59,218 nucleotides of DNA, from positions 1 to 59,218 of the forward strand of contig CANGYF010000024.1 of NCBI GenBank assembly GCA_947458265.1. Direction: 5' to 3'. Made by a program: the position numbers and the translations under genes. Source of the DNA: Betaproteobacteria bacterium (GTDB lineage: Bacteria; Pseudomonadota; Gammaproteobacteria; Burkholderiales; CAIKXV01). The notes below the pieces were generated by a model. That model searched no databases, had not been told where the DNA came from, and saw nothing but the letters and a program-made list of their open reading frames with translations. Numbering within the stretch: the first letter of the stretch is position 1; each line of letters starts with the position of its first letter. Shown one piece after another: positions 1 through 59,218 of the stretch.

Positions 1-2334
1 GTCTGGGACCTCGACCCGATCCCGCTGGTCATCGGCAGCAACGAATGGGCGGGCATCGAGAGCGGCCTGATCCAGCGCGCCGAGCTGATGGACCTGATCC
101 TGCGCGACCTCTACGGGCCGCGCGAGCTGCTGAAGAAGGGGCTGCTGCCGCCCGAGCTGGTGTTCGGGCATGCCGGTTTCCTGCGCCAGTGCGACGGCGT
201 CAAGCTGCCCGGAGAGCGGCAGCTGATCCTCTACTCGGCCAACCTCGCACGCGGCCCCGACGGCCGCATGTGGGTGCTCGGCGACCGCACCCAGGCACCG
301 TCGGGCGCCGGCTATGCGCTCGAGAACCGGATGGTGATCACGCGCATCCTGCCGTCGCTGTTCCGCGATTCGCGCGTGCACCGGGTGGCGGTGTTCTTCC
401 GCGCGCTGCGCCAGACGCTGGTATCGATCGCACCGCGCGCCAGCCGCGAGCCGCGCATCGTGATCCTGACCCCCGGGCCGCGCAACGAGACCTACTTCGA
501 GCACGCCTACCTGGCGAGCTACCTCGGCTACCCGCTGGTTCAGGGCGACGACCTGACCGTGAAGAACGGCCGTGTCTGGCAGCGCACGCTGGCCGAACCG
601 CAGCCGGTCGACGTGATCATCCGCCGGGTCGACGACGACTGGTGCGATCCGCTCGAGCTGCGGCCCGAGTCGCGCCTGGGCGTGACCGGGCTGCTCGACT
701 GCGTGCGCCGAGGCAGCGTGTCGATCGCCAACCCGCTGGGCAGCGGCCTGCTCGAGAATCCGGCCCTGCTCGCCTTCCTGCCGGCCATCGCGCGCCACTT
801 CCTCGGACAGCCGCTGCGGCTGTCCTCGGTGCAGACCTGGTGGTGCGGAAACCCTTCCGAACTGCAGCATGTGCTGACCAACCTCGAACGACTGGTGATC
901 AAGCCACTGTCGCGCGGAAGCGGCGCGCGCGCACAACTCGGCCCGACGATGAGCCGGGCCGAACTCGACCAGTTGCGCGCGAAGATCGCGGCGCAGCCGC
1001 GCAACTACGTCGGCCAGGAACTGGCGCGCTTCTCGGCCGCACCGACGCTGTCCGAGGAAGGCGTCGAGCCGCGGGCCGCGGTGCTGCGCACCTTCCTCGT
1101 GGCGCGCGACGCCGACTATGCGGTGATGCCCGGCGGCCTGACCCGGGTCGCTCCCAGCAAGGGCAGCCCGCTGGTGAGCAACCAGCATGGCGGCAGCAGC
1201 AAGGACACCTGGGTGCTCGCCTCCGAACCGGAGCAGCAGGTCACGCTCTGGCTGCAGCCGGCGCGCGAGCAGATGACCTCCGGCAACCGGGTGCCGCTGT
1301 CCTCGCGCGCGGCCGACAACCTGTACTGGCTCGGCCGCTACTCCGAACGCGCCGAGGGCACGGCGCGGCTGCTGCGCACCATCCTGCAGAAGTACGACGA
1401 AGCCCTGCAGTACGACGACCCGGAACATGCGCAGTGCCTTCAGGCCCTGTTGCGCTCGCTCACCCACTTCACCGCCACCTATCCCGGCTTCATGGCCGAG
1501 GACGCACAGCTGCACCAGCCGGACGACGAACTGCTGGCGGTGGCCTGCGATGCCGGGCGCAGCGGCAGCCTGGCCCAGTCGCTGCAGGCGCTGGTCCATT
1601 CCGCGCATGCAATCCGCGACTTCTGGTCGTCGGACTCCTGGCGCGTGCTCGACACCATCGACACCCAGCTGGGCGCCCTGCGTTCGCGCGGCGGCGTCAC
1701 CATCGAGAACCTGTCCGAGCACCTGAACCAGATCGTGGTCTCGCTCGCGGCCTTCAACGGACTGACCAGCGACCGGCTGATGCGCGACCAGGCCTGGCGC
1801 TTCCTCGACATGGGACGGCGCATCGAGCGCTCGCTGCTGCTCGCCTCGCTCACCCGCTCCACCGTCGCCGTTCACTCCGGCGAAGCGGTCGAGGCGCTGC
1901 TGCTCGATGCCGTGCTGTCCACCGGCGAGAGCATCCTCACCTATCGCCAGCGCTACCGCTCCTACCTCGAGGTGCGTACCGTGCTCGAGCTGATGCTGCT
2001 CGACGTGAACAACCCGCGCGGACTGATCCACCAGTTGGTGCGCCTGCAGGAAGCGATGGCCGGACTGCCGGCCGATCCGGGCGTGGCCACCGGCAGCTCG
2101 GAGCTGTGCGAGCGCGACCGGCTGGCACTGGAGGCAGTGACCCAGCTCAGGCTGGTCAGCCTCGACCGGCTGGTCGCTGCCGGGCCGGGCTCGGTGCTGC
2201 GACAGGACCTCGACCAGACCATGGCACGCATCACCCACCTGCTCACCCGCATGTCCGACGTGATCGCCGAGCAGTACTTCGGCCACCTGCGCGAGAGCCA
2301 GCAGCTGGCGCAGGCGCGCATCGAGATCGGCTGA
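1..2334 (+). CDS. Circularly permuted ATP-grasp / alpha-E domain fusion protein (5' partial)
   Basis: The reading frame is open from base 1, so the start lies upstream of the window; the first in-frame ATG at 88 is internal to the ATP-grasp domain. The first 430 or so codons match the circularly permuted ATP-grasp family (CP_ATPgrasp_1, with the motif DPIPLVI near the start and PELVFGHAGFLR). The remainder, from about codon 433 (SSRAADNLYWLGRYSERAE), is the helical alpha-E domain (DUF403 type). Such fusions are predicted amide- or peptide-bond ligases. Ten bases separate it from the transglutaminase-like gene, which slightly overlaps the Anbu peptidase gene. This is the known ATP-grasp/alpha-E/transglutaminase/Anbu neighbourhood, proposed to make and degrade a small peptide. 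The substrate is unknown. Confidence 0.9.
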   Translation, partial: VWDLDPIPLVIGSNEWAGIESGLIQRAELMDLILRDLYGPRELLKKGLLPPELVFGHAGFLRQCDGVKLPGERQLILYSANLARGPDGRMWVLGDRTQAPSGAGYALENRMVITRILPSLFRDSRVHRVAVFFRALRQTLVSIAPRASREPRIVILTPGPRNETYFEHAYLASYLGYPLVQGDDLTVKNGRVWQRTLAEPQPVDVIIRRVDDDWCDPLELRPESRLGVTGLLDCVRRGSVSIANPLGSGLLENPALLAFLPAIARHFLGQPLRLSSVQTWWCGNPSELQHVLTNLERLVIKPLSRGSGARAQLGPTMSRAELDQLRAKIAAQPRNYVGQELARFSAAPTLSEEGVEPRAAVLRTFLVARDADYAVMPGGLTRVAPSKGSPLVSNQHGGSSKDTWVLASEPEQQVTLWLQPAREQMTSGNRVPLSSRAADNLYWLGRYSERAEGTARLLRTILQKYDEALQYDDPEHAQCLQALLRSLTHFTATYPGFMAEDAQLHQPDDELLAVACDAGRSGSLAQSLQALVHSAHAIRDFWSSDSWRVLDTIDTQLGALRSRGGVTIENLSEHLNQIVVSLAAFNGLTSDRLMRDQAWRFLDMGRRIERSLLLASLTRSTVAVHSGEAVEALLLDAVLSTGESILTYRQRYRSYLEVRTVLELMLLDVNNPRGLIHQLVRLQEAMAGLPADPGVATGSSELCERDRLALEAVTQLRLVSLDRLVAAGPGSVLRQDLDQTMARITHLLTRMSDVIAEQYFGHLRESQQLAQARIEIG

Positions 2335-2344
2335 GCGCCCCGCG

Positions 2345-3280
2345 ATGAACTACCGTATCAGCCACAGGACCGAGTACCACTACGCCGAGCCGGTCGACAG
2401 CGGCTACAACGAGGCGCGCCTGCTGCCCCGCGCGGTGCCGCGCCAGATCGCGACCGCCGCCGCCCTGGCGATCGACCCGCCACCGTCCGACTACCGCGAG
2501 CGGCTCGACTACTTCGGCAACCGGGTGGCGAGCTTCTCGATCGACGAGCCACACCAGTCGCTCACGGTCACCGCCACCAGCGAGGTGACGGTGGAACCCC
2601 GCTCCGGCCGCCTCGATCTGTTCGAGGGCGAGTCATGGGAGACCAGCCGCGGCATCCTGATGCAGTCGAGCGATGCCGAGTCGCTGATGGCGCGCGACTT
2701 CGTGCTCGACTCGCCGCTGGTGGTGGCGCAGGCCGGTCTGGCCGACTATGCGGACGGCAGCTTCGTCCGTGGACGCTCCCTGCTCGAGTCGGTGCACGAT
2801 CTGATGGAGCGCATCCACCGCGAGTTCCGCTACGACCCGGAGTTCACCACGCTGTCCACGCCTCTGACGCAGGTGCTGGAACACCGGCGCGGTGTCTGCC
2901 AGGACTTCGCGCACCTGGCGATCGGCTGCATCCGATCGCGGGGCCTGGCCGCGCGCTATGTCAGCGGCTACATCGAGACGGTGCCTCCGCCCGGCCGCCA
3001 GCGGCTGGTCGGCGCCGACGCTTCGCATGCCTGGTTCTCGGTGTTCGTGCCGGGCGCTGGCTGGGTCGACTTCGACCCGACCAACAACCAGGTGCCCGAG
3101 ACACAGCACATCACGATCGCCTGGGGCCGCGACTATTCCGACGTGACGCCGCTCAAGGGCATCATCTTCGGCGGCGGCAGCATGACGATGAAGGTCGCGG
3201 TGGACGTGCTGAACCTCGACACGGCATGCGGGCAGCCCGGGGGCGATGCCACTGGCAACCCGGCCGCGTGGCAGACATGA
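2345..3280 (+). CDS. Transglutaminase-like cysteine peptidase family protein
   Basis: This 311-residue protein has a bacterial transglutaminase N-terminal beta region (about residues 1-85) followed by a transglutaminase-like core. The expected catalytic triad is visible: Cys185 in GVCQDFAH, His228 in ASHAW and Asp244 in DFDPTNN. No signal peptide is seen, so a cytoplasmic location is inferred. In this family the fold may act as a peptidase or amidase rather than a cross-linking enzyme. Its ATG follows the ATP-grasp/alpha-E gene by ten bases, and its stop overlaps the start of the Anbu gene (ATGA at 3277-3280), implying translational coupling and a shared pathway. Confidence 0.92.
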   Translation: MNYRISHRTEYHYAEPVDSGYNEARLLPRAVPRQIATAAALAIDPPPSDYRERLDYFGNRVASFSIDEPHQSLTVTATSEVTVEPRSGRLDLFEGESWETSRGILMQSSDAESLMARDFVLDSPLVVAQAGLADYADGSFVRGRSLLESVHDLMERIHREFRYDPEFTTLSTPLTQVLEHRRGVCQDFAHLAIGCIRSRGLAARYVSGYIETVPPPGRQRLVGADASHAWFSVFVPGAGWVDFDPTNNQVPETQHITIAWGRDYSDVTPLKGIIFGGGSMTMKVAVDVLNLDTACGQPGGDATGNPAAWQT

Positions 3281-3999
3281 CCTACTGCTGCGCGCTGCAC
3301 GTCGACGAGGGGATCGTGTTCGCGTCCGATACGCGCACCAATGCCGGGCCGGACCACATCGCGGTGGTGCCGAAGATGACCGTCTGGGAGCGGCCGGGCG
3401 ATCGCGTCATCGTGCTCCTCGTCTCCGGGAACCTCGCGATCACCCAGAAGATCATCAATCTGCTCAACGAGCGGCTGCACGCAATCGGCCAGCCCAATCT
3501 GTGGAGCGCCACCACGATGTTCAACGTGGCGCAGCTGGTCGGCGACACCGTGCGCGAGGTGCACCGGCTCGACGGCGACGCGCTGCGCAGCTTCGGCTAC
3601 GAGTTCGTCGTCTCGCTGATCCTCGGCGGCCAGATCGCCGGCGAGGAGCCGCGGCTGTTCAACATCTATGCCGCCGGCAACTTCGTCGAGACCACGCGCG
3701 AGACGCCCTACTTCCAGATCGGCGAGGTCAAGTACGGCAAGCCGATGCTCGATCGGGTGGTGACCGCCGAGACCCCGCTCGGCAAGGCCGCCAAGTGCGC
3801 ACTCATCTCGTTCGCCTCGACCCTGCGCAGCAACGTCACCGTCGGCATGCCGATCGACCTGCTGCTCTACCGGCGCGACAGCCTGAAGGTGGACTTCCGG
3901 CGCCGCTACCAGCCGAACGATCCCTACTTCGAACGCCTCGGCTCGGTGTTCAACGAGGGCATCATCCGCGTGTTCGACGGGCTGCCGGATCCGGTCTGA
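3277..3999 (+). CDS. Anbu-type proteasome-like peptidase (Ntn hydrolase)
   Basis: The product is 240 residues and begins MTYC, so removal of Met would expose Thr1 as the nucleophile, as in proteasome beta subunits, HslV and Anbu. Asp18 (in SDTRTN) and Lys33 (in PKMTVW), counted with Met, correspond to the conserved catalytic Asp17 and Lys33 region. Length and N-terminus fit Anbu (ancestral beta subunit) better than HslV, which is about 175 residues. Anbu forms large self-compartmentalised assemblies; its substrates are poorly known. The start is fixed by the ATGA overlap with the transglutaminase stop; the frame is open further upstream, but that part is antiparallel noise inside the neighbour gene. 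Expression is expected from the same operon. Confidence 0.92.
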   Translation: MTYCCALHVDEGIVFASDTRTNAGPDHIAVVPKMTVWERPGDRVIVLLVSGNLAITQKIINLLNERLHAIGQPNLWSATTMFNVAQLVGDTVREVHRLDGDALRSFGYEFVVSLILGGQIAGEEPRLFNIYAAGNFVETTRETPYFQIGEVKYGKPMLDRVVTAETPLGKAAKCALISFASTLRSNVTVGMPIDLLLYRRDSLKVDFRRRYQPNDPYFERLGSVFNEGIIRVFDGLPDPV

Positions 4000-4035
4000 A
4001 GCCCTTCCGGCGCATCGACCTGGCGGGCGTCGAGG

Positions 4036-4815
4036 TCACTCCGGCCGCGGACCATCGGTGCGCACCCGCCAGAGCATCCACCCACCCCACGCCACCGCCA
4101 GCAGCATGATCGCCCCGCCGGCGTACTTCGCCAGGCTGCCGAGCAACAGGTCGTATGGTGCGAGCCCCAGCGTGTTCAGCAGGTACTCCCAGTCGTGCCC
4201 GTCGCGCTCGGCACCGGTGCCGCCGCCGAGCAGCTGCAGGTCGAGCTTGCGCGCGTCGGCGATGTAGGGCGCACAGTCGGTCAGGCTCTGTCCGAACCAC
4301 CACAGGCCGACCGAGGCACCCACCGTATCGCCACGCTGGACGATGAATGCGACGCACACCACGAGCGGCATCGCCAGCTGCCCGAGCGTGCCGCCGAGCA
4401 CATGCATGAATCGGCCGAACGGGAGCATGACCATATGCCCCGCTTCATGGAACACCAGGTTCACCCCGTGCAGGAAGCCGTTCCAGGCATCGGCGGTACG
4501 CACATCGCCCAGGATGAACGTCCAGCTGTAGAGGAACAGCGCGGCGAGCAGCAGGCCATGGAAGATGCGTGAGCCGCTGCCCATCGACTGCGGCGGTACG
4601 GTCAGCCGGGCGAGGAACTGGCCGACAGGTCCGTCCAGCACGGCCAGCCGGCGACTGTCGCCAGCCTCGTCCCCGGTGCCGGTGCTGGTACCGCGCCCGG
4701 ACCGCGCATCGATCCACTTCGAGAATACGAGCCCGCACCGAGTGCAGGACGGCGCCGGGCCATCGGCGCCCCGCAGGCGTACCGTCGAACAGTTCGGACA
4801 GATCGCCGGATACAT
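4036..4815 (-). CDS. Zinc-ribbon M50-like membrane metalloprotease
   Basis: This 259-residue protein begins with a Cys4 zinc ribbon (Cys6, Cys9, Cys24, Cys27), followed by a polar linker to about residue 75. The rest is hydrophobic, with segments near 85-103, 113-133, 142-160, 165-182 and 232-250. HEAGH at 123-127 lies inside a hydrophobic segment, which is the HExxH zinc-site signature of intramembrane M50-type proteases; a partner Asp is not certain. The function is unknown. It follows alaS on the same strand after 120 bases and converges on the Anbu gene with a 36-base gap. It could be a distant site-2-protease relative or a non-proteolytic homologue. Confidence 0.75.
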   Translation of the reverse strand: MYPAICPNCSTVRLRGADGPAPSCTRCGLVFSKWIDARSGRGTSTGTGDEAGDSRRLAVLDGPVGQFLARLTVPPQSMGSGSRIFHGLLLAALFLYSWTFILGDVRTADAWNGFLHGVNLVFHEAGHMVMLPFGRFMHVLGGTLGQLAMPLVVCVAFIVQRGDTVGASVGLWWFGQSLTDCAPYIADARKLDLQLLGGGTGAERDGHDWEYLLNTLGLAPYDLLLGSLAKYAGGAIMLLAVAWGGWMLWRVRTDGPRPE

Positions 4816-4831
4816 GCGAAGGCCAACGGAT

Positions 4832-4847
4832 GCCCGCGTCAGCGGGC
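4832..4847 (-). terminator. Short GC hairpin downstream of alaS
   Basis: A perfect 6-bp stem (GCCCGC/GCGGGC) with a 4-base loop lies between the alaS stop and the downstream metalloprotease start. No T-run follows it on the minus strand, so it is at best a pause or partial terminator. Confidence 0.25.
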
Positions 4848-4935
4848 AGCGCCCCCGAGGAACGGCTTCAGGCAGGCACGGGCCAGCGCGCGCTCGAGTG
4901 CAACCGTCGGTGGGGTCGCGTACACCGGCCCCGGG

Positions 4936-7563
<2,628 letters not shown>

Positions 7564-7634
7564 CGTGTCTCGCGCCGCGGGCCCCGGTACCGGCCGGACC
7601 CGTCAGTTCCTAGTATTTGCGGGATAAGCCCTCG

Positions 7635-7640
7635 ATTGTA
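7635..7640 (-). promoter_or_regulatory. Possible alaS -10 element (TACAAT)
   Basis: TACAAT on the minus strand lies 71 bases upstream of the alaS ATG within the 263-base recX-alaS gap. No convincing -35 hexamer was found, so this is only a candidate. The rest of that gap shows no gene, hairpin or riboswitch I can recognise. Confidence 0.3.
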
Positions 7641-7826
7641 GAGCGAAAAGCGGCACCGACCGCGGGGCGTCCGTGGTTCGCAGCGTATCGGGCGGGGCCC
7701 GGGCGCGCTGGAGATCCGGGCGCCGCTCGACGGGAACAGGGTGTAGCCATCAGGATTGGCGCGCGAACACCTCCCGACGGCAAAGGACGAGCGGCGAAAT
7801 CGCCGTGCGCAACCACCCTATGTTGC

Positions 7827-8300
7827 TCAGTCGACGGGATCGTCCAGCTCGTCCTCGATCGAACCGTCCTTCAGCACCCGGGCGATCGTCGACCCGCTGA
7901 AGCCGCGGTTGCGCAGGAAGCGGATCTGCCGCATGCGCTCGTTCGCGTCGGCCGGCGCGACGCCGAACTTGCGCCGCCACACATCGCGCGCGATGGCGAG
8001 TTCACCCTGCTTCAGCGGCTGCGCAGCCTCGCCGAGCAGGATCGGATCAACGCCCCGCCTGCGCAGGTCGTTGAGCACCCGCGCCGCACCGAAACGGCGC
8101 GAGTGGTTGACCACCTGCTCGACCAGGCGCCGTTCCGACAGCCAGCCCCGGGCGACGAAGTCGTCGAGCAGCGCATCGATGTCGTCATCAGGCCCGGCAT
8201 GGCGACGCAACTTCGCCTGAAGTTCCGCGCGCGAATGCTCGCGGCGCGCCAGGTAGCCGAGCGCCCGGCCGCGCAGCGACAGCGGTGGACGAGGCGGCAA
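7827..8300 (-). CDS. recX: RecA modulator RecX
   Basis: This 157-residue basic protein has RecX repeats: SLRGRALGYLARREHSRAEL, then LLDDFVARGWLSERRLVEQ, and a C-terminal repeat with RQIRFLRNRGFSGSTIARVL. RecX binds RecA filaments and limits their extension and activity. It lies 59 bases downstream of recA on the same strand, the usual arrangement, and is probably expressed by read-through from lexA/recA. The C-terminus is acidic (EDELDDPVD). Confidence 0.95.
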   Translation of the reverse strand: MPPRPPLSLRGRALGYLARREHSRAELQAKLRRHAGPDDDIDALLDDFVARGWLSERRLVEQVVNHSRRFGAARVLNDLRRRGVDPILLGEAAQPLKQGELAIARDVWRRKFGVAPADANERMRQIRFLRNRGFSGSTIARVLKDGSIEDELDDPVD

Positions 8301-8359
8301 CGAGGCGCCCGCGAAGGTCGGAAGAAGAAACCGCAGACCGGACGGCCGAAGCCCTCCGA

Positions 8360-9394
<1,035 letters not shown>

Positions 9395-9512
9395 CGGCTG
9401 GTGAACTCCTGAGTCAGGCGGCATTATCGCATCCTCTTCTGTGTTGTTCTGGCGGGAAAATGGGGTTTGGCGGGCATTACGCTGGTTTCGGACGGCAGGC
9501 TTTCCGGAGGCT

Positions 9513-10112
9513 TCAGACTGCGTTGAGGTCACGCACGACGCCGATCGCGATGCCTTCGATCACGAGCGGTGTGCGGGCGAGTTCGATCACGATCGGCGAG
9601 AACTCGGGGTTCTCGGCGATCAGGTAGGCGCGGTCACCCTTGCGCTTGAGGCGCTTGACGGTGACTTCATCCTCGACCCGGGCGACCACGATCTGGCCGT
9701 CGCGCGCCTCACTGGCCTTGTGCACCACCAGCCAGTCGCCGTCGAGGATGCCGGCATCGCGCATGCTCCAGCCGCGCACCTTCAGCAGGTAGTCGGCGCG
9801 CAGCTTGAACAGGTTCGGGTTGACCGGGTAATGGCCAACGACATGCTCGGCCGCCAGCAGCGGCGCACCGGCAGCCACCTGGCCGACCAATGGCAGGCCG
9901 GAGGGCTCGGTCAGGCGCAGGCCGCGGGCCATGCCAGACAGCGTGATGGCGCCCTTCTTCTCGAGCGCCCGCAGGTGCTCTTCCGCGGACGCGGGCGACT
10001 TGAAACCGAACGCCCGCGCGAGTTCCGCGCGGGTCGGCGGCATGCCCTCGGACTCCACGAAACTGCGGATGAAGTCGAGGATTTCCTGCTGGCGTGTGGT
10101 CAGACCGTCCAT
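9513..10112 (-). CDS. lexA: SOS repressor LexA, with altered recognition helix
   Basis: This 199-residue LexA represses SOS genes and self-cleaves with RecA. The N-terminal winged helix is followed by the peptidase domain. The cleavage site is Ala81-Gly82 (VAAG), with Ser116 (GWSMRD) and Lys153 (VTVKRLK) as the dyad. The recognition helix reads [12 protein letters not shown] at 39-50, with Ala41-Ser42 in place of E. coli Asn41-Ala42. Aligned to E. coli, the ATG at 10112 is the natural start, yet no Shine-Dalgarno precedes it: the bases immediately upstream are the operator itself (10113-10130). A leaderless transcript is inferred. recA and recX follow on the same strand. Confidence 0.98.
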
Positions 10113-10130
10113 ACCGTAAATTTATACGGT
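10113..10130 (-). promoter_or_regulatory. Predicted LexA operator of lexA (CCGT-N8-ACGG type)
   Basis: ACCGTATAAATTTACGGT on the minus strand is a near-perfect palindrome that abuts the lexA ATG. Its core is CCGT-N8-ACGG, the usual LexA box with the second base changed from T to C on both sides. The same box with two central differences lies before imuA (31561-31578). Recurrence at exactly the two genes expected to be SOS-regulated is the main support. Confidence 0.85.
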
Positions 10131-10148
10131 ATTCGGCCAGTAATGCAA
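10113..10148 (-). promoter_or_regulatory. Predicted lexA core promoter giving a leaderless mRNA
   Basis: On the minus strand, TTGCAT (10148-10143), a 16-base spacer and TATAAA (10126-10121) form a sigma70-like promoter. Eight bases separate TATAAA from the ATG, so the predicted transcription start falls at or next to the A of ATG. The -10 hexamer lies inside the operator, so LexA binding would occlude RNA polymerase directly. Confidence 0.6.
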
Positions 10149-10205
10149 GTGCTGCGTGAAAAAACCTGCGCGCCTGCCAGCCAGCGCGCCGCCGGAGGCA
10201 TCAGC

Positions 10206-11150
10206 TCAGGGTTTCACCTGCCCGCTGAACCAGTCGAAGATCTGCTCGCCCTGCCAGAACACGACATCCTTGTGGCTGCGGAAGTAGCGCAGCATGGCGT
10301 CGAAGTACTTCGCACGATGCGCCGCACCGGAGATGTAAGGATGAACGCCGAACGAAAGTACCCGCGGCTGCTTCGCCGACTCCCGGTACACCTGGTCGAA
10401 GGCATCCTTCGCCCGCCTGAGCATCGCATCGGACTCGTGCAGCCCGGTGAGCATGATCGTGATGTCGTTCAGTTCGACCGAGTAGGGGATGGACAGCAGC
10501 GGCTTCGTTGCGGTCTTGACCCAGAACGGCTGGTCGTCCATCACCCAGTCGCCGAACCAGGTGAAGCCGTTGGCCGCCATGTGGTCGGGAGTGGCCCAGG
10601 TCTGGCCACGGCCCGGCCCGAGCCAGCCGGTGGGACGCCGCCCGGTGAACTTCTGCAGCACCTCGATGGTCTGCCGCATCATCGCCGGCTGATCCGCCAC
10701 GGCCTGGATCGGCATCTGTTCGTAGCAGTGCGCCATGAACTCCCAGCCTGCATCGAGTGCTGCCTGCGCAACGCGCGGCCGGGTCTCGCAGACCTTGGCG
10801 TTGATCGACAGCGTCGGCCGGATCCGGTGCTTCGCCAGCGATTCGGCCAGGCGCCAGAAACCGACACGCATGCCGTACTCGTGCCAGCCCCAGTTCTGGG
10901 TGTCGGGAAGGCTCGCCTGGCCGCCGGGGGCGTTGGACACGCCGCGCGGCATCGGCCGGTCGATGCTCCATTCCTCGATGTTCACCACCGGCCAGACGAT
11001 GAGCCGGACGCCTTTCGGCAGTTTCAGCTTCGGACGATCGACGATCGCCGAGTAGTCGAATCGCTGCTGCAGCCGCAAAGCTTCAGATTCGGCCCGGGAT
11101 TCGACGCCGGTCTCGCCCGGCCGCTTCGGGCATGCCTTCGTGTTCGCCAT
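10206..11150 (-). CDS. Polysaccharide deacetylase family protein (NodB/PuuE-like)
   Basis: About 314 residues from ATG 11150 (MANTKACPK); an ATG seven codons upstream at 11171 is also possible. The fold is a carbohydrate esterase 4-like barrel: the strand VRLIVWPVVNIEEW, then PTLSINAKVCE, WEFMAHCYEQMP, GWLGPGRGQTWATPDHMAANGF and SFGVHPYISG near the C-terminus. The sequence resembles the PuuE/allantoinase-like branch more than peptidoglycan deacetylases, and no signal peptide is visible, so a cytoplasmic hydrolase of small amides or sugars is plausible. It sits between pncC and lexA on the same strand. The substrate cannot be told from sequence. Confidence 0.85.
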   Translation of the reverse strand: MANTKACPKRPGETGVESRAESEALRLQQRFDYSAIVDRPKLKLPKGVRLIVWPVVNIEEWSIDRPMPRGVSNAPGGQASLPDTQNWGWHEYGMRVGFWRLAESLAKHRIRPTLSINAKVCETRPRVAQAALDAGWEFMAHCYEQMPIQAVADQPAMMRQTIEVLQKFTGRRPTGWLGPGRGQTWATPDHMAANGFTWFGDWVMDDQPFWVKTATKPLLSIPYSVELNDITIMLTGLHESDAMLRRAKDAFDQVYRESAKQPRVLSFGVHPYISGAAHRAKYFDAMLRYFRSHKDVVFWQGEQIFDWFSGQVKP

Positions 11151-11188
11151 CGCTTCCGTTCTTCGTGCCATTTTCGGGTGCTGTCTGG

Positions 11189-11686
11189 TCAGGCGAGCAG
11201 CTGGTCGAGCAGCCGCGTCAGCGTGTGATGCACCGTCTGCCGGCGCACCGCGTCTCGATCGCCGGGGAAACAGAGGGTCTCGACATGGTTGCGGCCGTCC
11301 AGGAACGACCAGCCGAAGCACACCGTGCCCACCGGCTTGTCGGGCGTGCCGCCACCCGGCCCCGCGACGCCGGTGATCGACAGCGCCACATGCGCCCGGC
11401 TGCGTTCGAGCGCACCGCGCGACATCTCCAGGGCAGTCTGCTCGCTCACCGCACCGAAGGCCTCGAGCGTGCCGGACTGCACGCCCAGCATCTCCATCTT
11501 CGACAGGTAGGTGTAGGTGATGAACCCGCGTTCGTACCACTCGGAACTGCCGGGGATCATGGTCATCACCTGGCCGACCCAGCCCCCGGTACACGACTCG
11601 GCGGTGGCCAGCATCAGCCCGCGCGCCGAAAGCGCGCGCCCGACGTTCTCGGACAGTTGATACAGCAATTGGTCTTCAGGACTCAT
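11189..11686 (-). CDS. pncC: CinA C-terminal family nicotinamide-nucleotide amidohydrolase
   Basis: The product is 165 residues and corresponds to stand-alone CinA C-terminal domain proteins (PncC), which deamidate NMN to nicotinic acid mononucleotide in pyridine-nucleotide recycling. Conserved stretches are TAESCTGGWVGQ, ALSITGVAGPGGGTPDKPVGTV and the C-terminal HTLTRLLDQLL. The ATG at 11686 overlaps the pgpA stop (ATGA), so it is translationally coupled to pgpA. The frame is open further upstream but only as a shadow of pgpA. Confidence 0.93.
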   Translation of the reverse strand: MSPEDQLLYQLSENVGRALSARGLMLATAESCTGGWVGQVMTMIPGSSEWYERGFITYTYLSKMEMLGVQSGTLEAFGAVSEQTALEMSRGALERSRAHVALSITGVAGPGGGTPDKPVGTVCFGWSFLDGRNHVETLCFPGDRDAVRRQTVHHTLTRLLDQLLA

Positions 11687-12225
11687 CCGCCGACGATAGC
11701 CGGGATGGCGAACACAATCAACGTTGCCACCGCCGCGAGCAGGTCGTCGAACATCACGCCGAAGCCGCCCTTCAGGTTGCGGTCGAACCAGCGGATGGGC
11801 TGTGGCTTCCAGATGTCGAACAGACGGAACAACGCGAATGCCAGCACCCACGCTGCCGGTGTCGCGGGCACCCACCAGAGCACGAGCAGGAACGCGGCGA
11901 TCTCGTCGATCACGATGCCGCCAGGGTCCTCGACGCCAAGCGCCCGTGCGGCCGCGGCGCAGGCCCACACGCCCAGCGCGAACAGCACCCCGATCGCCGC
12001 CAGGTGGAGCATCGACGGAAGCATCCAGACGAACAGCAGATGCAGCGGGAAGGCAGCCAGGGTACCGGCCGTCCCTGGCGCCCGTGGCGACAGACCGCTG
12101 CCCGCGCCGAACGCGATGAACGCGGCCGGGCTTGTGAATACCCAGCGCGCGTCGGCGACCCGCGCACGCCCGGCCCGCGGTAGCGGCGCGGGCGAACCGG
12201 GTGCGCCGGGGCCTGGCTCAGCCAA
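11683..12225 (-). CDS. pgpA: Phosphatidylglycerophosphatase A
   Basis: PgpA dephosphorylates phosphatidylglycerophosphate to phosphatidylglycerol at the inner membrane. Recognisable blocks are AFGAGSGLSPRAPGTAGTL, the acidic GGIVIDEIAAF and LFRLFDIWKPQPIRWFD, with several hydrophobic segments. No ATG or GTG start is available before the conserved region; a TTG at 12225 overlapping the thiL stop is the best candidate and gives 180 residues with a 30-40 residue polar lead. Coupled to thiL upstream and pncC downstream. Confidence 0.92.
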   Translation of the reverse strand: MAEPGPGAPGSPAPLPRAGRARVADARWVFTSPAAFIAFGAGSGLSPRAPGTAGTLAAFPLHLLFVWMLPSMLHLAAIGVLFALGVWACAAAARALGVEDPGGIVIDEIAAFLLVLWWVPATPAAWVLAFALFRLFDIWKPQPIRWFDRNLKGGFGVMFDDLLAAVATLIVFAIPAIVGG

Positions 12226-13204
12226 AGTGGTCGTACCCCGCGCGCGCCAGGCGCAGTTCGCTTCCGTCGCCATCGACGATCGCCAGGCCACCGCCGGCAA
12301 CGATCCGGCCGACCCGGGTGACCGGGACCCCGGTAGCTGCGCCGGCGCCCTCGACCGCTGCGGCCGCCGAGGCCGGCGCAGTGAAACAGAGTTCATAGTC
12401 GTCGCCGCCGCTGACCACTGCGGCGCGTACCGTGTCGTGGCTGGCGAATGCGCGGAGCCCGGGCGACAGCGGCAGCCGCTCGTACTCGATGCGGGCACCG
12501 ACGCCGGAGCGCTGCAGGATGTGGCCGAGGTCGGCAGCAAAGCCGTCCGACACGTCCAGCGCCGCGCTTGCCACACCGCGCAGCGCGGTGCCGAGCGCCA
12601 CCCGCGGCTGCGGTGCCTCCAGCCGGCGGATGCAGGCAGCAGCCGCGGCCGCATCGAGCGCGGGTGCCAGCCCGCCGGTCAGCAGCGCCAGCCCGATTGC
12701 CGCCTCGCCGAGCGTGCCGGACACCCATACATCGTCCCCCACGCGCGCGCCGTCGCGGCGCAGGGCCAGCCCGACCGGTACCTCACCGAAGATGGTCACG
12801 CAGATCGACAGCGGTCCGCGCGTGGTGTCGCCGCCGACCAGTTCGGTCGAATGGGCATCGGCCAGCGCGCGCATGCCGCCGGCGAAGGCCGCCAGCCAGC
12901 GCTCGTCGGCCGCAGGCAGTGCGATCGCCAGCGTCGCCCAGCGCGGTGCCGCGCCCATCGCGGCCATGTCGGACAGGTTCACCGCCAACGACTTGTGGCC
13001 GAGCCGGGCCGGGTCGGTGCCGGGCAGGAAATGCGTGCCTTCCAACAGCAGGTCCGTGGACACCGCCAGCTGCATGCCCGGGGAGACGCGCAGCAGCGCA
13101 GCATCATCCCCGACGCCGAGGTCGGCGGACGGGGCCGGCCAGGTGAAATGCCGGGCGATCAGGGAAAACTCGTCGCCCGCCCCTTCCCGCTGCCGGCCGG
13201 GCAT
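12218..13204 (-). CDS. thiL: Thiamine-monophosphate kinase
   Basis: ThiL phosphorylates thiamine monophosphate to the active cofactor thiamine diphosphate. The 328-residue protein shows the PurM/ThiL-type motifs DEFSLIARHF, GVGDDAALL, STDLLLEGTHF, KSLAVNLSDMAAMGA, VGGDTTRGPL, DVSDGFAADLGHI and VSGGDDYELCFT. It starts at ATG 13204, two bases after the stop of the small membrane protein, and its end overlaps pgpA. The open frame continues upstream to 13528 but only as antisense-like overlap with the membrane protein. Confidence 0.96.
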   Translation of the reverse strand: MPGRQREGAGDEFSLIARHFTWPAPSADLGVGDDAALLRVSPGMQLAVSTDLLLEGTHFLPGTDPARLGHKSLAVNLSDMAAMGAAPRWATLAIALPAADERWLAAFAGGMRALADAHSTELVGGDTTRGPLSICVTIFGEVPVGLALRRDGARVGDDVWVSGTLGEAAIGLALLTGGLAPALDAAAAAACIRRLEAPQPRVALGTALRGVASAALDVSDGFAADLGHILQRSGVGARIEYERLPLSPGLRAFASHDTVRAAVVSGGDDYELCFTAPASAAAAVEGAGAATGVPVTRVGRIVAGGGLAIVDGDGSELRLARAGYDHFG

Positions 13205-13206
13205 CT

Positions 13207-13506
13207 TCAGGCTACGGTGCCGCCGCCCTGCGATCCGCCGTTGCCACCGTCCGGCGCTGCTGCGGCAGGACCACCCGCCGGCTGCGCCTGCGGCGGCGAC
13301 TGCTGTGCAGGCGCGAGATAGAGGCGCTGCAGGTAGCGGCCCATCGCGAAGTCGACCACCCCGGTCGCGAACATCAGGCCGCCCACGACCAGCGCGGTGA
13401 AGCCGCCGGTACTGAACAGGCCGGCGCCGATCAACCAAATGCCGATCGACACGAAGGCCACCGCAGCCACGTAGAACAGGTAAATCCGTACCTTTATCGA
13501 CAGCAT
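13207..13506 (-). CDS. Small two-TM membrane protein between nusB and thiL
   Basis: The 99-residue product has two strong hydrophobic segments (about residues 8-28 and 33-52) and a hydrophilic, Pro/Gln/Gly-rich tail from about residue 65. I do not recognise a family. It is bracketed by nusB and thiL with short gaps of 43 and 2 bases, so it is probably expressed with them. ATG 13506 is the natural start; the frame upstream of it lies inside nusB. Confidence 0.75.
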   Translation of the reverse strand: MLSIKVRIYLFYVAAVAFVSIGIWLIGAGLFSTGGFTALVVGGLMFATGVVDFAMGRYLQRLYLAPAQQSPPQAQPAGGPAAAAPDGGNGGSQGGGTVA

Positions 13507-13549
13507 CGTCCGCTCCAGCGTTTTCCATGCGGGCGCCCGGGCCCGACCC

Positions 13550-14089
13550 TCACTCTTCGCCGCCGGCCTGCGGCGTGGACGCGGCCACCGGCGCGCCGGC
13601 AGGTCCCGCCTGCCCCGCGCGCTCGTCGGCGCGTATCGTCGCGGCCAGCTTGTCGACCACGCCATTCACGTACTTGTGACCGTCGGTGCCACCGAACACC
13701 TTGGCCAGTTCGACGGCTTCGTTGATCACCACCCGATACGGCGCCCCGAACTCGGCCTCGGGCGCCGTGCGCAACTCGAATCCGGCCAGCATCAGCACTG
13801 CGCGCTCGACCGGGCTCAATGCGTTGACCGGCCGGTCGAGGAAAGGTTGCATCCACGCCGACAATTCGTCCGCATCAGCCACCACGCCGGACACCAGGCG
13901 CTCGACGAACGCGGCATCTGCCGCCGCGTATTCATCGGATTCGCGCAGGTGGCGGATGACGTCCCAGGGCTCACCGCCTGCCACCAGCCACTGGTAGATG
14001 CCCTGCACCGCGAACTCGCGCGCCTTGTGGCGTGCGATCCGCGCCTTGCCAGGACCAGCCGTGCCGGGCCGACGTTCAGCGCGCGGCAT
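13550..14089 (-). CDS. nusB: Transcription antitermination factor NusB
   Basis: NusB binds BoxA RNA with NusE (S10) and promotes rRNA transcription antitermination. The 179-residue protein has the all-helical NusB pattern: [50 protein letters not shown] and [30 protein letters not shown]. The Ala/Gly/Pro-rich tail (after about residue 155) is an extension beyond the usual length. The ATG at 14089 overlaps the ribH 3' end by 14 bases, the usual ribH-nusB coupling. Confidence 0.97.
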
Positions 14090-14564
14090 CGTCGATGCTT
14101 CTGAGCAGGTTGGCCATCTCGACCGCAGCGCGGGCGCAGTCGCGGCCCTTCTCGGCCGCACGCACCTCGGCCTGCTCGTCGGTGTTGGTGGTCAGGATGC
14201 CGTTGGCCACCGGCACGCCGGTATCGAGCGCGACGCTGGCAGCGCCGGCGCAGGCCTCGTTCGATACCACCTCGAAGTGGTAGGTCTCGCCCCGGATCAC
14301 CGCGCCGAGCGCGATCAGCGCATCGAAACGCCCGGTCTGCGCAAGCTTCTGCAGCACCAGCGGGATCTCCAGTGCACCGGGCACCGTACAGTGCACGATG
14401 CATTCGGCACGCACGCCCATGTGCTCGAGCTCGGCACGGCAAGCCGCCAGTTCCGCCACACCGATCGACTCGTTGAAGCGCCCCTGCACGATGCCGATGC
14501 GCAGCGAGGCTCCGTTGAAGTCGGGGGTGAACGCATTGCAGGCGAGCACGGGTCTGGCGGTCAT
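14076..14564 (-). CDS. ribH: 6,7-dimethyl-8-ribityllumazine synthase
   Basis: Lumazine synthase condenses 5-amino-6-ribitylaminouracil with 3,4-dihydroxy-2-butanone 4-phosphate, the penultimate riboflavin step. The 162-residue sequence carries [52 protein letters not shown] and [18 protein letters not shown]. Typical length for a capsid- or pentamer-forming RibH. It lies 73 bases after ribBA and overlaps nusB. Confidence 0.98.
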
Positions 14565-14637
14565 CGATTCTGTCCTTGGGTCGGCAGCGCCGGCACTGAG
14601 CCGGCACCCGGGGGCGCCGGAATGGCGTTCGCGCGTT

Positions 14638-15780
14638 TCAGCGGGTGGCGGGGTTGGGGTGGCCGGCGATGTCGGCGGCCGGCACCGGCCCCTCCGGCAG
14701 CAGGTAGCCGGTCACTTCGAGGTCGAAGCCGGTCATGCTGGGCATGCGGCGCGGCTGCGCCAGCACGCGCATGCGCGTGATGCCGAGCTGGCGGATGATC
14801 TGCGCGCCGATGCCGTAGTCGCGCAGATCCATCCTGCCGCGGCGCGGCGGCGGGCCGGCGCGGGTCGCCCGCTCGAGCAGCTGGTCGGGCGACTCGGGCC
14901 GGTGCAGCAGGATGATCGCCCCGCAGCCGGCCTTCACCACCGCCTGCATCGCGGCATGCACGTTCCAGGAGTGGGTGGCGCTGCCGGCATCGAGCAGGTC
15001 GATCAGCGAGATCGGCTCATGCACCCGCACCAGCACCTCGTCGCCCGCCTTCGGCTCACCGTGGACGAGCGCCAGGTGGGTCGCGGTCGCCATCCTGTCG
15101 CGGAACGTGACCAGCCGGAACGGACCATAGGGCGTCTCGATCTCGCGCTCGCCGACGCGCTCGATCAGCGATTCGGTGCGCGAGCGGTACTGGATCAGGT
15201 CGGCGATGGTGCCCACCTTGAGTCCGTGCGTCTCGGCGAACACGAGAAGGTCCGGCAGCCGGGCCATCGTGCCGTCGTCCTTGAGGATCTCGCAGATCAC
15301 CGATGCCGGCACTACGCCGGCCATCTGTGCCAGGTCGCAACCGGCCTCGGTGTGGCCGGCCCGCACGAGCACCCCGCCCGGCTGCGCGCGCAGCGGGAAG
15401 ATATGGCCGGGCTGCACCAGGTCGGCCGGCGAGGCGTCTGCACGAACCGCGGTGCGCACCGTATGCGCACGGTCGTGCGCCGAGATGCCGGTCGTCACGC
15501 CTTCGGCGGCCTCGATCGACATCGTGAAGTTGGTGCCCATCGGCGACCGGTTGTCGCGCACCATCAGCGGCAGGTCGAGTTGCCGGCAGCGGTCCTCTGT
15601 CAGCGTCAGGCAGATCAGCCCCCGGCCATGCTTGGCCATGAAGTTGATCGCCTCGGGCGTGGCGAACTCGGCCGCCATCACGAGGTCGCCTTCGTTCTCG
15701 CGGTCTTCTTCGTCGACGAGCACCACCATGCGCCCGGCGCGGATCTCTTCGACTATCTCGGTGGTGCTGGCGATCGGCAT
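14638..15780 (-). CDS. ribBA: 3,4-dihydroxy-2-butanone 4-phosphate synthase with degenerate GTP cyclohydrolase II domain
   Basis: Residues 1 to about 200 are a complete RibB domain ([62 protein letters not shown]), which makes the four-carbon riboflavin precursor from ribulose 5-phosphate. The C-terminal 175 residues align with RibA but lack the Cys-x10-Cys-x-Cys zinc site: where it is expected the sequence reads [18 protein letters not shown] cyclohydrolase II activity is therefore unlikely and a separate ribA is expected elsewhere. This degenerate form is common in betaproteobacteria. Start at ATG 15780; 380 residues. Confidence 0.93.
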
Positions 15781-15875
15781 TGCGGGTTCCGGCCTGTCGG
15801 GACAACCTCTGATTATCGCCCGGAACGGGCCGCCGGGCACGCAGATCGCGTTCGACCGAGCCCGCAAACCGGATT

Positions 15876-16484
15876 TCAGGCGTTCAGCCGCTCGACGTAG
15901 CGCGCCAGCATGTCGATCTCGAGGTTCACCCGCGCCCCGGGCAGGTGCCCGCCGAGGTTGGTCATCTGCAGGGTGTGCGGGATGATGTTCATGCTGAATG
16001 CCGTGACGCGCTCGTCGCGACCGCCGGGCCCGTCCGACACGCCGTTCACCGTGAGGCTGATGCCATTGACCGTGATCGACCCCTTCTCGGCGATGTAGCG
16101 GCCGAGTCCGGGCGGCGCCTCCACCACCAGCTTCCAGCTCTCGCCGACCTGGGTGAATTCGCGCAGCGTGCCTACGCCATCGACATGGCCGCTGACCAGG
16201 TGGCCGCCAAGCCGGTCGGACAGGCGCAGCGCCTTCTCGAGGTTGACCTTGCGCCCGAGGTCGAAGCCGGCGGTGCGGGCGATCGATTCGAGCGAGACAT
16301 CGAAGGCTGCGCGCGCGCCGGCGTGCTCGACCACGGTCAGGCAGCAACCGTCGACCGCGATGCTGTCGCCCAGTGCGACATCGTCGAGCCCCAGCCCTGC
16401 AGTGTCGATGGTGATCCGCTGGCCGCCGGCCAGCGGCGTGCGTTCGACGATGGTACCTACCGCGGCGATGATCCCGGTGAACAT
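15876..16484 (-). CDS. ribE: Riboflavin synthase, alpha subunit
   Basis: Riboflavin synthase dismutates two lumazine molecules to riboflavin and the pyrimidine precursor. The 202-residue protein has the two lumazine-binding repeats, [10 protein letters not shown]...[16 protein letters not shown] and [13 protein letters not shown]...[13 protein letters not shown]. Also called ribC in some species. No FMN riboswitch is seen upstream, consistent with an internal operon position between ribD (39-base gap) and ribBA (95-base gap). Confidence 0.98.
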
Positions 16485-16523
16485 GCGAGGCCTGCCTTTC
16501 TTGGTGCCGGCCCCACCGGCCGG

Positions 16524-17666
16524 TCAACTGCGCTGGAACGGCCCGGGCACCGCCACGACCGCCGCGCGCAGGCGCAGGTCGTCGCCGACCCGGGCGACAT
16601 CCATGAATCGTAACGTGGCTCGCTGTGCGAGTTCATCCATTGCCGGCAAGTCGAACATGCCGAGCGCCCGTTCGCCCAGGACGGACGGTGCGAGGTAAGC
16701 CAGCAGTTCGTCGACGCAACCCTCGCGCAGCAGCGAGCCGTTGAGCCGGGTACCGGTCTCGACCAGCACTTCGTTGATGCCGCGCCGTCCCATTTCCAGC
16801 AGCATCGCCGGCAGGTCCACCTTGCCCGAGGCATTCGGGCAGAGCACCACCTCGGCGCCTCGCGCCTCCAGTGCCGACCGTGCAGCCGGATCGTCCACCG
16901 CGGCGAACACCAGCGCGCGCCCCCCGGACAACAGCCGCGCCTGCGGCGACAGTTGCAGGCGGGAATCCACCACCACCGGCAGCGGCTGGCGCGGGGTGGC
17001 GACGGCGCGCACGGTGAGTTGCGGGTCGTCCTCGCGCACGGTGCCGATGCCGGTCAGGACCGCACAGGCGCTGGCACGCCAGGCATGCCCGTCCGCCCGG
17101 GCAGCCTCGCCGGTGATCCACTGGCTCACGCGGTTGGACAGTGCCGTGCGACCGTCCAGGCTGGCCGCGACCTTCAGCCGCAGCCACGGCCGGCCACGCG
17201 TCATGCGCGACACGAAACCGAGGTTGATGTCCAGCGCCTCGGCGGCGCGCACGCCCGACACGACCTCGATGCCGGCCGCTCTCAGGCGCGCAAGCCCGCG
17301 CCCGGCGACCTTCGGGTTCGGATCTTCCATCGCTGCGACCACGCGACCGATGCCGGCGGCGACCAGGGCCTCGGCACAGGGTGGCGTATGGCCGAAGTGG
17401 CTGCAAGGCTCGAGCGTCACATAGGCGGTCGCCCCGCGCGGATCGTTGCCTGCCGCCGTTGCGGCGGCGAGTGCAGCCGCCTCGGCATGCGGACCACCGG
17501 CCACCGCGTGGAAACCTTCACCGAGCACCCGGCCGTCGCGCACCAGCACGCAGCCGACGCGCGGGTTGGGCGTGGTCGTGAACAGCCCCTGCGCGGCCAG
17601 TTCGAGCGCACGCGCCATCCATGCGTCGTGCGCGCCAGCCCCCCCTTGCACCGCTGGATCCGGCAT
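16524..17666 (-). CDS. ribD: Bifunctional diaminohydroxyphosphoribosylaminopyrimidine deaminase / reductase
   Basis: RibD performs the second and third steps of riboflavin synthesis. Residues 1-150 are a zinc deaminase: His60-Ala-Glu62, Cys88 in EPCSHFGHTPPC and Cys97. Residues from about 160 form the dihydrofolate-reductase-like domain (RLKVAASLDGRTAL, WITGEAARADGH, AVLTGIGTVREDDPQLTVR, EVLVETGTRLNGSLL). Total length is 380 residues, normal for the fused enzyme. The start lies six bases after the nrdR stop, indicating cotranscription. Confidence 0.98.
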   Translation of the reverse strand: MPDPAVQGGAGAHDAWMARALELAAQGLFTTTPNPRVGCVLVRDGRVLGEGFHAVAGGPHAEAAALAAATAAGNDPRGATAYVTLEPCSHFGHTPPCAEALVAAGIGRVVAAMEDPNPKVAGRGLARLRAAGIEVVSGVRAAEALDINLGFVSRMTRGRPWLRLKVAASLDGRTALSNRVSQWITGEAARADGHAWRASACAVLTGIGTVREDDPQLTVRAVATPRQPLPVVVDSRLQLSPQARLLSGGRALVFAAVDDPAARSALEARGAEVVLCPNASGKVDLPAMLLEMGRRGINEVLVETGTRLNGSLLREGCVDELLAYLAPSVLGERALGMFDLPAMDELAQRATLRFMDVARVGDDLRLRAAVVAVPGPFQRS

Positions 17667-17672
17667 GGCCGC

Positions 17673-18149
17673 TCAGGCCTGCCGGCGCTTGCGCACCGGC
17701 ACGCGCTGGACTTCCTTGATCGCGTCGCGGAAGTCGTCGACGTCCTGGAAGTCCCGGTAGACCGAGGCGAAGCGGATGTACCCGACCTTGTCGAGCTTGC
17801 GCAGTTCCTGCATCACCAGTTCGCCGACCTTGCGCGAGTCGATCTCGCGCTCGGACATCGAAAGCAGCTTCTGCGCGACCCGGTCGACCGCCGCATCGAC
17901 ATATTCGACCGGGACCGGCCGCTTGTGCAGCGCCCGATCGAAGCCCAGGCGCAGCTTGTCCTCGTCGTACTCCTCGCGGATGCCGCTGCCCTTGATGATG
18001 TGCGGCATGCGCAGTTCGAACTTCTCGAACGTGGTGAACCGCTTGTCGCAGGACAGGCAGGCGCGACGGCGGCGGATCGCCTTGCCATCCTCGCTCTCGC
18101 GCGAGTCGATCACCTTGGTGTCGCTACCCTTCGGGCAGGGGCACTTCAT
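17673..18149 (-). CDS. nrdR: Ribonucleotide reductase repressor NrdR, with unusual zinc-ribbon spacing
   Basis: NrdR represses ribonucleotide reductase genes in response to ATP/dATP. The 158-residue protein has an N-terminal zinc ribbon and an ATP-cone ([23 protein letters not shown] and onward). The first metal pair reads MKCPCP, Cys3-x-Cys5, whereas the family normally has Cys3-x-x-Cys6; the second pair Cys31-x-x-Cys34 is normal. The deviation is clear at the DNA level. It follows glyA by 58 bases and precedes ribD, a conserved betaproteobacterial order. Confidence 0.96.
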
Positions 18150-18207
18150 GCGCCCGTCCCGGACGGTGCCGGCGCAATGGCCCTGCGCGTGGATTCAGTG
18201 AAGCTGA

Positions 18208-19461
18208 TCACGCACCGTACACCGGGAAACGCGCGCACAGTGCCTTGACCTCAGCGCGCACCCGTTCGGCGACGCCGGCATCTGCCGGGGCATCGAGCGT
18301 GTCGGCGATCAGGTGCGCCACCCGCGTCACCTCGGCGGCACCGAAGCCGCGCGTGGTCATCGCCGGCGAACCGAGCCGGATGCCGCTGGTGACGAACGGC
18401 TTCTCGGGATCGTTCGGGATGGCGTTCTTGTTCACCGTCATGTGCACGCTGCCCAGCAGTGCCTCGGCATCCTTGCCGGTCACCTTCTTCGGCCGCAGGT
18501 CGACCAGGAACAGGTGACAGTCAGTGCGCCCGGATACGATCCGCAGCCCGCGCGCCTGCAGCACATCGGCCATCGTGCGCGCGTTCTCGAGCACCTGCTG
18601 CTGGTAGGTGCGGAACGAGGGCTCCATCGCCTCCTTGAATGCCACTGCCTTGGCGGCGATCACGTGCATCAGCGGCCCGCCCTGCACCCCCGGGAACATA
18701 GCCGAGTTGATCGCCTTCGCATGCGCTTCGGTGCGCGACAGGATGAAGCCGCCACGCGGCCCGCGCAGCGTCTTGTGGGTGGTGCTGGTGGTGAAGTCGG
18801 CGTACGGCACCGGCGTCGGGTAGACACCGGCGGCCACCAGCCCCGAGTAGTGCGCCATGTCGACCAGGAACAGCGCACCGACCTCGTCGGCAATCGCGCG
18901 GAAGCGCTTGAAGTCGATCTGCAGGGCATAGGCTGAGGCACCGGCGACGATCATCTTCGGCCGATGCTCGCGCGCCAGCGCCGCGACCTGGTCGTAATCG
19001 ATCTCCTCGGTCTTCGGATCGAGGCCGTAGGCCACCGACTTGTACAGCTTGCCGCTGAAGTTCACCGTCGCGCCATGTGTCAGGTGGCCACCGTGTGCGA
19101 GCGACATGCCGAGGATGGTGTCCCCGGCCGACAGCATGGCCAGGTACACACCCATGTTCGCCTGCGCACCGGAATGCGGCTGCACGTTGGCGAAGGGGGC
19201 ATCGAACAGCTGCTTCACCCGCTCGATGGCCAGGGTCTCGGCGACGTCGACGAACTCGCAGCCGCCGTAGTAGCGCTTGCCCGGATACCCTTCGGCATAC
19301 TTGTTGGTCAGGACCGAGCCCTGGGCAGCCAGCACGCGCGGGCTGGCGTAGTTCTCGGAGGCGATCAGCTCGATGTGGTCTTCCTGCCGCTGGCGCTCGT
19401 GCTCCATGGCAGCCCACAGTTCGGGGTCGAAACCTTCGATTCGATCATTCTCGCTGAACAT
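18208..19461 (-). CDS. glyA: Serine hydroxymethyltransferase
   Basis: GlyA is a PLP enzyme interconverting serine and glycine with tetrahydrofolate, the main one-carbon source. The 417-residue protein is full length, with [48 protein letters not shown] and the PLP lysine Lys230 in [15 protein letters not shown]. It is the first gene of the long minus-strand run and diverges from the TRAP transporter genes across a 140-base gap, where TAAAAT at 19497-19492 (minus) is a possible -10. Confidence 0.99.
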
Positions 19462-19601
19462 CTGGCCGCTCCGGAACGCTGCAAAGGCCTGATTTTAGCA
19501 ACTTTCGCACGCCGGACCGCCGCCCCGCACGCCGCCCACCCTTGGCGCGCCGGCCCGCTGCATGGTACTCATGGACCCGGACAGGTACGCAAGGAGCAGG
19601 A

Positions 19602-20138
19602 TTGAAGACGTTGCTGGCCGCCGCGCGAGCGATCGATGCGGTGAATGAACGCATCGGGCGACTCGCCTGCTGGCTGACGCTGGTGGTCGTGCTGGTGGCG
19701 ACTGCCAATGCGGTCGGACGCTACGGATTCCGTTTCGGATCGAACGGCCTGCTCGAACTCCAGTGGTACATGTTCGCGCTGATCTTCCTTTTCGGGGCCG
19801 CGTTCACCCTGGCGCGCGGCGGGCATGTGCGGGTCGACGTGCTGTACAGCCGGCAGACGCCCAGGCGCCAGGCCTGGATCGACATCCTCGGCGGCCTGCT
19901 CTTCTTCCTGCCGACAACGATCGCGCTCACCGTGCTGTCGCTGCCGATGGTCACGGCGTCGATCGCTGTCTGGGAAACCTCGCCCGACGTCGGCGGTCTC
20001 GCACGCTGGCCGATCAAGCTGGCGATACCGGTGGCGTTCTTTCTGCTGACCCTGCAGGGGGTCTCGGAAATCATCAAGCGCGTGGCGTTCCTGCGCGGGC
20101 TGGCACCGGCGCCGGTGCAGCGGCGGGAACTGCAGTGA
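19602..20138 (+). CDS. TRAP transporter small permease (DctQ-type)
   Basis: The 178-residue protein has four membrane segments (about residues 23-41, 50-68, 90-113 and 137-157) and the DctQ signature ELQWYMFALIFLFGAAFTLARGGHVRVDVLY. It is the small membrane subunit of a TRAP secondary transporter. I place the start at TTG 19602 because AAGGAG (19591-19596) sits five bases upstream; the frame is open to 19542 but without a ribosome site. The large permease follows after 40 bases. The matching binding protein is encoded convergently downstream. Confidence 0.9.
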   Translation: MKTLLAAARAIDAVNERIGRLACWLTLVVVLVATANAVGRYGFRFGSNGLLELQWYMFALIFLFGAAFTLARGGHVRVDVLYSRQTPRRQAWIDILGGLLFFLPTTIALTVLSLPMVTASIAVWETSPDVGGLARWPIKLAIPVAFFLLTLQGVSEIIKRVAFLRGLAPAPVQRRELQ

Positions 20139-20178
20139 GGATCCTCGATGATGTTGCGCATCTGATGGCAGGCGTCTG

Positions 20179-21501
20179 ATGGGCATCGAACTGCTCGCCC
20201 CCGCGATGTTCGCGACGATGGTCGTGTTCCTGCTGATCGGCTACCCGGTCGCGTTCTCGCTGGCAGCGGTCGGGCTGGCGTTCGCGCTGATAGGCATCCA
20301 GGCCGGCGCATTCGGCCCGCAACTGCTGCAGGCGCTGCCGGAGCGTGTGCTGGGCATCATGTCCAACCAGACCCTGCTGGCGATCCCGTTCTTCACGTTC
20401 ATGGGCGTGGTGCTTGAGCGCAGCGGCATCGCGGAAGAGATGCTGGAGACGATGGGCCAGGTGTTCGCCTCGGTGAAGGGCGGCATCGCCTATGCGGTGA
20501 TCTTCGTCGGTGCACTGCTCGGCGGGCCGGCCGGCGTGGTCGCCGCGACGGTGATCGCGATGGGTCTGATCTCGCTGCCGGTGATGCTCCGCCATGGCTA
20601 CTCGCCCCGGCTTTCGAGCGGGGTCATCGCTGCCTCCGGCACGCTCGCGCAGATCGTGCCGCCGTCGATCGTGCTGGTGGTCATGGCGGAGGTGCTGGGC
20701 ATCTCGGTGGGCGACGTCTATGCCGGCGCGCTGGTGCCGAGCCTGGTGCTCACCGGCCTCTATGCCCTCTACATCTTCCTCGTCTCGCTGGTGTACCCGG
20801 ATGCGGTCCCGGCGATCCCCGAGGCGGAACGCCAGCCACGCGACCGGGCGCTGCTGCTGCGCGCGCTGAAGGCACTGGTGCCGGCGATCGTGCTGCTGTT
20901 CCTGGTGATCGGCACCATCTTCATGGGGCTGGCGACGCCGACCGAGGCGGCCGCGATGGGTGCACTGGGTGCGCTCGCGCTCGCCGCTGCCAACCGTCGG
21001 CTTGACCGGCGCGTGCTGCGCGAAGCGATGGAGCAGACCACCATCCTGACCAGCTTCGCCATCTTCATCCTGATCGGCGCGACCATCTTCACCCTGGTCT
21101 TCCGCGGGCTCGATGGCGACCTCTGGGTCGAGCACCTGCTGACCGGACTGCCTGGCGGACAGGTCGGTTTCCTGGTGTTCGTGAACGTGCTGATCTTCGT
21201 GCTGTCGTTCTTCCTCGACTTCTTCGAGATCGCGTTCATCCTGCTGCCGCTGCTCGGACCGGTCGCCGACAAGCTGGGCATCGACCTGGTCTGGTTCGCC
21301 GTGCTGATCGCGGTCAACATGCAGACCTCGTTCATGCATCCGCCGTTTGGCTTCGCCCTGTTCTACCTGCGCAGCGTCGCCCCGCCATCGGTGCGCACGA
21401 TGGATATCTATCTGGGCGCGATCCCGTTCATCATCATCCAGCTGATCATGGTCGGCCTGCTGATCGCCTTCCCCGGGATGGTGTTGAACTTCACCAGGTA
21501 G
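20179..21501 (+). CDS. TRAP transporter large permease (DctM-type)
   Basis: The 440-residue polytopic protein has the DctM pattern with about 12 hydrophobic segments. Conserved stretches include NQTLLAIPFFTFMGVVLERSGIAEEML, GALLGGPAGVVAATVIAMG, SGTLAQIVPPSIVLVV, GLATPTEAAAMGALGAL and NMQTSFMHPPFGFALFYLRSVAP. It couples substrate uptake to a cation gradient, working with the small permease and a periplasmic receptor. The MHPPFGFALFYLRSVAP segment suggests the branch often annotated for organic or keto acids; the substrate is not deducible. Confidence 0.95.
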   Translation: MGIELLAPAMFATMVVFLLIGYPVAFSLAAVGLAFALIGIQAGAFGPQLLQALPERVLGIMSNQTLLAIPFFTFMGVVLERSGIAEEMLETMGQVFASVKGGIAYAVIFVGALLGGPAGVVAATVIAMGLISLPVMLRHGYSPRLSSGVIAASGTLAQIVPPSIVLVVMAEVLGISVGDVYAGALVPSLVLTGLYALYIFLVSLVYPDAVPAIPEAERQPRDRALLLRALKALVPAIVLLFLVIGTIFMGLATPTEAAAMGALGALALAAANRRLDRRVLREAMEQTTILTSFAIFILIGATIFTLVFRGLDGDLWVEHLLTGLPGGQVGFLVFVNVLIFVLSFFLDFFEIAFILLPLLGPVADKLGIDLVWFAVLIAVNMQTSFMHPPFGFALFYLRSVAPPSVRTMDIYLGAIPFIIIQLIMVGLLIAFPGMVLNFTR

Positions 21502-21511
21502 CCAAGGCTGA

Positions 21512-21568
21512 GGAAAATCAGGGTCAGACACGCTTTTCCGGGAAAAGCGTGTCTGACCCTGATTTTCC
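21512..21568. repeat. Long perfect hairpin repeat, copy 1 (bidirectional terminator candidate)
   Basis: Two 28-base arms around a single central base form a nearly perfect palindrome between the convergent ends of the large TRAP permease and the TRAP binding-protein gene. The arm core is CAGGGTCAGACACGC. Copy 2 lies at 25636-25690. As the only intergenic structure between convergent genes it could stop transcription in both directions; flanking TTTT/AAAA tracts in the arms support that. It looks like a REP/RAYT-type interspersed palindrome. Confidence 0.85.
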
Positions 21569-21598
21569 GAACCAGCCAGTTCCGGGGTCTTATCCCTT

Positions 21599-21611
21599 GG
21601 GGTCAGACCCC
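21599..21611. repeat. Short GGGGTC-A-GACCCC palindrome
   Basis: A 13-base palindrome 30 bases from hairpin copy 1 shares its GGTCAGAC centre and may be a remnant of a related element. It lies just downstream of the TRAP binding-protein stop. Confidence 0.5.
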
Positions 21612-21639
21612 GGCCGTTCCGGCCGGTCGTGCAGCGCGC

Positions 21640-22914
21640 CTACTTTTTCGCTGGTGCGGCTGGTGAGGCGGGTGCGGTGGATGCCGCCGGTGCCGCCGGT
21701 GCGCCCGGCGGATTGTTGAGCACGAAGCTGTCGAAGCTCAGGTCGGCGGTGCGGTGCCAGGCGTGCTGGGCATCGCGGAATGCGCGCCAGTTGGCGTAGA
21801 TCTTTGCGAACGACGGGTTCTTCGCGGCCTCCTCGTCGTAGATCTGGAACGCAGCCTTCTGGGCCGCAACCATCACGTCGACCGGGAACGCCCGTACCTG
21901 CACGCCGGTCTTCTGGATGCGGGCGAGCGCCGGCGGGTTCTTGGCATCGTACTCGGCAAGCATGTTGACGTTGATCTCGGCCGAGGCGACATCGATCGCC
22001 TGCTGGAACTCGCGCGGCAGCTTCTCCCACTCCTTCAGGCCGACATACATCGAGAGCTGCGCGCCACCCTCCCAGAACCCGGGGTAGTAGTAGAACTTGG
22101 TGACCTTGGCGAAGCCCAGCTTCTCGTCGTCGTACGGGCCGACGAACTCGGTGGCATCGATCGTGCCGCGCTCGAGCGAGGAATAGATGTCCGCCGGGGC
22201 GATGACCTGCGGCAGCACGCCGATGCGCGAGAGCATCTCGCCGGCCAGGCCGGGGATGCGGAAGCGCAGGCCCTGCATGTCCTTGAGCGAGCGGATCTCG
22301 CGCCGGAACCAGCCACCCATCTGGGTGCCGGTGCTGCCAGCCGGGAAGTTCATCACGTTGAACTCGCGCATCACCTCGCGCATCAGTTCGAGGCCGCCGC
22401 CGTAGTACATCCAGGCGTTCTGCTGGCGCGCGTTGAGGCCGAACGGTACCGCGGTGTCGAAGGCCAGCGACCGGTTGCGCCCGATGTAGTAGTAGCTGGC
22501 GGTGTGGCCCATCTCGATGGTGCCGTTCTGCACCGCATCGAGCACCTGCAGGCCGCCGACGATCTCGCCCGCGGCGAACGGCCGGATCTGGAACCGCCCG
22601 CTGGTCAGCCGGTCGATGCGCTCGCAGAACATCTGCGCCGCGCCAAACAGGGTGTCGAGGCTCTTGGGAAAACTCGACTGGAGCCGCCAGCGCACCGAGG
22701 GGCCGGACTGGGCGATCGCCGGAGCCGCCGCCACGACGGTGGCTGATGCAGCAGCACCCTGAAGGAAAGCGCGACGCTGCCGGCGCAGTGCGGCGACGGT
22801 TGCCGTGTGCCCGGCCGCCTGCGCGGCGCCGCCGTCCGCTGTCGTGCCGTCGTGCGCTGCGCCGTCGATCGACACCGTGCCACGATCGTTGCGGTTGTCG
22901 CTGTCGCCTTGCAT
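21640..22914 (-). CDS. TRAP transporter substrate-binding protein (DctP-type), Tat-exported
   Basis: This 424-residue solute receptor delivers substrate to the TRAP permeases. The N-terminus is long and polar, then a twin-arginine signal (QRRAFLQG, Arg47-Arg48) and a hydrophobic stretch ending near AIAQ (about residue 69). The mature part matches the DctP/TakP group (SSFPKSLDTLFGAAQMFCERI, GHTASYYYIGRN, RIPGLAGEMLSRIG, EFVGPYDDEKLGF). ATG 22914 is chosen because GAGGAG precedes it; the frame is open to 23034. The C-terminus is an Ala/Pro tail ending PAAPAKK. The gene converges on the permease pair, separated by the hairpin repeat. Confidence 0.94.
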   Translation of the reverse strand: MQGDSDNRNDRGTVSIDGAAHDGTTADGGAAQAAGHTATVAALRRQRRAFLQGAAASATVVAAAPAIAQSGPSVRWRLQSSFPKSLDTLFGAAQMFCERIDRLTSGRFQIRPFAAGEIVGGLQVLDAVQNGTIEMGHTASYYYIGRNRSLAFDTAVPFGLNARQQNAWMYYGGGLELMREVMREFNVMNFPAGSTGTQMGGWFRREIRSLKDMQGLRFRIPGLAGEMLSRIGVLPQVIAPADIYSSLERGTIDATEFVGPYDDEKLGFAKVTKFYYYPGFWEGGAQLSMYVGLKEWEKLPREFQQAIDVASAEINVNMLAEYDAKNPPALARIQKTGVQVRAFPVDVMVAAQKAAFQIYDEEAAKNPSFAKIYANWRAFRDAQHAWHRTADLSFDSFVLNNPPGAPAAPAASTAPASPAAPAKK

Positions 22915-23095
22915 GCCCTCTCCTCGATGTCCGTTTGCCCGTGTCCGTCCAGGGCGGCACGAGTCTGTGTCGACGCACTTCGGAGACCCGCCGTCCCATG
23001 GACGCCATCCACGCCATCCCGCCGGCCGCCGCAATCCCCGTGCGCCGGAAGTTTAGCCATAAGCTTCCGGGGTCGCCAACGGATTATCATCGCGC

Positions 23096-24175
23096 ATGAC
23101 CGAACCGACCGCAGAATGGATCGACACCGCAGCAGGCCTCGCCGCCCTGCTCTCCCGCCTTCCCGGCGCATCCCGGGTCGGACTGGACACCGAGTTCATG
23201 CGGGTCAACACGTTCTGGCCCGACCTGGCGCTGGTGCAACTGCAGGTCGAAGGACCGCCGGCGCTGGTCGACCCGATCGGCTGCGGCGACCTGTCGCCTC
23301 TGGCGCCACTGCTCATCGATGCCGGCTGCGTGAAGATCATGCACAGCGCAAGCGAAGACCTGGTCGCGCTCGCGCCGATCGCCGGCGCGCCGGTCGCGGC
23401 GCTGTTCGACACCCAGGTGGCCGCAGCCTTCGCCGGCCTGGGGCCTGGCATCGGCTACCAGCGCCTGGTGCAGATGCTGCTCGATGTCGAGATCGGCAAG
23501 GGCGAGACCCGCTCCGACTGGCTGCAGCGGCCGCTCACCGAGCAGCAGAAGCTGTATGCGGCGATCGACGTGGTACACCTGCCGGCGATGCACGACCTGC
23601 TATCCACCAAGCTCGAGCAGCGGAAGATGCTCGACTGGTGCCAGGAGGACTGCGACCGGCTGTCCGCCGGCCCGCCCCCCGACGACGAGCCGCACCTTTC
23701 ATTCACGGCGCTGTGGAAATCCCCGCCCGAGTTGCAGGCACGCCTGCGCCGGCTGCTGCGCTGGCGCGAAGCACTGGCGCGCCGGATCAACCGTCCGCGC
23801 GCCTGGATCTTCGACAATGCGCTCGCCACCTCCCTGGTCGAGACGCCGCCTGCCGACACCGATGCGCTTGCTTCACGGATGCGCGGGCAGCGCAGCTTCC
23901 CGAAGCGCGAACTGGTGCCCTTGTTCGAACTGCTGGAGTCGCCTTTGACCGACGAGGAACTCGAGCTGCCGCCGATCCCGCCGCCGATCCGCGGTGAACC
24001 GGCCCAGTTGCTGGCGCAGGTGCGCGACAAGGTCGCAGCACGGGCGACCGAGCTGGACCTGCCGCCGGCGCTGCTCTGCCCGCGACGACTGCTGGAAGCA
24101 TGGGTACGGGGCGAACAATCGCCGGAGCTTGCCGGCTGGCGTGGCCAGGCATTGGGAGACCTGCTGGCTCGTTGA
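23096..24175 (+). CDS. rnd: Ribonuclease D
   Basis: RNase D is a 3'-5' exoribonuclease that trims tRNA precursors. The 359-residue protein has the DEDDy exonuclease residues Asp31 and Glu33 (LDTEF), Asp88 (SASEDL), Tyr154 and Asp158 (LYAAID), followed by an HRDC-like helical region (LLRWREALARRINRPRAWIFDN). It diverges from the TRAP receptor gene over 181 bases. No Shine-Dalgarno precedes the ATG; TATCAT at 23085-23090 lies only five bases upstream, so leaderless initiation is possible but unproven. Confidence 0.95.
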   Translation: MTEPTAEWIDTAAGLAALLSRLPGASRVGLDTEFMRVNTFWPDLALVQLQVEGPPALVDPIGCGDLSPLAPLLIDAGCVKIMHSASEDLVALAPIAGAPVAALFDTQVAAAFAGLGPGIGYQRLVQMLLDVEIGKGETRSDWLQRPLTEQQKLYAAIDVVHLPAMHDLLSTKLEQRKMLDWCQEDCDRLSAGPPPDDEPHLSFTALWKSPPELQARLRRLLRWREALARRINRPRAWIFDNALATSLVETPPADTDALASRMRGQRSFPKRELVPLFELLESPLTDEELELPPIPPPIRGEPAQLLAQVRDKVAARATELDLPPALLCPRRLLEAWVRGEQSPELAGWRGQALGDLLAR

Positions 24176-24231
24176 GAACCGGCGAGTGATGCGAAGCATG
24201 GTGGACGCCGCAGCGGCCGCAAGGACAGGAC

Positions 24232-25608
24232 ATGGGTAGACAGGTAGAGACGCTCGCCGGTTTCGTCGCCGGGACACGCTTCGAGGACATCCCGGAGCGG
24301 GTACGCCAGCACGCGAAGCTGGTGGTGCTCGACACCCTGGGCGTGATGCTCGCGGGTTCGCAGCGGCCGGAGGTGAGGCAGTTGCGCAGCGCGCTGCTGA
24401 CTGTGCCCGGCGACGGCCCGTCCGGCCAGTCTGGCCCGTCCACCGCGTATGCCACGGGCTTTCCGACTGGCGACCCGCGCAGCGTCGCGCTGGTCAACGG
24501 CATCGCCGCGCGTTCGCTCGAGCTGTGCGAAGGCCATCGCTTCGTGATGTTCCAGGGCGGCGCGCAGATCCTGCCAGGCCTGCTGGCCGTAGCGGAAGAC
24601 CGGCACCTGTCCGGCCGTGACGTGCTGGTCGCCTTCATCCTCGGCTATGACGCAGGTGCCCGGCTGTCGCTGTCGATGACCCCGCGCGCGCTGGTCCACC
24701 AGAACGGACAGGCGACGCTGCTCGGGGCCTCGGCCGCGGGTGCACGGCTGCGCGGGCTCGACGCCACCGGCACCAGCCTCGCGCTGCGGCTGGGCGCGAC
24801 GCTGATGCTCACGCCGAGCTACACCGACGCGATCGCCGGCGCCACCGCGCTCAATGTCGCAGGCGGCATGTGCGGCCATGCGGTCTCGCTCGCCCCGGAA
24901 CTGGCGCTGGCGGGCTTCGAAGCCCAGGCCGATGCGATCGAGCTGTCGCTCGGCAAACTGGTCGCCGAGGGCTTCCGTCCGGACGAGGTGCTGCAGGACC
25001 TGGGCAGCCGCTGGGAGATCACCCGCAACTGGTTTCGCCTGCGCGCCTGCTGCAATCCGATCCACTCAGCGCTCGATGCGCTGGAGGAAGCACTGTCGAA
25101 GCTGCGCCCCGCGCCGGATTCCATCGAACGCATCGACATCGAGACCTACCAGTTCGCATCGAAGATGGACGAGCGCAGCCCGTCCAACTACTTCGCCTCG
25201 CGCTACTCGCTGCCGCATGCGGCCGCCGGGCTCGCGCTGTTCAACAGCACCGGCTTCGATACGCTGAACGACGACACGGTGCACGACCCGGCGTGGGCGG
25301 CGATGCGTGCCCGGGTGCATGTCGCCGAGGATCCGGCAATGACCGCTGCCCTGCCCCACCACAAGCCTTCGCGTGCGACGGTCACGCTGGTCGACGGGCG
25401 TACCGCGAGCGGCACCTGCGACCTGCCGCGCGGCGACTTCGAGCGCCCTTATGCGGAGTCGGAGATTCGCGCGAAGTTCCGCGCGCTGGCCGCGCACGTG
25501 CTGGACCCGGCGGGAGCGGAGCGGGTCGAGGCCGCGGTGGACGGCATGGAATCCTGGACGGACGTACGCAGTTTCGTCGAACTGCTCCGATCCTCTGGCG
25601 GCAGGTAA
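24232..25608 (+). CDS. MmgE/PrpD family protein
   Basis: This 458-residue protein belongs to the MmgE/PrpD family, whose best known members dehydrate 2-methylcitrate; others are cis-aconitate decarboxylase and iminodisuccinate epimerase. Family features are LAGFVAGTRFEDIP, KLVVLDTLGVMLAG, an all-helical first domain and the CNPIHSALDAL and SPSNYFASRYSLPHAAA region of the lid domain. No other methylcitrate genes are nearby, so propionate catabolism is not supported. Transcription ends at hairpin copy 2, 28 bases downstream. Confidence 0.9.
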   Translation: MGRQVETLAGFVAGTRFEDIPERVRQHAKLVVLDTLGVMLAGSQRPEVRQLRSALLTVPGDGPSGQSGPSTAYATGFPTGDPRSVALVNGIAARSLELCEGHRFVMFQGGAQILPGLLAVAEDRHLSGRDVLVAFILGYDAGARLSLSMTPRALVHQNGQATLLGASAAGARLRGLDATGTSLALRLGATLMLTPSYTDAIAGATALNVAGGMCGHAVSLAPELALAGFEAQADAIELSLGKLVAEGFRPDEVLQDLGSRWEITRNWFRLRACCNPIHSALDALEEALSKLRPAPDSIERIDIETYQFASKMDERSPSNYFASRYSLPHAAAGLALFNSTGFDTLNDDTVHDPAWAAMRARVHVAEDPAMTAALPHHKPSRATVTLVDGRTASGTCDLPRGDFERPYAESEIRAKFRALAAHVLDPAGAERVEAAVDGMESWTDVRSFVELLRSSGGR

Positions 25609-25635
25609 CGCGAGCCCGGCCCGGTTTCCTGCGCC

Positions 25636-25690
25636 GGAAAACAGGGTCAGACACGCTTTTCCAGAAAAAGCGTGTCTGACCCTGTTTTCC
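25636..25690. repeat. Long hairpin repeat, copy 2 (bidirectional terminator candidate)
   Basis: Two 25-base arms flank a five-base centre between the convergent stops of the MmgE/PrpD gene and dnaE2. The core CAGGGTCAGACACGC is shared with copy 1 at 21512-21568. Relative to copy 1 one base is missing in the left arm (GGAAAACAGG for GGAAAATCAGG), and the complementary base is missing in the right arm, so pairing is preserved. Confidence 0.85.
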
Positions 25691-25701
25691 TCATGCTCCT
25701 T

Positions 25702-28700
25702 CTAGCCGAAGTCGCGCGAGGTCGTCACCAGCCGGCCGAGCAGCCGGGTATCGTCGACCAGCCGGCCGGCGACCAGGTGCACTACCTCGCCTTCGCGCTG
25801 CACATGGCCGTACACGGTCATCAGGCGCGAGCCGAGCAGTTCGCGCCGCTGCTTCTCGACGATCGTCGGCCACACCACGACGTTGATGTGGCCGGTCTCG
25901 TCCTCCAGCGTCACGAACACCACGCCGCTGGCGGTGGACGGACGCTGGCGGCAGGTGACGATGCCGCAGGCGCGGATCAACTGGCCGTTGCGTGCGGCAC
26001 GCACCGCGTCGGCGGTGGACAGGCGGCGCCCGGCGAGCATCGGGCGCAGCAGCGCGAGCGGATGCCGGCGCAGCGTCAGGCCGAGCGTCGAGTAGTCGAG
26101 CATCACGTCCTCGCCTTCGGTGGGCGGCAGCAGCGAGGCCTGCACCGCATCGCGCGGTGCGCGCGTCAGCGGCGTGTCGGCTTCCAGCGCCAGCGCCTGC
26201 CACCAGGCCTCGCGCCGATGCCCGGCCAGCGCACACAGGGCATCGGCCGCGGCCAGTGCGTTCACGTCGGCGCGCTGCAACGCGGCGCGCCGGGCGAGGT
26301 CATCGAGGTCGACGAACGGTGCCTGGCGGCGCGCGGCCACGAGACGTGAAGCACCCGCCTCTGACAACCCCTTGACCATGCGCAACCCGAGGCGCAGCGC
26401 CGGCGAACCTGTGCCATCACTGCTGCCACCCCCATCGCCCCCACGGGTGCAACCCGCATCGGGGCGCTCCAGCACGCAGTCCCAGCCGCTCACCGTCACG
26501 TCCGGCGGCAGCACCTGCACGCGATGCCGCTTCACGTCCTGCACGATCTCGGACGGCGAATAGAAGCCGAGCGGCTGCGCGTTCAGCAACCCGCAGGCGA
26601 AGGCCGCCGGATGGTGGCACTTCAGCCAGCACGACACATAGACCAGCAGCGCGAAGCTTGCTGCATGCGATTCGGGGAAGCCGTACTCGCCGAAGCCCTG
26701 GATCTGCCGGAAGATCTGTTCGGCATAGTCGGCGCTGTAGCCGCGCGCGAGCATGCCGGCAAGCAGCCTGTCGCGGAACGGTTCCAGGCCACCCTTGCGC
26801 CGCCAGGCCGCCATCGCACGGCGCACCCGGTCGGCCTCGCCCGCCGTGAAGCCGGCGGCCACCACCACCAGCTGCATCACCTGCTCCTGGAAGATCGAGA
26901 TGCCCAACGTGCGCTCGAGCACGCCCTTCACCGCCTCGGAGGGATAGGTGACCGGTTCCAGCCCCTGCCGCCGGCGCAGGTAGGGATGCACCATGCCGCC
27001 CTGGATCGGCCCTGGCCGCACGATCGCCACCTCGATCACCAGGTCATAGAAGCATTTCGGCTTCAGCCGCGGCAGCATGGTCATCTGCGCCCGCGATTCG
27101 ATCTGGAATACGCCGATGGTGTCGGCGCGCTGGATCATCGCGTAGGTCTGCTCGTCCTCGGCCGGGATGTCCTGCAGCCGCCAGGGGCTGGGGCTGGGGC
27201 TGGGGTAAGCCTTGACCCCAGCCGCATCCAGCGCATCGAGCGTGCGGCGGATGGCGGTCAGCATGCCCAGCGCCAGCACGTCGACCTTCAGCAGCCCGAG
27301 CGCATCGAGGTCGTCCTTGTCCCACTGGATCACGGTGCGGCCGTCCATTGCCGCGTTCTCGACCGGTACCAGCCGGGTCAGCCGGTCGCGCGCAATCACG
27401 AAGCCGCCGCTGTGCTGCGACAGGTGGCGCGGGAAGCCGACCAGCTGGTGCGCGAAGTCGACCACCTGCCCGACCAGCGGATTGCCGGGATCGAAGCCGG
27501 CCTCGACCAGCCGTTCATCCTTTACCTGCTTGCCATCCCACCAGGCGATGGTCTTCGCCAGGCGGTCGACCTGGTCGAGCGACAGGCCGAACGCCTTGCC
27601 GACATCGCGCAGCGCCGAGCGCGGCCGGTAGGTGGCGAGCGCTGCAGTCAACGCAGCCCGGTCGCGGCCGTACTTGCGATAGATGTACTGCATCACCTCT
27701 TCGCGCCGCTCGTGCTCGAAGTCGACGTCGATGTCCGGCGGTTCGTTGCGCTCCTTCGAGATGAAGCGTTCGAACAGCACCTGCATCCGGCCCGGGTCCA
27801 CCTCGGTCACGCCCAGTGCGTAGCAGACCGCGGAATTGGCCGCCGACCCGCGCCCCTGGCAGAGAATGCCGCGGCCGCGCGCGAAGCGCACGATGTCGTG
27901 CACGGTCAGGAAATAGGCTTCGTAGCCGAGGTCGGCGATCAGCGCGAGTTCATGCTCGACCAGCTTCAGCACGACGGCTGGCGTGCCATGCGGATAGCGC
28001 TCGTCCAGCCCCTCGAAGGTCAACTGGCGCAGCCAGCTCGCCGCGGTCTCGCCCTCGGGCACCAGTTCGCGCGGGTACTCGTAGCGCAGTTCGTCGAGCG
28101 AGAAGGTACAGCGCCCGGCAATCTCGACCGATTGCAGAAGCAGTTCCGGCGGATACAGGCGGGCCAGCCGTGCGATCGGACGCAGGCAGCGCTCCGCATT
28201 GGCCAGCACGCGCGAGCCGAGTTCGGCCAGCGGCAGCCCTTCGCGGACCGCGGTCAGCACATCGTGCAGGGCCTTGCGCTCGCGCCGGTGCATCTGCACC
28301 GCGCCGCAGGCGACCAGCGGCAGGCCGGGGCCGGCGTCCTGCCCGGCGCCGGCCGCGAGCTGCAGCGCACGCTCGAGCAATGCGCCGTCGTCCGGTCCCT
28401 GCACCAGCACCACGCCGATCCAGCAGGCCCCGGGAAAGGCACGGCCGATCATCGCCACCGATTCGCCGCCACCGGATACGCCGCTGGCCGAAGATGGCAC
28501 GACGATCGCCAGGCAGTGCGGCACGCCGCGCGCGAGGTCGGCCAGCCGCAGGCAATAGCGGCCCTTGGCCATGCGCCCGCGCGCAAGGGTGATCAGCTCG
28601 CAGAGATTGCCGTAGCCCTCACGGTTGCAGGCGAGCAGCAGGATGCGCTCGATCGACGGGCAATCGGCGAGCGCGAACTGCGCGCCGATGACCAGGTGCA

Positions 28701-28881
28701 GCCCGCATTCCTTTGCGGCCAGGTGGGCGCGCACCACGCCGGACACCGAGCATTCATCGACGATCGCCAGTGCGCGGTAGCCAAGCGCAGCGGCCTGGGC
28801 AACCAGTTCCTCGGGATGGGATGCACCACGCAGGAAGGTGAAATTGGAGAGCGCATCGAGTTCAGCGCAGGCCGGCAGCAT
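25702..28881 (-). CDS. dnaE2: Error-prone DNA polymerase DnaE2
   Basis: DnaE2 (ImuC) is the catalytic polymerase of the SOS mutasome and works with ImuA and ImuB. The 1059-residue protein has an N-terminal PHP domain (MLPACAELDALSNFTFLRGASHPEELV), a polymerase core with PDIDVDF (residues 382-388; Asp383 and Asp385 equivalent to catalytic aspartates of DnaE), QHSGGFVI, ESRAQMTMLPRL, FQEQVMQL and GFGEYGFPESHAASFA, and a C-terminal OB fold. It starts 13 bases after imuB at ATG 28881; the longer frame to 28986 overlaps imuB. A PSPSPSP insertion lies after VKAY, encoded at 27184-27205. Confidence 0.97.
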   Translation of the reverse strand: MLPACAELDALSNFTFLRGASHPEELVAQAAALGYRALAIVDECSVSGVVRAHLAAKECGLHLVIGAQFALADCPSIERILLLACNREGYGNLCELITLARGRMAKGRYCLRLADLARGVPHCLAIVVPSSASGVSGGGESVAMIGRAFPGACWIGVVLVQGPDDGALLERALQLAAGAGQDAGPGLPLVACGAVQMHRRERKALHDVLTAVREGLPLAELGSRVLANAERCLRPIARLARLYPPELLLQSVEIAGRCTFSLDELRYEYPRELVPEGETAASWLRQLTFEGLDERYPHGTPAVVLKLVEHELALIADLGYEAYFLTVHDIVRFARGRGILCQGRGSAANSAVCYALGVTEVDPGRMQVLFERFISKERNEPPDIDVDFEHERREEVMQYIYRKYGRDRAALTAALATYRPRSALRDVGKAFGLSLDQVDRLAKTIAWWDGKQVKDERLVEAGFDPGNPLVGQVVDFAHQLVGFPRHLSQHSGGFVIARDRLTRLVPVENAAMDGRTVIQWDKDDLDALGLLKVDVLALGMLTAIRRTLDALDAAGVKAYPSPSPSPWRLQDIPAEDEQTYAMIQRADTIGVFQIESRAQMTMLPRLKPKCFYDLVIEVAIVRPGPIQGGMVHPYLRRRQGLEPVTYPSEAVKGVLERTLGISIFQEQVMQLVVVAAGFTAGEADRVRRAMAAWRRKGGLEPFRDRLLAGMLARGYSADYAEQIFRQIQGFGEYGFPESHAASFALLVYVSCWLKCHHPAAFACGLLNAQPLGFYSPSEIVQDVKRHRVQVLPPDVTVSGWDCVLERPDAGCTRGGDGGGSSDGTGSPALRLGLRMVKGLSEAGASRLVAARRQAPFVDLDDLARRAALQRADVNALAAADALCALAGHRREAWWQALALEADTPLTRAPRDAVQASLLPPTEGEDVMLDYSTLGLTLRRHPLALLRPMLAGRRLSTADAVRAARNGQLIRACGIVTCRQRPSTASGVVFVTLEDETGHINVVVWPTIVEKQRRELLGSRLMTVYGHVQREGEVVHLVAGRLVDDTRLLGRLVTTSRDFG
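27184..27222. repeat. GGGGCT tandem repeat and hairpin inside dnaE2
   Basis: Three GGGGCT units in tandem (27184-27201) run into an inverted repeat with perfect 8-base arms, GCTGGGGT (27199-27206) and ACCCCAGC (27215-27222). It encodes the Pro/Ser insertion in DnaE2 between VKAY and WRLQDIPAED and is absent from typical family members at this point. Confidence 0.7.
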
Positions 28882-28894
28882 GGCGTGGCTGCCG

Positions 28895-30502
28895 TCATGC
28901 GAACAGACCGTGCAGATACCAGCGCGATGGGTCGACCGGTTCGCGGTAGATCCAGCAGGCTTCGCCGGCACGGTTGCGGGCGACATAGTAGTCGCGGGCG
29001 ACGGCGCGCCCGTCCCACCAGCCGGCCTCGATGCGCTCGGGACCGCTCACCAGTTCGAGCGGCCCATGGTACTGCGGCCGGGACTCGGCGCAGACCAGCA
29101 TGCGCGGCCGCTCGAGCAGGAACACCGGGCGCTCGCGGCGCGAGCGCATCGTCGTTGCGGTGTCGCGCAGGCGCGCGGCGGCGGCCGTCGGGGCCGTGGT
29201 CGCGGTAGCCAGGGCGGCGCCAGCGGCCGATGCCGGCGTGCCAGTGCCAGCACCAGTGCCGGTGGCCGGACGCAGCCGTGGCGGGCGGCCATCGGCCCGA
29301 CGCCAGGCCTGCTCCGGCCGATGGTCATCGCGCAATGCGACCGAGAACAGTGCGCCAGGCTCCAGCCGCGAGGACAGGCGTTCGGTCAGCTCGTGCCAGG
29401 ACTGCGCACGCCGGGTGGCGTCGGGCAGGAAGCTGGTGCTGTGCTCCCCGAAGCCGTGCAGTGTGTCGACATGGAGCGCCACGGCACTGATCGTCGCCTT
29501 CAGTTCCAGCCGCTCGAGCCGCTCGCGCACCAGCCGCTGCCAGCGCGCACGGGCACGCTCCGGCACAGCGGAACCCAGCGTGAGCCGGGTCGGCACCGAA
29601 CGGCCGTGTTCGAGTTCGACCACGAGTTGCAGCGCCCCTGCCCCTCGGGCCCGCAGGAAGCCCTCCATCTCGGCGAGCATGCGGGAGACCGGGATGTCGA
29701 GCAGCGCGGTGTCGATCACGTCGAACGGCAGGTCGATGCGCGAGGAGAAGCGGTCGGGCAACGCGAAACACGGCCGTGGATCGGCGGCGCGCCCCAGCGC
29801 ACGGTCGAGGTCGGATTGTGCATCCGCCCCGAACCGCCGGCGGAAACCGTCGCGTGGCAGTGCCAGCGCCTCGCGGATGCGGCAGATGCCGAGTACCGCC
29901 AGCGCATCGAGGCGTTCGCGTGGCCAGTCGAACAGCGCCAGCGGCAGTTCGGCGAGGCGCGCCGGCAGGTCGGCCGCTTCGAGGCAGGCACGCACCCCGG
30001 CCTGTTCATGGCCACCGCGTGCCAGCAGCCAGGCACCCAGCGGCGTCGGAGCAACCCCGAACGAGGCCCGGAAGCCGAGTTCGGCCAGTCCGGTGCGAAA
30101 CTGGCCGAGCAGACGCGCGAGCCCGCCGAACAGTTTCAGGCTGCCTGCAACCTCGAGCAGCACGCCCGAGCGCTCGAGCACCACCGATGGCGTGAACTGC
30201 GCAGCCCAGCCGGCCACCTGCCGGATCGCCGCTGTTTCGCGTGCCTCGTCCCGGTGCAGCGTGGCCAGTCCGGTGGCCAGCGCGCAGGCCGCTGCCACCG
30301 ACATGCCCGGATGCACGCCGGCCGCACGCGCCCGCGGATTGGCCGAGTGCACGAACGGCCGGTTGTCGGGGCCATCGCTGACCGCCAGCGGCAGGTCGAC
30401 GATGAGTGCAGTGCCGGCATCGCCAGCCTGCACCCGGTTGACCACCTCGAGCGGCAGGTCGGGCAGGTAGAGCGCAATCCAGAGCATGGTCGGTCTCTTC
30501 AT
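28895..30502 (-). CDS. imuB: ImuB, catalytically inactive Y-family polymerase homologue
   Basis: ImuB is a scaffold that links DnaE2 and ImuA to the beta clamp during mutagenic bypass. The 535-residue protein (from ATG 30502; ATG 30487 is an alternative with an AAGAGA site) has the Y-family fold but lacks the catalytic acidic motif: the first strand reads LWIALYLPDLPLEVV where active polymerases have a DMD-type motif. Further matches are PRARAAGVHPGMSVAAACAL, LPARLAELPLALFDWPRERLDALAVLGI and the C-terminal WWDGRAVARDYYVARNRAGE. It lies nine bases after imuA and 13 before dnaE2. Confidence 0.95.
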   Translation of the reverse strand: MKRPTMLWIALYLPDLPLEVVNRVQAGDAGTALIVDLPLAVSDGPDNRPFVHSANPRARAAGVHPGMSVAAACALATGLATLHRDEARETAAIRQVAGWAAQFTPSVVLERSGVLLEVAGSLKLFGGLARLLGQFRTGLAELGFRASFGVAPTPLGAWLLARGGHEQAGVRACLEAADLPARLAELPLALFDWPRERLDALAVLGICRIREALALPRDGFRRRFGADAQSDLDRALGRAADPRPCFALPDRFSSRIDLPFDVIDTALLDIPVSRMLAEMEGFLRARGAGALQLVVELEHGRSVPTRLTLGSAVPERARARWQRLVRERLERLELKATISAVALHVDTLHGFGEHSTSFLPDATRRAQSWHELTERLSSRLEPGALFSVALRDDHRPEQAWRRADGRPPRLRPATGTGAGTGTPASAAGAALATATTAPTAAAARLRDTATTMRSRRERPVFLLERPRMLVCAESRPQYHGPLELVSGPERIEAGWWDGRAVARDYYVARNRAGEACWIYREPVDPSRWYLHGLFA

Positions 30503-30510
30503 GGCCGTTA

Positions 30511-31560
30511 TCAGTGGGCCGGATCGAAGTCGCGGTCGCGCACCAGGCGGGCCGCGACCGCGCGCACGGCAGACATCGACCGGGCGAGCGGACCCTTCGG
30601 CGCCGTGGCGGCAGCAGCGGGGGCGGGAGCGGTATCGGTCAGGGCAGGCACCGGCGCACCACCCGCCGCACCACGCCCGGAGGGCACGCCCGCCAGGTAG
30701 GGCACCGGTAGCCGGCGCGGCGACAGGGTCACGGTCTTCGGCTGGGCCAGCCCGCGCCGCTTGACCAGGGTCACCGCCAGCCGGCCCTGCGCGGTCATCG
30801 ACAGCGACAGTCGCAGGGCAGCCGGCGTCGACAGCGTCGCGGCGCTGGTTGCCGAGAACACGATGCCCAGCCCGCCGCCGGCTGCTGCAGCGATCTGCAG
30901 CCGGCGCAACCGCTGGTACCGCTGCGCGCTGTCGGTGCCGCGCACCGGCCGTGCCCAGACCAGCACCGCACCGGCGGCGCCCGAGCGCAGCGCCTGCTCG
31001 GCAGCCCACAGCGCGTCTTCCTCGGTCTTCGGACGCACCACCGCCAGCAGGTCGAGATCGATGCCGGCCTCGGCCAGCGCCGGTGCATAAGGCAGGTGCG
31101 GCGGATCGATCAGCAGCAGCCCGCGGCCACGCCAGTCGGCAGCCCGGGTCAGGTAGCGCAGCGCCGGCAGCAGCAGCGATGCCTCGCCGGCACCGCAGGT
31201 GTCGCACAGCACTTCGGTGAGCGCGCCGACCGGCCAGCCACCGCCCGGGATCTCGGCATCGAGCCCGGCAAAGCCGGTCGGGATACCAGGCAGGATACCC
31301 GGCGGCAGTTCGCCGCAGCGGAACACCGACGGCACCGAGGCCAGCGCCACCCGGGCGCCGCCGGCCGCAGGCACGAAGCCCGTGCTGGCAGCCACGGGAC
31401 GGGATGCCGACCCGGGCCGCAGGGACGAGGCCGGCAGGCCAGCCAGCGCCGGGAAGGCACCGGTGGCCGAAGGATGGAAGGACGCGAACGCGGAGGCCGG
31501 CCCGGAAGCGGGCGCGGCGGCGAAGGCGGCGAAAGGGAGGGGGGCGGCGGCAGGAGGCAT
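30511..31560 (-). CDS. imuA: ImuA, SOS mutasome accessory protein
   Basis: ImuA is a RecA/SulA-like partner of ImuB and DnaE2. The conserved body starts near FRCGELPPGILPGIPTGFAGLDAEIPGGGWPVGALTEVL and continues with RGLLLIDPPHLPYAPALAEAGIDLDLLAVVRP and LRRLQIAAAAGGG. Before it lies an extra 75 or so residues rich in Ala, Pro and Ser. The ATG at 31560 is the only Met before the conserved part. It directly abuts the LexA-type operator, with no Shine-Dalgarno, so a leaderless transcript is inferred. Total length is 349 residues. First gene of the imuA-imuB-dnaE2 operon. Confidence 0.93.
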   Translation of the reverse strand: MPPAAAPLPFAAFAAAPASGPASAFASFHPSATGAFPALAGLPASSLRPGSASRPVAASTGFVPAAGGARVALASVPSVFRCGELPPGILPGIPTGFAGLDAEIPGGGWPVGALTEVLCDTCGAGEASLLLPALRYLTRAADWRGRGLLLIDPPHLPYAPALAEAGIDLDLLAVVRPKTEEDALWAAEQALRSGAAGAVLVWARPVRGTDSAQRYQRLRRLQIAAAAGGGLGIVFSATSAATLSTPAALRLSLSMTAQGRLAVTLVKRRGLAQPKTVTLSPRRLPVPYLAGVPSGRGAAGGAPVPALTDTAPAPAAAATAPKGPLARSMSAVRAVAARLVRDRDFDPAH

Positions 31561-31578
31561 ACCGTATTTTTATACGGT
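31561..31578 (-). promoter_or_regulatory. Predicted LexA operator of imuA-imuB-dnaE2 (CCGT-N8-ACGG type)
   Basis: ACCGTATAAAAATACGGT on the minus strand abuts the imuA ATG exactly as the related box abuts the lexA ATG. Including flanks and start codon, 21 of 23 bases match the lexA site; the two differences are central. The core is CCGT-N8-ACGG. Confidence 0.85.
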
Positions 31579-31595
31579 ATCCACCTTCTCCGCAA
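31561..31595 (-). promoter_or_regulatory. Predicted imuA core promoter giving a leaderless mRNA
   Basis: On the minus strand TTGCGG (31595-31590), a 15-base spacer and TATAAA (31574-31569) precede the ATG, with eight bases between TATAAA and ATG. This is the same -10 to ATG spacing as in lexA. The -35 element is weaker than that of lexA. Confidence 0.5.
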
Positions 31596-31746
31596 CCGTT
31601 TCCTCGTTCGACCTGCCCCGGACTGCGCATCGGGTGGCAGGTGGTACAGTCGGAGGGGGCGACGAAGCCTGCGGGTAACGTTGGCTACGTGCACCCGCCC
31701 CTGTGGTGCCTCCCGCGCGCCTGCAACACCAGATCACCGCACCGAC

Positions 31747-33378
31747 GTGTCTACCGTACAAGCCACAACCAGCCTGGTCACCCGCTTCATCGCGGTGGGC
31801 ATGGCCATCATGATCCTCGGGTCGATCGCCAGCTATCACCGGATCAGTGGCTTCCTGCGCGAGGACCTCGCACAGTCAGCCAGCGCGAGCCAGCTTACGC
31901 TGGCCGACCAGGTGGCACGTACGGCCGATGCACGCATCGGCGAACAGCGACTGCTGCTCGAACGGCTGGCGGCGGCACTGCCGCCGCCCCTGCCCGGCCG
32001 CCTGGACCGCCTGCGTACCTGGCTCACCGAGCAGCAGGCGCTGCAGCCGGCGTTCCCGCACGGGCTGCTGGTCGCCGATCCGCAGGGCCGGATCATCGCC
32101 CGCGGTCCGTCGAGCGCGAGCTTCCCGGCCGGGCTGTACATCGGGTCCGATCCCGGTTTCCGCGCGGCACTCGACGGTGTGACCAGCCTCGGGCTGCCGC
32201 AGCGGGATCCGGCCAGCCGGCAGGCGGTACTGCCACTGGCCACGCCGGTGTGGGACGGCACCGGACAACTGGTCGCGGTGCTGGTCGGCGTCGCCGACCT
32301 GACGACACTCTTCCCGCTAGGCGCCGCCGACGCAGCGCCGGCGTCCGTGGCGGCATCCGCGACGGCACCTGCACCGGACATCCGGATCGTCTCCTCGCGC
32401 GACCGGCTGGTCGTCGCAGCCTCCGACCCTGGGCGGATGCTCGAGCCGCTGCTGCAGGCGGACCAGGCCGCCCTGCAGGAACGGGCAGCGCCCGGCTTCC
32501 GCAGCAGCACGCGTGCGGTCGGCTCCGGCGGCATCGACGAACTGTCAGCCAGCGCCGCCATCGGCAGCACCGGCTGGTACGCCTCGGTGACGGTGCCGGC
32601 CAGCCAGGCATTGGCTACTGTCGACCGCACCCGCGACTTCCTCGTCCGGCTCACTCTCACGCGTGCGCTGGTGGTGCTGCTGGTGGTGGGCCTGCTGGTG
32701 GCCTGGCTGCTGCGCCCGCTGTACCGGGCGGCGAAACTGGCCGATCGCATGACGTACGGCGAGCTGCCACTGCGGCCGCTGCCGGTAGAGCATAAGGACG
32801 AAGTCGGGCATCTCACCGCAGCCTTCAACCGGCTGCTCGGGAAGCTGTCCGACAAGCAGTCGGAACTCGAGGCGATGGCCTTGCACGACAGCCTCACCGG
32901 ATTGCCGAACCGCAAGCTGCTGGTCGACCGCACGGTGCAGGCGCTGGCCCGGGCAAAGCGAAACCGGACACAGGTCGCACTGCTGTTCCTCGACCTCGAC
33001 GGCTTCAAGGTGATCAACGACACGCATGGCCACGAGGCGGGCGACGAGGCGCTGCGCCAGGTCGCGCACCGGCTGTCCGCCCTGGTGCGCCAGGCCGACA
33101 CACTGTCCCGGCTCGGCGGCGACGAGTTCGTGCTGCTGGCATCCGACATCGAGCCTCCGGTCGACGGGCCGGTGCGGGCACTGGCGGACAAGTGCATCGC
33201 CGCCATCGCATGCCCGATCGAATGGAAGGACAAGGCGTACACGCTGGAGGTCTCGATCGGCATCGCGGTGTCCGGCCCCGGGGACGATCCGGCCAGCCTG
33301 CTGTCCGCCGCGGACAAGGCGATGTACGAGGCCAAGCGCAGGGGCCGCGGCAGATACGCGCTGGCGACCGGGGCCTGA
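31747..33378 (+). CDS. Membrane-anchored diguanylate cyclase (dCache-like, HAMP, GGDEF)
   Basis: This protein of about 543 residues makes c-di-GMP from GTP. It has an N-terminal membrane segment (about residues 12-30), a periplasmic sensor of 240 or so residues (Cache-like: HGLLVADPQGRIIA, AVLPLATPVWDGTGQLVAVLVG), a second membrane segment (about 300-320), a HAMP region and a GGDEF domain. GGDEF is intact at 457-461, and the inhibitory-site RxxD motif is present as RQAD at 448-451. The start is taken as GTG 31747; ATG 31801 would cut the first membrane segment. It diverges from imuA across 186 bases; the N-terminal signal ligand is unknown. Confidence 0.9.
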   Translation: MSTVQATTSLVTRFIAVGMAIMILGSIASYHRISGFLREDLAQSASASQLTLADQVARTADARIGEQRLLLERLAAALPPPLPGRLDRLRTWLTEQQALQPAFPHGLLVADPQGRIIARGPSSASFPAGLYIGSDPGFRAALDGVTSLGLPQRDPASRQAVLPLATPVWDGTGQLVAVLVGVADLTTLFPLGAADAAPASVAASATAPAPDIRIVSSRDRLVVAASDPGRMLEPLLQADQAALQERAAPGFRSSTRAVGSGGIDELSASAAIGSTGWYASVTVPASQALATVDRTRDFLVRLTLTRALVVLLVVGLLVAWLLRPLYRAAKLADRMTYGELPLRPLPVEHKDEVGHLTAAFNRLLGKLSDKQSELEAMALHDSLTGLPNRKLLVDRTVQALARAKRNRTQVALLFLDLDGFKVINDTHGHEAGDEALRQVAHRLSALVRQADTLSRLGGDEFVLLASDIEPPVDGPVRALADKCIAAIACPIEWKDKAYTLEVSIGIAVSGPGDDPASLLSAADKAMYEAKRRGRGRYALATGA

Positions 33379-33422
33379 GCCTTCTACACCGCCGCCCTGC
33401 CTCGTCCCGCCCTTCCGCCCCG

Positions 33423-34586
33423 TCAGTCCAGCTCCACCGGCAGCCAGTCCGCCACCCGTCCGAACACCCCCAGCCGCCGTCGCATGTCGGTGTAGTCCCG
33501 CTCGCCACGCACGATCTTCGCCACCGCGCCCCAGAAGCGCGGGCTGCGCGCCGGCAATGCGTAGCAGGCGCGCGGCAGCCACAGGTAGATGTGCGCCCAG
33601 CGCCGGGCATCGACCAGGGTCGGCATCAGTGCCGCATCGATCCGGTGCTCGTAGTCGAGCTCGCCCCGCGCACCCTGCATCTGATGGTCGACGATCGCCT
33701 GCGCGGCGATCTGTCCGCTGCGCACGGCCCAGTAGATACCCTCGCCGGTGAATGCCTCGACCAGCCCGGCCGCGTCGCCCGCAAGCAGCGCCCGGCCGCG
33801 CTGGATCGGCGCTCCGACCGGCCGCAACGGCAGCACGAAGCCGACGGTACGCAGCACGCGCATCGGCCCGGGCAACTGGTAGGCCAGGTGGCGCTTGCCG
33901 TAATCCTTCAGCTGCTTCGCAGGGCGCGAACTCGTCGAGAAGCAGCCGACGCCGACGTTCAGGTGGTCCTCCTTCGGGAACACCCAGCCGTACGACCCGT
34001 ACAGCGTGCCGATGTCCAGCGCCATCCGGTCATGCCAGCGGTCCATCGTCTTCGCGTCGACGGCGATGTCCTGTTCGGTCGCCGGCAGCAGGTCGCGCTC
34101 CTGCATCAGCCCCAGCGAGCGCGCCACCGGCCCGGCCACGCCATCCGCGCCGACCAGGTAGTCGGCTTCGAACGTGTCCTGCGCCGTGCGCACGGTCACC
34201 CCACCGGCATCGGCCTCGACCGACTTCACCGCCAGGCCGTCCTTCAGTTCGACCTGCCCGGTGGCCAGCGCGCGTTCGACCAGCCAGGCGTCGAATCGGC
34301 TGCGCTGGAACATGTGCACCAGCGGCTCGCGCCCGGGCATCGTCTTCGAGGCCTTGAGCCGCCAGTGCAGCTCGACGGTGCCGATGGTGCGTTCGGCCAC
34401 CGGCGTAAGGTCGACGCCCAGCGCCTGCGCGACCTTCCAGGTGACGCCACCGCCGCAGGTCTTGGCCCGCGGCAACCGCTCGCGTTCCAGCAGCAGCGTG
34501 CGCCGACCGGCACAGCCGAGCGCTTCGGCGGCCACCGCGCCGGCGGGCCCGGTGCCGACGACGATCGCATCGTAACGAACAGTCAT
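33423..34586 (-). CDS. FAD-dependent oxidoreductase, geranylgeranyl-reductase family
   Basis: The 387-residue protein starts with an FAD Rossmann motif (VVGTGPAGAVAAEAL, residues 9-23) and has the family signature CGGGVTWK at 44-51, a second FAD motif RALLAGDAAGLVEAFTGEGIYWAVRSG and YGWVFPKEDHLNVGVG. This matches geranylgeranyl reductase/GGR-type flavoproteins that reduce isoprenoid double bonds or act as related hydroxylase-like enzymes. Its ATG overlaps the DUF2891 stop (ATGA). The two genes and the upstream EamA transporter form a compact operon. The true substrate is unknown; no photosynthesis genes are near. Confidence 0.85.
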   Translation of the reverse strand: MTVRYDAIVVGTGPAGAVAAEALGCAGRRTLLLERERLPRAKTCGGGVTWKVAQALGVDLTPVAERTIGTVELHWRLKASKTMPGREPLVHMFQRSRFDAWLVERALATGQVELKDGLAVKSVEADAGGVTVRTAQDTFEADYLVGADGVAGPVARSLGLMQERDLLPATEQDIAVDAKTMDRWHDRMALDIGTLYGSYGWVFPKEDHLNVGVGCFSTSSRPAKQLKDYGKRHLAYQLPGPMRVLRTVGFVLPLRPVGAPIQRGRALLAGDAAGLVEAFTGEGIYWAVRSGQIAAQAIVDHQMQGARGELDYEHRIDAALMPTLVDARRWAHIYLWLPRACYALPARSPRFWGAVAKIVRGERDYTDMRRRLGVFGRVADWLPVELD

Positions 34587-35629
34587 GGTTGCTCCCTGCC
34601 CTCGGCCAGCAGCACGAACGAAGCCAGCCAGTGGGTTGCCACATAATCGCCGCCGAGGGCGGCCGCAAGCGAAGCCTGCCAGTGCGCGTCGATGGCGCGC
34701 GAGACGGGTTCAACGAGTTCTCCGGGAAGCCCCGGCAGCAGCGCCTTCCAGCACCAGGCGCGCGACAGGTTCAGGCCGTGCAGATGCACGATGCGCGCAT
34801 CGGACGCATCACCGACCGGCACCGGCCGCAGCCAGTGGCCGAGTGCTTCCGCCGAGGGCGAGAACCGATGCCACCAGTCGGCGAAATCGCAGCCATCGAG
34901 CAGCCGCTGCATCAGCAGCGCCTCGACGAGGCCGGCAGACAGGAAATCCTCGCCGCCCGGCTCGTATTCGGAAGGATAACGATGGTCGCGTCCGAACCAG
35001 CGGTGGGCAGCCTCGCCGATCCCCCGCTGCAGCGCCGGATGCGCGCAGGTGCGGGCATGGTCGAGCGCGAGCACGCAGGCGAACGCGGTGTTCGAATGCG
35101 TCCCGGTGCGTACCGGATGGCCGAGCTTCGGCAGGAAGTCGACCAGCACCCGCGCGATGCGCAGGGACAGCGGCTGGAGCGTGTCGCGCCAACGCACGGC
35201 CCGCACCTGCAGGTCAGCCGGCGCCGAAGCATCGGCCGCAAGCCGGTGCAGTTCAGCCTGCAGTTGCAGAAGCCAGCCCCAGCCGTACGGCCGCTCGAAC
35301 GAACGGTAGCCCGGCCGGTCGAACAGCAGCGCCTCGGTGGCAACCGCATCGGTCGTGAACGCGCGATCGAAGCGCGCCATGATCGCATCGGCCCGGGTCG
35401 GTTCGAGCCGCTCGCGATGCAGGCGCAACAGGCGCGCCAGGCTCCAGTGCATGTGCACGCAGGAATGCCAGTCGTAGCTGGTGTGGAACAGCGGATGGCG
35501 TTCGCGCGGCAGCCGGAAGTCGTCTGCCGATTCGAGGAACACGTCCGGCCGGTACGGCCATTCGCGCGCCAGGCTGTCGAGCACCACGCGGCACAGCGCG
35601 GCCGCCGGCAATCCGTTCGGCGCGTGCAT
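34583..35629 (-). CDS. DUF2891 family protein
   Basis: The 348-residue protein matches DUF2891 (LFHTSYDWHSCVHMHWSLARLLR, YGWGWLLQLQAELHRL, RTGTHSNTAFACVLALDHAR, YPSEYEPGGEDFLSAGLVEALLM, LHGLNLSRAWCWKAL). It looks like an alpha/alpha-barrel enzyme, with invariant Trp/His/Asp residues that suggest a hydrolase or isomerase active site; the function is unknown. It starts two bases after the EamA stop and overlaps the reductase gene. The window gives no direct clue beyond the operon. Confidence 0.85.
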   Translation of the reverse strand: MHAPNGLPAAALCRVVLDSLAREWPYRPDVFLESADDFRLPRERHPLFHTSYDWHSCVHMHWSLARLLRLHRERLEPTRADAIMARFDRAFTTDAVATEALLFDRPGYRSFERPYGWGWLLQLQAELHRLAADASAPADLQVRAVRWRDTLQPLSLRIARVLVDFLPKLGHPVRTGTHSNTAFACVLALDHARTCAHPALQRGIGEAAHRWFGRDHRYPSEYEPGGEDFLSAGLVEALLMQRLLDGCDFADWWHRFSPSAEALGHWLRPVPVGDASDARIVHLHGLNLSRAWCWKALLPGLPGELVEPVSRAIDAHWQASLAAALGGDYVATHWLASFVLLAEGREQP

Positions 35630-35631
35630 GT

Positions 35632-36558
35632 TCAGGACGTGCCGGCCAGCAGCAGCGCGACCCCGGACACCACCATCGCGATGCCGGCACACTCGCGCCG
35701 TCCGCTGCGCTGGGCGAACACCCGGCGCGAGATCAGCGCGGCGAACACCACCTCGATCAGCCCGACGGTGCGCACCGCGGCAGCGGTCTGCAGCGAGAAC
35801 GCAAGGAACCAGCATTGCGAGGCGCTCGCACCCAGGAAACCGGCGAGCAGCGAAGGCTTCCACGCCCGCACGAGGCTGGTCAGGCGGCCAGGCTCGCGCA
35901 GCCGCAGGTAGAGCGACAGCAGCACGGTCTGCAGTGCCAGCGCCAGTACGAGCGCCAGCGTCGCACGACCATAGAACGGATCGTCGCCGAGCGCGATTAC
36001 CGCGCCGCGGTAACCGACCACGGATATCGAGAACATGCTGCCGGTGGCGATGCCGAGCAGCGCGGCGCGCCACATCGCGCTGCGTGCCCCTGCTGCCGGT
36101 GCCGCGTCCGCCGGCAATGGCTTCCAGGACATCAGTACCACCCCGGCGGTGGCCACCAGCACGCCGGCGATCGCCTGCAGGCTGAGCCGATCGCCCAGGA
36201 ACACGAAGCCGTAAAGCGCGATCTGCACCGGCTCGGTCTTGATGTAAGCGGTGCTGACCACGAAAGAGCGCTGCTGCATCAGCAGCAGCATCATGGCGGT
36301 GGCCAGCACCTGGCTCAGCGCGCCGAGGACGAGCCAGGCCCAGAACACGAGGTCCATCTGCGGGGCGCGGATCGCGCCAGTCGAGGCGACCAGCGCCAGG
36401 AACACGCAGGCGAACGGCAATCCGTACAGGAACCGCACGTGGGTGGCACCCACCGTACCGACGGTGCCGATCAGGCTGTGCTGCATCGCGTTGCGCAGCG
36501 TCTGTCCGGCCGCAGCCGCCACCGTGCAGGCGACCCATAGCGAACCCGGGACGATCAT
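35632..36558 (-). CDS. EamA/DMT-family transporter
   Basis: The 308-residue protein has about ten hydrophobic segments in the two-repeat drug/metabolite transporter arrangement (VATAGVVLMSWKPL in repeat one, and LLAGFLGASASQCWFLAFSLQTAAAVRTVGLIEVVFAALIS in repeat two). Direction and substrate are unknown. It heads the EamA-DUF2891-FAD reductase operon and starts ten bases upstream of the pmbA stop on the same strand. Confidence 0.88.
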   Translation of the reverse strand: MIVPGSLWVACTVAAAAGQTLRNAMQHSLIGTVGTVGATHVRFLYGLPFACVFLALVASTGAIRAPQMDLVFWAWLVLGALSQVLATAMMLLLMQQRSFVVSTAYIKTEPVQIALYGFVFLGDRLSLQAIAGVLVATAGVVLMSWKPLPADAAPAAGARSAMWRAALLGIATGSMFSISVVGYRGAVIALGDDPFYGRATLALVLALALQTVLLSLYLRLREPGRLTSLVRAWKPSLLAGFLGASASQCWFLAFSLQTAAAVRTVGLIEVVFAALISRRVFAQRSGRRECAGIAMVVSGVALLLAGTS

Positions 36559-36568
36559 TGCGCTGCGG

Positions 36569-37909
36569 TCAGTTGCCGGCGATGGTCATGTTGTCGATCA
36601 GGATGGAGCCGGTGGTGCTGGATCCGCGCTTGAGGACATCGTTGCCGATCTCGACGATGCCGCGGAACATTTCCTTGAGGTTGGCGGCGATCGTGATCTC
36701 GTGCACCGGGTATGCGATGGTGCCGTCCTCGACCCAGAAACCGGCCGCGCCGCGGGAATAGTCCCCGGTCACCGAGTTGATGCCGCTGCCGAGCAGTTCG
36801 GTGACCACCAGCCCGCGGCCCATCTTCTTCAGCAGGCCGTCGAAGTCGAGCGCGCCACTCTCGAGCACGAGGTTGTGGCTGCCGCCTGCATTGCCGGTGC
36901 TTTCCATGCCGAGCTTGCGTGCCGAATAGGTGCCGAGGAAGTATCCTTGGACGACGCCCGCGGCGACCACGTCGCGCGCTGCGGTCGCCACGCCCTCGTC
37001 GTCGAACGGTGCGCTCGACAGGCCGCGCGGCACATGCGGCGCCTCGCGCAGGTTGAAGCCGGGGGAGAAGACCTGGGTGCCCAGGCTGTCGAGCAGGAAG
37101 GACGACTTCCGGTATAGCGCGCCCCCGGACACGGCGCCGACGAAGTGGCCGATCAGCCCTCCGGCCAGCGTGGCGTCGAACAGCACCGGGGCCTGGAGCG
37201 TGTCCAGCTTGCGCGCGTCCAGGCGGCGCACCGTGCGCTGGGCTGCGCGCCGACCGACCGCCTCGGCCGCCTCGAGTTCGTCCTCGCGCCGTGCAGCGGT
37301 GTACCAGTGGTCACGCTGCATCTCGTCGTCCGGCCCGCCGATCACCGAGCACGACAGACTGTAGCGCGATGTCGGATAGCCGCCGACGAAGCCGTTCGAG
37401 TTGGCATGGATGAAATGCCACTGCTGGGTGTAGATGTTGGAGCCTTCGGAATTCGTGATGCGCGGATCGAAGTCGAGCGCGGCCGCCTCGCAACGGCTGG
37501 CGATCTCGATCGCGGTCTCTACCGACACGTCCCACGGGTGGTACAGGTCGAGCTCGGGCAGCGTCACCGGATGCCGGTGCGCGTCGGGCAGCCCGGCGCA
37601 CTCGTCCTCGCCGGTGTAGCGCGCGATGGTCAGCGCCGCCTCGACCGTGTCGCGGATCGCCTTCGGCGAGAAGTCGGAGGTGCTGGCCGAGCCGCGCTTG
37701 CGGCCGAGGTAGACGGTAATCCCGAGCGACTTGTCGCGCGTGTACTCGATCGTCTCGACCTCGCGCGAGCGCACCGTCACGCCCTGGCCGAAGCCGTCGT
37801 TGACTTCCGCGTCCGCGGCGCTCGCACCGAGCGCCTTCGCATGGGCGAGCGCATCGGCGGCGATCTGCTTCAGGGTGTCTTCGGACAGGCTGAATCGGGC
37901 ATTGCTCAT
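36569..37909 (-). CDS. pmbA: Metalloprotease PmbA (TldE)
   Basis: PmbA forms a heterodimer with TldD; together they process peptides such as microcin B17 precursor and degrade CcdA. PmbA itself lacks the catalytic metal-binding HExxxH, consistent with this sequence. The 446-residue protein carries RSREVETIEYTRDKSLGITVYLGRKRGSASTSD, GVVQGYFLGTYSARKLGMESTGNAGGSHNL, GSGINSVTGDYSRGAAGFWVEDG and IVEIGNDVLKRGSSTTGSILI. It diverges from yjgA, the usual pairing, across 117 bases. Confidence 0.97.
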   Translation of the reverse strand: MSNARFSLSEDTLKQIAADALAHAKALGASAADAEVNDGFGQGVTVRSREVETIEYTRDKSLGITVYLGRKRGSASTSDFSPKAIRDTVEAALTIARYTGEDECAGLPDAHRHPVTLPELDLYHPWDVSVETAIEIASRCEAAALDFDPRITNSEGSNIYTQQWHFIHANSNGFVGGYPTSRYSLSCSVIGGPDDEMQRDHWYTAARREDELEAAEAVGRRAAQRTVRRLDARKLDTLQAPVLFDATLAGGLIGHFVGAVSGGALYRKSSFLLDSLGTQVFSPGFNLREAPHVPRGLSSAPFDDEGVATAARDVVAAGVVQGYFLGTYSARKLGMESTGNAGGSHNLVLESGALDFDGLLKKMGRGLVVTELLGSGINSVTGDYSRGAAGFWVEDGTIAYPVHEITIAANLKEMFRGIVEIGNDVLKRGSSTTGSILIDNMTIAGN

Positions 37910-37959
37910 CGGCTGGGGCTCACGCTGGGTTCACGCCGGTTTCCCGGTCACGCGCTGGA

Positions 37960-37985
37960 AAGGCGATACTTATGATAACAGTGAC
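37960..37985. promoter_or_regulatory. AT-rich pmbA-yjgA divergent promoter region
   Basis: The 117-base intergenic region between pmbA and yjgA contains an AT-rich stretch with TATGAT (plus strand, in CTTATGATAAC), the best -10 candidate for yjgA. The -35 elements are not clear. Confidence 0.3.
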
Positions 37986-38026
37986 CCCATGACCTACCGC
38001 GCGCCCCCCCGGCGTCCGCCCCCGAC

Positions 38027-38566
38027 ATGACCGAAACCGATGACCTGCCACCACTGCCGCCGAGCAAGACGCGGCTGAAGCAGGCCGCGCACGACCTGCA
38101 GGCGCTCGGTGCAAGGCTGGTCGACCTGCCGAGGGACCGCCTGCAGATGCTCGGGCTGCCGGAATCGCTGTACGACGCGGTGCGCGAGTGCCAGTCGATC
38201 ACCCGCCACGAGGCACGACGGCGTCAGATCCAGTACATCGGCCGGCTGATGCGGCAGGTCGACCCGTCCGCGATCGAGGCCCAGTTCTCGATCTGGGACG
38301 GTACGTCCGCGGCCGAGGTCGCGCTGCAGCATTCGATCGAACGCTGGCGCGACCGGCTGATGGACGACCAGGCCTCGGCCAGCGCCCTGACCGATCTCGC
38401 CGCCGCCCACCCCGGCTGCGACGTCCAGCAGTTGCGCACGCTGATGCGCAATGCGCGCCGCGAGTTCGCCCAGGGCAAGCCGCCACGCAGCCATCGCGAA
38501 CTGTTCCGTGCGCTGCGCGCGATCCTCGCCGCGCCGGCCGCGGGCGACGCGATTGACGGGGTCTAG
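38027..38566 (+). CDS. yjgA: Ribosome-associated protein YjgA/DarP (DUF615)
   Basis: The 179-residue helical protein binds the 50S subunit late in assembly. Family features are PPLPPSKTRLKQAAHDLQALGARLVDLPRDRL, LPESLYDAVRECQSITRHEARRRQIQYIGRLMR and IERWRDRLMDDQASASALTDL. It diverges from pmbA, as in many proteobacteria. Its 3' end overlaps or abuts the histidine kinase start region. Confidence 0.95.
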   Translation: MTETDDLPPLPPSKTRLKQAAHDLQALGARLVDLPRDRLQMLGLPESLYDAVRECQSITRHEARRRQIQYIGRLMRQVDPSAIEAQFSIWDGTSAAEVALQHSIERWRDRLMDDQASASALTDLAAAHPGCDVQQLRTLMRNARREFAQGKPPRSHRELFRALRAILAAPAAGDAIDGV

Positions 38567-38582
38567 CACGCCGGACAGCCCG

Positions 38583-40508
38583 GTGGTCGGCGCCCCCGAC
38601 GACGCCGGGCCGGTCTCGCCCTTACCGATCACGCTGTCGGCCGGCTCGCGGGCGCTGCTGGTGATCGCAGTGCTGTTCGCCGCACTGGCGCTTCGCCTGG
38701 CGCTGTTTCCCGTCGGCCCCGGTTTCGTCTACATCACCTTCGTGCCGGGCGTGGTGCTGGTCGCGCTTCTCGCAGGCATCAGGGCCGCCCTCGTCTATAC
38801 GGCGATCGCGACGCTGCTGGGCATCGCGCTGTTCCATCCGCAGCATGCCGGTGCCAGCCATCTGGTCGACCTCGTTCCCATGGCCCAGTTCTTCGCCAAC
38901 GGCGCGGCCATCGCCTTCGCCATCCACTTCTACCAGCGCTGGGTGGTCGCGCAGCAGGGCGAGCTGCGCGCCTCGCTGCGCGAACTGTCCGATGCGCAGG
39001 AGCGGCTGCTGGCGAGCGATGCACGGTTCCAGGCCTTCATGGACGCCGCGCCCGCCCTCGCATGGCTGTCGGATGCCGACGGGCGCCCGGCCTACCTGAA
39101 CCGCAGCTGGGAGCGTGCCAGCGGGCAGCCGCGCGAGCGATGGCTCGGCCGCACAGGGCAGGAGATCGATGCGGCCGGCATCGTCGGTCCCGGCCGTGAA
39201 GGCGACGCGCAGGTGCTGCGCACCGGCGCCGGGTCGGATGCGATCGAGACCTTCGGAGAGGTCGCCGGCATGCCCAGGCTGTGGCGCGTGGTGCGGTTCC
39301 CGGTGCTGGCGCAGGATGGCAGTCCGCTGGTCGGCGGCATGGCGATCGACATCACCAGCCAGATGCGCGCCGAGGCGGCACTGCGCCAGAGCGAAGCCAG
39401 GACGCTGGCGATCATCACCAGCGCAAGCGATGCGATCGTGAGCACCGACGCACAAGGGCTGGTTCGCCTGTTCAATCCCGCCGCGGAGCGCATGTTCGGC
39501 GTCAGTGCCGCCACGATGATCGGCAACCCGCTCGACCGGCTGCTGCCGGCCGAAGCGAGTGCCCATCACCGCCAGCACCTCGTCGCCTTCGCGCGCTCCG
39601 GTATCTCGCAGCGCGCGATGAGCTCGGGCCGCGTCGCCGCGCTGCACGCCGACGGTTCGCGCATGGAACTCGAGGCCTCGATCTCGCAGGTCGAGGTGGA
39701 TGGCTCGGTCATGCTGACCGCGATGCTTCGCAACATCACCGAGCGCACGCGCGCAGAGCGCCGGCTCGTCGCCTACCAGCTCGAGCTGGCCGGCCTGAAC
39801 CGGCGCCTGCTCGAGCAGGAGAAGGACACCACGCGTCGGCTGGCGCAGGTCCTGCACGATGAACTCGGGCAGACGCTGGCGGCGCTGCGCATGCAGTTCG
39901 ACGTGCTCCGGCAGCGCGGCTACGTTGCCGCTGCCGCGGCCACCGCAGCGGATGCCGGCGAGGCCGCGCCCGGCCTGCAGCGGATCGACGCCCTGATCAC
40001 GCACGCGAACCGACAGGTGCGCGAGACGCTGACCGAGCTGCGTCCACCGCTGCTGGACGAACTCGGGCTGGTGGCAGCGATCGAGAACGAGCTGCGCCGC
40101 CAGTCCGAGGCAGGCGACGGGCCTGAGCTGTCGCTGGTCGTCGACGCGGCCCTGCGCGACCTGCGCTGGCCGGGCGACGTCGAGTTTGCAGCCTTCATGG
40201 TCGCGCGCGAGGCCGCCTACAACGCGATCCGACATGCCCAGGCGAGCAAGGTCAGGGTCGTCATCGAGGGCGACTCCGCGCGCATGGACCTCTGGATCGA
40301 TGACGACGGCATCGGAATGCCGGACGAGCCCCCGCAGGCGAGGCCCGGACATCTCGGCCTCGTCGGGATGCGCGAGCGGGCCACATCGATCGGCGCCAGC
40401 CTGATGCTGGGGCCCACGGACAGGCCCGGCACGCGTGTCCACCTGCACTGGCAGTCACCTGCATACGCCCCGCGAGGACTGGATGAGCCGCCTGTACCTC
40501 ATCGATGA
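38583..40508 (+). CDS. Membrane sensor histidine kinase (PAS-PAS-HisKA_3-HATPase)
   Basis: This kinase of about 641 residues has four membrane segments (about 16-120), a coiled linker, two PAS domains (near SDARFQAFMDAAPALAWLSDADGRP and SEARTLAIITSASDAIVSTDAQGLV), then a NarL-type HisKA_3 dimerisation helix with phospho-acceptor His425 (LAQVLHDELGQTLAALR) and an HATPase domain (REAAYNAIRHAQASKVRV, DDDGIGMPDEPP, GHLGLVGMRERA). Start uncertain: GTG 38583 is chosen; TTG 38553 inside the end of yjgA is possible. Its 3' end overlaps the cognate regulator gene by 26 bases, so the two are one system. Confidence 0.92.
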   Translation: MVGAPDDAGPVSPLPITLSAGSRALLVIAVLFAALALRLALFPVGPGFVYITFVPGVVLVALLAGIRAALVYTAIATLLGIALFHPQHAGASHLVDLVPMAQFFANGAAIAFAIHFYQRWVVAQQGELRASLRELSDAQERLLASDARFQAFMDAAPALAWLSDADGRPAYLNRSWERASGQPRERWLGRTGQEIDAAGIVGPGREGDAQVLRTGAGSDAIETFGEVAGMPRLWRVVRFPVLAQDGSPLVGGMAIDITSQMRAEAALRQSEARTLAIITSASDAIVSTDAQGLVRLFNPAAERMFGVSAATMIGNPLDRLLPAEASAHHRQHLVAFARSGISQRAMSSGRVAALHADGSRMELEASISQVEVDGSVMLTAMLRNITERTRAERRLVAYQLELAGLNRRLLEQEKDTTRRLAQVLHDELGQTLAALRMQFDVLRQRGYVAAAAATAADAGEAAPGLQRIDALITHANRQVRETLTELRPPLLDELGLVAAIENELRRQSEAGDGPELSLVVDAALRDLRWPGDVEFAAFMVAREAAYNAIRHAQASKVRVVIEGDSARMDLWIDDDGIGMPDEPPQARPGHLGLVGMRERATSIGASLMLGPTDRPGTRVHLHWQSPAYAPRGLDEPPVPHR

Positions 40509-41124
40509 CCATGTGCTGGTGCGCGAAGGACTGCGCGCCCTGCTCGATGCCGCGGGCCACGACGTGGTAGGCGAATCCGCGGACCCGACGCGCGCGCTGG
40601 CCGAGCTCGCGGCGCTGTCGCCCGAGGTCGTGCTGCTCGACCTGAACCTGGGGGCACGCTCCGGCTTCGAGGTACTGGCCGGCATCGCCGAACGCGGGCT
40701 GCCGCTGCGGGTGATCGTGCTGACCATGTCTGCCCAGCCGCGCGATGTCGCCGAGGCCATGCGTCTGGGCGCGTGGGGCTATGTGCTGAAGGGATCGCCG
40801 AGCGACGAACTGCTCGAAGCAGTACGCCGCGTCGCATCGGGACAGCGGCACCTGGGCGAGGCGGCGTCGGCACTGGCGATGCGCGCACTGGCGGGCGATG
40901 CGCACGGGCAGCGCGGGATCGTCACGATGTCTCCGCGCGAGCGCCAGGTGATCGTCATGGTGGCGCGCGGCGCATCCAGCGCAGCCATCGGCGAGCAGCT
41001 CCACCTGTCGCCGAAGACCGTGGACACCTACCGCAGCCGCCTGATGGCCAAGCTTGGCCTGTCGGACGTTCCGGCGCTGGTTCGCTGGGCGGTACGCGAG
41101 GGATTGATCGACCTGGACGAGTAG
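40483..41124 (+). CDS. NarL/LuxR-type response regulator
   Basis: The 213-residue protein has a receiver domain (acidic pair in YLIDDH, phospho-acceptor Asp53 in VVLLDLNLG, KG near 110) and a LuxR-type helix-turn-helix from about 150 to 205 (SPRERQVIVMVARGASSAAIGEQLHLSPKTVDTYRSRL). It is the likely target of the upstream kinase. ATG 40483 is preferred because GAGGA precedes it. A further downstream small protein and a GGDEF response regulator suggest a phosphorelay with c-di-GMP output. Confidence 0.95.
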   Translation: MSRLYLIDDHVLVREGLRALLDAAGHDVVGESADPTRALAELAALSPEVVLLDLNLGARSGFEVLAGIAERGLPLRVIVLTMSAQPRDVAEAMRLGAWGYVLKGSPSDELLEAVRRVASGQRHLGEAASALAMRALAGDAHGQRGIVTMSPRERQVIVMVARGASSAAIGEQLHLSPKTVDTYRSRLMAKLGLSDVPALVRWAVREGLIDLDE

Positions 41125-41200
41125 CGCGCCAAGAAACCCCGACACGCGCTGTCCAGAATTCCCTACAGCACACGTGGGCCCGCTGCGGCACGATCAGAGC

Positions 41201-41566
41201 ATGGAATTCGACGATGCAGCCCCACGCCTTGCTGTCCTGGCCGCCAATCCGGTACGCGGAGAACGGCTCGCCGAAGCCTGCAGCGCAGCGCTGCCGGGCG
41301 CGCGCATCGAGCACGTGCGGGACATGGTCGACCTGACGATGCGCGCCGCAGCCGGCGCCACGGACGCTGCGGTGATCGACGGAAGCAGCGGCGACGTTCT
41401 TCCGGAGGAAAGCGTGGCTGTTCTCAAGGGCCTGCGCGCATCGCTGCGCGTGGTCATCGTCGACGCCCGGCCCGGCCTGCGCATACCGTACAGCATCGAT
41501 CAACTGCTCGAGCAGCCCAGACTGGGCAGCTGGCTCGCGCAGGCATTCCCCATGGGCATGAAATGA
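41201..41566 (+). CDS. Small protein, possible degenerate receiver domain
   Basis: The 121-residue product starts at ATG 41201 (MEFDDAAPRLAVLAANPVRGERL); GTG 41174 is an alternative. Its alternating pattern (RLAVLAANP, AAVIDGSSGD, LRVVIVDARPGLRIPYS) resembles a CheY-like fold, but the acidic pair and the phospho-acceptor/lysine pattern are not clearly present. I do not assign a family. It overlaps the GGDEF regulator by one ATGA junction (41563-41566), so it is translationally coupled to it. Confidence 0.65.
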   Translation: MEFDDAAPRLAVLAANPVRGERLAEACSAALPGARIEHVRDMVDLTMRAAAGATDAAVIDGSSGDVLPEESVAVLKGLRASLRVVIVDARPGLRIPYSIDQLLEQPRLGSWLAQAFPMGMK

Positions 41567-42558
41567 ATACGGGCGATCGTGAACCCGGTTCGGCCGACCG
41601 GTACGCCTCGCGCGAACGCATCCTCGTGGTCGACGACAACCCGCTGATCGTGCAGGCGCTCTACCACACGTTCTCGAACGACTGCCAGGTGTTCATGGCC
41701 ACCAGCGGCGAATCGGCGATCGAAGTCTGCCGCGAGCGGCAGCCGGACCTCGTCCTGCTCGACGTGATGATGCCGGGGCTGGATGGCTACCAGACGTGCG
41801 AAAGACTGAAGGCCGACCCGGCCACCAGCGATATCCCCGTCATCTTCGTCACCGGGCAGAGCGACAGCGCGGCCGAAGTGCGCGGACTGGCCGCCGGCGC
41901 CGTCGACTTCATCGTCAAGCCGTTCAACCCGGTCATCGTGCGTGCGCGCGCTCGCGCGCACCTCACCATCAAGCGGCAGTCCGACCTGCTGCGCGAGCTG
42001 GCCTACACGGACGCGCTGACCGGCGTGGCGACCCGTCGCTGCTTCGACCTGCGGCTGCAGAACGAGTTCCTGCGCGCGCAGCGCAGCGGCACCGCTCTGG
42101 CGTTGATGATGATCGACGTCGACCGCTTCAGGCAGTACAACGAACGGTACGGCTACCAGGCCGGCGACGACTGCCTGCGCCTGGTCGCCGCCGCACTGCG
42201 CACGCGCATGCGCGGCGCCAGAGACACGCTCGCACGCCATGGCGGCGACGTGTTCGCATGCATCCTCCCCGATACCTCGCTGGCCGCCGCGGTCTCGCTG
42301 GCCAGGGAGATCGAGGAGCGGGTACGGGCGCTCACCATCCCGCACGCCGGTTCCGACGTCGCGCCGGTGTGCACGGTCAGCATCGGGGTAGCGGCCACTT
42401 CGCCTGCGGTCGAAACGCTGCAGGACCTGCTCGCGCTCGCCGATGCCGAGTTGTACCGGGCCAGGATGGACGGACATGGACGCGTCTCTGCCACCGACCA
42501 CGACCGCCCCACGCTGATGCGCGGCCACGCATCGCCCGTGGCCAGCGCCGAAGGCTGA
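41563..42558 (+). CDS. Response regulator with degenerate GGDEF (GGDVF) output domain
   Basis: The 331-residue protein has a receiver domain with acidic residues Asp24-Asp25, phospho-acceptor Asp67 (LVLLDVMMPG) and Lys119 (DFIVKPF), joined to a GGDEF domain (LAYTDALTGVATRRCFDL). The active-site motif at 227-231 is GGDVF, with Val in place of the Glu, while the upstream metal-binding Asp (MMIDVDRFRQYN) remains. Diguanylate cyclase activity is therefore uncertain; a c-di-GMP or GTP sensor role is possible. No RxxD I-site was found immediately before the motif. It is coupled to the small upstream protein. Confidence 0.9.
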   Translation: MNTGDREPGSADRYASRERILVVDDNPLIVQALYHTFSNDCQVFMATSGESAIEVCRERQPDLVLLDVMMPGLDGYQTCERLKADPATSDIPVIFVTGQSDSAAEVRGLAAGAVDFIVKPFNPVIVRARARAHLTIKRQSDLLRELAYTDALTGVATRRCFDLRLQNEFLRAQRSGTALALMMIDVDRFRQYNERYGYQAGDDCLRLVAAALRTRMRGARDTLARHGGDVFACILPDTSLAAAVSLAREIEERVRALTIPHAGSDVAPVCTVSIGVAATSPAVETLQDLLALADAELYRARMDGHGRVSATDHDRPTLMRGHASPVASAEG

Positions 42559-42661
42559 GGCGCGCGCCGCCGCGTTGACGAGCCGCCGGCTTCTGCGTAA
42601 CGTTCGCTCCATTCGAGGCGGCGGCACCGACCGCAGCCCGCGCCTGACTGGAGGAGTGACG

Positions 42662-43684
42662 ATGAGCGATCCCACCGGCCGCTGCCGTTGGATGCGGCCT
42701 GGCCTTTTTTCGTGGGTCCTCGGGGCCTCGGGCATTGCTGCGCTGGTCGCCGCGCCAGAGGGCTCTGCACAACCGGTACCCGGTCCGTCGTGGCCGGCGA
42801 AGACGCTGCGCCTGGTGGTCCCGTTCGCGCCCGGCGGCACCACCGACAACATCGGCCGGCTGGTCGCGCAGCGGCTGGCCGATCCGCTCGGCCAGCCAGT
42901 GGTGGTCGACAACCGTCCGGGAGCGGGCGGGATGATCGGAGCCGACCTCGTCGCCAAGGCGCCACCCGACGGCTACACGATGCTCATGATGACCATCGCG
43001 TTCCCGATCAACGCCGGCATGCGCAAGGACCTGCCGTTCGATCCGATCCGCAGCTTCGCGCCGGTGACGCAGCTGGTATCGCTGCCGCTCATGCTGGTCG
43101 TGCACCCGTCGCTGCCGGTGCGCACGGTGAAGGAACTCGCGGCGCTCGCGCGCGCGAGGCCGGGGCAGTTGACCTATGCCACGTCCGGGCATGGCACCTC
43201 GCCGCACATGGCCGCGGCGATGTTCACCTGGCTCACGAAGACGGACATGATCCATGTGCCGTACAAGGGCAATGCGCCGACCCTGACCGACCTGCTGGGG
43301 GGGCAGGTGTCGATGACCTTCGGCATCGCGCACCAGTTCCTGCCGCATGTGAAGACCGGTCGCCTGCGCGCCATCGCGGTGACCACCGCCAAGCGCACCA
43401 CGTTCGCGCCGCAACTGCCGACCATTGCCGAAGCCGGGCTGGAAGGCTACGAGATCAGCGCCTGGCAGGGCATCCTGGCACCGGCCGGCACCCCGAAGGA
43501 AATCACGCTACGGCTGAGCAGCGAGATCGGCCGCATCCTGCGCCAGCCCGATGTCGTCGAGCGGCTCACCGCCGAGGGCGCCGAGCCGGTGGCGAGCTCG
43601 CCAGAGGCCTTCGGCGAGTACCTGCGGGCGGAACTGGCCCGATGGAGCCGGATCGGGCGGGAAGCCGGCATACGGATCGAGTAG
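42662..43684 (+). CDS. Bug family tripartite tricarboxylate transporter substrate-binding protein (TctC-like)
   Basis: The 340-residue periplasmic receptor has an N-terminal signal peptide (hydrophobic to about residue 35, APEGSAQP) and Bug family signatures: WPAKTLRLVVPFAPGGTTDNIGRLVA, VVVDNRPGAGGMIGADLVAKAPPDGYT, PVTQLVSLPLMLVVHPSLPV and VPYKGNAPTLTDLLGGQVSM. Such proteins are greatly expanded in Burkholderiales and bind diverse carboxylates. No TctA/TctB membrane genes are adjacent. The ATG is preceded by GAGGAG at 42651-42656. Confidence 0.95.
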   Translation: MSDPTGRCRWMRPGLFSWVLGASGIAALVAAPEGSAQPVPGPSWPAKTLRLVVPFAPGGTTDNIGRLVAQRLADPLGQPVVVDNRPGAGGMIGADLVAKAPPDGYTMLMMTIAFPINAGMRKDLPFDPIRSFAPVTQLVSLPLMLVVHPSLPVRTVKELAALARARPGQLTYATSGHGTSPHMAAAMFTWLTKTDMIHVPYKGNAPTLTDLLGGQVSMTFGIAHQFLPHVKTGRLRAIAVTTAKRTTFAPQLPTIAEAGLEGYEISAWQGILAPAGTPKEITLRLSSEIGRILRQPDVVERLTAEGAEPVASSPEAFGEYLRAELARWSRIGREAGIRIE

Positions 43685-43777
43685 CCCTGCAGCCGGTCCG
43701 CGGGCAGCGGCCCGGCCCCGGCACGGGCGCCCGATCCCGATTACGATCGGCTCCCCTCGACCGCTTCGATCCCCGTC

Positions 43778-44383
43778 ATGGCAGAGCCCTCCTCCACGGA
43801 AACACCCGCCGCACAGCGCACGCTGCGCATCGGCCTGGTCTCGATCAGCGACCGTGCCTCGCGCGGCATCTATGAAGACCTCGGCATCCCGGCACTGCGG
43901 GACTGGTTCACCGCGGCCCTCTCGTCGCCCTGGACGATGGTCACCCGGCTGATCCCCGACGAACGTCCGCTGATCGAGGCGGCGCTGGTAGAGCTCGTCG
44001 ACGTCGAGCGCTGCGACCTCGTGCTGACCACCGGCGGCACCGGCCCGGCCAGGCGAGACGTCACGCCCGAGGCCACGCTCGCGGTGGCCGACCGCGAGAT
44101 GCCCGGCTTCGGAGAGCAGATGCGCCAGATCAGCCTCAGGTTCGTACCGACCGCGATCCTGTCCCGGCAGGTCGCCGTGATCCGGGGCGAGGCGCTCATC
44201 ATCAACCTGCCAGGCCAGCCGAAGTCGATCCGGGAGACGCTCGAGGGCCTGAAGGACGCCGAGGGCAAGCCGGTCGTCCCGGGCATCTTCGCCGCCGTGC
44301 CCTATTGCGTGGACCTGATCGGCGGGCCGTACATCGAGACCCACGAAGCAGTGGTCAAGGCCTTCCGACCCAAGAAGAAATAG
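43778..44383 (+). CDS. mogA: Molybdopterin adenylyltransferase
   Basis: MogA adenylates molybdopterin before molybdenum insertion. The 201-residue protein carries IGLVSISDRASRGIYEDLGIPAL, CDLVLTTGGTGPARRDVTPEATLAV and ALIINLPGQPKSIRETLEGL, the MoCF signature set; the fold is complete. Gene spacing to the downstream esterase is eight bases, suggesting cotranscription, although the functions are unrelated. It differs from MoaB-type in length and the extended C-terminal tail ending RPKKK. Confidence 0.93.
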   Translation: MAEPSSTETPAAQRTLRIGLVSISDRASRGIYEDLGIPALRDWFTAALSSPWTMVTRLIPDERPLIEAALVELVDVERCDLVLTTGGTGPARRDVTPEATLAVADREMPGFGEQMRQISLRFVPTAILSRQVAVIRGEALIINLPGQPKSIRETLEGLKDAEGKPVVPGIFAAVPYCVDLIGGPYIETHEAVVKAFRPKKK

Positions 44384-44391
44384 GACCTCCC

Positions 44392-45090
44392 ATGACGACT
44401 CCGAACGAACTGCTCGAGACCATCGAACTCGCCACCGGGCCGAAGGGCGCCGCGCCGCAGGCCGCGGTGATCTGGATGCACGGCCTTGGTGCCGACGGCC
44501 ACGACTTCGAGGCGATCGTGCCCGAGCTGCGACTGCCTGCCTCGATGGCGATCAACTTCGTGTTCCCGAACGCGCCGATGCAGCCGGTGACGATCAACAA
44601 CGGCCATGTGATGCGCGCCTGGTATGACGTCGCTTTCGGCGACCTCGAAGGACGCTCGCGCCGGCCGGACGAGGCTGGCGTGCGCGCATCGATCGCACAC
44701 ATCGAACGGCTGATCGAGCGCGAGGTGCAGCGCGGCGTACCGTCGGAGCGCATCGCCATCGCCGGCTTCTCGCAAGGCGGGGCGATCGCACTCGCGACCG
44801 GCCTGCGCCACGCGCACCGGCTGGCCGGCATCATGGCCCTGTCGACCTACCTGCCGCTGGGCGAATCGCTACCGGCAGAGGCGGCCGAGGCCAACCGGCA
44901 GGTCCCGGTGTTCTTCGCGCATGGCACGGTCGACCCGGTGATCCCGATCGAAATGGCCACCGCGTCGGTGCAACGACTGCAGGATCTGGGCTACCCGGTC
45001 GAGTGGCACGAATACCGGATGCCGCACTCGGTCCATCCGCAGGAGGTCGTCGACATCCGGGCCTGGCTGGTCAGGGTGCTTGGCGGCTGA
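44392..45090 (+). CDS. Carboxylesterase / phospholipase-like alpha/beta hydrolase
   Basis: The 232-residue protein is an alpha/beta hydrolase of the bacterial carboxylesterase (acyl-protein thioesterase-like) family. The catalytic triad is Ser127 (GFSQGG), Asp181 (HGTVDPVIP) and His212 (RMPHSV). No signal peptide is seen, so it acts in the cytoplasm on small esters. Start at ATG 44392, right after mogA. Confidence 0.93.
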   Translation: MTTPNELLETIELATGPKGAAPQAAVIWMHGLGADGHDFEAIVPELRLPASMAINFVFPNAPMQPVTINNGHVMRAWYDVAFGDLEGRSRRPDEAGVRASIAHIERLIEREVQRGVPSERIAIAGFSQGGAIALATGLRHAHRLAGIMALSTYLPLGESLPAEAAEANRQVPVFFAHGTVDPVIPIEMATASVQRLQDLGYPVEWHEYRMPHSVHPQEVVDIRAWLVRVLGG

Positions 45091-45098
45091 AGCTGCGC

Positions 45099-46646
45099 TC
45101 AGGCGCCCTTGTAGTGCCGCACGATGAAGCGAGCGAGGTCGAAGTCGTCTCCAGCCTCCGCCAGTTTCGAAGGCACCAGCAGGTACGGCTTGCCGTTGAT
45201 CTGCACGACGAAGTGACCGCTGCTGGAAAACACCCCGACCTCGAGCGCGACCTCGACCTCGCCGTTCTCGTCCGGCCGCGCCGACAGCAGCAGTGCCTGC
45301 CTGGCTGCCTCAGCGACCGCGCGTCCCTGCTCGATCGGGGTGAGCTCGACTGGCAACGCGGCACGCGCCAGCAGTTGCACGCCGACATGGTGGTCGGTCT
45401 CGTCCTCGCGCCTGATCCGGCGCACCACGCCGATACCCCAGAAGCGTGCCGCTTCCGGCTTCACGCCGACCAGGGCGCCGAGCTTCACCCAGTCGCCGCG
45501 CATGTAGCGGATGGTGGCACCGTAGCCGCTGGGGCTCTCGTCGCTGGCTACCCAGCTCTCGATGTCGATCGGGCGCAGCGACTCGTTGCGCTCGTCGCGC
45601 TGGATCGTGTCGCGTACCGTACGGTAGCCATGGGTGACCATCAGCCGCAAGACGCTCGAACGTCGCTCATGGCTGCGTGCGGGCGGACGCGCGCTGAATT
45701 GGCGCAGCAGGTGCTCCAGCGTCGCCACGACCAGCGGCACGGAGTGCAACTCGCCCAGGCGCACCGATTCGGGGATCAGTTCGCGCTCCTTCACGACCCG
45801 CAGCAGCGACAGGATCTCGGAGCGCGCCCCGGCGATCCCGAAGTAGCGCCGGTTCGGGCTGGCCGCGACCGACTTGTTCAGGCGGGCCGGCGGGCGCTGT
45901 GTCGCAAGGTCGACGAAGTGCGTCATCCCGACGCTGCGATCGAATTGCAGCGTGAAACCGCGCGAGAACCAGGCGATCGCACGCTCCGCGAGTTCAACCT
46001 GCGCCGGATGCATCGCGTCGGTCGACGCCGCCCCGAGCACCAGCAAGCGCAGGTACTCCCGCTGGATGCTGGTGTCGCCGTGAGCGACCTCATAGGCGCG
46101 CAGCGACTGCTGCGCGACGCCAGCGGTCTCGGCCAGTGCGTAGGCGCTCGCTGCATTCGCCCACAGGTACTTCGCTACGGGACCATAGCGCAGCAACATC
46201 CACTTCAGTTCGGCTCCCAGCGCGCGCATCACTCGGGCACAGCACACGGGCATCGTGGCGTCGAAGGTCCGCGCAGCCTTGGGATCCGACTGATAAAGGT
46301 CGAGGCAGCGAAGGTAGGCCTGCGCAAGCGCGCGCCAGAAATCCGCGGCTGAGTTCCAGAGCCGGTTGTCCTGGTGGCGCGTCAGGCGCGATGCCCCGAT
46401 GTACTCGGCGGTGACGCGCCGCTGGTGCGGCTTGGCTGCCTGGTCTATCAGGTCGATGACCTCGTACAGGTAGGCGAGCCTGAACCCTTCAACGCGCAGC
46501 AGCGACTCGAGGTAGGCGGTGGCCTCGTCCAGGCGGGTGACCGGGTCGCCACCACGCAGTTCTTCGATGACCTGCCGCGCCGCCTTGGGGTCGGCCAGCG
46601 GGTGGTCCGGCCTGCCTGCAATCCATCCGAACATCGTGACAGTCAT
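45099..46646 (-). CDS. Conserved hypothetical protein with PilZ-like C-terminal motif
   Basis: This 515-residue protein has a long helical N-terminal part (about 1-340, with repeated SLLRV and QLLAYL-like heptads) and a C-terminal beta-rich region. That region contains DESPSG (Asp369-Gly374, matching the D/NxSxxG motif of PilZ domains) and VGVQLLARA. The upstream RxxxR of PilZ is not clearly present. It may be a c-di-GMP-binding regulator, but that is an inference. ATG 46646 is chosen; ATG 46634 and the frame up to 46727 are alternatives. It is convergent with the carboxylesterase gene. Confidence 0.6.
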   Translation of the reverse strand: MTVTMFGWIAGRPDHPLADPKAARQVIEELRGGDPVTRLDEATAYLESLLRVEGFRLAYLYEVIDLIDQAAKPHQRRVTAEYIGASRLTRHQDNRLWNSAADFWRALAQAYLRCLDLYQSDPKAARTFDATMPVCCARVMRALGAELKWMLLRYGPVAKYLWANAASAYALAETAGVAQQSLRAYEVAHGDTSIQREYLRLLVLGAASTDAMHPAQVELAERAIAWFSRGFTLQFDRSVGMTHFVDLATQRPPARLNKSVAASPNRRYFGIAGARSEILSLLRVVKERELIPESVRLGELHSVPLVVATLEHLLRQFSARPPARSHERRSSVLRLMVTHGYRTVRDTIQRDERNESLRPIDIESWVASDESPSGYGATIRYMRGDWVKLGALVGVKPEAARFWGIGVVRRIRREDETDHHVGVQLLARAALPVELTPIEQGRAVAEAARQALLLSARPDENGEVEVALEVGVFSSSGHFVVQINGKPYLLVPSKLAEAGDDFDLARFIVRHYKGA

Positions 46647-46766
46647 TCCACGTAGGCGGCGCCGGCCTGGACCCGGCGCATCGACGGCCTGAAACTTAAC
46701 ACCAAGCCCTGCACCATTCCAGTGCAAATGCCACCATCGCGGCTGCGGGCAGGCGGCACCTCGACC

Positions 46767-48074
46767 TCAAGGCAGGTCGGGCGCGAGCGCACGGGTCCGA
46801 CCTCGCGCGGCATCCACCGCGCGCAGCACCCCCAGCCCGACAAGGAAGAACGCGCCGGTGATCAGCATCGCCAGTCGGTGGTCGCCTGCCGAGGCCCAGC
46901 TCACCAGCCCGTAGCTGACGGGGCCCAGGATCGACGCGAGCTTGACCGCGACGCCCCACAGTCCGAAGAACTCCGCGCGGCGCGCCGCCGGGCTCAGGTA
47001 GCCGACCAGCGCACGCCCGGCCGACTGGCTGGCCCCGAGGCAGACACCGACCACGTTGGCCGCAACCCAGAACATGCCCGGGCCGGTCGAGGCCCACGCC
47101 AGCCCGATCGCCAGCAGCCAGCCAAGAAGGGTCACTACCAGCGTGCGCACATGACCCAGCCGGTCCTGTACCTGTGCGAACGCGGCTGCGCCGATGGCAG
47201 CCGTGATGTTCACCAGGAGGACCAGCCGGATCGTGTCCGCAGTCTCGAACTTCAGCGCCTGCTCGGCGTAGATCGCGGCCAGCGCCACCACCGTCTGCAC
47301 GCCGGCCTGGTACCACACGATGCACCACAGGAATCGTCGCAGGTCCGGGAAGCTGCGCAGCGAGCGCAGCGATTCCCCGAACTGCACGAAGGCATCCGTC
47401 CACCGGATCGAGCCCCTGGCTACGGCCGGCTGGACGACCATCCGCTCGCGCAGGAACAGAAAGGCCGGCAGCGACGCCAGGGCGAAGATCGCCGCGGTGA
47501 TCAGCATGCAGACCGGGACGAAGGCATCGCTGCCCTGCCCGTTCGCCTGCGCGTGCGATACCCATGCCAGGCATGCACCGAGGCTGGCCAGCCCGCCCAG
47601 GTAGCCGACCGACCAGGCCCAGCCGGACAGGCGTCCGAGCGACTCCGGGCGTGCGATGTCGGGCAGGAACGCGCCGGCGAGGTTTTCGCCCAGGCTGAAG
47701 AAAAGGTTGGACAGCGCGACCAGCACGATGGCAAGCCAGATGTCGCCGCTGCCCACCAGCGACAGCGCCGCAGTGAAGATGACGCAGCCGATGGTGGTGA
47801 ACACGAGCAGGCGCTTCTTGCGGCCGTGCAGGTCGGCGTAGGTGCCGATGATCGGCCCGAGCACCATGGCGGCCGCATAGGAAACGGCGAGCGACAGCGT
47901 CCAGGCAAAGGTCGCCCATGAATGGCCCGCCGCCACCACGCCGACGAAATAGGCGTTGAACACCGCGGTCACCACCACCGTGGTGTACCCGGAGTTCGCG
48001 AAGTCGTACATCGCCCATGAAACCGCCTCGCGCGGACGCACGCCGGGCGCGAGTTGGTCGGAGAGGAACTTCAT
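46767..48074 (-). CDS. MFS transporter, UMF1/Atg22-like
   Basis: The 435-residue protein has about 12 membrane segments and the UMF1-type N-terminus AVSWAMYDFANSGYTTVVVTAVFNAYFV, with GPIIGTYADLHGRKKRLLVF as the conserved MFS loop motif. Related proteins export amino acids or metabolites. The start overlaps the preceding MFS gene's stop (48071-48074). The substrate is unknown. Confidence 0.88.
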   Translation of the reverse strand: MKFLSDQLAPGVRPREAVSWAMYDFANSGYTTVVVTAVFNAYFVGVVAAGHSWATFAWTLSLAVSYAAAMVLGPIIGTYADLHGRKKRLLVFTTIGCVIFTAALSLVGSGDIWLAIVLVALSNLFFSLGENLAGAFLPDIARPESLGRLSGWAWSVGYLGGLASLGACLAWVSHAQANGQGSDAFVPVCMLITAAIFALASLPAFLFLRERMVVQPAVARGSIRWTDAFVQFGESLRSLRSFPDLRRFLWCIVWYQAGVQTVVALAAIYAEQALKFETADTIRLVLLVNITAAIGAAAFAQVQDRLGHVRTLVVTLLGWLLAIGLAWASTGPGMFWVAANVVGVCLGASQSAGRALVGYLSPAARRAEFFGLWGVAVKLASILGPVSYGLVSWASAGDHRLAMLITGAFFLVGLGVLRAVDAARGRTRALAPDLP

Positions 48075-49267
48075 CGCCCGGCTCCCGGTGGCGCATCGCT
48101 GGAAGATGCATTCGCGGTCGCGGCAGGGCCACGCCGCCGCGCATCGCGCGCGATCACGCCGGCGCCGACCGCGAGCACCAGGCTCAGCGCCACCGCTAGG
48201 GGCGCAAGCCCGGCTACTCCGGCCAGTGCGCCGAAGCAGACCGGCACGGTGACCTCGACCGACTTGTTGACGGTCTGGCGCATGCCGATCGCCTCCGCAG
48301 CCCGGCCGTCCGGGGCCCGCGCATAGGTCAGCGCCATCGACAGCGGCATGCCGCAGCCAAGGGAGAAGCCGAACGCGGCAGCCAGAGCAAGCAGTACCCA
48401 GGGCTGTGCCGTCGTGATCATCAGCATGCCGACCAGCGCCGCGCAGCCGAGGGCGCCGCACAGCACCCCTTCCTCTCCGAAGCGCTGGACCAGCCGCGGC
48501 AGGGCGATGCGCACCACGAAGGTCGCGCCGGCATAGGTCGCGAGCAGCATGCCGATGAAGGTCGCCGACAGCCCGAGCGAGGAGCCGTACAGCGGGATGA
48601 ACAGCGCGAACAGCTCGTTGCCCGACTCGACGATCGCCGCCGCGATCAGCGCGCGGCGCAGCGCCGGGATCTTCCACAGGTCGCGCGCAGAGGCGCGTGG
48701 TGGTCGCTCGGATGACGACTGCGCGACTGGCGTGCGCGAGCGCAGCCACCAGACCATGCACAGCGCGACCAGCGGCCCGAGCGCCAGCAGCAGTGCAGTG
48801 CCACGGTGGCCGATCAGGTCGATCGAAGCGCCGGTCCCGGCACGGCCGACCACGCCGGCGAGCGCGACCGCAAGCGAGTAGTAGCTGAAGTTGCGCGTGC
48901 GGTCGCTGGTCTCGCCCAGGATGCCGACCAGGCTCTGGCCCGCCACCGCATACATCATGAAGAACACGCCGATCAGTGCGGAACACGCATAGAGCGCCCA
49001 GAGTCCGGGCGCGAGGAACACCAGCATGGTCGCCAGGCCTGCACCAGCGCAGCCGATCAGCAGGGGTACGCGCACGCCGATCCGATCGACCCAGCGGCCG
49101 GCACTGATCGCGAAGATCGCCGGCAGGATCGAGAACAGCGCGAAGGTCAGGCCGACCTGCACCGGCGAGGCCCCGAGGTCGATCGCGAACAGCGCGAGCA
49201 GCAGCTTGGCGCCGATCACCCCCAGGTGGGTGAGCACCACGATCATCGTGACATGGACGATGGTCAA
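48071..49267 (-). CDS. MFS transporter, paralogue of the adjacent MFS gene
   Basis: This protein of about 398 residues has some 12 membrane segments. The TTG at 49267 overlaps the upstream MFS stop (TTGA), and only this start keeps the whole first helix (aligned with the paralogue); ATG 49246 would shorten it. GRWVDRIGVRVPLLIGCAGAG is the conserved loop. The segment GCGMPLSMALTYARAPDGRAAEAIGMRQTVN aligns closely with the paralogue's GCGQPLTMMMCYNRAPPGRSGEALGVRFTIVN, indicating tandem duplication. The substrate is unknown. Confidence 0.85.
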   Translation of the reverse strand: MTIVHVTMIVVLTHLGVIGAKLLLALFAIDLGASPVQVGLTFALFSILPAIFAISAGRWVDRIGVRVPLLIGCAGAGLATMLVFLAPGLWALYACSALIGVFFMMYAVAGQSLVGILGETSDRTRNFSYYSLAVALAGVVGRAGTGASIDLIGHRGTALLLALGPLVALCMVWWLRSRTPVAQSSSERPPRASARDLWKIPALRRALIAAAIVESGNELFALFIPLYGSSLGLSATFIGMLLATYAGATFVVRIALPRLVQRFGEEGVLCGALGCAALVGMLMITTAQPWVLLALAAAFGFSLGCGMPLSMALTYARAPDGRAAEAIGMRQTVNKSVEVTVPVCFGALAGVAGLAPLAVALSLVLAVGAGVIARDARRRGPAATANASSSDAPPGAGR

Positions 49268-50403
49268 CGCCGGCGCTCCAGGATGGAACCGGCCGCCGCG
49301 CTGCCGACCAGCAGTGCACCCTTGGCCCAGAACACGAACAGCAGCCCGAGCGCCGCCCCCATCGTGCCGAACAGCACCGGTATCGTCATGTGGGTCAGGT
49401 TGACGATCGTGAAGCGCACGCCCAGCGCCTCGCCCGACCGTCCGGGCGGCGCACGGTTGTAGCACATCATCATGGTCAGAGGCTGGCCGCAACCCACCCC
49501 CAGGCCGAGCACGAACGACAGCAGCGCGAGCAGCCAGACGCTGGTGACGAACGGGAACAACAGGTAGGCGATGCCCGACAGCAGCAGCGAACGCACCAGC
49601 AGGCCGACCTCGCCCACGCGCTTGATCAGCCACGGCATGATCGCGCGGATGACGAAGGCGGCCGCCGCGAAGGTGCCCAGCACCAGCCCGATCTTCGACG
49701 CCGACAGCCCGATCGAATGGCCGTAGATCGGCAGGAAAAACGAATAGAGGTCGAAGCTCGCGACCGCGATCGCACTGGTGATGAAGATGGGGCGCAGCGA
49801 CCGGTTGGACAGCATGCCCATCAGGTCCGGCTTCTCCACCGGCCCGTCTGAACCGGGCTTGGGCGGAAGTGCGTTGCGCATGCGGTAGAGCATGGCCAGC
49901 GTGCCCAGCGGCAGCACCGCCAGCACCAGGTACGAGAAGCGGTGGCCGATCAGGTCGATCAGCAGCCCGGCCAGCACCGGACCGACCAGTTGCCCGATTG
50001 ACACGGCGAGGCTGAAGTTGGCGACGTTGCGCGCACGCTCGGCGCCGGTGGCGATGCGATTCACCAGGCTCTGCATCGGCACGATGAAGTAGACGTTCGA
50101 CAGGCCGAGCAGCGCCGCCGAGATGACCAGACCGATCATGTTGGGCAGCAGCACCGGCACCAGCAGCCCGCCGACCACACCCAGCGTGCCCCATGCAATC
50201 GGTGGCAGGTAGCCTACGCGGTCGAGCAGCCGGCCCGAGGCGACCGATAGCAGCGTCGGGAACAGCGCATACAGCCCGATCAGGATGCCGATCGTCGCCG
50301 ATCCCGCGCCGAGCTCGAGCGCGTAGAGGGAAACCACCACGGTGCTGCCCTTGAGTGCAATGATGCACAGAACGGGCAAGCCGATCGTCAGATACAACAC
50401 CAT
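49264..50403 (-). CDS. MFS transporter (first gene of MFS cluster)
   Basis: This 379-residue protein has about 12 membrane segments (MVLYLTIGLPVLCIIALKGSTVVVSLYALELG, GRLLDRVGYLPPIAWGTLGVV). It is the first of three MFS genes that run head to tail on the minus strand. Start options are GTG 50439 and ATG 50403; the ATG is taken because it fits the paralogue, although an AGGGAGG site is 12 bases away. The function is unknown; tandem copies suggest a specialised exporter or importer set. Confidence 0.85.
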   Translation of the reverse strand: MVLYLTIGLPVLCIIALKGSTVVVSLYALELGAGSATIGILIGLYALFPTLLSVASGRLLDRVGYLPPIAWGTLGVVGGLLVPVLLPNMIGLVISAALLGLSNVYFIVPMQSLVNRIATGAERARNVANFSLAVSIGQLVGPVLAGLLIDLIGHRFSYLVLAVLPLGTLAMLYRMRNALPPKPGSDGPVEKPDLMGMLSNRSLRPIFITSAIAVASFDLYSFFLPIYGHSIGLSASKIGLVLGTFAAAAFVIRAIMPWLIKRVGEVGLLVRSLLLSGIAYLLFPFVTSVWLLALLSFVLGLGVGCGQPLTMMMCYNRAPPGRSGEALGVRFTIVNLTHMTIPVLFGTMGAALGLLFVFWAKGALLVGSAAAGSILERRR

Positions 50404-50550
50404 CCGGGTCGATGCCTCCCTGGCATCGAAACAATCCACTGCGCGCTGGACCGTCGCGTCTGTCGTGCCGCCGATTCTAACCGATCGGCCTTCCCGCCGC
50501 GAATGCCTGCCCTCCTCCGGTCGCCTCCGGCCACCGCAGCCGCGCAGCCG

Positions 50551-51321
50551 CTATTTCTTTGCCGGAGCGGCCGGCACAGGTGCCACCGCGCTGATGAACT
50601 TCTCGATCTGCGCGGCGGGGATCATGCCGGAGAGCACCGCACCGTCGGCGAATACCAGGGTCGGGGTCACGGTGAAGCCGAGCTTGTCCGACAGCTTGAC
50701 GACCTGGTCGATCGGGTTACGGCAGGTCGCCTTGGACCTGGGCGCCGTCTGCCTGAGCATCCAGTCGTCCCAGGCCCGGCTTCGATCGGTCGAACACCAG
50801 ATCTCGAGTGCCCGGTTGCGCGACCCGGGCCGCATCTGGTCGACCGGGGTCAGGAACGTGTAGACCGTGACGTTCGTGACCTTCTGGAGCTCCTGCTCGA
50901 GCTGGCTGCAGAACGGGCACAACGGATCGGAAAACACGTACAGCGTGCGCTTGCCGTCGCCCCTGACGGTCTTGATCGCTGCATCGAGCGGCAACTGCTT
51001 CACGTCGATCGCGGTCAGCTGGCGCAGTCGCAGGTCGGTCAGGTTTCGGCTGGTCGCGGACTCGATGATCTGTCCGATGATCAGGTAGTTCAGGCCCTCG
51101 TCGGTATAGAACAGGCGGTTGCCGAACGCGACCTCGTATATCCCGGGCAGTGGTGTCTTCCGGATCTCGCGAACGCGCTCGCCGGGCATCTTCGACTCGA
51201 CCAGCTTGCGCAGGTTGTCTTCCGGCGTCTGCGCGGCTGCCGTGTCGGCAGCCAGCCCAAGCGCGACCGAGAGCAGCAGGGCCGGTATCGATGCGGACAG
51301 CGCCGCGGACCATCGGTTCAA
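50551..51321 (-). CDS. dsbC: Periplasmic disulfide isomerase DsbC
   Basis: DsbC corrects non-native disulfides in the periplasm and is kept reduced by DsbD. The 256-residue protein has a signal peptide (1-31, ending AAAQ), a dimerisation domain (IYEVAFGNRLFYTDEG, YLIIGQIIE) and a thioredoxin-fold domain with CPFC at 135-138 and a cis-Pro region (FTVTPTLVFADG). I place the start at TTG 51321 because GAGGGG precedes it by six bases; the frame is open to ATG 51357, which has no signal-peptide logic. The C-terminus is VAPVPAAPAKK. Confidence 0.9.
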   Translation of the reverse strand: MNRWSAALSASIPALLLSVALGLAADTAAAQTPEDNLRKLVESKMPGERVREIRKTPLPGIYEVAFGNRLFYTDEGLNYLIIGQIIESATSRNLTDLRLRQLTAIDVKQLPLDAAIKTVRGDGKRTLYVFSDPLCPFCSQLEQELQKVTNVTVYTFLTPVDQMRPGSRNRALEIWCSTDRSRAWDDWMLRQTAPRSKATCRNPIDQVVKLSDKLGFTVTPTLVFADGAVLSGMIPAAQIEKFISAVAPVPAAPAKK

Positions 51322-51407
51322 GGTGTACCCCTCGTGTCTGGAACGTCCATCGTCCACTGGCGCCAGGCGCAGGGACGGCTCGAGCAGCCCCGGATTGCCG
51401 CCCCTGT

Positions 51408-52145
51408 TCAGGCCCCGTTCCGGTAGGCAGCGATGCGCTGCCTGAGTCCGGGACGCGCGAGCGACCGCACCAGGTCGGCAAGGTCACTGTCGGCGACGCC
51501 TGCGGCCTGACCTGCAGTGTTGCGCAAGGCGAGCGCGGCCGACGCTGCGTCCAGCCGCCCGAACCGACCGTTGATCGCATCCAGCAGCGCAGGGAAATCG
51601 TCGACCGAGCCCACCACGTCGGTCAGCAGGCCGATCGCCAGTGCCCGCGCGCTGTCCACCACCTCGCCGGAGAGCAGGATCTCGCGTGCCGCCTGCTGTC
51701 CGACCAGGCCTGCCAGTGCGCGGGTGCCCAGCGCCAGGCCGAACTGGAAACCGGGAAAGCGGAAGCGTGCACCCGTAACGCCCAGCCGGAAGGTGCAGGC
51801 CGCTGCCAGGTCCGCGCCGGCGCCGAAGGCCCCGCCCTGGACGCAGGCCACGGTGACGCAGGGCAGCGCGCGCAGCTTCTGCAGCAGCTGCTCGATCGCC
51901 ACGAAGCGCCACAGCAGTTCGCCCTCGTGCAGCGACTCGTACCCGGTGAAGTCGAATCCCGCGCAGAAGTTGCGGCCGCTGCCCTCCAGCACCAGCACCC
52001 GTGGCGGCTGCGTGTCCAGCGCATCGAGCGCACCGCCGATCGCCTCCACCATCTCGGGATCGAGCGCGTTGGCCTTGTCCGCGCGGTCCAGGCGCAGCGT
52101 GCGGATACCCGCCTCGCTGCACGGGCCGAGGATCACCCGAGCCAT
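51408..52145 (-). CDS. Enoyl-CoA hydratase/isomerase (crotonase) family protein, non-canonical active site
   Basis: The 245-residue protein has crotonase fold motifs: NFCAGFDFTGYE and QGGAFGAGADLAAAC form the acyl-CoA oxyanion hole. The two catalytic glutamates of hydratases are not conserved: the position in GxExL is Asp112 (GADLAA), and the second (PE in the canonical enzyme) is Gly132 (RFPGFQFG). Simple hydration is therefore doubtful; hydrolase, isomerase or other crotonase chemistry is more likely. Its ATG overlaps the CoA-transferase gene's end by 13 bases, so the two probably act together on a CoA ester. Confidence 0.88.
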   Translation of the reverse strand: MARVILGPCSEAGIRTLRLDRADKANALDPEMVEAIGGALDALDTQPPRVLVLEGSGRNFCAGFDFTGYESLHEGELLWRFVAIEQLLQKLRALPCVTVACVQGGAFGAGADLAAACTFRLGVTGARFRFPGFQFGLALGTRALAGLVGQQAAREILLSGEVVDSARALAIGLLTDVVGSVDDFPALLDAINGRFGRLDAASAALALRNTAGQAAGVADSDLADLVRSLARPGLRQRIAAYRNGA

Positions 52146-53344
52146 TCGCGCTCCACTTCGTCGTTGTGTTCGCCCAGCGCCGGCGGCCGGCGGTAGACCC
52201 GGAAGGCGAAGCCGCCGACCTGCACCGGGAAGCCGACCGTACGGGTCTCCCGGCCATTGGGCAGCACCATCGGATGCACCAGCCCGAGGTGCGCCACCTG
52301 CGGATCGTCCAGGATCTCGGCGTAGTCGTTGATTGGCGCACAGGGCACGCCACGCCGGTCGAACTCGGCCAGCCAGTACGCGGCCGTCTGCGTCTCGAAC
52401 ACCGGCTGCAGCAGGTCGAACAGTTCGCCCTGGTTGCCGGCCCGCTGCTCCTGGGTGGAGAAGCGCGGATCGGCCTTGAGTGCGTCCAGTCCCACAGCTT
52501 CGCACACCGAATGCCAAAGCTTTTCGTTGCCTGCGGCGATCACGAACGGCGCATCGGATGCGCGGAAGCCGCGGTACGGTGCATTGCGCGGATGCGCCGA
52601 GCCGAGCGGCTGCGGGATGCGTCCGGTGCCGAAGTACTCGCTGGTCTGCAGCTGCGCGATGCCGAGCAGCCCGCCAAGCATCGAACAGTCGACCCGGGTA
52701 CCCTGGCCGCTCGCACGCGCCGCCATCACCGCCGCCAGCGTCGTGTAGGCGGAATACAGACCTGCCACGAAGTCGCCGACCGGTACGCCCGCCTTCACCG
52801 CCTCGCGGCCAGGCTCACCGGTGACGCTCATCAGTCCGCTCACCGCCTGGATCGTCACGTCGAACGCACCGCGCCCGGCATACGGCCCGGTCTGGCCGTA
52901 GCCGGTCAGCGAGGTATAGACCAGCTTCGGATTGAGCACGCGCAGCGCGTCGTAGCCGAGTCCGAGCCGATCGAGCACGCCGGGCCGGAAGTTCTCGACG
53001 ATGACGTCGGCCACGGCAGCGAGGCGCCGCAGCTTCGCGACCGCAGCCGCGTCCTTGAGGTCGACCGCGATGCTGCGCTTGTTGCGGTTGACCGATGCGA
53101 AATTCTCCGAGTAGCGGCCGGCCGATGCATCCGGACCTGCGGTCATCGGAGGCCAGCGGCGCATGTCGTCCCCGCCTTCGGGCTTCTCGACCTTCACCAC
53201 GTCGGCGCCGAGGTCGGCCAGCAGCATGCCGCAGAACGGGCCTGCCGCGATCTGGCCGAACTCGAGCACCCGGATACCGGCGAGCGGGCCGGCGGGGGAC
53301 GCAACCGCACCGGCGGCGGGAGCCTTGGCGCGATCTTCGCTCAT
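52133..53344 (-). CDS. CaiB/BaiF family class III CoA-transferase
   Basis: The 403-residue enzyme transfers CoA between carboxylic acids through an aspartyl-CoA intermediate; the nucleophile is Asp191 (GVPVGDFVAGLYSAY). Other family stretches are VLEFGQIAAGPFCGMLLADLGADVVKVEKP, SVNRNKRSIAVDLKD and VENFRPGVLDRLGLGYD. It diverges from the ornithine cyclodeaminase-like gene and is followed by a crotonase family gene, suggesting activation and degradation of an organic acid. The substrate is unknown. Confidence 0.94.
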   Translation of the reverse strand: MSEDRAKAPAAGAVASPAGPLAGIRVLEFGQIAAGPFCGMLLADLGADVVKVEKPEGGDDMRRWPPMTAGPDASAGRYSENFASVNRNKRSIAVDLKDAAAVAKLRRLAAVADVIVENFRPGVLDRLGLGYDALRVLNPKLVYTSLTGYGQTGPYAGRGAFDVTIQAVSGLMSVTGEPGREAVKAGVPVGDFVAGLYSAYTTLAAVMAARASGQGTRVDCSMLGGLLGIAQLQTSEYFGTGRIPQPLGSAHPRNAPYRGFRASDAPFVIAAGNEKLWHSVCEAVGLDALKADPRFSTQEQRAGNQGELFDLLQPVFETQTAAYWLAEFDRRGVPCAPINDYAEILDDPQVAHLGLVHPMVLPNGRETRTVGFPVQVGGFAFRVYRRPPALGEHNDEVEREWLG

Positions 53345-53442
53345 GCTTCGCGCAGGGTGTGGAGAATCGGGGAATGGAGCATGGGTGCGAGTTTAGTGGA
53401 TTGCCGCACCGGTGGTATCGTGCGCGCAACGAGGAGATTCCC

Positions 53443-54405
53443 ATGGTCCGCTACCTGAGCGAAGCCGACATCCGGTCGGTACTGACGATGCCGATGGCGA
53501 TCGAGCGCGTCGAGCAGGCCTTCATCGATCGTGCGCAGGGCAAGGCGTTCGATATCCCGCGCCGGCGCACCCGGCAGCCCGGGGGACACCTGCACATCCT
53601 CCAGGGTGCCGCGCCGGAGATCGACACCATCGGCTACAAGGCCTACTACGTGCGCCCGGGCCGTTCGCGCACCTTCCTCCTGCACCTGCTCAACCATACC
53701 CAAGGCAACCTCGAGGCGATCCTGGAAGCAGACTGGATGGGCCAGATGCGCACCGGTGCGGCGACGGGCGTCGCTGCGAAGTACCTGTCGCGCCCGGACT
53801 CGTCCGTGGTCGGGCTGTTCGGCTCCGGCCGCCATGCGGTGACGCAGCTCGAGGCCACCTGCGCGGTGCGCGATATCCGCGAGGTCAAGGTGTTCGGGCG
53901 CAACGCCGACCGCGTGAAGGCGTTCTGCCACGAGATGTCGCAGAAGGTCGGCACCACCGTGCGTCCGGCCACCTCGCGCGAAGAGACGGTGCGCGGTTCC
54001 GACATCATCGTGATCATGACCCGCGCCGACGAACCGCTGTTCGACGGCGCCTGGCTCAAGCCGGGCCAGTTCATCTCGGCCACCGGTGCCAACGCGCTGA
54101 ACCGGCGCGAGATCGACCTCGCCAGCGTGAAGCGGTCCGACCTGATCGTCGTCGACTCGGTCGAGGTCGCAGCCGGCGAATCCGGCGACCTGCTGGCCGG
54201 CGTCGAGGCGGGCATCATCTACTGGGAGAACATCCCGACGCTGGGCGACGTGATCATCGGCCGCCGCCCGGGTCGGACCTCGCCCGAGCAGGTAACACTT
54301 TACGAATCGCACGGCATGGCGTTGCAGGATCTCTACACCGGGCGCCGCGTGCTGGAACTGGCCACCGCACGGGGACTGGGTACCGACCTGCCGTTCGGTG
54401 GATGA
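53443..54405 (+). CDS. Ornithine cyclodeaminase / mu-crystallin family protein
   Basis: The 320-residue protein belongs to the ornithine cyclodeaminase/mu-crystallin family of NAD(P)-dependent imine or amino-acid dehydrogenases. The nucleotide-binding GLFGSGRHAVTQLEA segment is conserved, as are RTGAATGVAAKYLS and GADEPLF-like stretches. Many members are ketimine reductases or alanine dehydrogenases rather than true cyclodeaminases. ATG 53443 follows GAGGAG (53431-53436). It leads into the 3-hydroxyisobutyrate dehydrogenase-like gene, 28 bases downstream. Confidence 0.9.
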   Translation: MVRYLSEADIRSVLTMPMAIERVEQAFIDRAQGKAFDIPRRRTRQPGGHLHILQGAAPEIDTIGYKAYYVRPGRSRTFLLHLLNHTQGNLEAILEADWMGQMRTGAATGVAAKYLSRPDSSVVGLFGSGRHAVTQLEATCAVRDIREVKVFGRNADRVKAFCHEMSQKVGTTVRPATSREETVRGSDIIVIMTRADEPLFDGAWLKPGQFISATGANALNRREIDLASVKRSDLIVVDSVEVAAGESGDLLAGVEAGIIYWENIPTLGDVIIGRRPGRTSPEQVTLYESHGMALQDLYTGRRVLELATARGLGTDLPFGG

Positions 54406-54433
54406 ACCGCGGCAAGGACCGCAAGGGGGACAC

Positions 54434-55351
54434 ATGACGGACCACGACTTCACGATCGGCTTCATCGGCCTGGGCAACATGGGCCGACCGATGACCACAC
54501 GGCTGGCAGGCGCCGGCCATCGCCTGCTGCTGCTCGACATCGACCGGGCACTCACCGAATCGGTGGCGCAGTCGCTCGGCCAGCAGGCTGCCGCATCCGC
54601 CGCCGCGCTGGGCGCAGCCTGCGACGTGGTGATCACGATGCTGCCCGACGGCCGTACGGTGCGCCGGGTGCTGCTCGGCGAGGCGGACGATGGCAGCGGA
54701 GCCGTCGCTGGATCCCTGAAGAAGGGGGCAGTGGTCATCGACATGAGTTCGTCCTCGCCGGTGGGCACTCGGGAACTCGGCGAACGCCTGGCCAAGATGG
54801 ACATCCGCCTGGTCGATGCGCCGGTGTCCGGCGGCGTGCGCCGCGCCGTGGACGGTACGCTCGCGATCATGGTCGGCGGCGACCCGGACGCGATCGATGC
54901 GGTACGCCCGGTGTTCGAACCGATGGGCAAGCCGATGGTCGCCGGCGGGCTCGGTGCCGGCCATGCGATCAAGGCGCTGAACAACTACGTGTCGGCGGCT
55001 GGCCTGCTGGCAGCCTGCGAGGCGGTGCGTGCGGGCACCCGCTTCGGCCTGGACCCGGCGACCATTGTCGACATCATCAACGCCTCGACCGGGGTGAACA
55101 ACAGCACGCTGGTGAAGATGAAGCCGTTCGTCCTGTCGGGCAGCTATGCCGACGGCTTCGGCCTGGCCCTGATGGCCAAGGACCTGCGCACCGCGCTGGA
55201 GGTGGCCGACGCCACCGGCATGCAGACCGCACTCGCCGACACGGTCGTGCGGGTATGGAACGAGGCGGAGCAGAAGCTGGGCGCGGCAAAGGACACCTCG
55301 GTGCACCACACCGCGATCGACCGCTACCTGGGCCTGCTCGACGGCGACTGA
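54434..55351 (+). CDS. 3-hydroxyisobutyrate dehydrogenase-family beta-hydroxyacid dehydrogenase
   Basis: The 305-residue enzyme has an NAD(P) Rossmann motif (GFIGLGNMGRPM, residues 9-20), the SG signature DAPVSGGVRRAVDGTLAIMVGG and catalytic Lys180 (GHAIKALNNYVSAAG). Family members oxidise 3-hydroxyisobutyrate, tartronate semialdehyde or related acids. AAGGGGG precedes ATG 54434. It is cotranscribed with the cyclodeaminase-like and patatin genes by close spacing. Confidence 0.92.
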   Translation: MTDHDFTIGFIGLGNMGRPMTTRLAGAGHRLLLLDIDRALTESVAQSLGQQAAASAAALGAACDVVITMLPDGRTVRRVLLGEADDGSGAVAGSLKKGAVVIDMSSSSPVGTRELGERLAKMDIRLVDAPVSGGVRRAVDGTLAIMVGGDPDAIDAVRPVFEPMGKPMVAGGLGAGHAIKALNNYVSAAGLLAACEAVRAGTRFGLDPATIVDIINASTGVNNSTLVKMKPFVLSGSYADGFGLALMAKDLRTALEVADATGMQTALADTVVRVWNEAEQKLGAAKDTSVHHTAIDRYLGLLDGD

Positions 55352-55360
55352 GGCGGGCCG

Positions 55361-56410
55361 ATGGCGAACGCTTCCAGCAATGGCACGCCCGCCGCCAGCG
55401 CCAGCCGGCCGGTCAACCTCGCGCTGCAGGGCGGTGGCGCGCATGGCGCGTTCACATGGGGCGTGATCGACCGCCTGCTCGAAGACGGCCGCCTCTCGGT
55501 CGAGGCGCTGGTGGGCACCAGCGCCGGGGCCATGAATGCCGCGGTGACCGCGCACGGACTGGTCACCGGCGGGCGGGACGGCGCGCGCGACGCGCTGGAG
55601 AAGTTCTGGCGTGCAGTATCGGAAGCCGCGCTGTTCTCGCCGATCAAGCCCTCGCCGCTCGACCGCTGGATGTCCATCGGCAACCTCGACTACTCACCGA
55701 TGTTCCAGTGGTTCGACGCGCTCACGCGCATGGCATCGCCTTACCAGATCAACCCAGCGAACTTCAACCCGCTGCGCGACATCCTGTGCGAGCAGGTCGA
55801 CTTCAGTCGCATCCGGGCAAACAGCGACATCAAGGTCTTCACCTGCGCGACCAACGTCAACACCGGCCGGATCAAGGTGTTCCGCACGCACGAGATGACC
55901 GCCGAGCGGGTGCTTGCATCAGCCTGCCTGCCATTCCTGTACCAGGCGGTCGAGATCGAGGGCGAGCACTACTGGGACGGCGGCTACATGGGTAACCCGC
56001 CGCTCTACCCGCTGTTCTACGAATGCACGACGCAGGACATCCTGCTGGTGATGATCAACCCGATCCGGATGGCCGAGGTGCCGCGCACCGCCACCGGGAT
56101 CTTCGACCGCATCAACGAGATCTCGTTCAATTCGAACCTGATGCGCGAGATGCGGGCGATCCAGTTCGTGTCCGACCTGATCGACAAGGGCTTCGACGAC
56201 GGCGGGCGGCTGAAGAAGATGCGCATCCACACGGTCGACGCCGAGGACCAGATGCGGCGGCTGTCTACATCGTCGAAGCTCAACGCGGGATGGCCGTTCC
56301 TGTGCTGGCTGCGCGACCTGGGGCGCGCACGCGGGCAGGCCTTCCTCGACGAGCACCACGACAAGGTAGGGGTCGAGTCGTCGACCGACCTGCGCGAGCG
56401 GTTCCTCTGA
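55361..56410 (+). CDS. Patatin-like phospholipase
   Basis: The 349-residue protein shows the patatin Ser-Asp dyad: the glycine-rich GGGAHGAF (24-31) precedes GTSAG (Ser54 at 52-56), and Asp206 lies in WDGGYMGNPPLYPLF. No signal peptide is visible, so a cytoplasmic or membrane-surface phospholipase/lipase is likely. It lies ten bases after the dehydrogenase gene and converges on the enolase-superfamily gene with a 40-base gap. Confidence 0.95.
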   Translation: MANASSNGTPAASASRPVNLALQGGGAHGAFTWGVIDRLLEDGRLSVEALVGTSAGAMNAAVTAHGLVTGGRDGARDALEKFWRAVSEAALFSPIKPSPLDRWMSIGNLDYSPMFQWFDALTRMASPYQINPANFNPLRDILCEQVDFSRIRANSDIKVFTCATNVNTGRIKVFRTHEMTAERVLASACLPFLYQAVEIEGEHYWDGGYMGNPPLYPLFYECTTQDILLVMINPIRMAEVPRTATGIFDRINEISFNSNLMREMRAIQFVSDLIDKGFDDGGRLKKMRIHTVDAEDQMRRLSTSSKLNAGWPFLCWLRDLGRARGQAFLDEHHDKVGVESSTDLRERFL

Positions 56411-56450
56411 CCGGGAAACCGCCGTACGCTACACCGTGGCGCGCGTTCGC

Positions 56451-57614
56451 TCAGCCCATCTGCTTCATGATCGCGTACAGCGCATCCTGCGCCTCGAAGC
56501 CAATGCCCGGGCGGTCCGGCAGCCGTAGCCACCCTGCCTCGACCTTCGCATCGTCGGCGAAGCCGGCGAACGCGCCGAACACCCCGGGATAGGCCTCGCA
56601 GCCGCCCAGCCCGAAGCCACCGACGATGTGCAGCGTCATCTGGTTGCCGCCGTGCGGGAACACCCGGCTGCGCGCCCAGCCGTGCCTCTGCATCATCTCC
56701 AGCGTGCGTGCGAACTGGACGATGCCGTAGCTCTGCGGCACGTCGATCTGGACGAAGTCGCGCGTCGGCTGCAGGCCGCCGAAGCGGATCAGGTTCTCGA
56801 TGTCCTGGGTGGAAAACAGGTTCTCCCCGGTGCCGATGGCCGCGCCATAGGTGCCGGAGAACTCCGACAGCAGCGCGTAGTCGAGCGGGTCGGTCGGCTC
56901 CTCGAACCACTTGAGCTGGTAGCGGCCGAGTGCCTTCGCATAGGCGAGCGACCGGGTGCGGTCGAAGCCGGCATTCGCGTCGACTGCCAGCCGCTTCGGA
57001 TCGCCGACCAGCGCCAGTGCCGCCTCCACCCGACGAATGTCCTCGTCGAGCGGCGCGCCACCGACCTTGATCTTCATCACGTCGTAGCCCTGGTCGAACT
57101 TCATCCGGATCTCGTCGAGCAGTTCCGGGATGCCCTTGCCGGGTTCGTACCAGCCCCCGCCGACGTAGCACGGCACCTTCTCCAGGACAGTGCCACCGCT
57201 GAAGCGCTCCGCCAGCACCCGGTGCAGCGGCTTGCCCTCGACCTTGGCGACCGCATCCCACACCGCGACTTCGATCGTGCCGATCGCCACCGAGCGCTCG
57301 GTGTGGCCGCCGGGCTTCTCCCGTTGCATCATCGCCGCGAGCACCCTGGCCGGATCGATGTTGGCACCGGTCGCATCGAGCAGCGACTCCGGGTCAGCCT
57401 TCAGGATGCGCGGGATGAAGCGGTCGCGCATCTGCGCGCCGCAGGCGTAGCGTCCGGTGGAGTTGAACGAATAGCCGACCACCGGCCGGCCGTCGCGCTG
57501 CTGGTCGGTGTAGACCGCCACCACCGAAGTGGTCATCTCGCTGAAATCGAACACCGCGTTGCGCAGCGTGGACTTGAGCGGTACCGCAACTTCACGGATA
57601 TCGGTGATGCGCAT
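56451..57614 (-). CDS. Enolase-superfamily acid-sugar dehydratase, D-tartrate dehydratase-like
   Basis: The 387-residue protein belongs to the mandelate-racemase/muconate-lactonizing subgroup. Predicted catalytic and metal residues are Lys181/Lys183 (MKIKVGG), metal ligands Asp212 (VDANAG), Glu238 (WFEEPTDP) and Glu264 (GTGENLFS), and the Asp291-His321 dyad (VQIDVPQ; PHGGNQM). This set and the stretches RYACGAQMRDRF, EKPGGHTERSVA and GVFGAFAGFADDA closely resemble characterised D(-)-tartrate dehydratase; positions are offset by about one residue. A related D-acid is possible. It is separated from the methyltransferase gene by 21 bases. Confidence 0.9.
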   Translation of the reverse strand: MRITDIREVAVPLKSTLRNAVFDFSEMTTSVVAVYTDQQRDGRPVVGYSFNSTGRYACGAQMRDRFIPRILKADPESLLDATGANIDPARVLAAMMQREKPGGHTERSVAIGTIEVAVWDAVAKVEGKPLHRVLAERFSGGTVLEKVPCYVGGGWYEPGKGIPELLDEIRMKFDQGYDVMKIKVGGAPLDEDIRRVEAALALVGDPKRLAVDANAGFDRTRSLAYAKALGRYQLKWFEEPTDPLDYALLSEFSGTYGAAIGTGENLFSTQDIENLIRFGGLQPTRDFVQIDVPQSYGIVQFARTLEMMQRHGWARSRVFPHGGNQMTLHIVGGFGLGGCEAYPGVFGAFAGFADDAKVEAGWLRLPDRPGIGFEAQDALYAIMKQMG

Positions 57615-57635
57615 GGCGTGGGTGTCCTCTTGGGG

Positions 57636-58472
57636 TCAGGGTTGGCTGGACGGCGCGGCTGCGCGCCGCTGGCGGCGCATCTCGAACAGACAGACAGCCG
57701 CCGCCGCGGCCACGTTCAGCGACTCCACCTCGGGCGACTGGTCGATCGCCACCAGCGCACCGCGCTCGGCGACCGCGGCTTCCACTGCCTCACCGAGTCC
57801 TGCGCCCTCGTGGCCGAACACCCAGGCGCAGCGAGGCTTAAGGTCGATCGCGTCCAGGGTGGCCATCGCATGCGAGGACGTGCCGTAGACCGGCACGTCC
57901 AGCGCGAGGCAGCAGGCGGCCAGGTCGTCGACGCTGGCAAGGTTGAGCAGCGCATGCGCGCCCATCGCGGCGCGCATCACCTTCGGCGACCATAACGCGG
58001 CGGTGCCGGGCCCGGCCACCGCGTGGCGCACGCCAGCCGCCGCGCAGGTGCGCAGGATCGCGCCGACGTTGCCCGGATCCTGCAACCGGTCGAGCAGCAC
58101 GACGTCCTGGCCGCGCATCGCCGACAGGTCGCCGTCCCGGGGCATGATCTCGGCCACCAGCCGCGACGGTGAGTCCAGGCTGGACAACTGGTCCAGCAGC
58201 GAAGCGGGAAAGGCCAGCACCTCGATACCGCGTGCACGCGCGTCGTCGAGCACACGGCTCACGCCCGGCCAGCGCGAGGGCGACTCGATCGCGGCCAGGT
58301 CGACCGCGAGTGAGGCGATCGCATGGTCGTGCTCCATCCACGCGCCGATCAGGTGGTCTCCCTCGAGCAGCGTCCGGTTGGAACGGGTCCGCTCGCGCGG
58401 TTCGGTCGCCAGCCGGCGCAACCGCTGGAACGTCGGGTTCGCCCGCGACGTGATCTGGATGGCATCGCTCAT
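57636..58472 (-). CDS. TrmH/SpoU family RNA methyltransferase
   Basis: The 278-residue protein is a SPOUT methyltransferase. An N-terminal substrate-binding part (FQRLRRLATEPRERTRSNRTLLEGDHLI) precedes the knot domain with its three motifs: DPGNVGAILRTCAAAG, FGHEGAGLG and SLNVAAAAAVCLFE. These enzymes 2'-O-methylate tRNA or rRNA; the RlmB/TrmH target cannot be told. Start at ATG 58472; the frame is open to 58538. Confidence 0.92.
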   Translation of the reverse strand: MSDAIQITSRANPTFQRLRRLATEPRERTRSNRTLLEGDHLIGAWMEHDHAIASLAVDLAAIESPSRWPGVSRVLDDARARGIEVLAFPASLLDQLSSLDSPSRLVAEIMPRDGDLSAMRGQDVVLLDRLQDPGNVGAILRTCAAAGVRHAVAGPGTAALWSPKVMRAAMGAHALLNLASVDDLAACCLALDVPVYGTSSHAMATLDAIDLKPRCAWVFGHEGAGLGEAVEAAVAERGALVAIDQSPEVESLNVAAAAAVCLFEMRRQRRAAAPSSQP

Positions 58473-58603
58473 CCGCGGATCATAGCAACCGGCATGCCGC
58501 GCGTCCGGTGCCGCCTGCGCGGGCCACTGCCAAGCCAATACCGCAGCGCTGCCACGCGCCTATACTGCGCCACCAGACGACCTGCCCCGAGGAGCCCCAC
58601 CCC

Positions 58604-59110
58604 ATGACGATCTCCATGTACGCCGCATCGGTACCCGTGTTCAAGCGCAACCTCGCCAACCTCGCCGCGATCCTCGACAAGGCCGCTGCGCACTGCGCCG
58701 CGCACAACATCACCGAGCCGGCGATGCTGCAGGCCCGACTGTTCCCCGACATGTTCGCCTTCACGAAGCAGGTGCAGGTCGCAGCCGACTTCGCCAAGGC
58801 CGGCGTCGGCCGCCTCGCCGGCGTCGAGCCGCCGAAGTTCGACGACACCGAACAGTCGTTCGCCGACCTGAAGGCCCGCGTCGAGAAGACCATCGCCTAC
58901 ATCGAGACCTTCACCGCCGCCCAGATCGACGGCAGCGAGGAGAAGCAGGTGTCGTACATGATGGGCAAGTTCCCGATCGACATGAAGGGCCAGGCCTACC
59001 TGCTCGGCTTCATCCTGCCGAACTTCTACTTCCACTACACGACGGCCTACAACCTGCTGCGGCACAACGGGGTGGGGATCGGCAAGGGCGACTTCATCGG
59101 GCGGGGGTGA
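58604..59110 (+). CDS. DUF1993 family protein
   Basis: The 168-residue protein matches DUF1993 (MTISMYAASVPVFKRNLANLAAILDKA, ARLFPDMFAFTKQVQVAADFAK, NFYFHYTTAYNLLRHNGVGIGKGDFIG), a small DinB-like helical bundle of unknown function. Conserved His/Asp positions suggest a possible metal site. CGAGGAG precedes the ATG at 58604. The gene diverges from the methyltransferase with 131 bases between. Confidence 0.88.
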   Translation: MTISMYAASVPVFKRNLANLAAILDKAAAHCAAHNITEPAMLQARLFPDMFAFTKQVQVAADFAKAGVGRLAGVEPPKFDDTEQSFADLKARVEKTIAYIETFTAAQIDGSEEKQVSYMMGKFPIDMKGQAYLLGFILPNFYFHYTTAYNLLRHNGVGIGKGDFIGRG

Positions 59111-59175
59111 CAGACGCTTTGCCGGCTTGACCATCCGCGGGCTGGCGGGGGTTGGGTTGGCACCCCACCGGCCCC

Positions 59176-59218
59176 GGGATGCCAAGCAGAACCCCCCCCG
59201 GGCCACCCCCCCCCCCAC
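59176..59218. other. Poly-C rich contig end, probably low quality
   Basis: The last 40 or so bases hold runs of C up to about 12, with no gene or repeat signature. They are probably sequence or assembly degradation at the edge rather than biology. Confidence 0.7.

Follow-up and report, generated by a model that had tools for sequence, protein, structure and literature searches.

A betaproteobacterial LexA with an Ala41-Ser42 recognition helix is paired with CCGT-type candidate operators at lexA and imuA

The LexA operator of Escherichia coli has the consensus TACTGTATATATATACAGTA, and LexA408, an E. coli laboratory mutant carrying P40A/N41S/A42S, has a CCGT half-site. Within the Betaproteobacteria, Sanchez-Alberola et al. 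(2015, J Bacteriol) reportedly described a noncanonical LexA with a GAAC-type motif that belongs to an unrelated lexA. In the available excerpts of the literature, LexA408 is traced to Thliveris et al. 1991 (cited in PMC9614035) and is described as having altered specificity without interfering with the wild-type LexA pathway (PMC9614035, PMC8222386, PMC3575510, PMC8986121); one study combined it with the wild-type protein at a hybrid operator (PMC3575510) and is already used in synthetic biology (PMC8222386, PMC9614035). Excerpts of other work name Ser39, Asn41, Ala42, Glu44 and Glu45 as the DNA contacts of E. coli LexA (PMC3091678), count 17 LexA motifs, describe these as differing strongly between bacterial groups and propose duplication as the cause (PMC8565304). 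The open-licence literature, as far as its accessible text goes, yielded no natural CCGT-type LexA, and it yielded no paper on P40A/N41S/A42S. Here we analyse a contig of 59,218 nucleotides (the window) from a little-known uncultured genus, in which the master regulator of the response to DNA damage appears, to judge from its sequence, to read a signal one letter per half-site away from the textbook one.

On the minus strand of the window, lexA, recA and recX are consecutive, and imuA-imuB-dnaE2 lies around 20 kb away (Table 1). The ATG codons of lexA and imuA each come directly after an 18-bp palindrome, ACCGTATAAATTTACGGT and ACCGTATAAAAATACGGT, respectively. When the AT on each side is included (one of which comes from the ATG), both become 22-bp imperfect palindromes that pair at 18 of 22 positions. 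The two sites resemble TACTGTATATATATACAGTA apart from a symmetric T-to-C and A-to-G exchange (T2 to C and A15 to G), one base per half-site. The original prediction of near-identical palindromes at the two genes is thereby borne out, both being exact and the sole CCGT-W8-ACGG sites in the genome.

Table 1. Positions of the SOS genes, candidate operators and promoter-like elements in the window.
Feature	Positions	Strand	Remarks
lexA (LexA1, 199 aa)	9513..10112	-	TIGR00498, 226 bits (cut-off 111); PF01726 and PF00717
Recognition helix of LexA1, codons 39-50	9963..9998	-	Ala41, 9990-9992; Ser42, 9987-9989; computed from ATG 10112
recA, 3' of lexA	8360..9394	-	
recX	7827..8300	-	predicted TTG start
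imuA	30511..31560	-	NF033429, 183 bits (cut-off 150)
imuB	28895..30502	-	IMS domain, PF00817
dnaE2, error-prone polymerase	25702..28986	-	NF004225, 1451 bits (cut-off 939)
Candidate LexA operator ACCGTATAAATTTACGGT	10113..10130	-	abuts lexA ATG (10112-10110); overlaps -10 element
Candidate LexA operator ACCGTATAAAAATACGGT	31561..31578	-	abuts imuA ATG (31560)
-10-like TATAAA	10121..10126	-	within lexA operator, 8 nt before ATG; from sequence
-35-like TTGCAT	10143..10148	-	16 bp from TATAAA; from sequence

A first-order Markov model trained on the window predicts 0.001 exact CCGT-W8-ACGG sites per genome; the whole 4,011,251-base genome holds two, the lexA and imuA boxes, so that the exact palindrome is not spread over non-SOS genes; a wide spread over such genes had been named as evidence that would speak against the original prediction. 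Relaxed patterns were less informative. With up to two mismatches, CCGTWWWWWWWWACGG occurs at three places in the genome (the two exact sites and one with two mismatches) and its reversed control also at three, and the strength of the case therefore rests on the two exact sites. ACCGTAT-N5-TACGGT with up to two mismatches gave 16 forward matches against 21 in the control, looser patterns were not enriched, and CTGT-N8-ACAG has 5 occurrences where the control has 13. Leaving out the AT core made the search too unspecific, and CCGT-N8-ACGG in that form (95 places; control, 179) was discarded. This background frequency, and the equal number of AT-core near matches in genome and control (three and three), would suit the view that the palindromes at lexA and imuA are accidental; for the two exact sites that view is refuted by the expected number, by their placement at the two gene starts and by their conservation through the genus, and we regard its probability as negligible. 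ACCGTAT-N4-ATACGGT with up to two mismatches recovers both operators and three other places in the same genome, and no SOS gene was recognised among the reading frames at the weak own-genome matches (L003, L004, L005 and L144). In viral contigs, 95 stretches match this last pattern; on one of these contigs (L210), ACCGTATATAAATACGGT directly precedes the start codon of a 65-aa open frame whose translation resembles an HTH protein.

The window LexA combines a DNA-binding domain (PF01726, 90 bits) with an S24 peptidase domain (PF00717, 111 bits). From Ser39 onwards, its recognition helix can be aligned with no gap to E. coli LexA SPNAAEEHLKAL, and the alignment confirms Ala41-Ser42 at the positions of E. 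coli Asn41-Ala42. The window protein reads Pro40-Ala41-Ser42 and so lacks the Asn41-Ala42 of the CTGT class; two of the five named contact residues are replaced. The Ala-Gly cleavage site and the catalytic Ser/Lys pair are kept, with VAAG, GWSM and VKRLK aligning with the E. coli stretches (site numbering as in the excerpted text of PMC3091678).

Both boxes contain an in-frame TAA ahead of the ATG, which makes an earlier start impossible. Given these stop codons, the TATAAA 8 nt before the ATG and, at lexA, the TTGCAT element, the lexA and imuA messages are probably leaderless. The TATAAA-in-box layout recurs at the lexA genes of the genus, with 'cttgcat' or 'cttgcg' at the -35 place. It is not specific to CCGT, because in two relatives from the same order (L024 and L028) a CTGT box is spaced identically from the ATG; the window box occupies the place where the CTGT boxes of relatives sit.

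We then compared the window genome with its relatives, using genomes that are mostly draft or metagenome-assembled. LexA1 was recovered in 8 of the 11 genomes of the genus, and in all eight the box abuts the ATG and the helix reads SPAS; it was not found in G003, G008 or G009. G003 and G008 have the imuA box although no LexA1 was recovered from them, and G009 (83% complete) gave no box at up to one mismatch in an order-wide pattern search. The lexA boxes include the variants ...AAATGTACGGT and ...AAATGTTCGGT, and the G001 box has one mismatch (CCGT-N8-TCGG, ending TTCGGT). An imuA box is present in eight of the 11 genomes and abuts an ATG in frame with imuA in seven; in G001 the imuA frame passes through the box, no ATG stands there, and the ATG 6 nt after the box is out of frame with imuA. 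Named records bring the genus set to 14 loci (one of them, L036, assigned by a 96% identical LexA), which encode nine distinct LexA proteins. All nine pair Pro40-Ala41-Ser42 with a CCGT box, so that by sequence each of these genes has a candidate operator in its own promoter. Ser39 and Glu44 are kept throughout the genus, as is Glu45 except in L011, which has Asp45. Aligning LexA and upstream regions, as had been proposed, thus shows that CCGT boxes track Ala41-Ser42 in this genus, and the pairing inside it is one inherited event. One record with the genus lexA, L040 (CAMDXD010000478.1), is metagenome-assembled and titled Bordetella parapertussis, a title that looks wrong.

The genus also contains a second, very different LexA-like repressor, with helix SRGSLHKHVQAL (G000:C8:97990-98631, L135; also L136-L141). 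Because this LexA2 (helix SRGSLHKHV) is encoded in seven of the 11 genomes (G000, G001, G003, G004, G006, G008 and G010), two S24 repressors coexist there, and lexA duplications have been reported alongside motif change (in the available part of PMC8565304); the boxes might therefore belong to another repressor, most plausibly LexA2, with the helix change in LexA1 being unrelated. We consider this improbable. The 330 nt before LexA2 hold no AT-rich box at any of the seven loci, three of which have one GC-rich 7-of-8 CCGT match; the box departs from the LexA 20-mer by one base per half-site and lies at the place where relatives have CTGT boxes; and a second lineage, described below, pairs a CCGT box with a LexA1 that has Ser41-Ser42. 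It could also be that the operators drifted under a helix that tolerates both forms, making the genus LexA a relaxed-specificity protein, not a switched one. Our evidence is sequence, with which relaxed binding would be compatible, yet none of the 11 genus genomes (the window genome and ten others) contains CTGT-W8-ACAG, and all half-sites changed together and stayed so, save for one base of the G001 lexA box, while LexA identities fell to as low as 82%. We therefore rate relaxed specificity as rather unlikely. Among relatives from the order, CTGT-W8-ACAG occurs in 17 of 49 genomes, at one to four sites each.

The wider comparison covered 239 lexA loci from the genus, the order, the class and named records (14 genus rows and 225 others); for the class, 369 genomes were searched, and the 132 in which LexA was matched at an E-value of at most 1e-40 feed the comparison. 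PAS helices and convincing CCGT boxes occur only in the 14 genus rows. Under box scores and cut-offs that we set ourselves, and with a called CTGT box allowed one mismatch, the 225 non-genus loci divide into 178 with CTGT, 45 with no box above the cut-off, one mixed and one with a GC-rich CCGT match (L266). L266 was weighed as a counterexample and rejected: its CCGTGGCGCTCGACGG at -71 is GC-rich, a CTGT-like sequence lies nearer the gene, and we judged the match to be chance.

Relatives with other residues at the two helix positions are informative about the single steps. CTGT is kept at all four Asn41-Ser42 loci (exact in L081, L082 and L320, one mismatch in L399) and at all six Thr41-Ala42 loci (four exact, two with one mismatch), indicating that neither Ser42 nor Thr41 alone is linked to the switch. 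It is also present at one of two Tyr41-Ala42 loci, at 6 of 14 Asn41-Gly42 loci (two exact; the other eight are without a box above the cut-off) and at the only His41-Gly42 locus, where both residues are changed. No box was called at the single loci with Phe41, His41-Ala42 or Gln41-Gly42. In L030 (G031), a relative from the order, the helix has diverged (TNGVFKHL) and neither a CTGT nor a CCGT box was recognised; the LexA of this relative adjoins the window genus in two trees.

An order-wide search for near matches returned 61 of 399 genomes, ten of them in the window genus, among the matches listed. Twenty of the 51 matching genomes outside the genus were inspected (L145-L164), so the number of lineages is a lower bound. 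In family f38, G318 and G395 (genus g140) and G091 (genus g62) have Ser41-Ser42 helices, reading T-A-S-S, T-P-S-S and A-V-S-S, respectively, at positions 39-42; G318 thus has Ala40-Ser41-Ser42, the triple of LexA408. Upstream of G318 lexA stand ACCGTCTATACTTACGGT and ACCGGATATCCATACGGC in tandem, and imuA and imuB follow lexA behind one other gene. In G395, ACCGAACGTCCATACGGT, a box with one mismatch, stands 6 nt upstream of lexA, and ACCGTATATTTGTACGGT directly adjoins the ATG of dnaE2; imuA and an imuB-like frame come next after its lexA. In G091, ACCGCATAAATATACGGT (L154; L426:13290) lies between a divergent SRAP gene (PF02586, 'SOS response associated peptidase', 254 bits) and a gene string comprising a methyltransferase, a small frame (NTF2-like in our reading), lexA and an imuA-like frame. 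No box was found within 250 nt of the G091 lexA start; the box is around 1.55 kb upstream, before two other genes. All six genomes of the sister genus g38 in f38 keep S-A-N-A (Asn41-Ala42), with exact CTGT-N8-ACAG boxes in two and seven-of-eight matches only in the other four.

Counting both groups, 12 of the 13 distinct proteins seen with Ala or Ser at position 41 and Ser42 have CCGT-type boxes, the link being less direct in G091. L393 (G762) is the exception, a distant LexA-like protein with Ser41-Ser42 (helix RLRSHSSAQDYVEAL) and no recognisable CCGT box, in which other contact residues are changed as well. A ACGTACATTCGTACG-type palindrome lies near L393, possibly another type of operator. 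The original prediction of a natural lineage with CCGT operators and changes at positions 41 and 42 is therefore upheld in all nine distinct genus proteins, and the combination recurs in f38.

We tentatively propose that the change from CTGT to CCGT evolved independently in two betaproteobacterial families, by a double exchange at residues 41 and 42, to Ala-Ser in the one family and to Ser-Ser in its counterpart (in one protein together with Ala40). On this view the LexA408 solution was reached at least twice, single changes leave CTGT in place, and the regulon has contracted to lexA plus the mutagenesis cassette; we rate this at a little under an even chance. In a LexA tree of 230 rows, from which the helix columns were removed and identical rows dropped, the box changes once, counting rows with a called box, and positions 41 and 42 each change at least 12 times. 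A more careful tree of 52 LexA proteins, also without the helix columns and omitting L030, L022, L032 and most named and class rows, places the window genus beside Rhodocyclaceae-type LexA and the f38 proteins elsewhere, requiring at least three changes, with weak support for the deep split (73/89). That separation speaks against a single origin, in which a switched lexA would have been transferred horizontally between f1, the family of the window, and g62/g140 of f38, with Ser41 becoming Ala41 in f1 or the reverse. Forcing the switched proteins into one clade, however, lowers the likelihood of the careful tree by 7.1, which the AU test does not reject (p 0.366), and raises that of a quick 78-row tree (p 0.748); moreover, G091 LexA is 65% identical to window LexA, where the closest LexA outside the genus reaches 68%, among the records listed. 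A single origin is thus a substantial possibility, at somewhat under even odds.

The original prediction went further in proposing that the whole SOS regulon had moved to the new box, and this part is not supported: only two strong operators were found, and uvrA, recN and the lexA-recA gap are without AT-rich boxes, so that the regulon looks reduced to two operons. The 350 nt upstream of the uvrA motif contain no CTGT match at nine genus loci, and hence none of the canonical boxes that had been named as potential contrary evidence; four of the nine have 7-of-8 CCGT matches with a GC-rich core (at most four A/T in eight). Upstream of recN, readable at seven of eight loci (all but L408), there is one GC-rich 7-of-8 CTGT match (L405, at -210) and nothing else, and the lexA-recA gap has neither a CCGT nor a CTGT box at nine genus loci. 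Judged by strong operators, the SOS regulon of the genus looks to consist of lexA, perhaps with recA-recX, and imuA-imuB-dnaE2; recA may be co-transcribed with lexA. Two further features were seen around uvrA. A CGGTTATAGTAACAGGTTGCC-like stretch precedes most of the nine uvrA genes (L289-L297) and has the look of a promoter rather than of a LexA box. In addition to the normal uvrA, G000:C2:256360-261996 (L300) encodes a second UvrA-family protein, an open frame of around 1,940 aa with two UvrA halves in tandem, and similar matches occur in other genomes of the genus.

Taken together, these data make it very probable, in our assessment, that an autocleavable LexA in which Asn41 became Ala and Ala42 became Ser has changed in step with its operators, from CTGT-N8-ACAG to CCGT-N8-ACGG, and acts as repressor both of the operon that encodes it and of the mutagenesis cassette. 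In the model that we infer, LexA dimers would sit on the 20-22 bp palindrome, where they would mask the -10 element together with the ATG of a leaderless message. This would silence imuA-imuB-dnaE2 as well as lexA, the latter probably along with recA and recX, until RecA-triggered cleavage of LexA lifts repression. The two substitutions may themselves cause the switch: loss of Asn41 together with the hydroxyl of Ser42 would plausibly favour C:G at the second position of the half-site.

The intermediate steps of LexA motif change are otherwise hard to see. Here a single base in each half-site and two residues make up the difference, and there are relatives in single-residue states, which makes the co-change testable with few proteins; a repeated origin, if true, would be a readable case of stepwise repressor-operator co-evolution. 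Synthetic biology also gains natural LexA/operator pairs as candidates for orthogonal use.

Among described systems, the survey of LexA motifs offers a likeness in showing LexA-operator divergence inside one family; none of the motifs given in its accessible text, which are part of the 17 (CTGT-N8-ACAG, TTAC-N3-GTAA, GGTT-N10-AACC, GTTC-N7-GTTC, GGA-N5-TCC and CTAA-N5-TTAG), equals CCGT-N8-ACGG (PMC8565304). The canonical LexA of beta- and gammaproteobacteria (CTGT-N8-ACAG; E. coli, PDB 3jso) is of the same family and architecture with an ungapped HTH, shares S39, P40, E44 and E45 with the window protein, and has the same autoregulation layout with a box over the -10 element; it differs in having Asn41-Ala42 and CTGT, whereas the window has Ala41-Ser42, CCGT and two strong operators only. 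Among the named betaproteobacterial records listed, LexA shares 60-68% identity with the window protein; such identity to canonical relatives is too high for a replaced LexA of the Sideroxydans type, which we rejected. The LexA said to have been described by Sanchez-Alberola and colleagues is likewise a motif change inside the Betaproteobacteria; the window change is one base per half. LexA408 comes closest, and the resemblance that had been predicted holds in part: the altered specificity proposed here, positions 41 and 42 and the CCGT half-site, found here in both operators, correspond, while the window has Pro40-Ala41-Ser42, and the full A40-S41-S42 triple is found in the relative G318, which, like G395, also carries Thr39 and Asp45. 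Unlike the laboratory mutant, the window LexA is natural, and it comes with matching natural operators.
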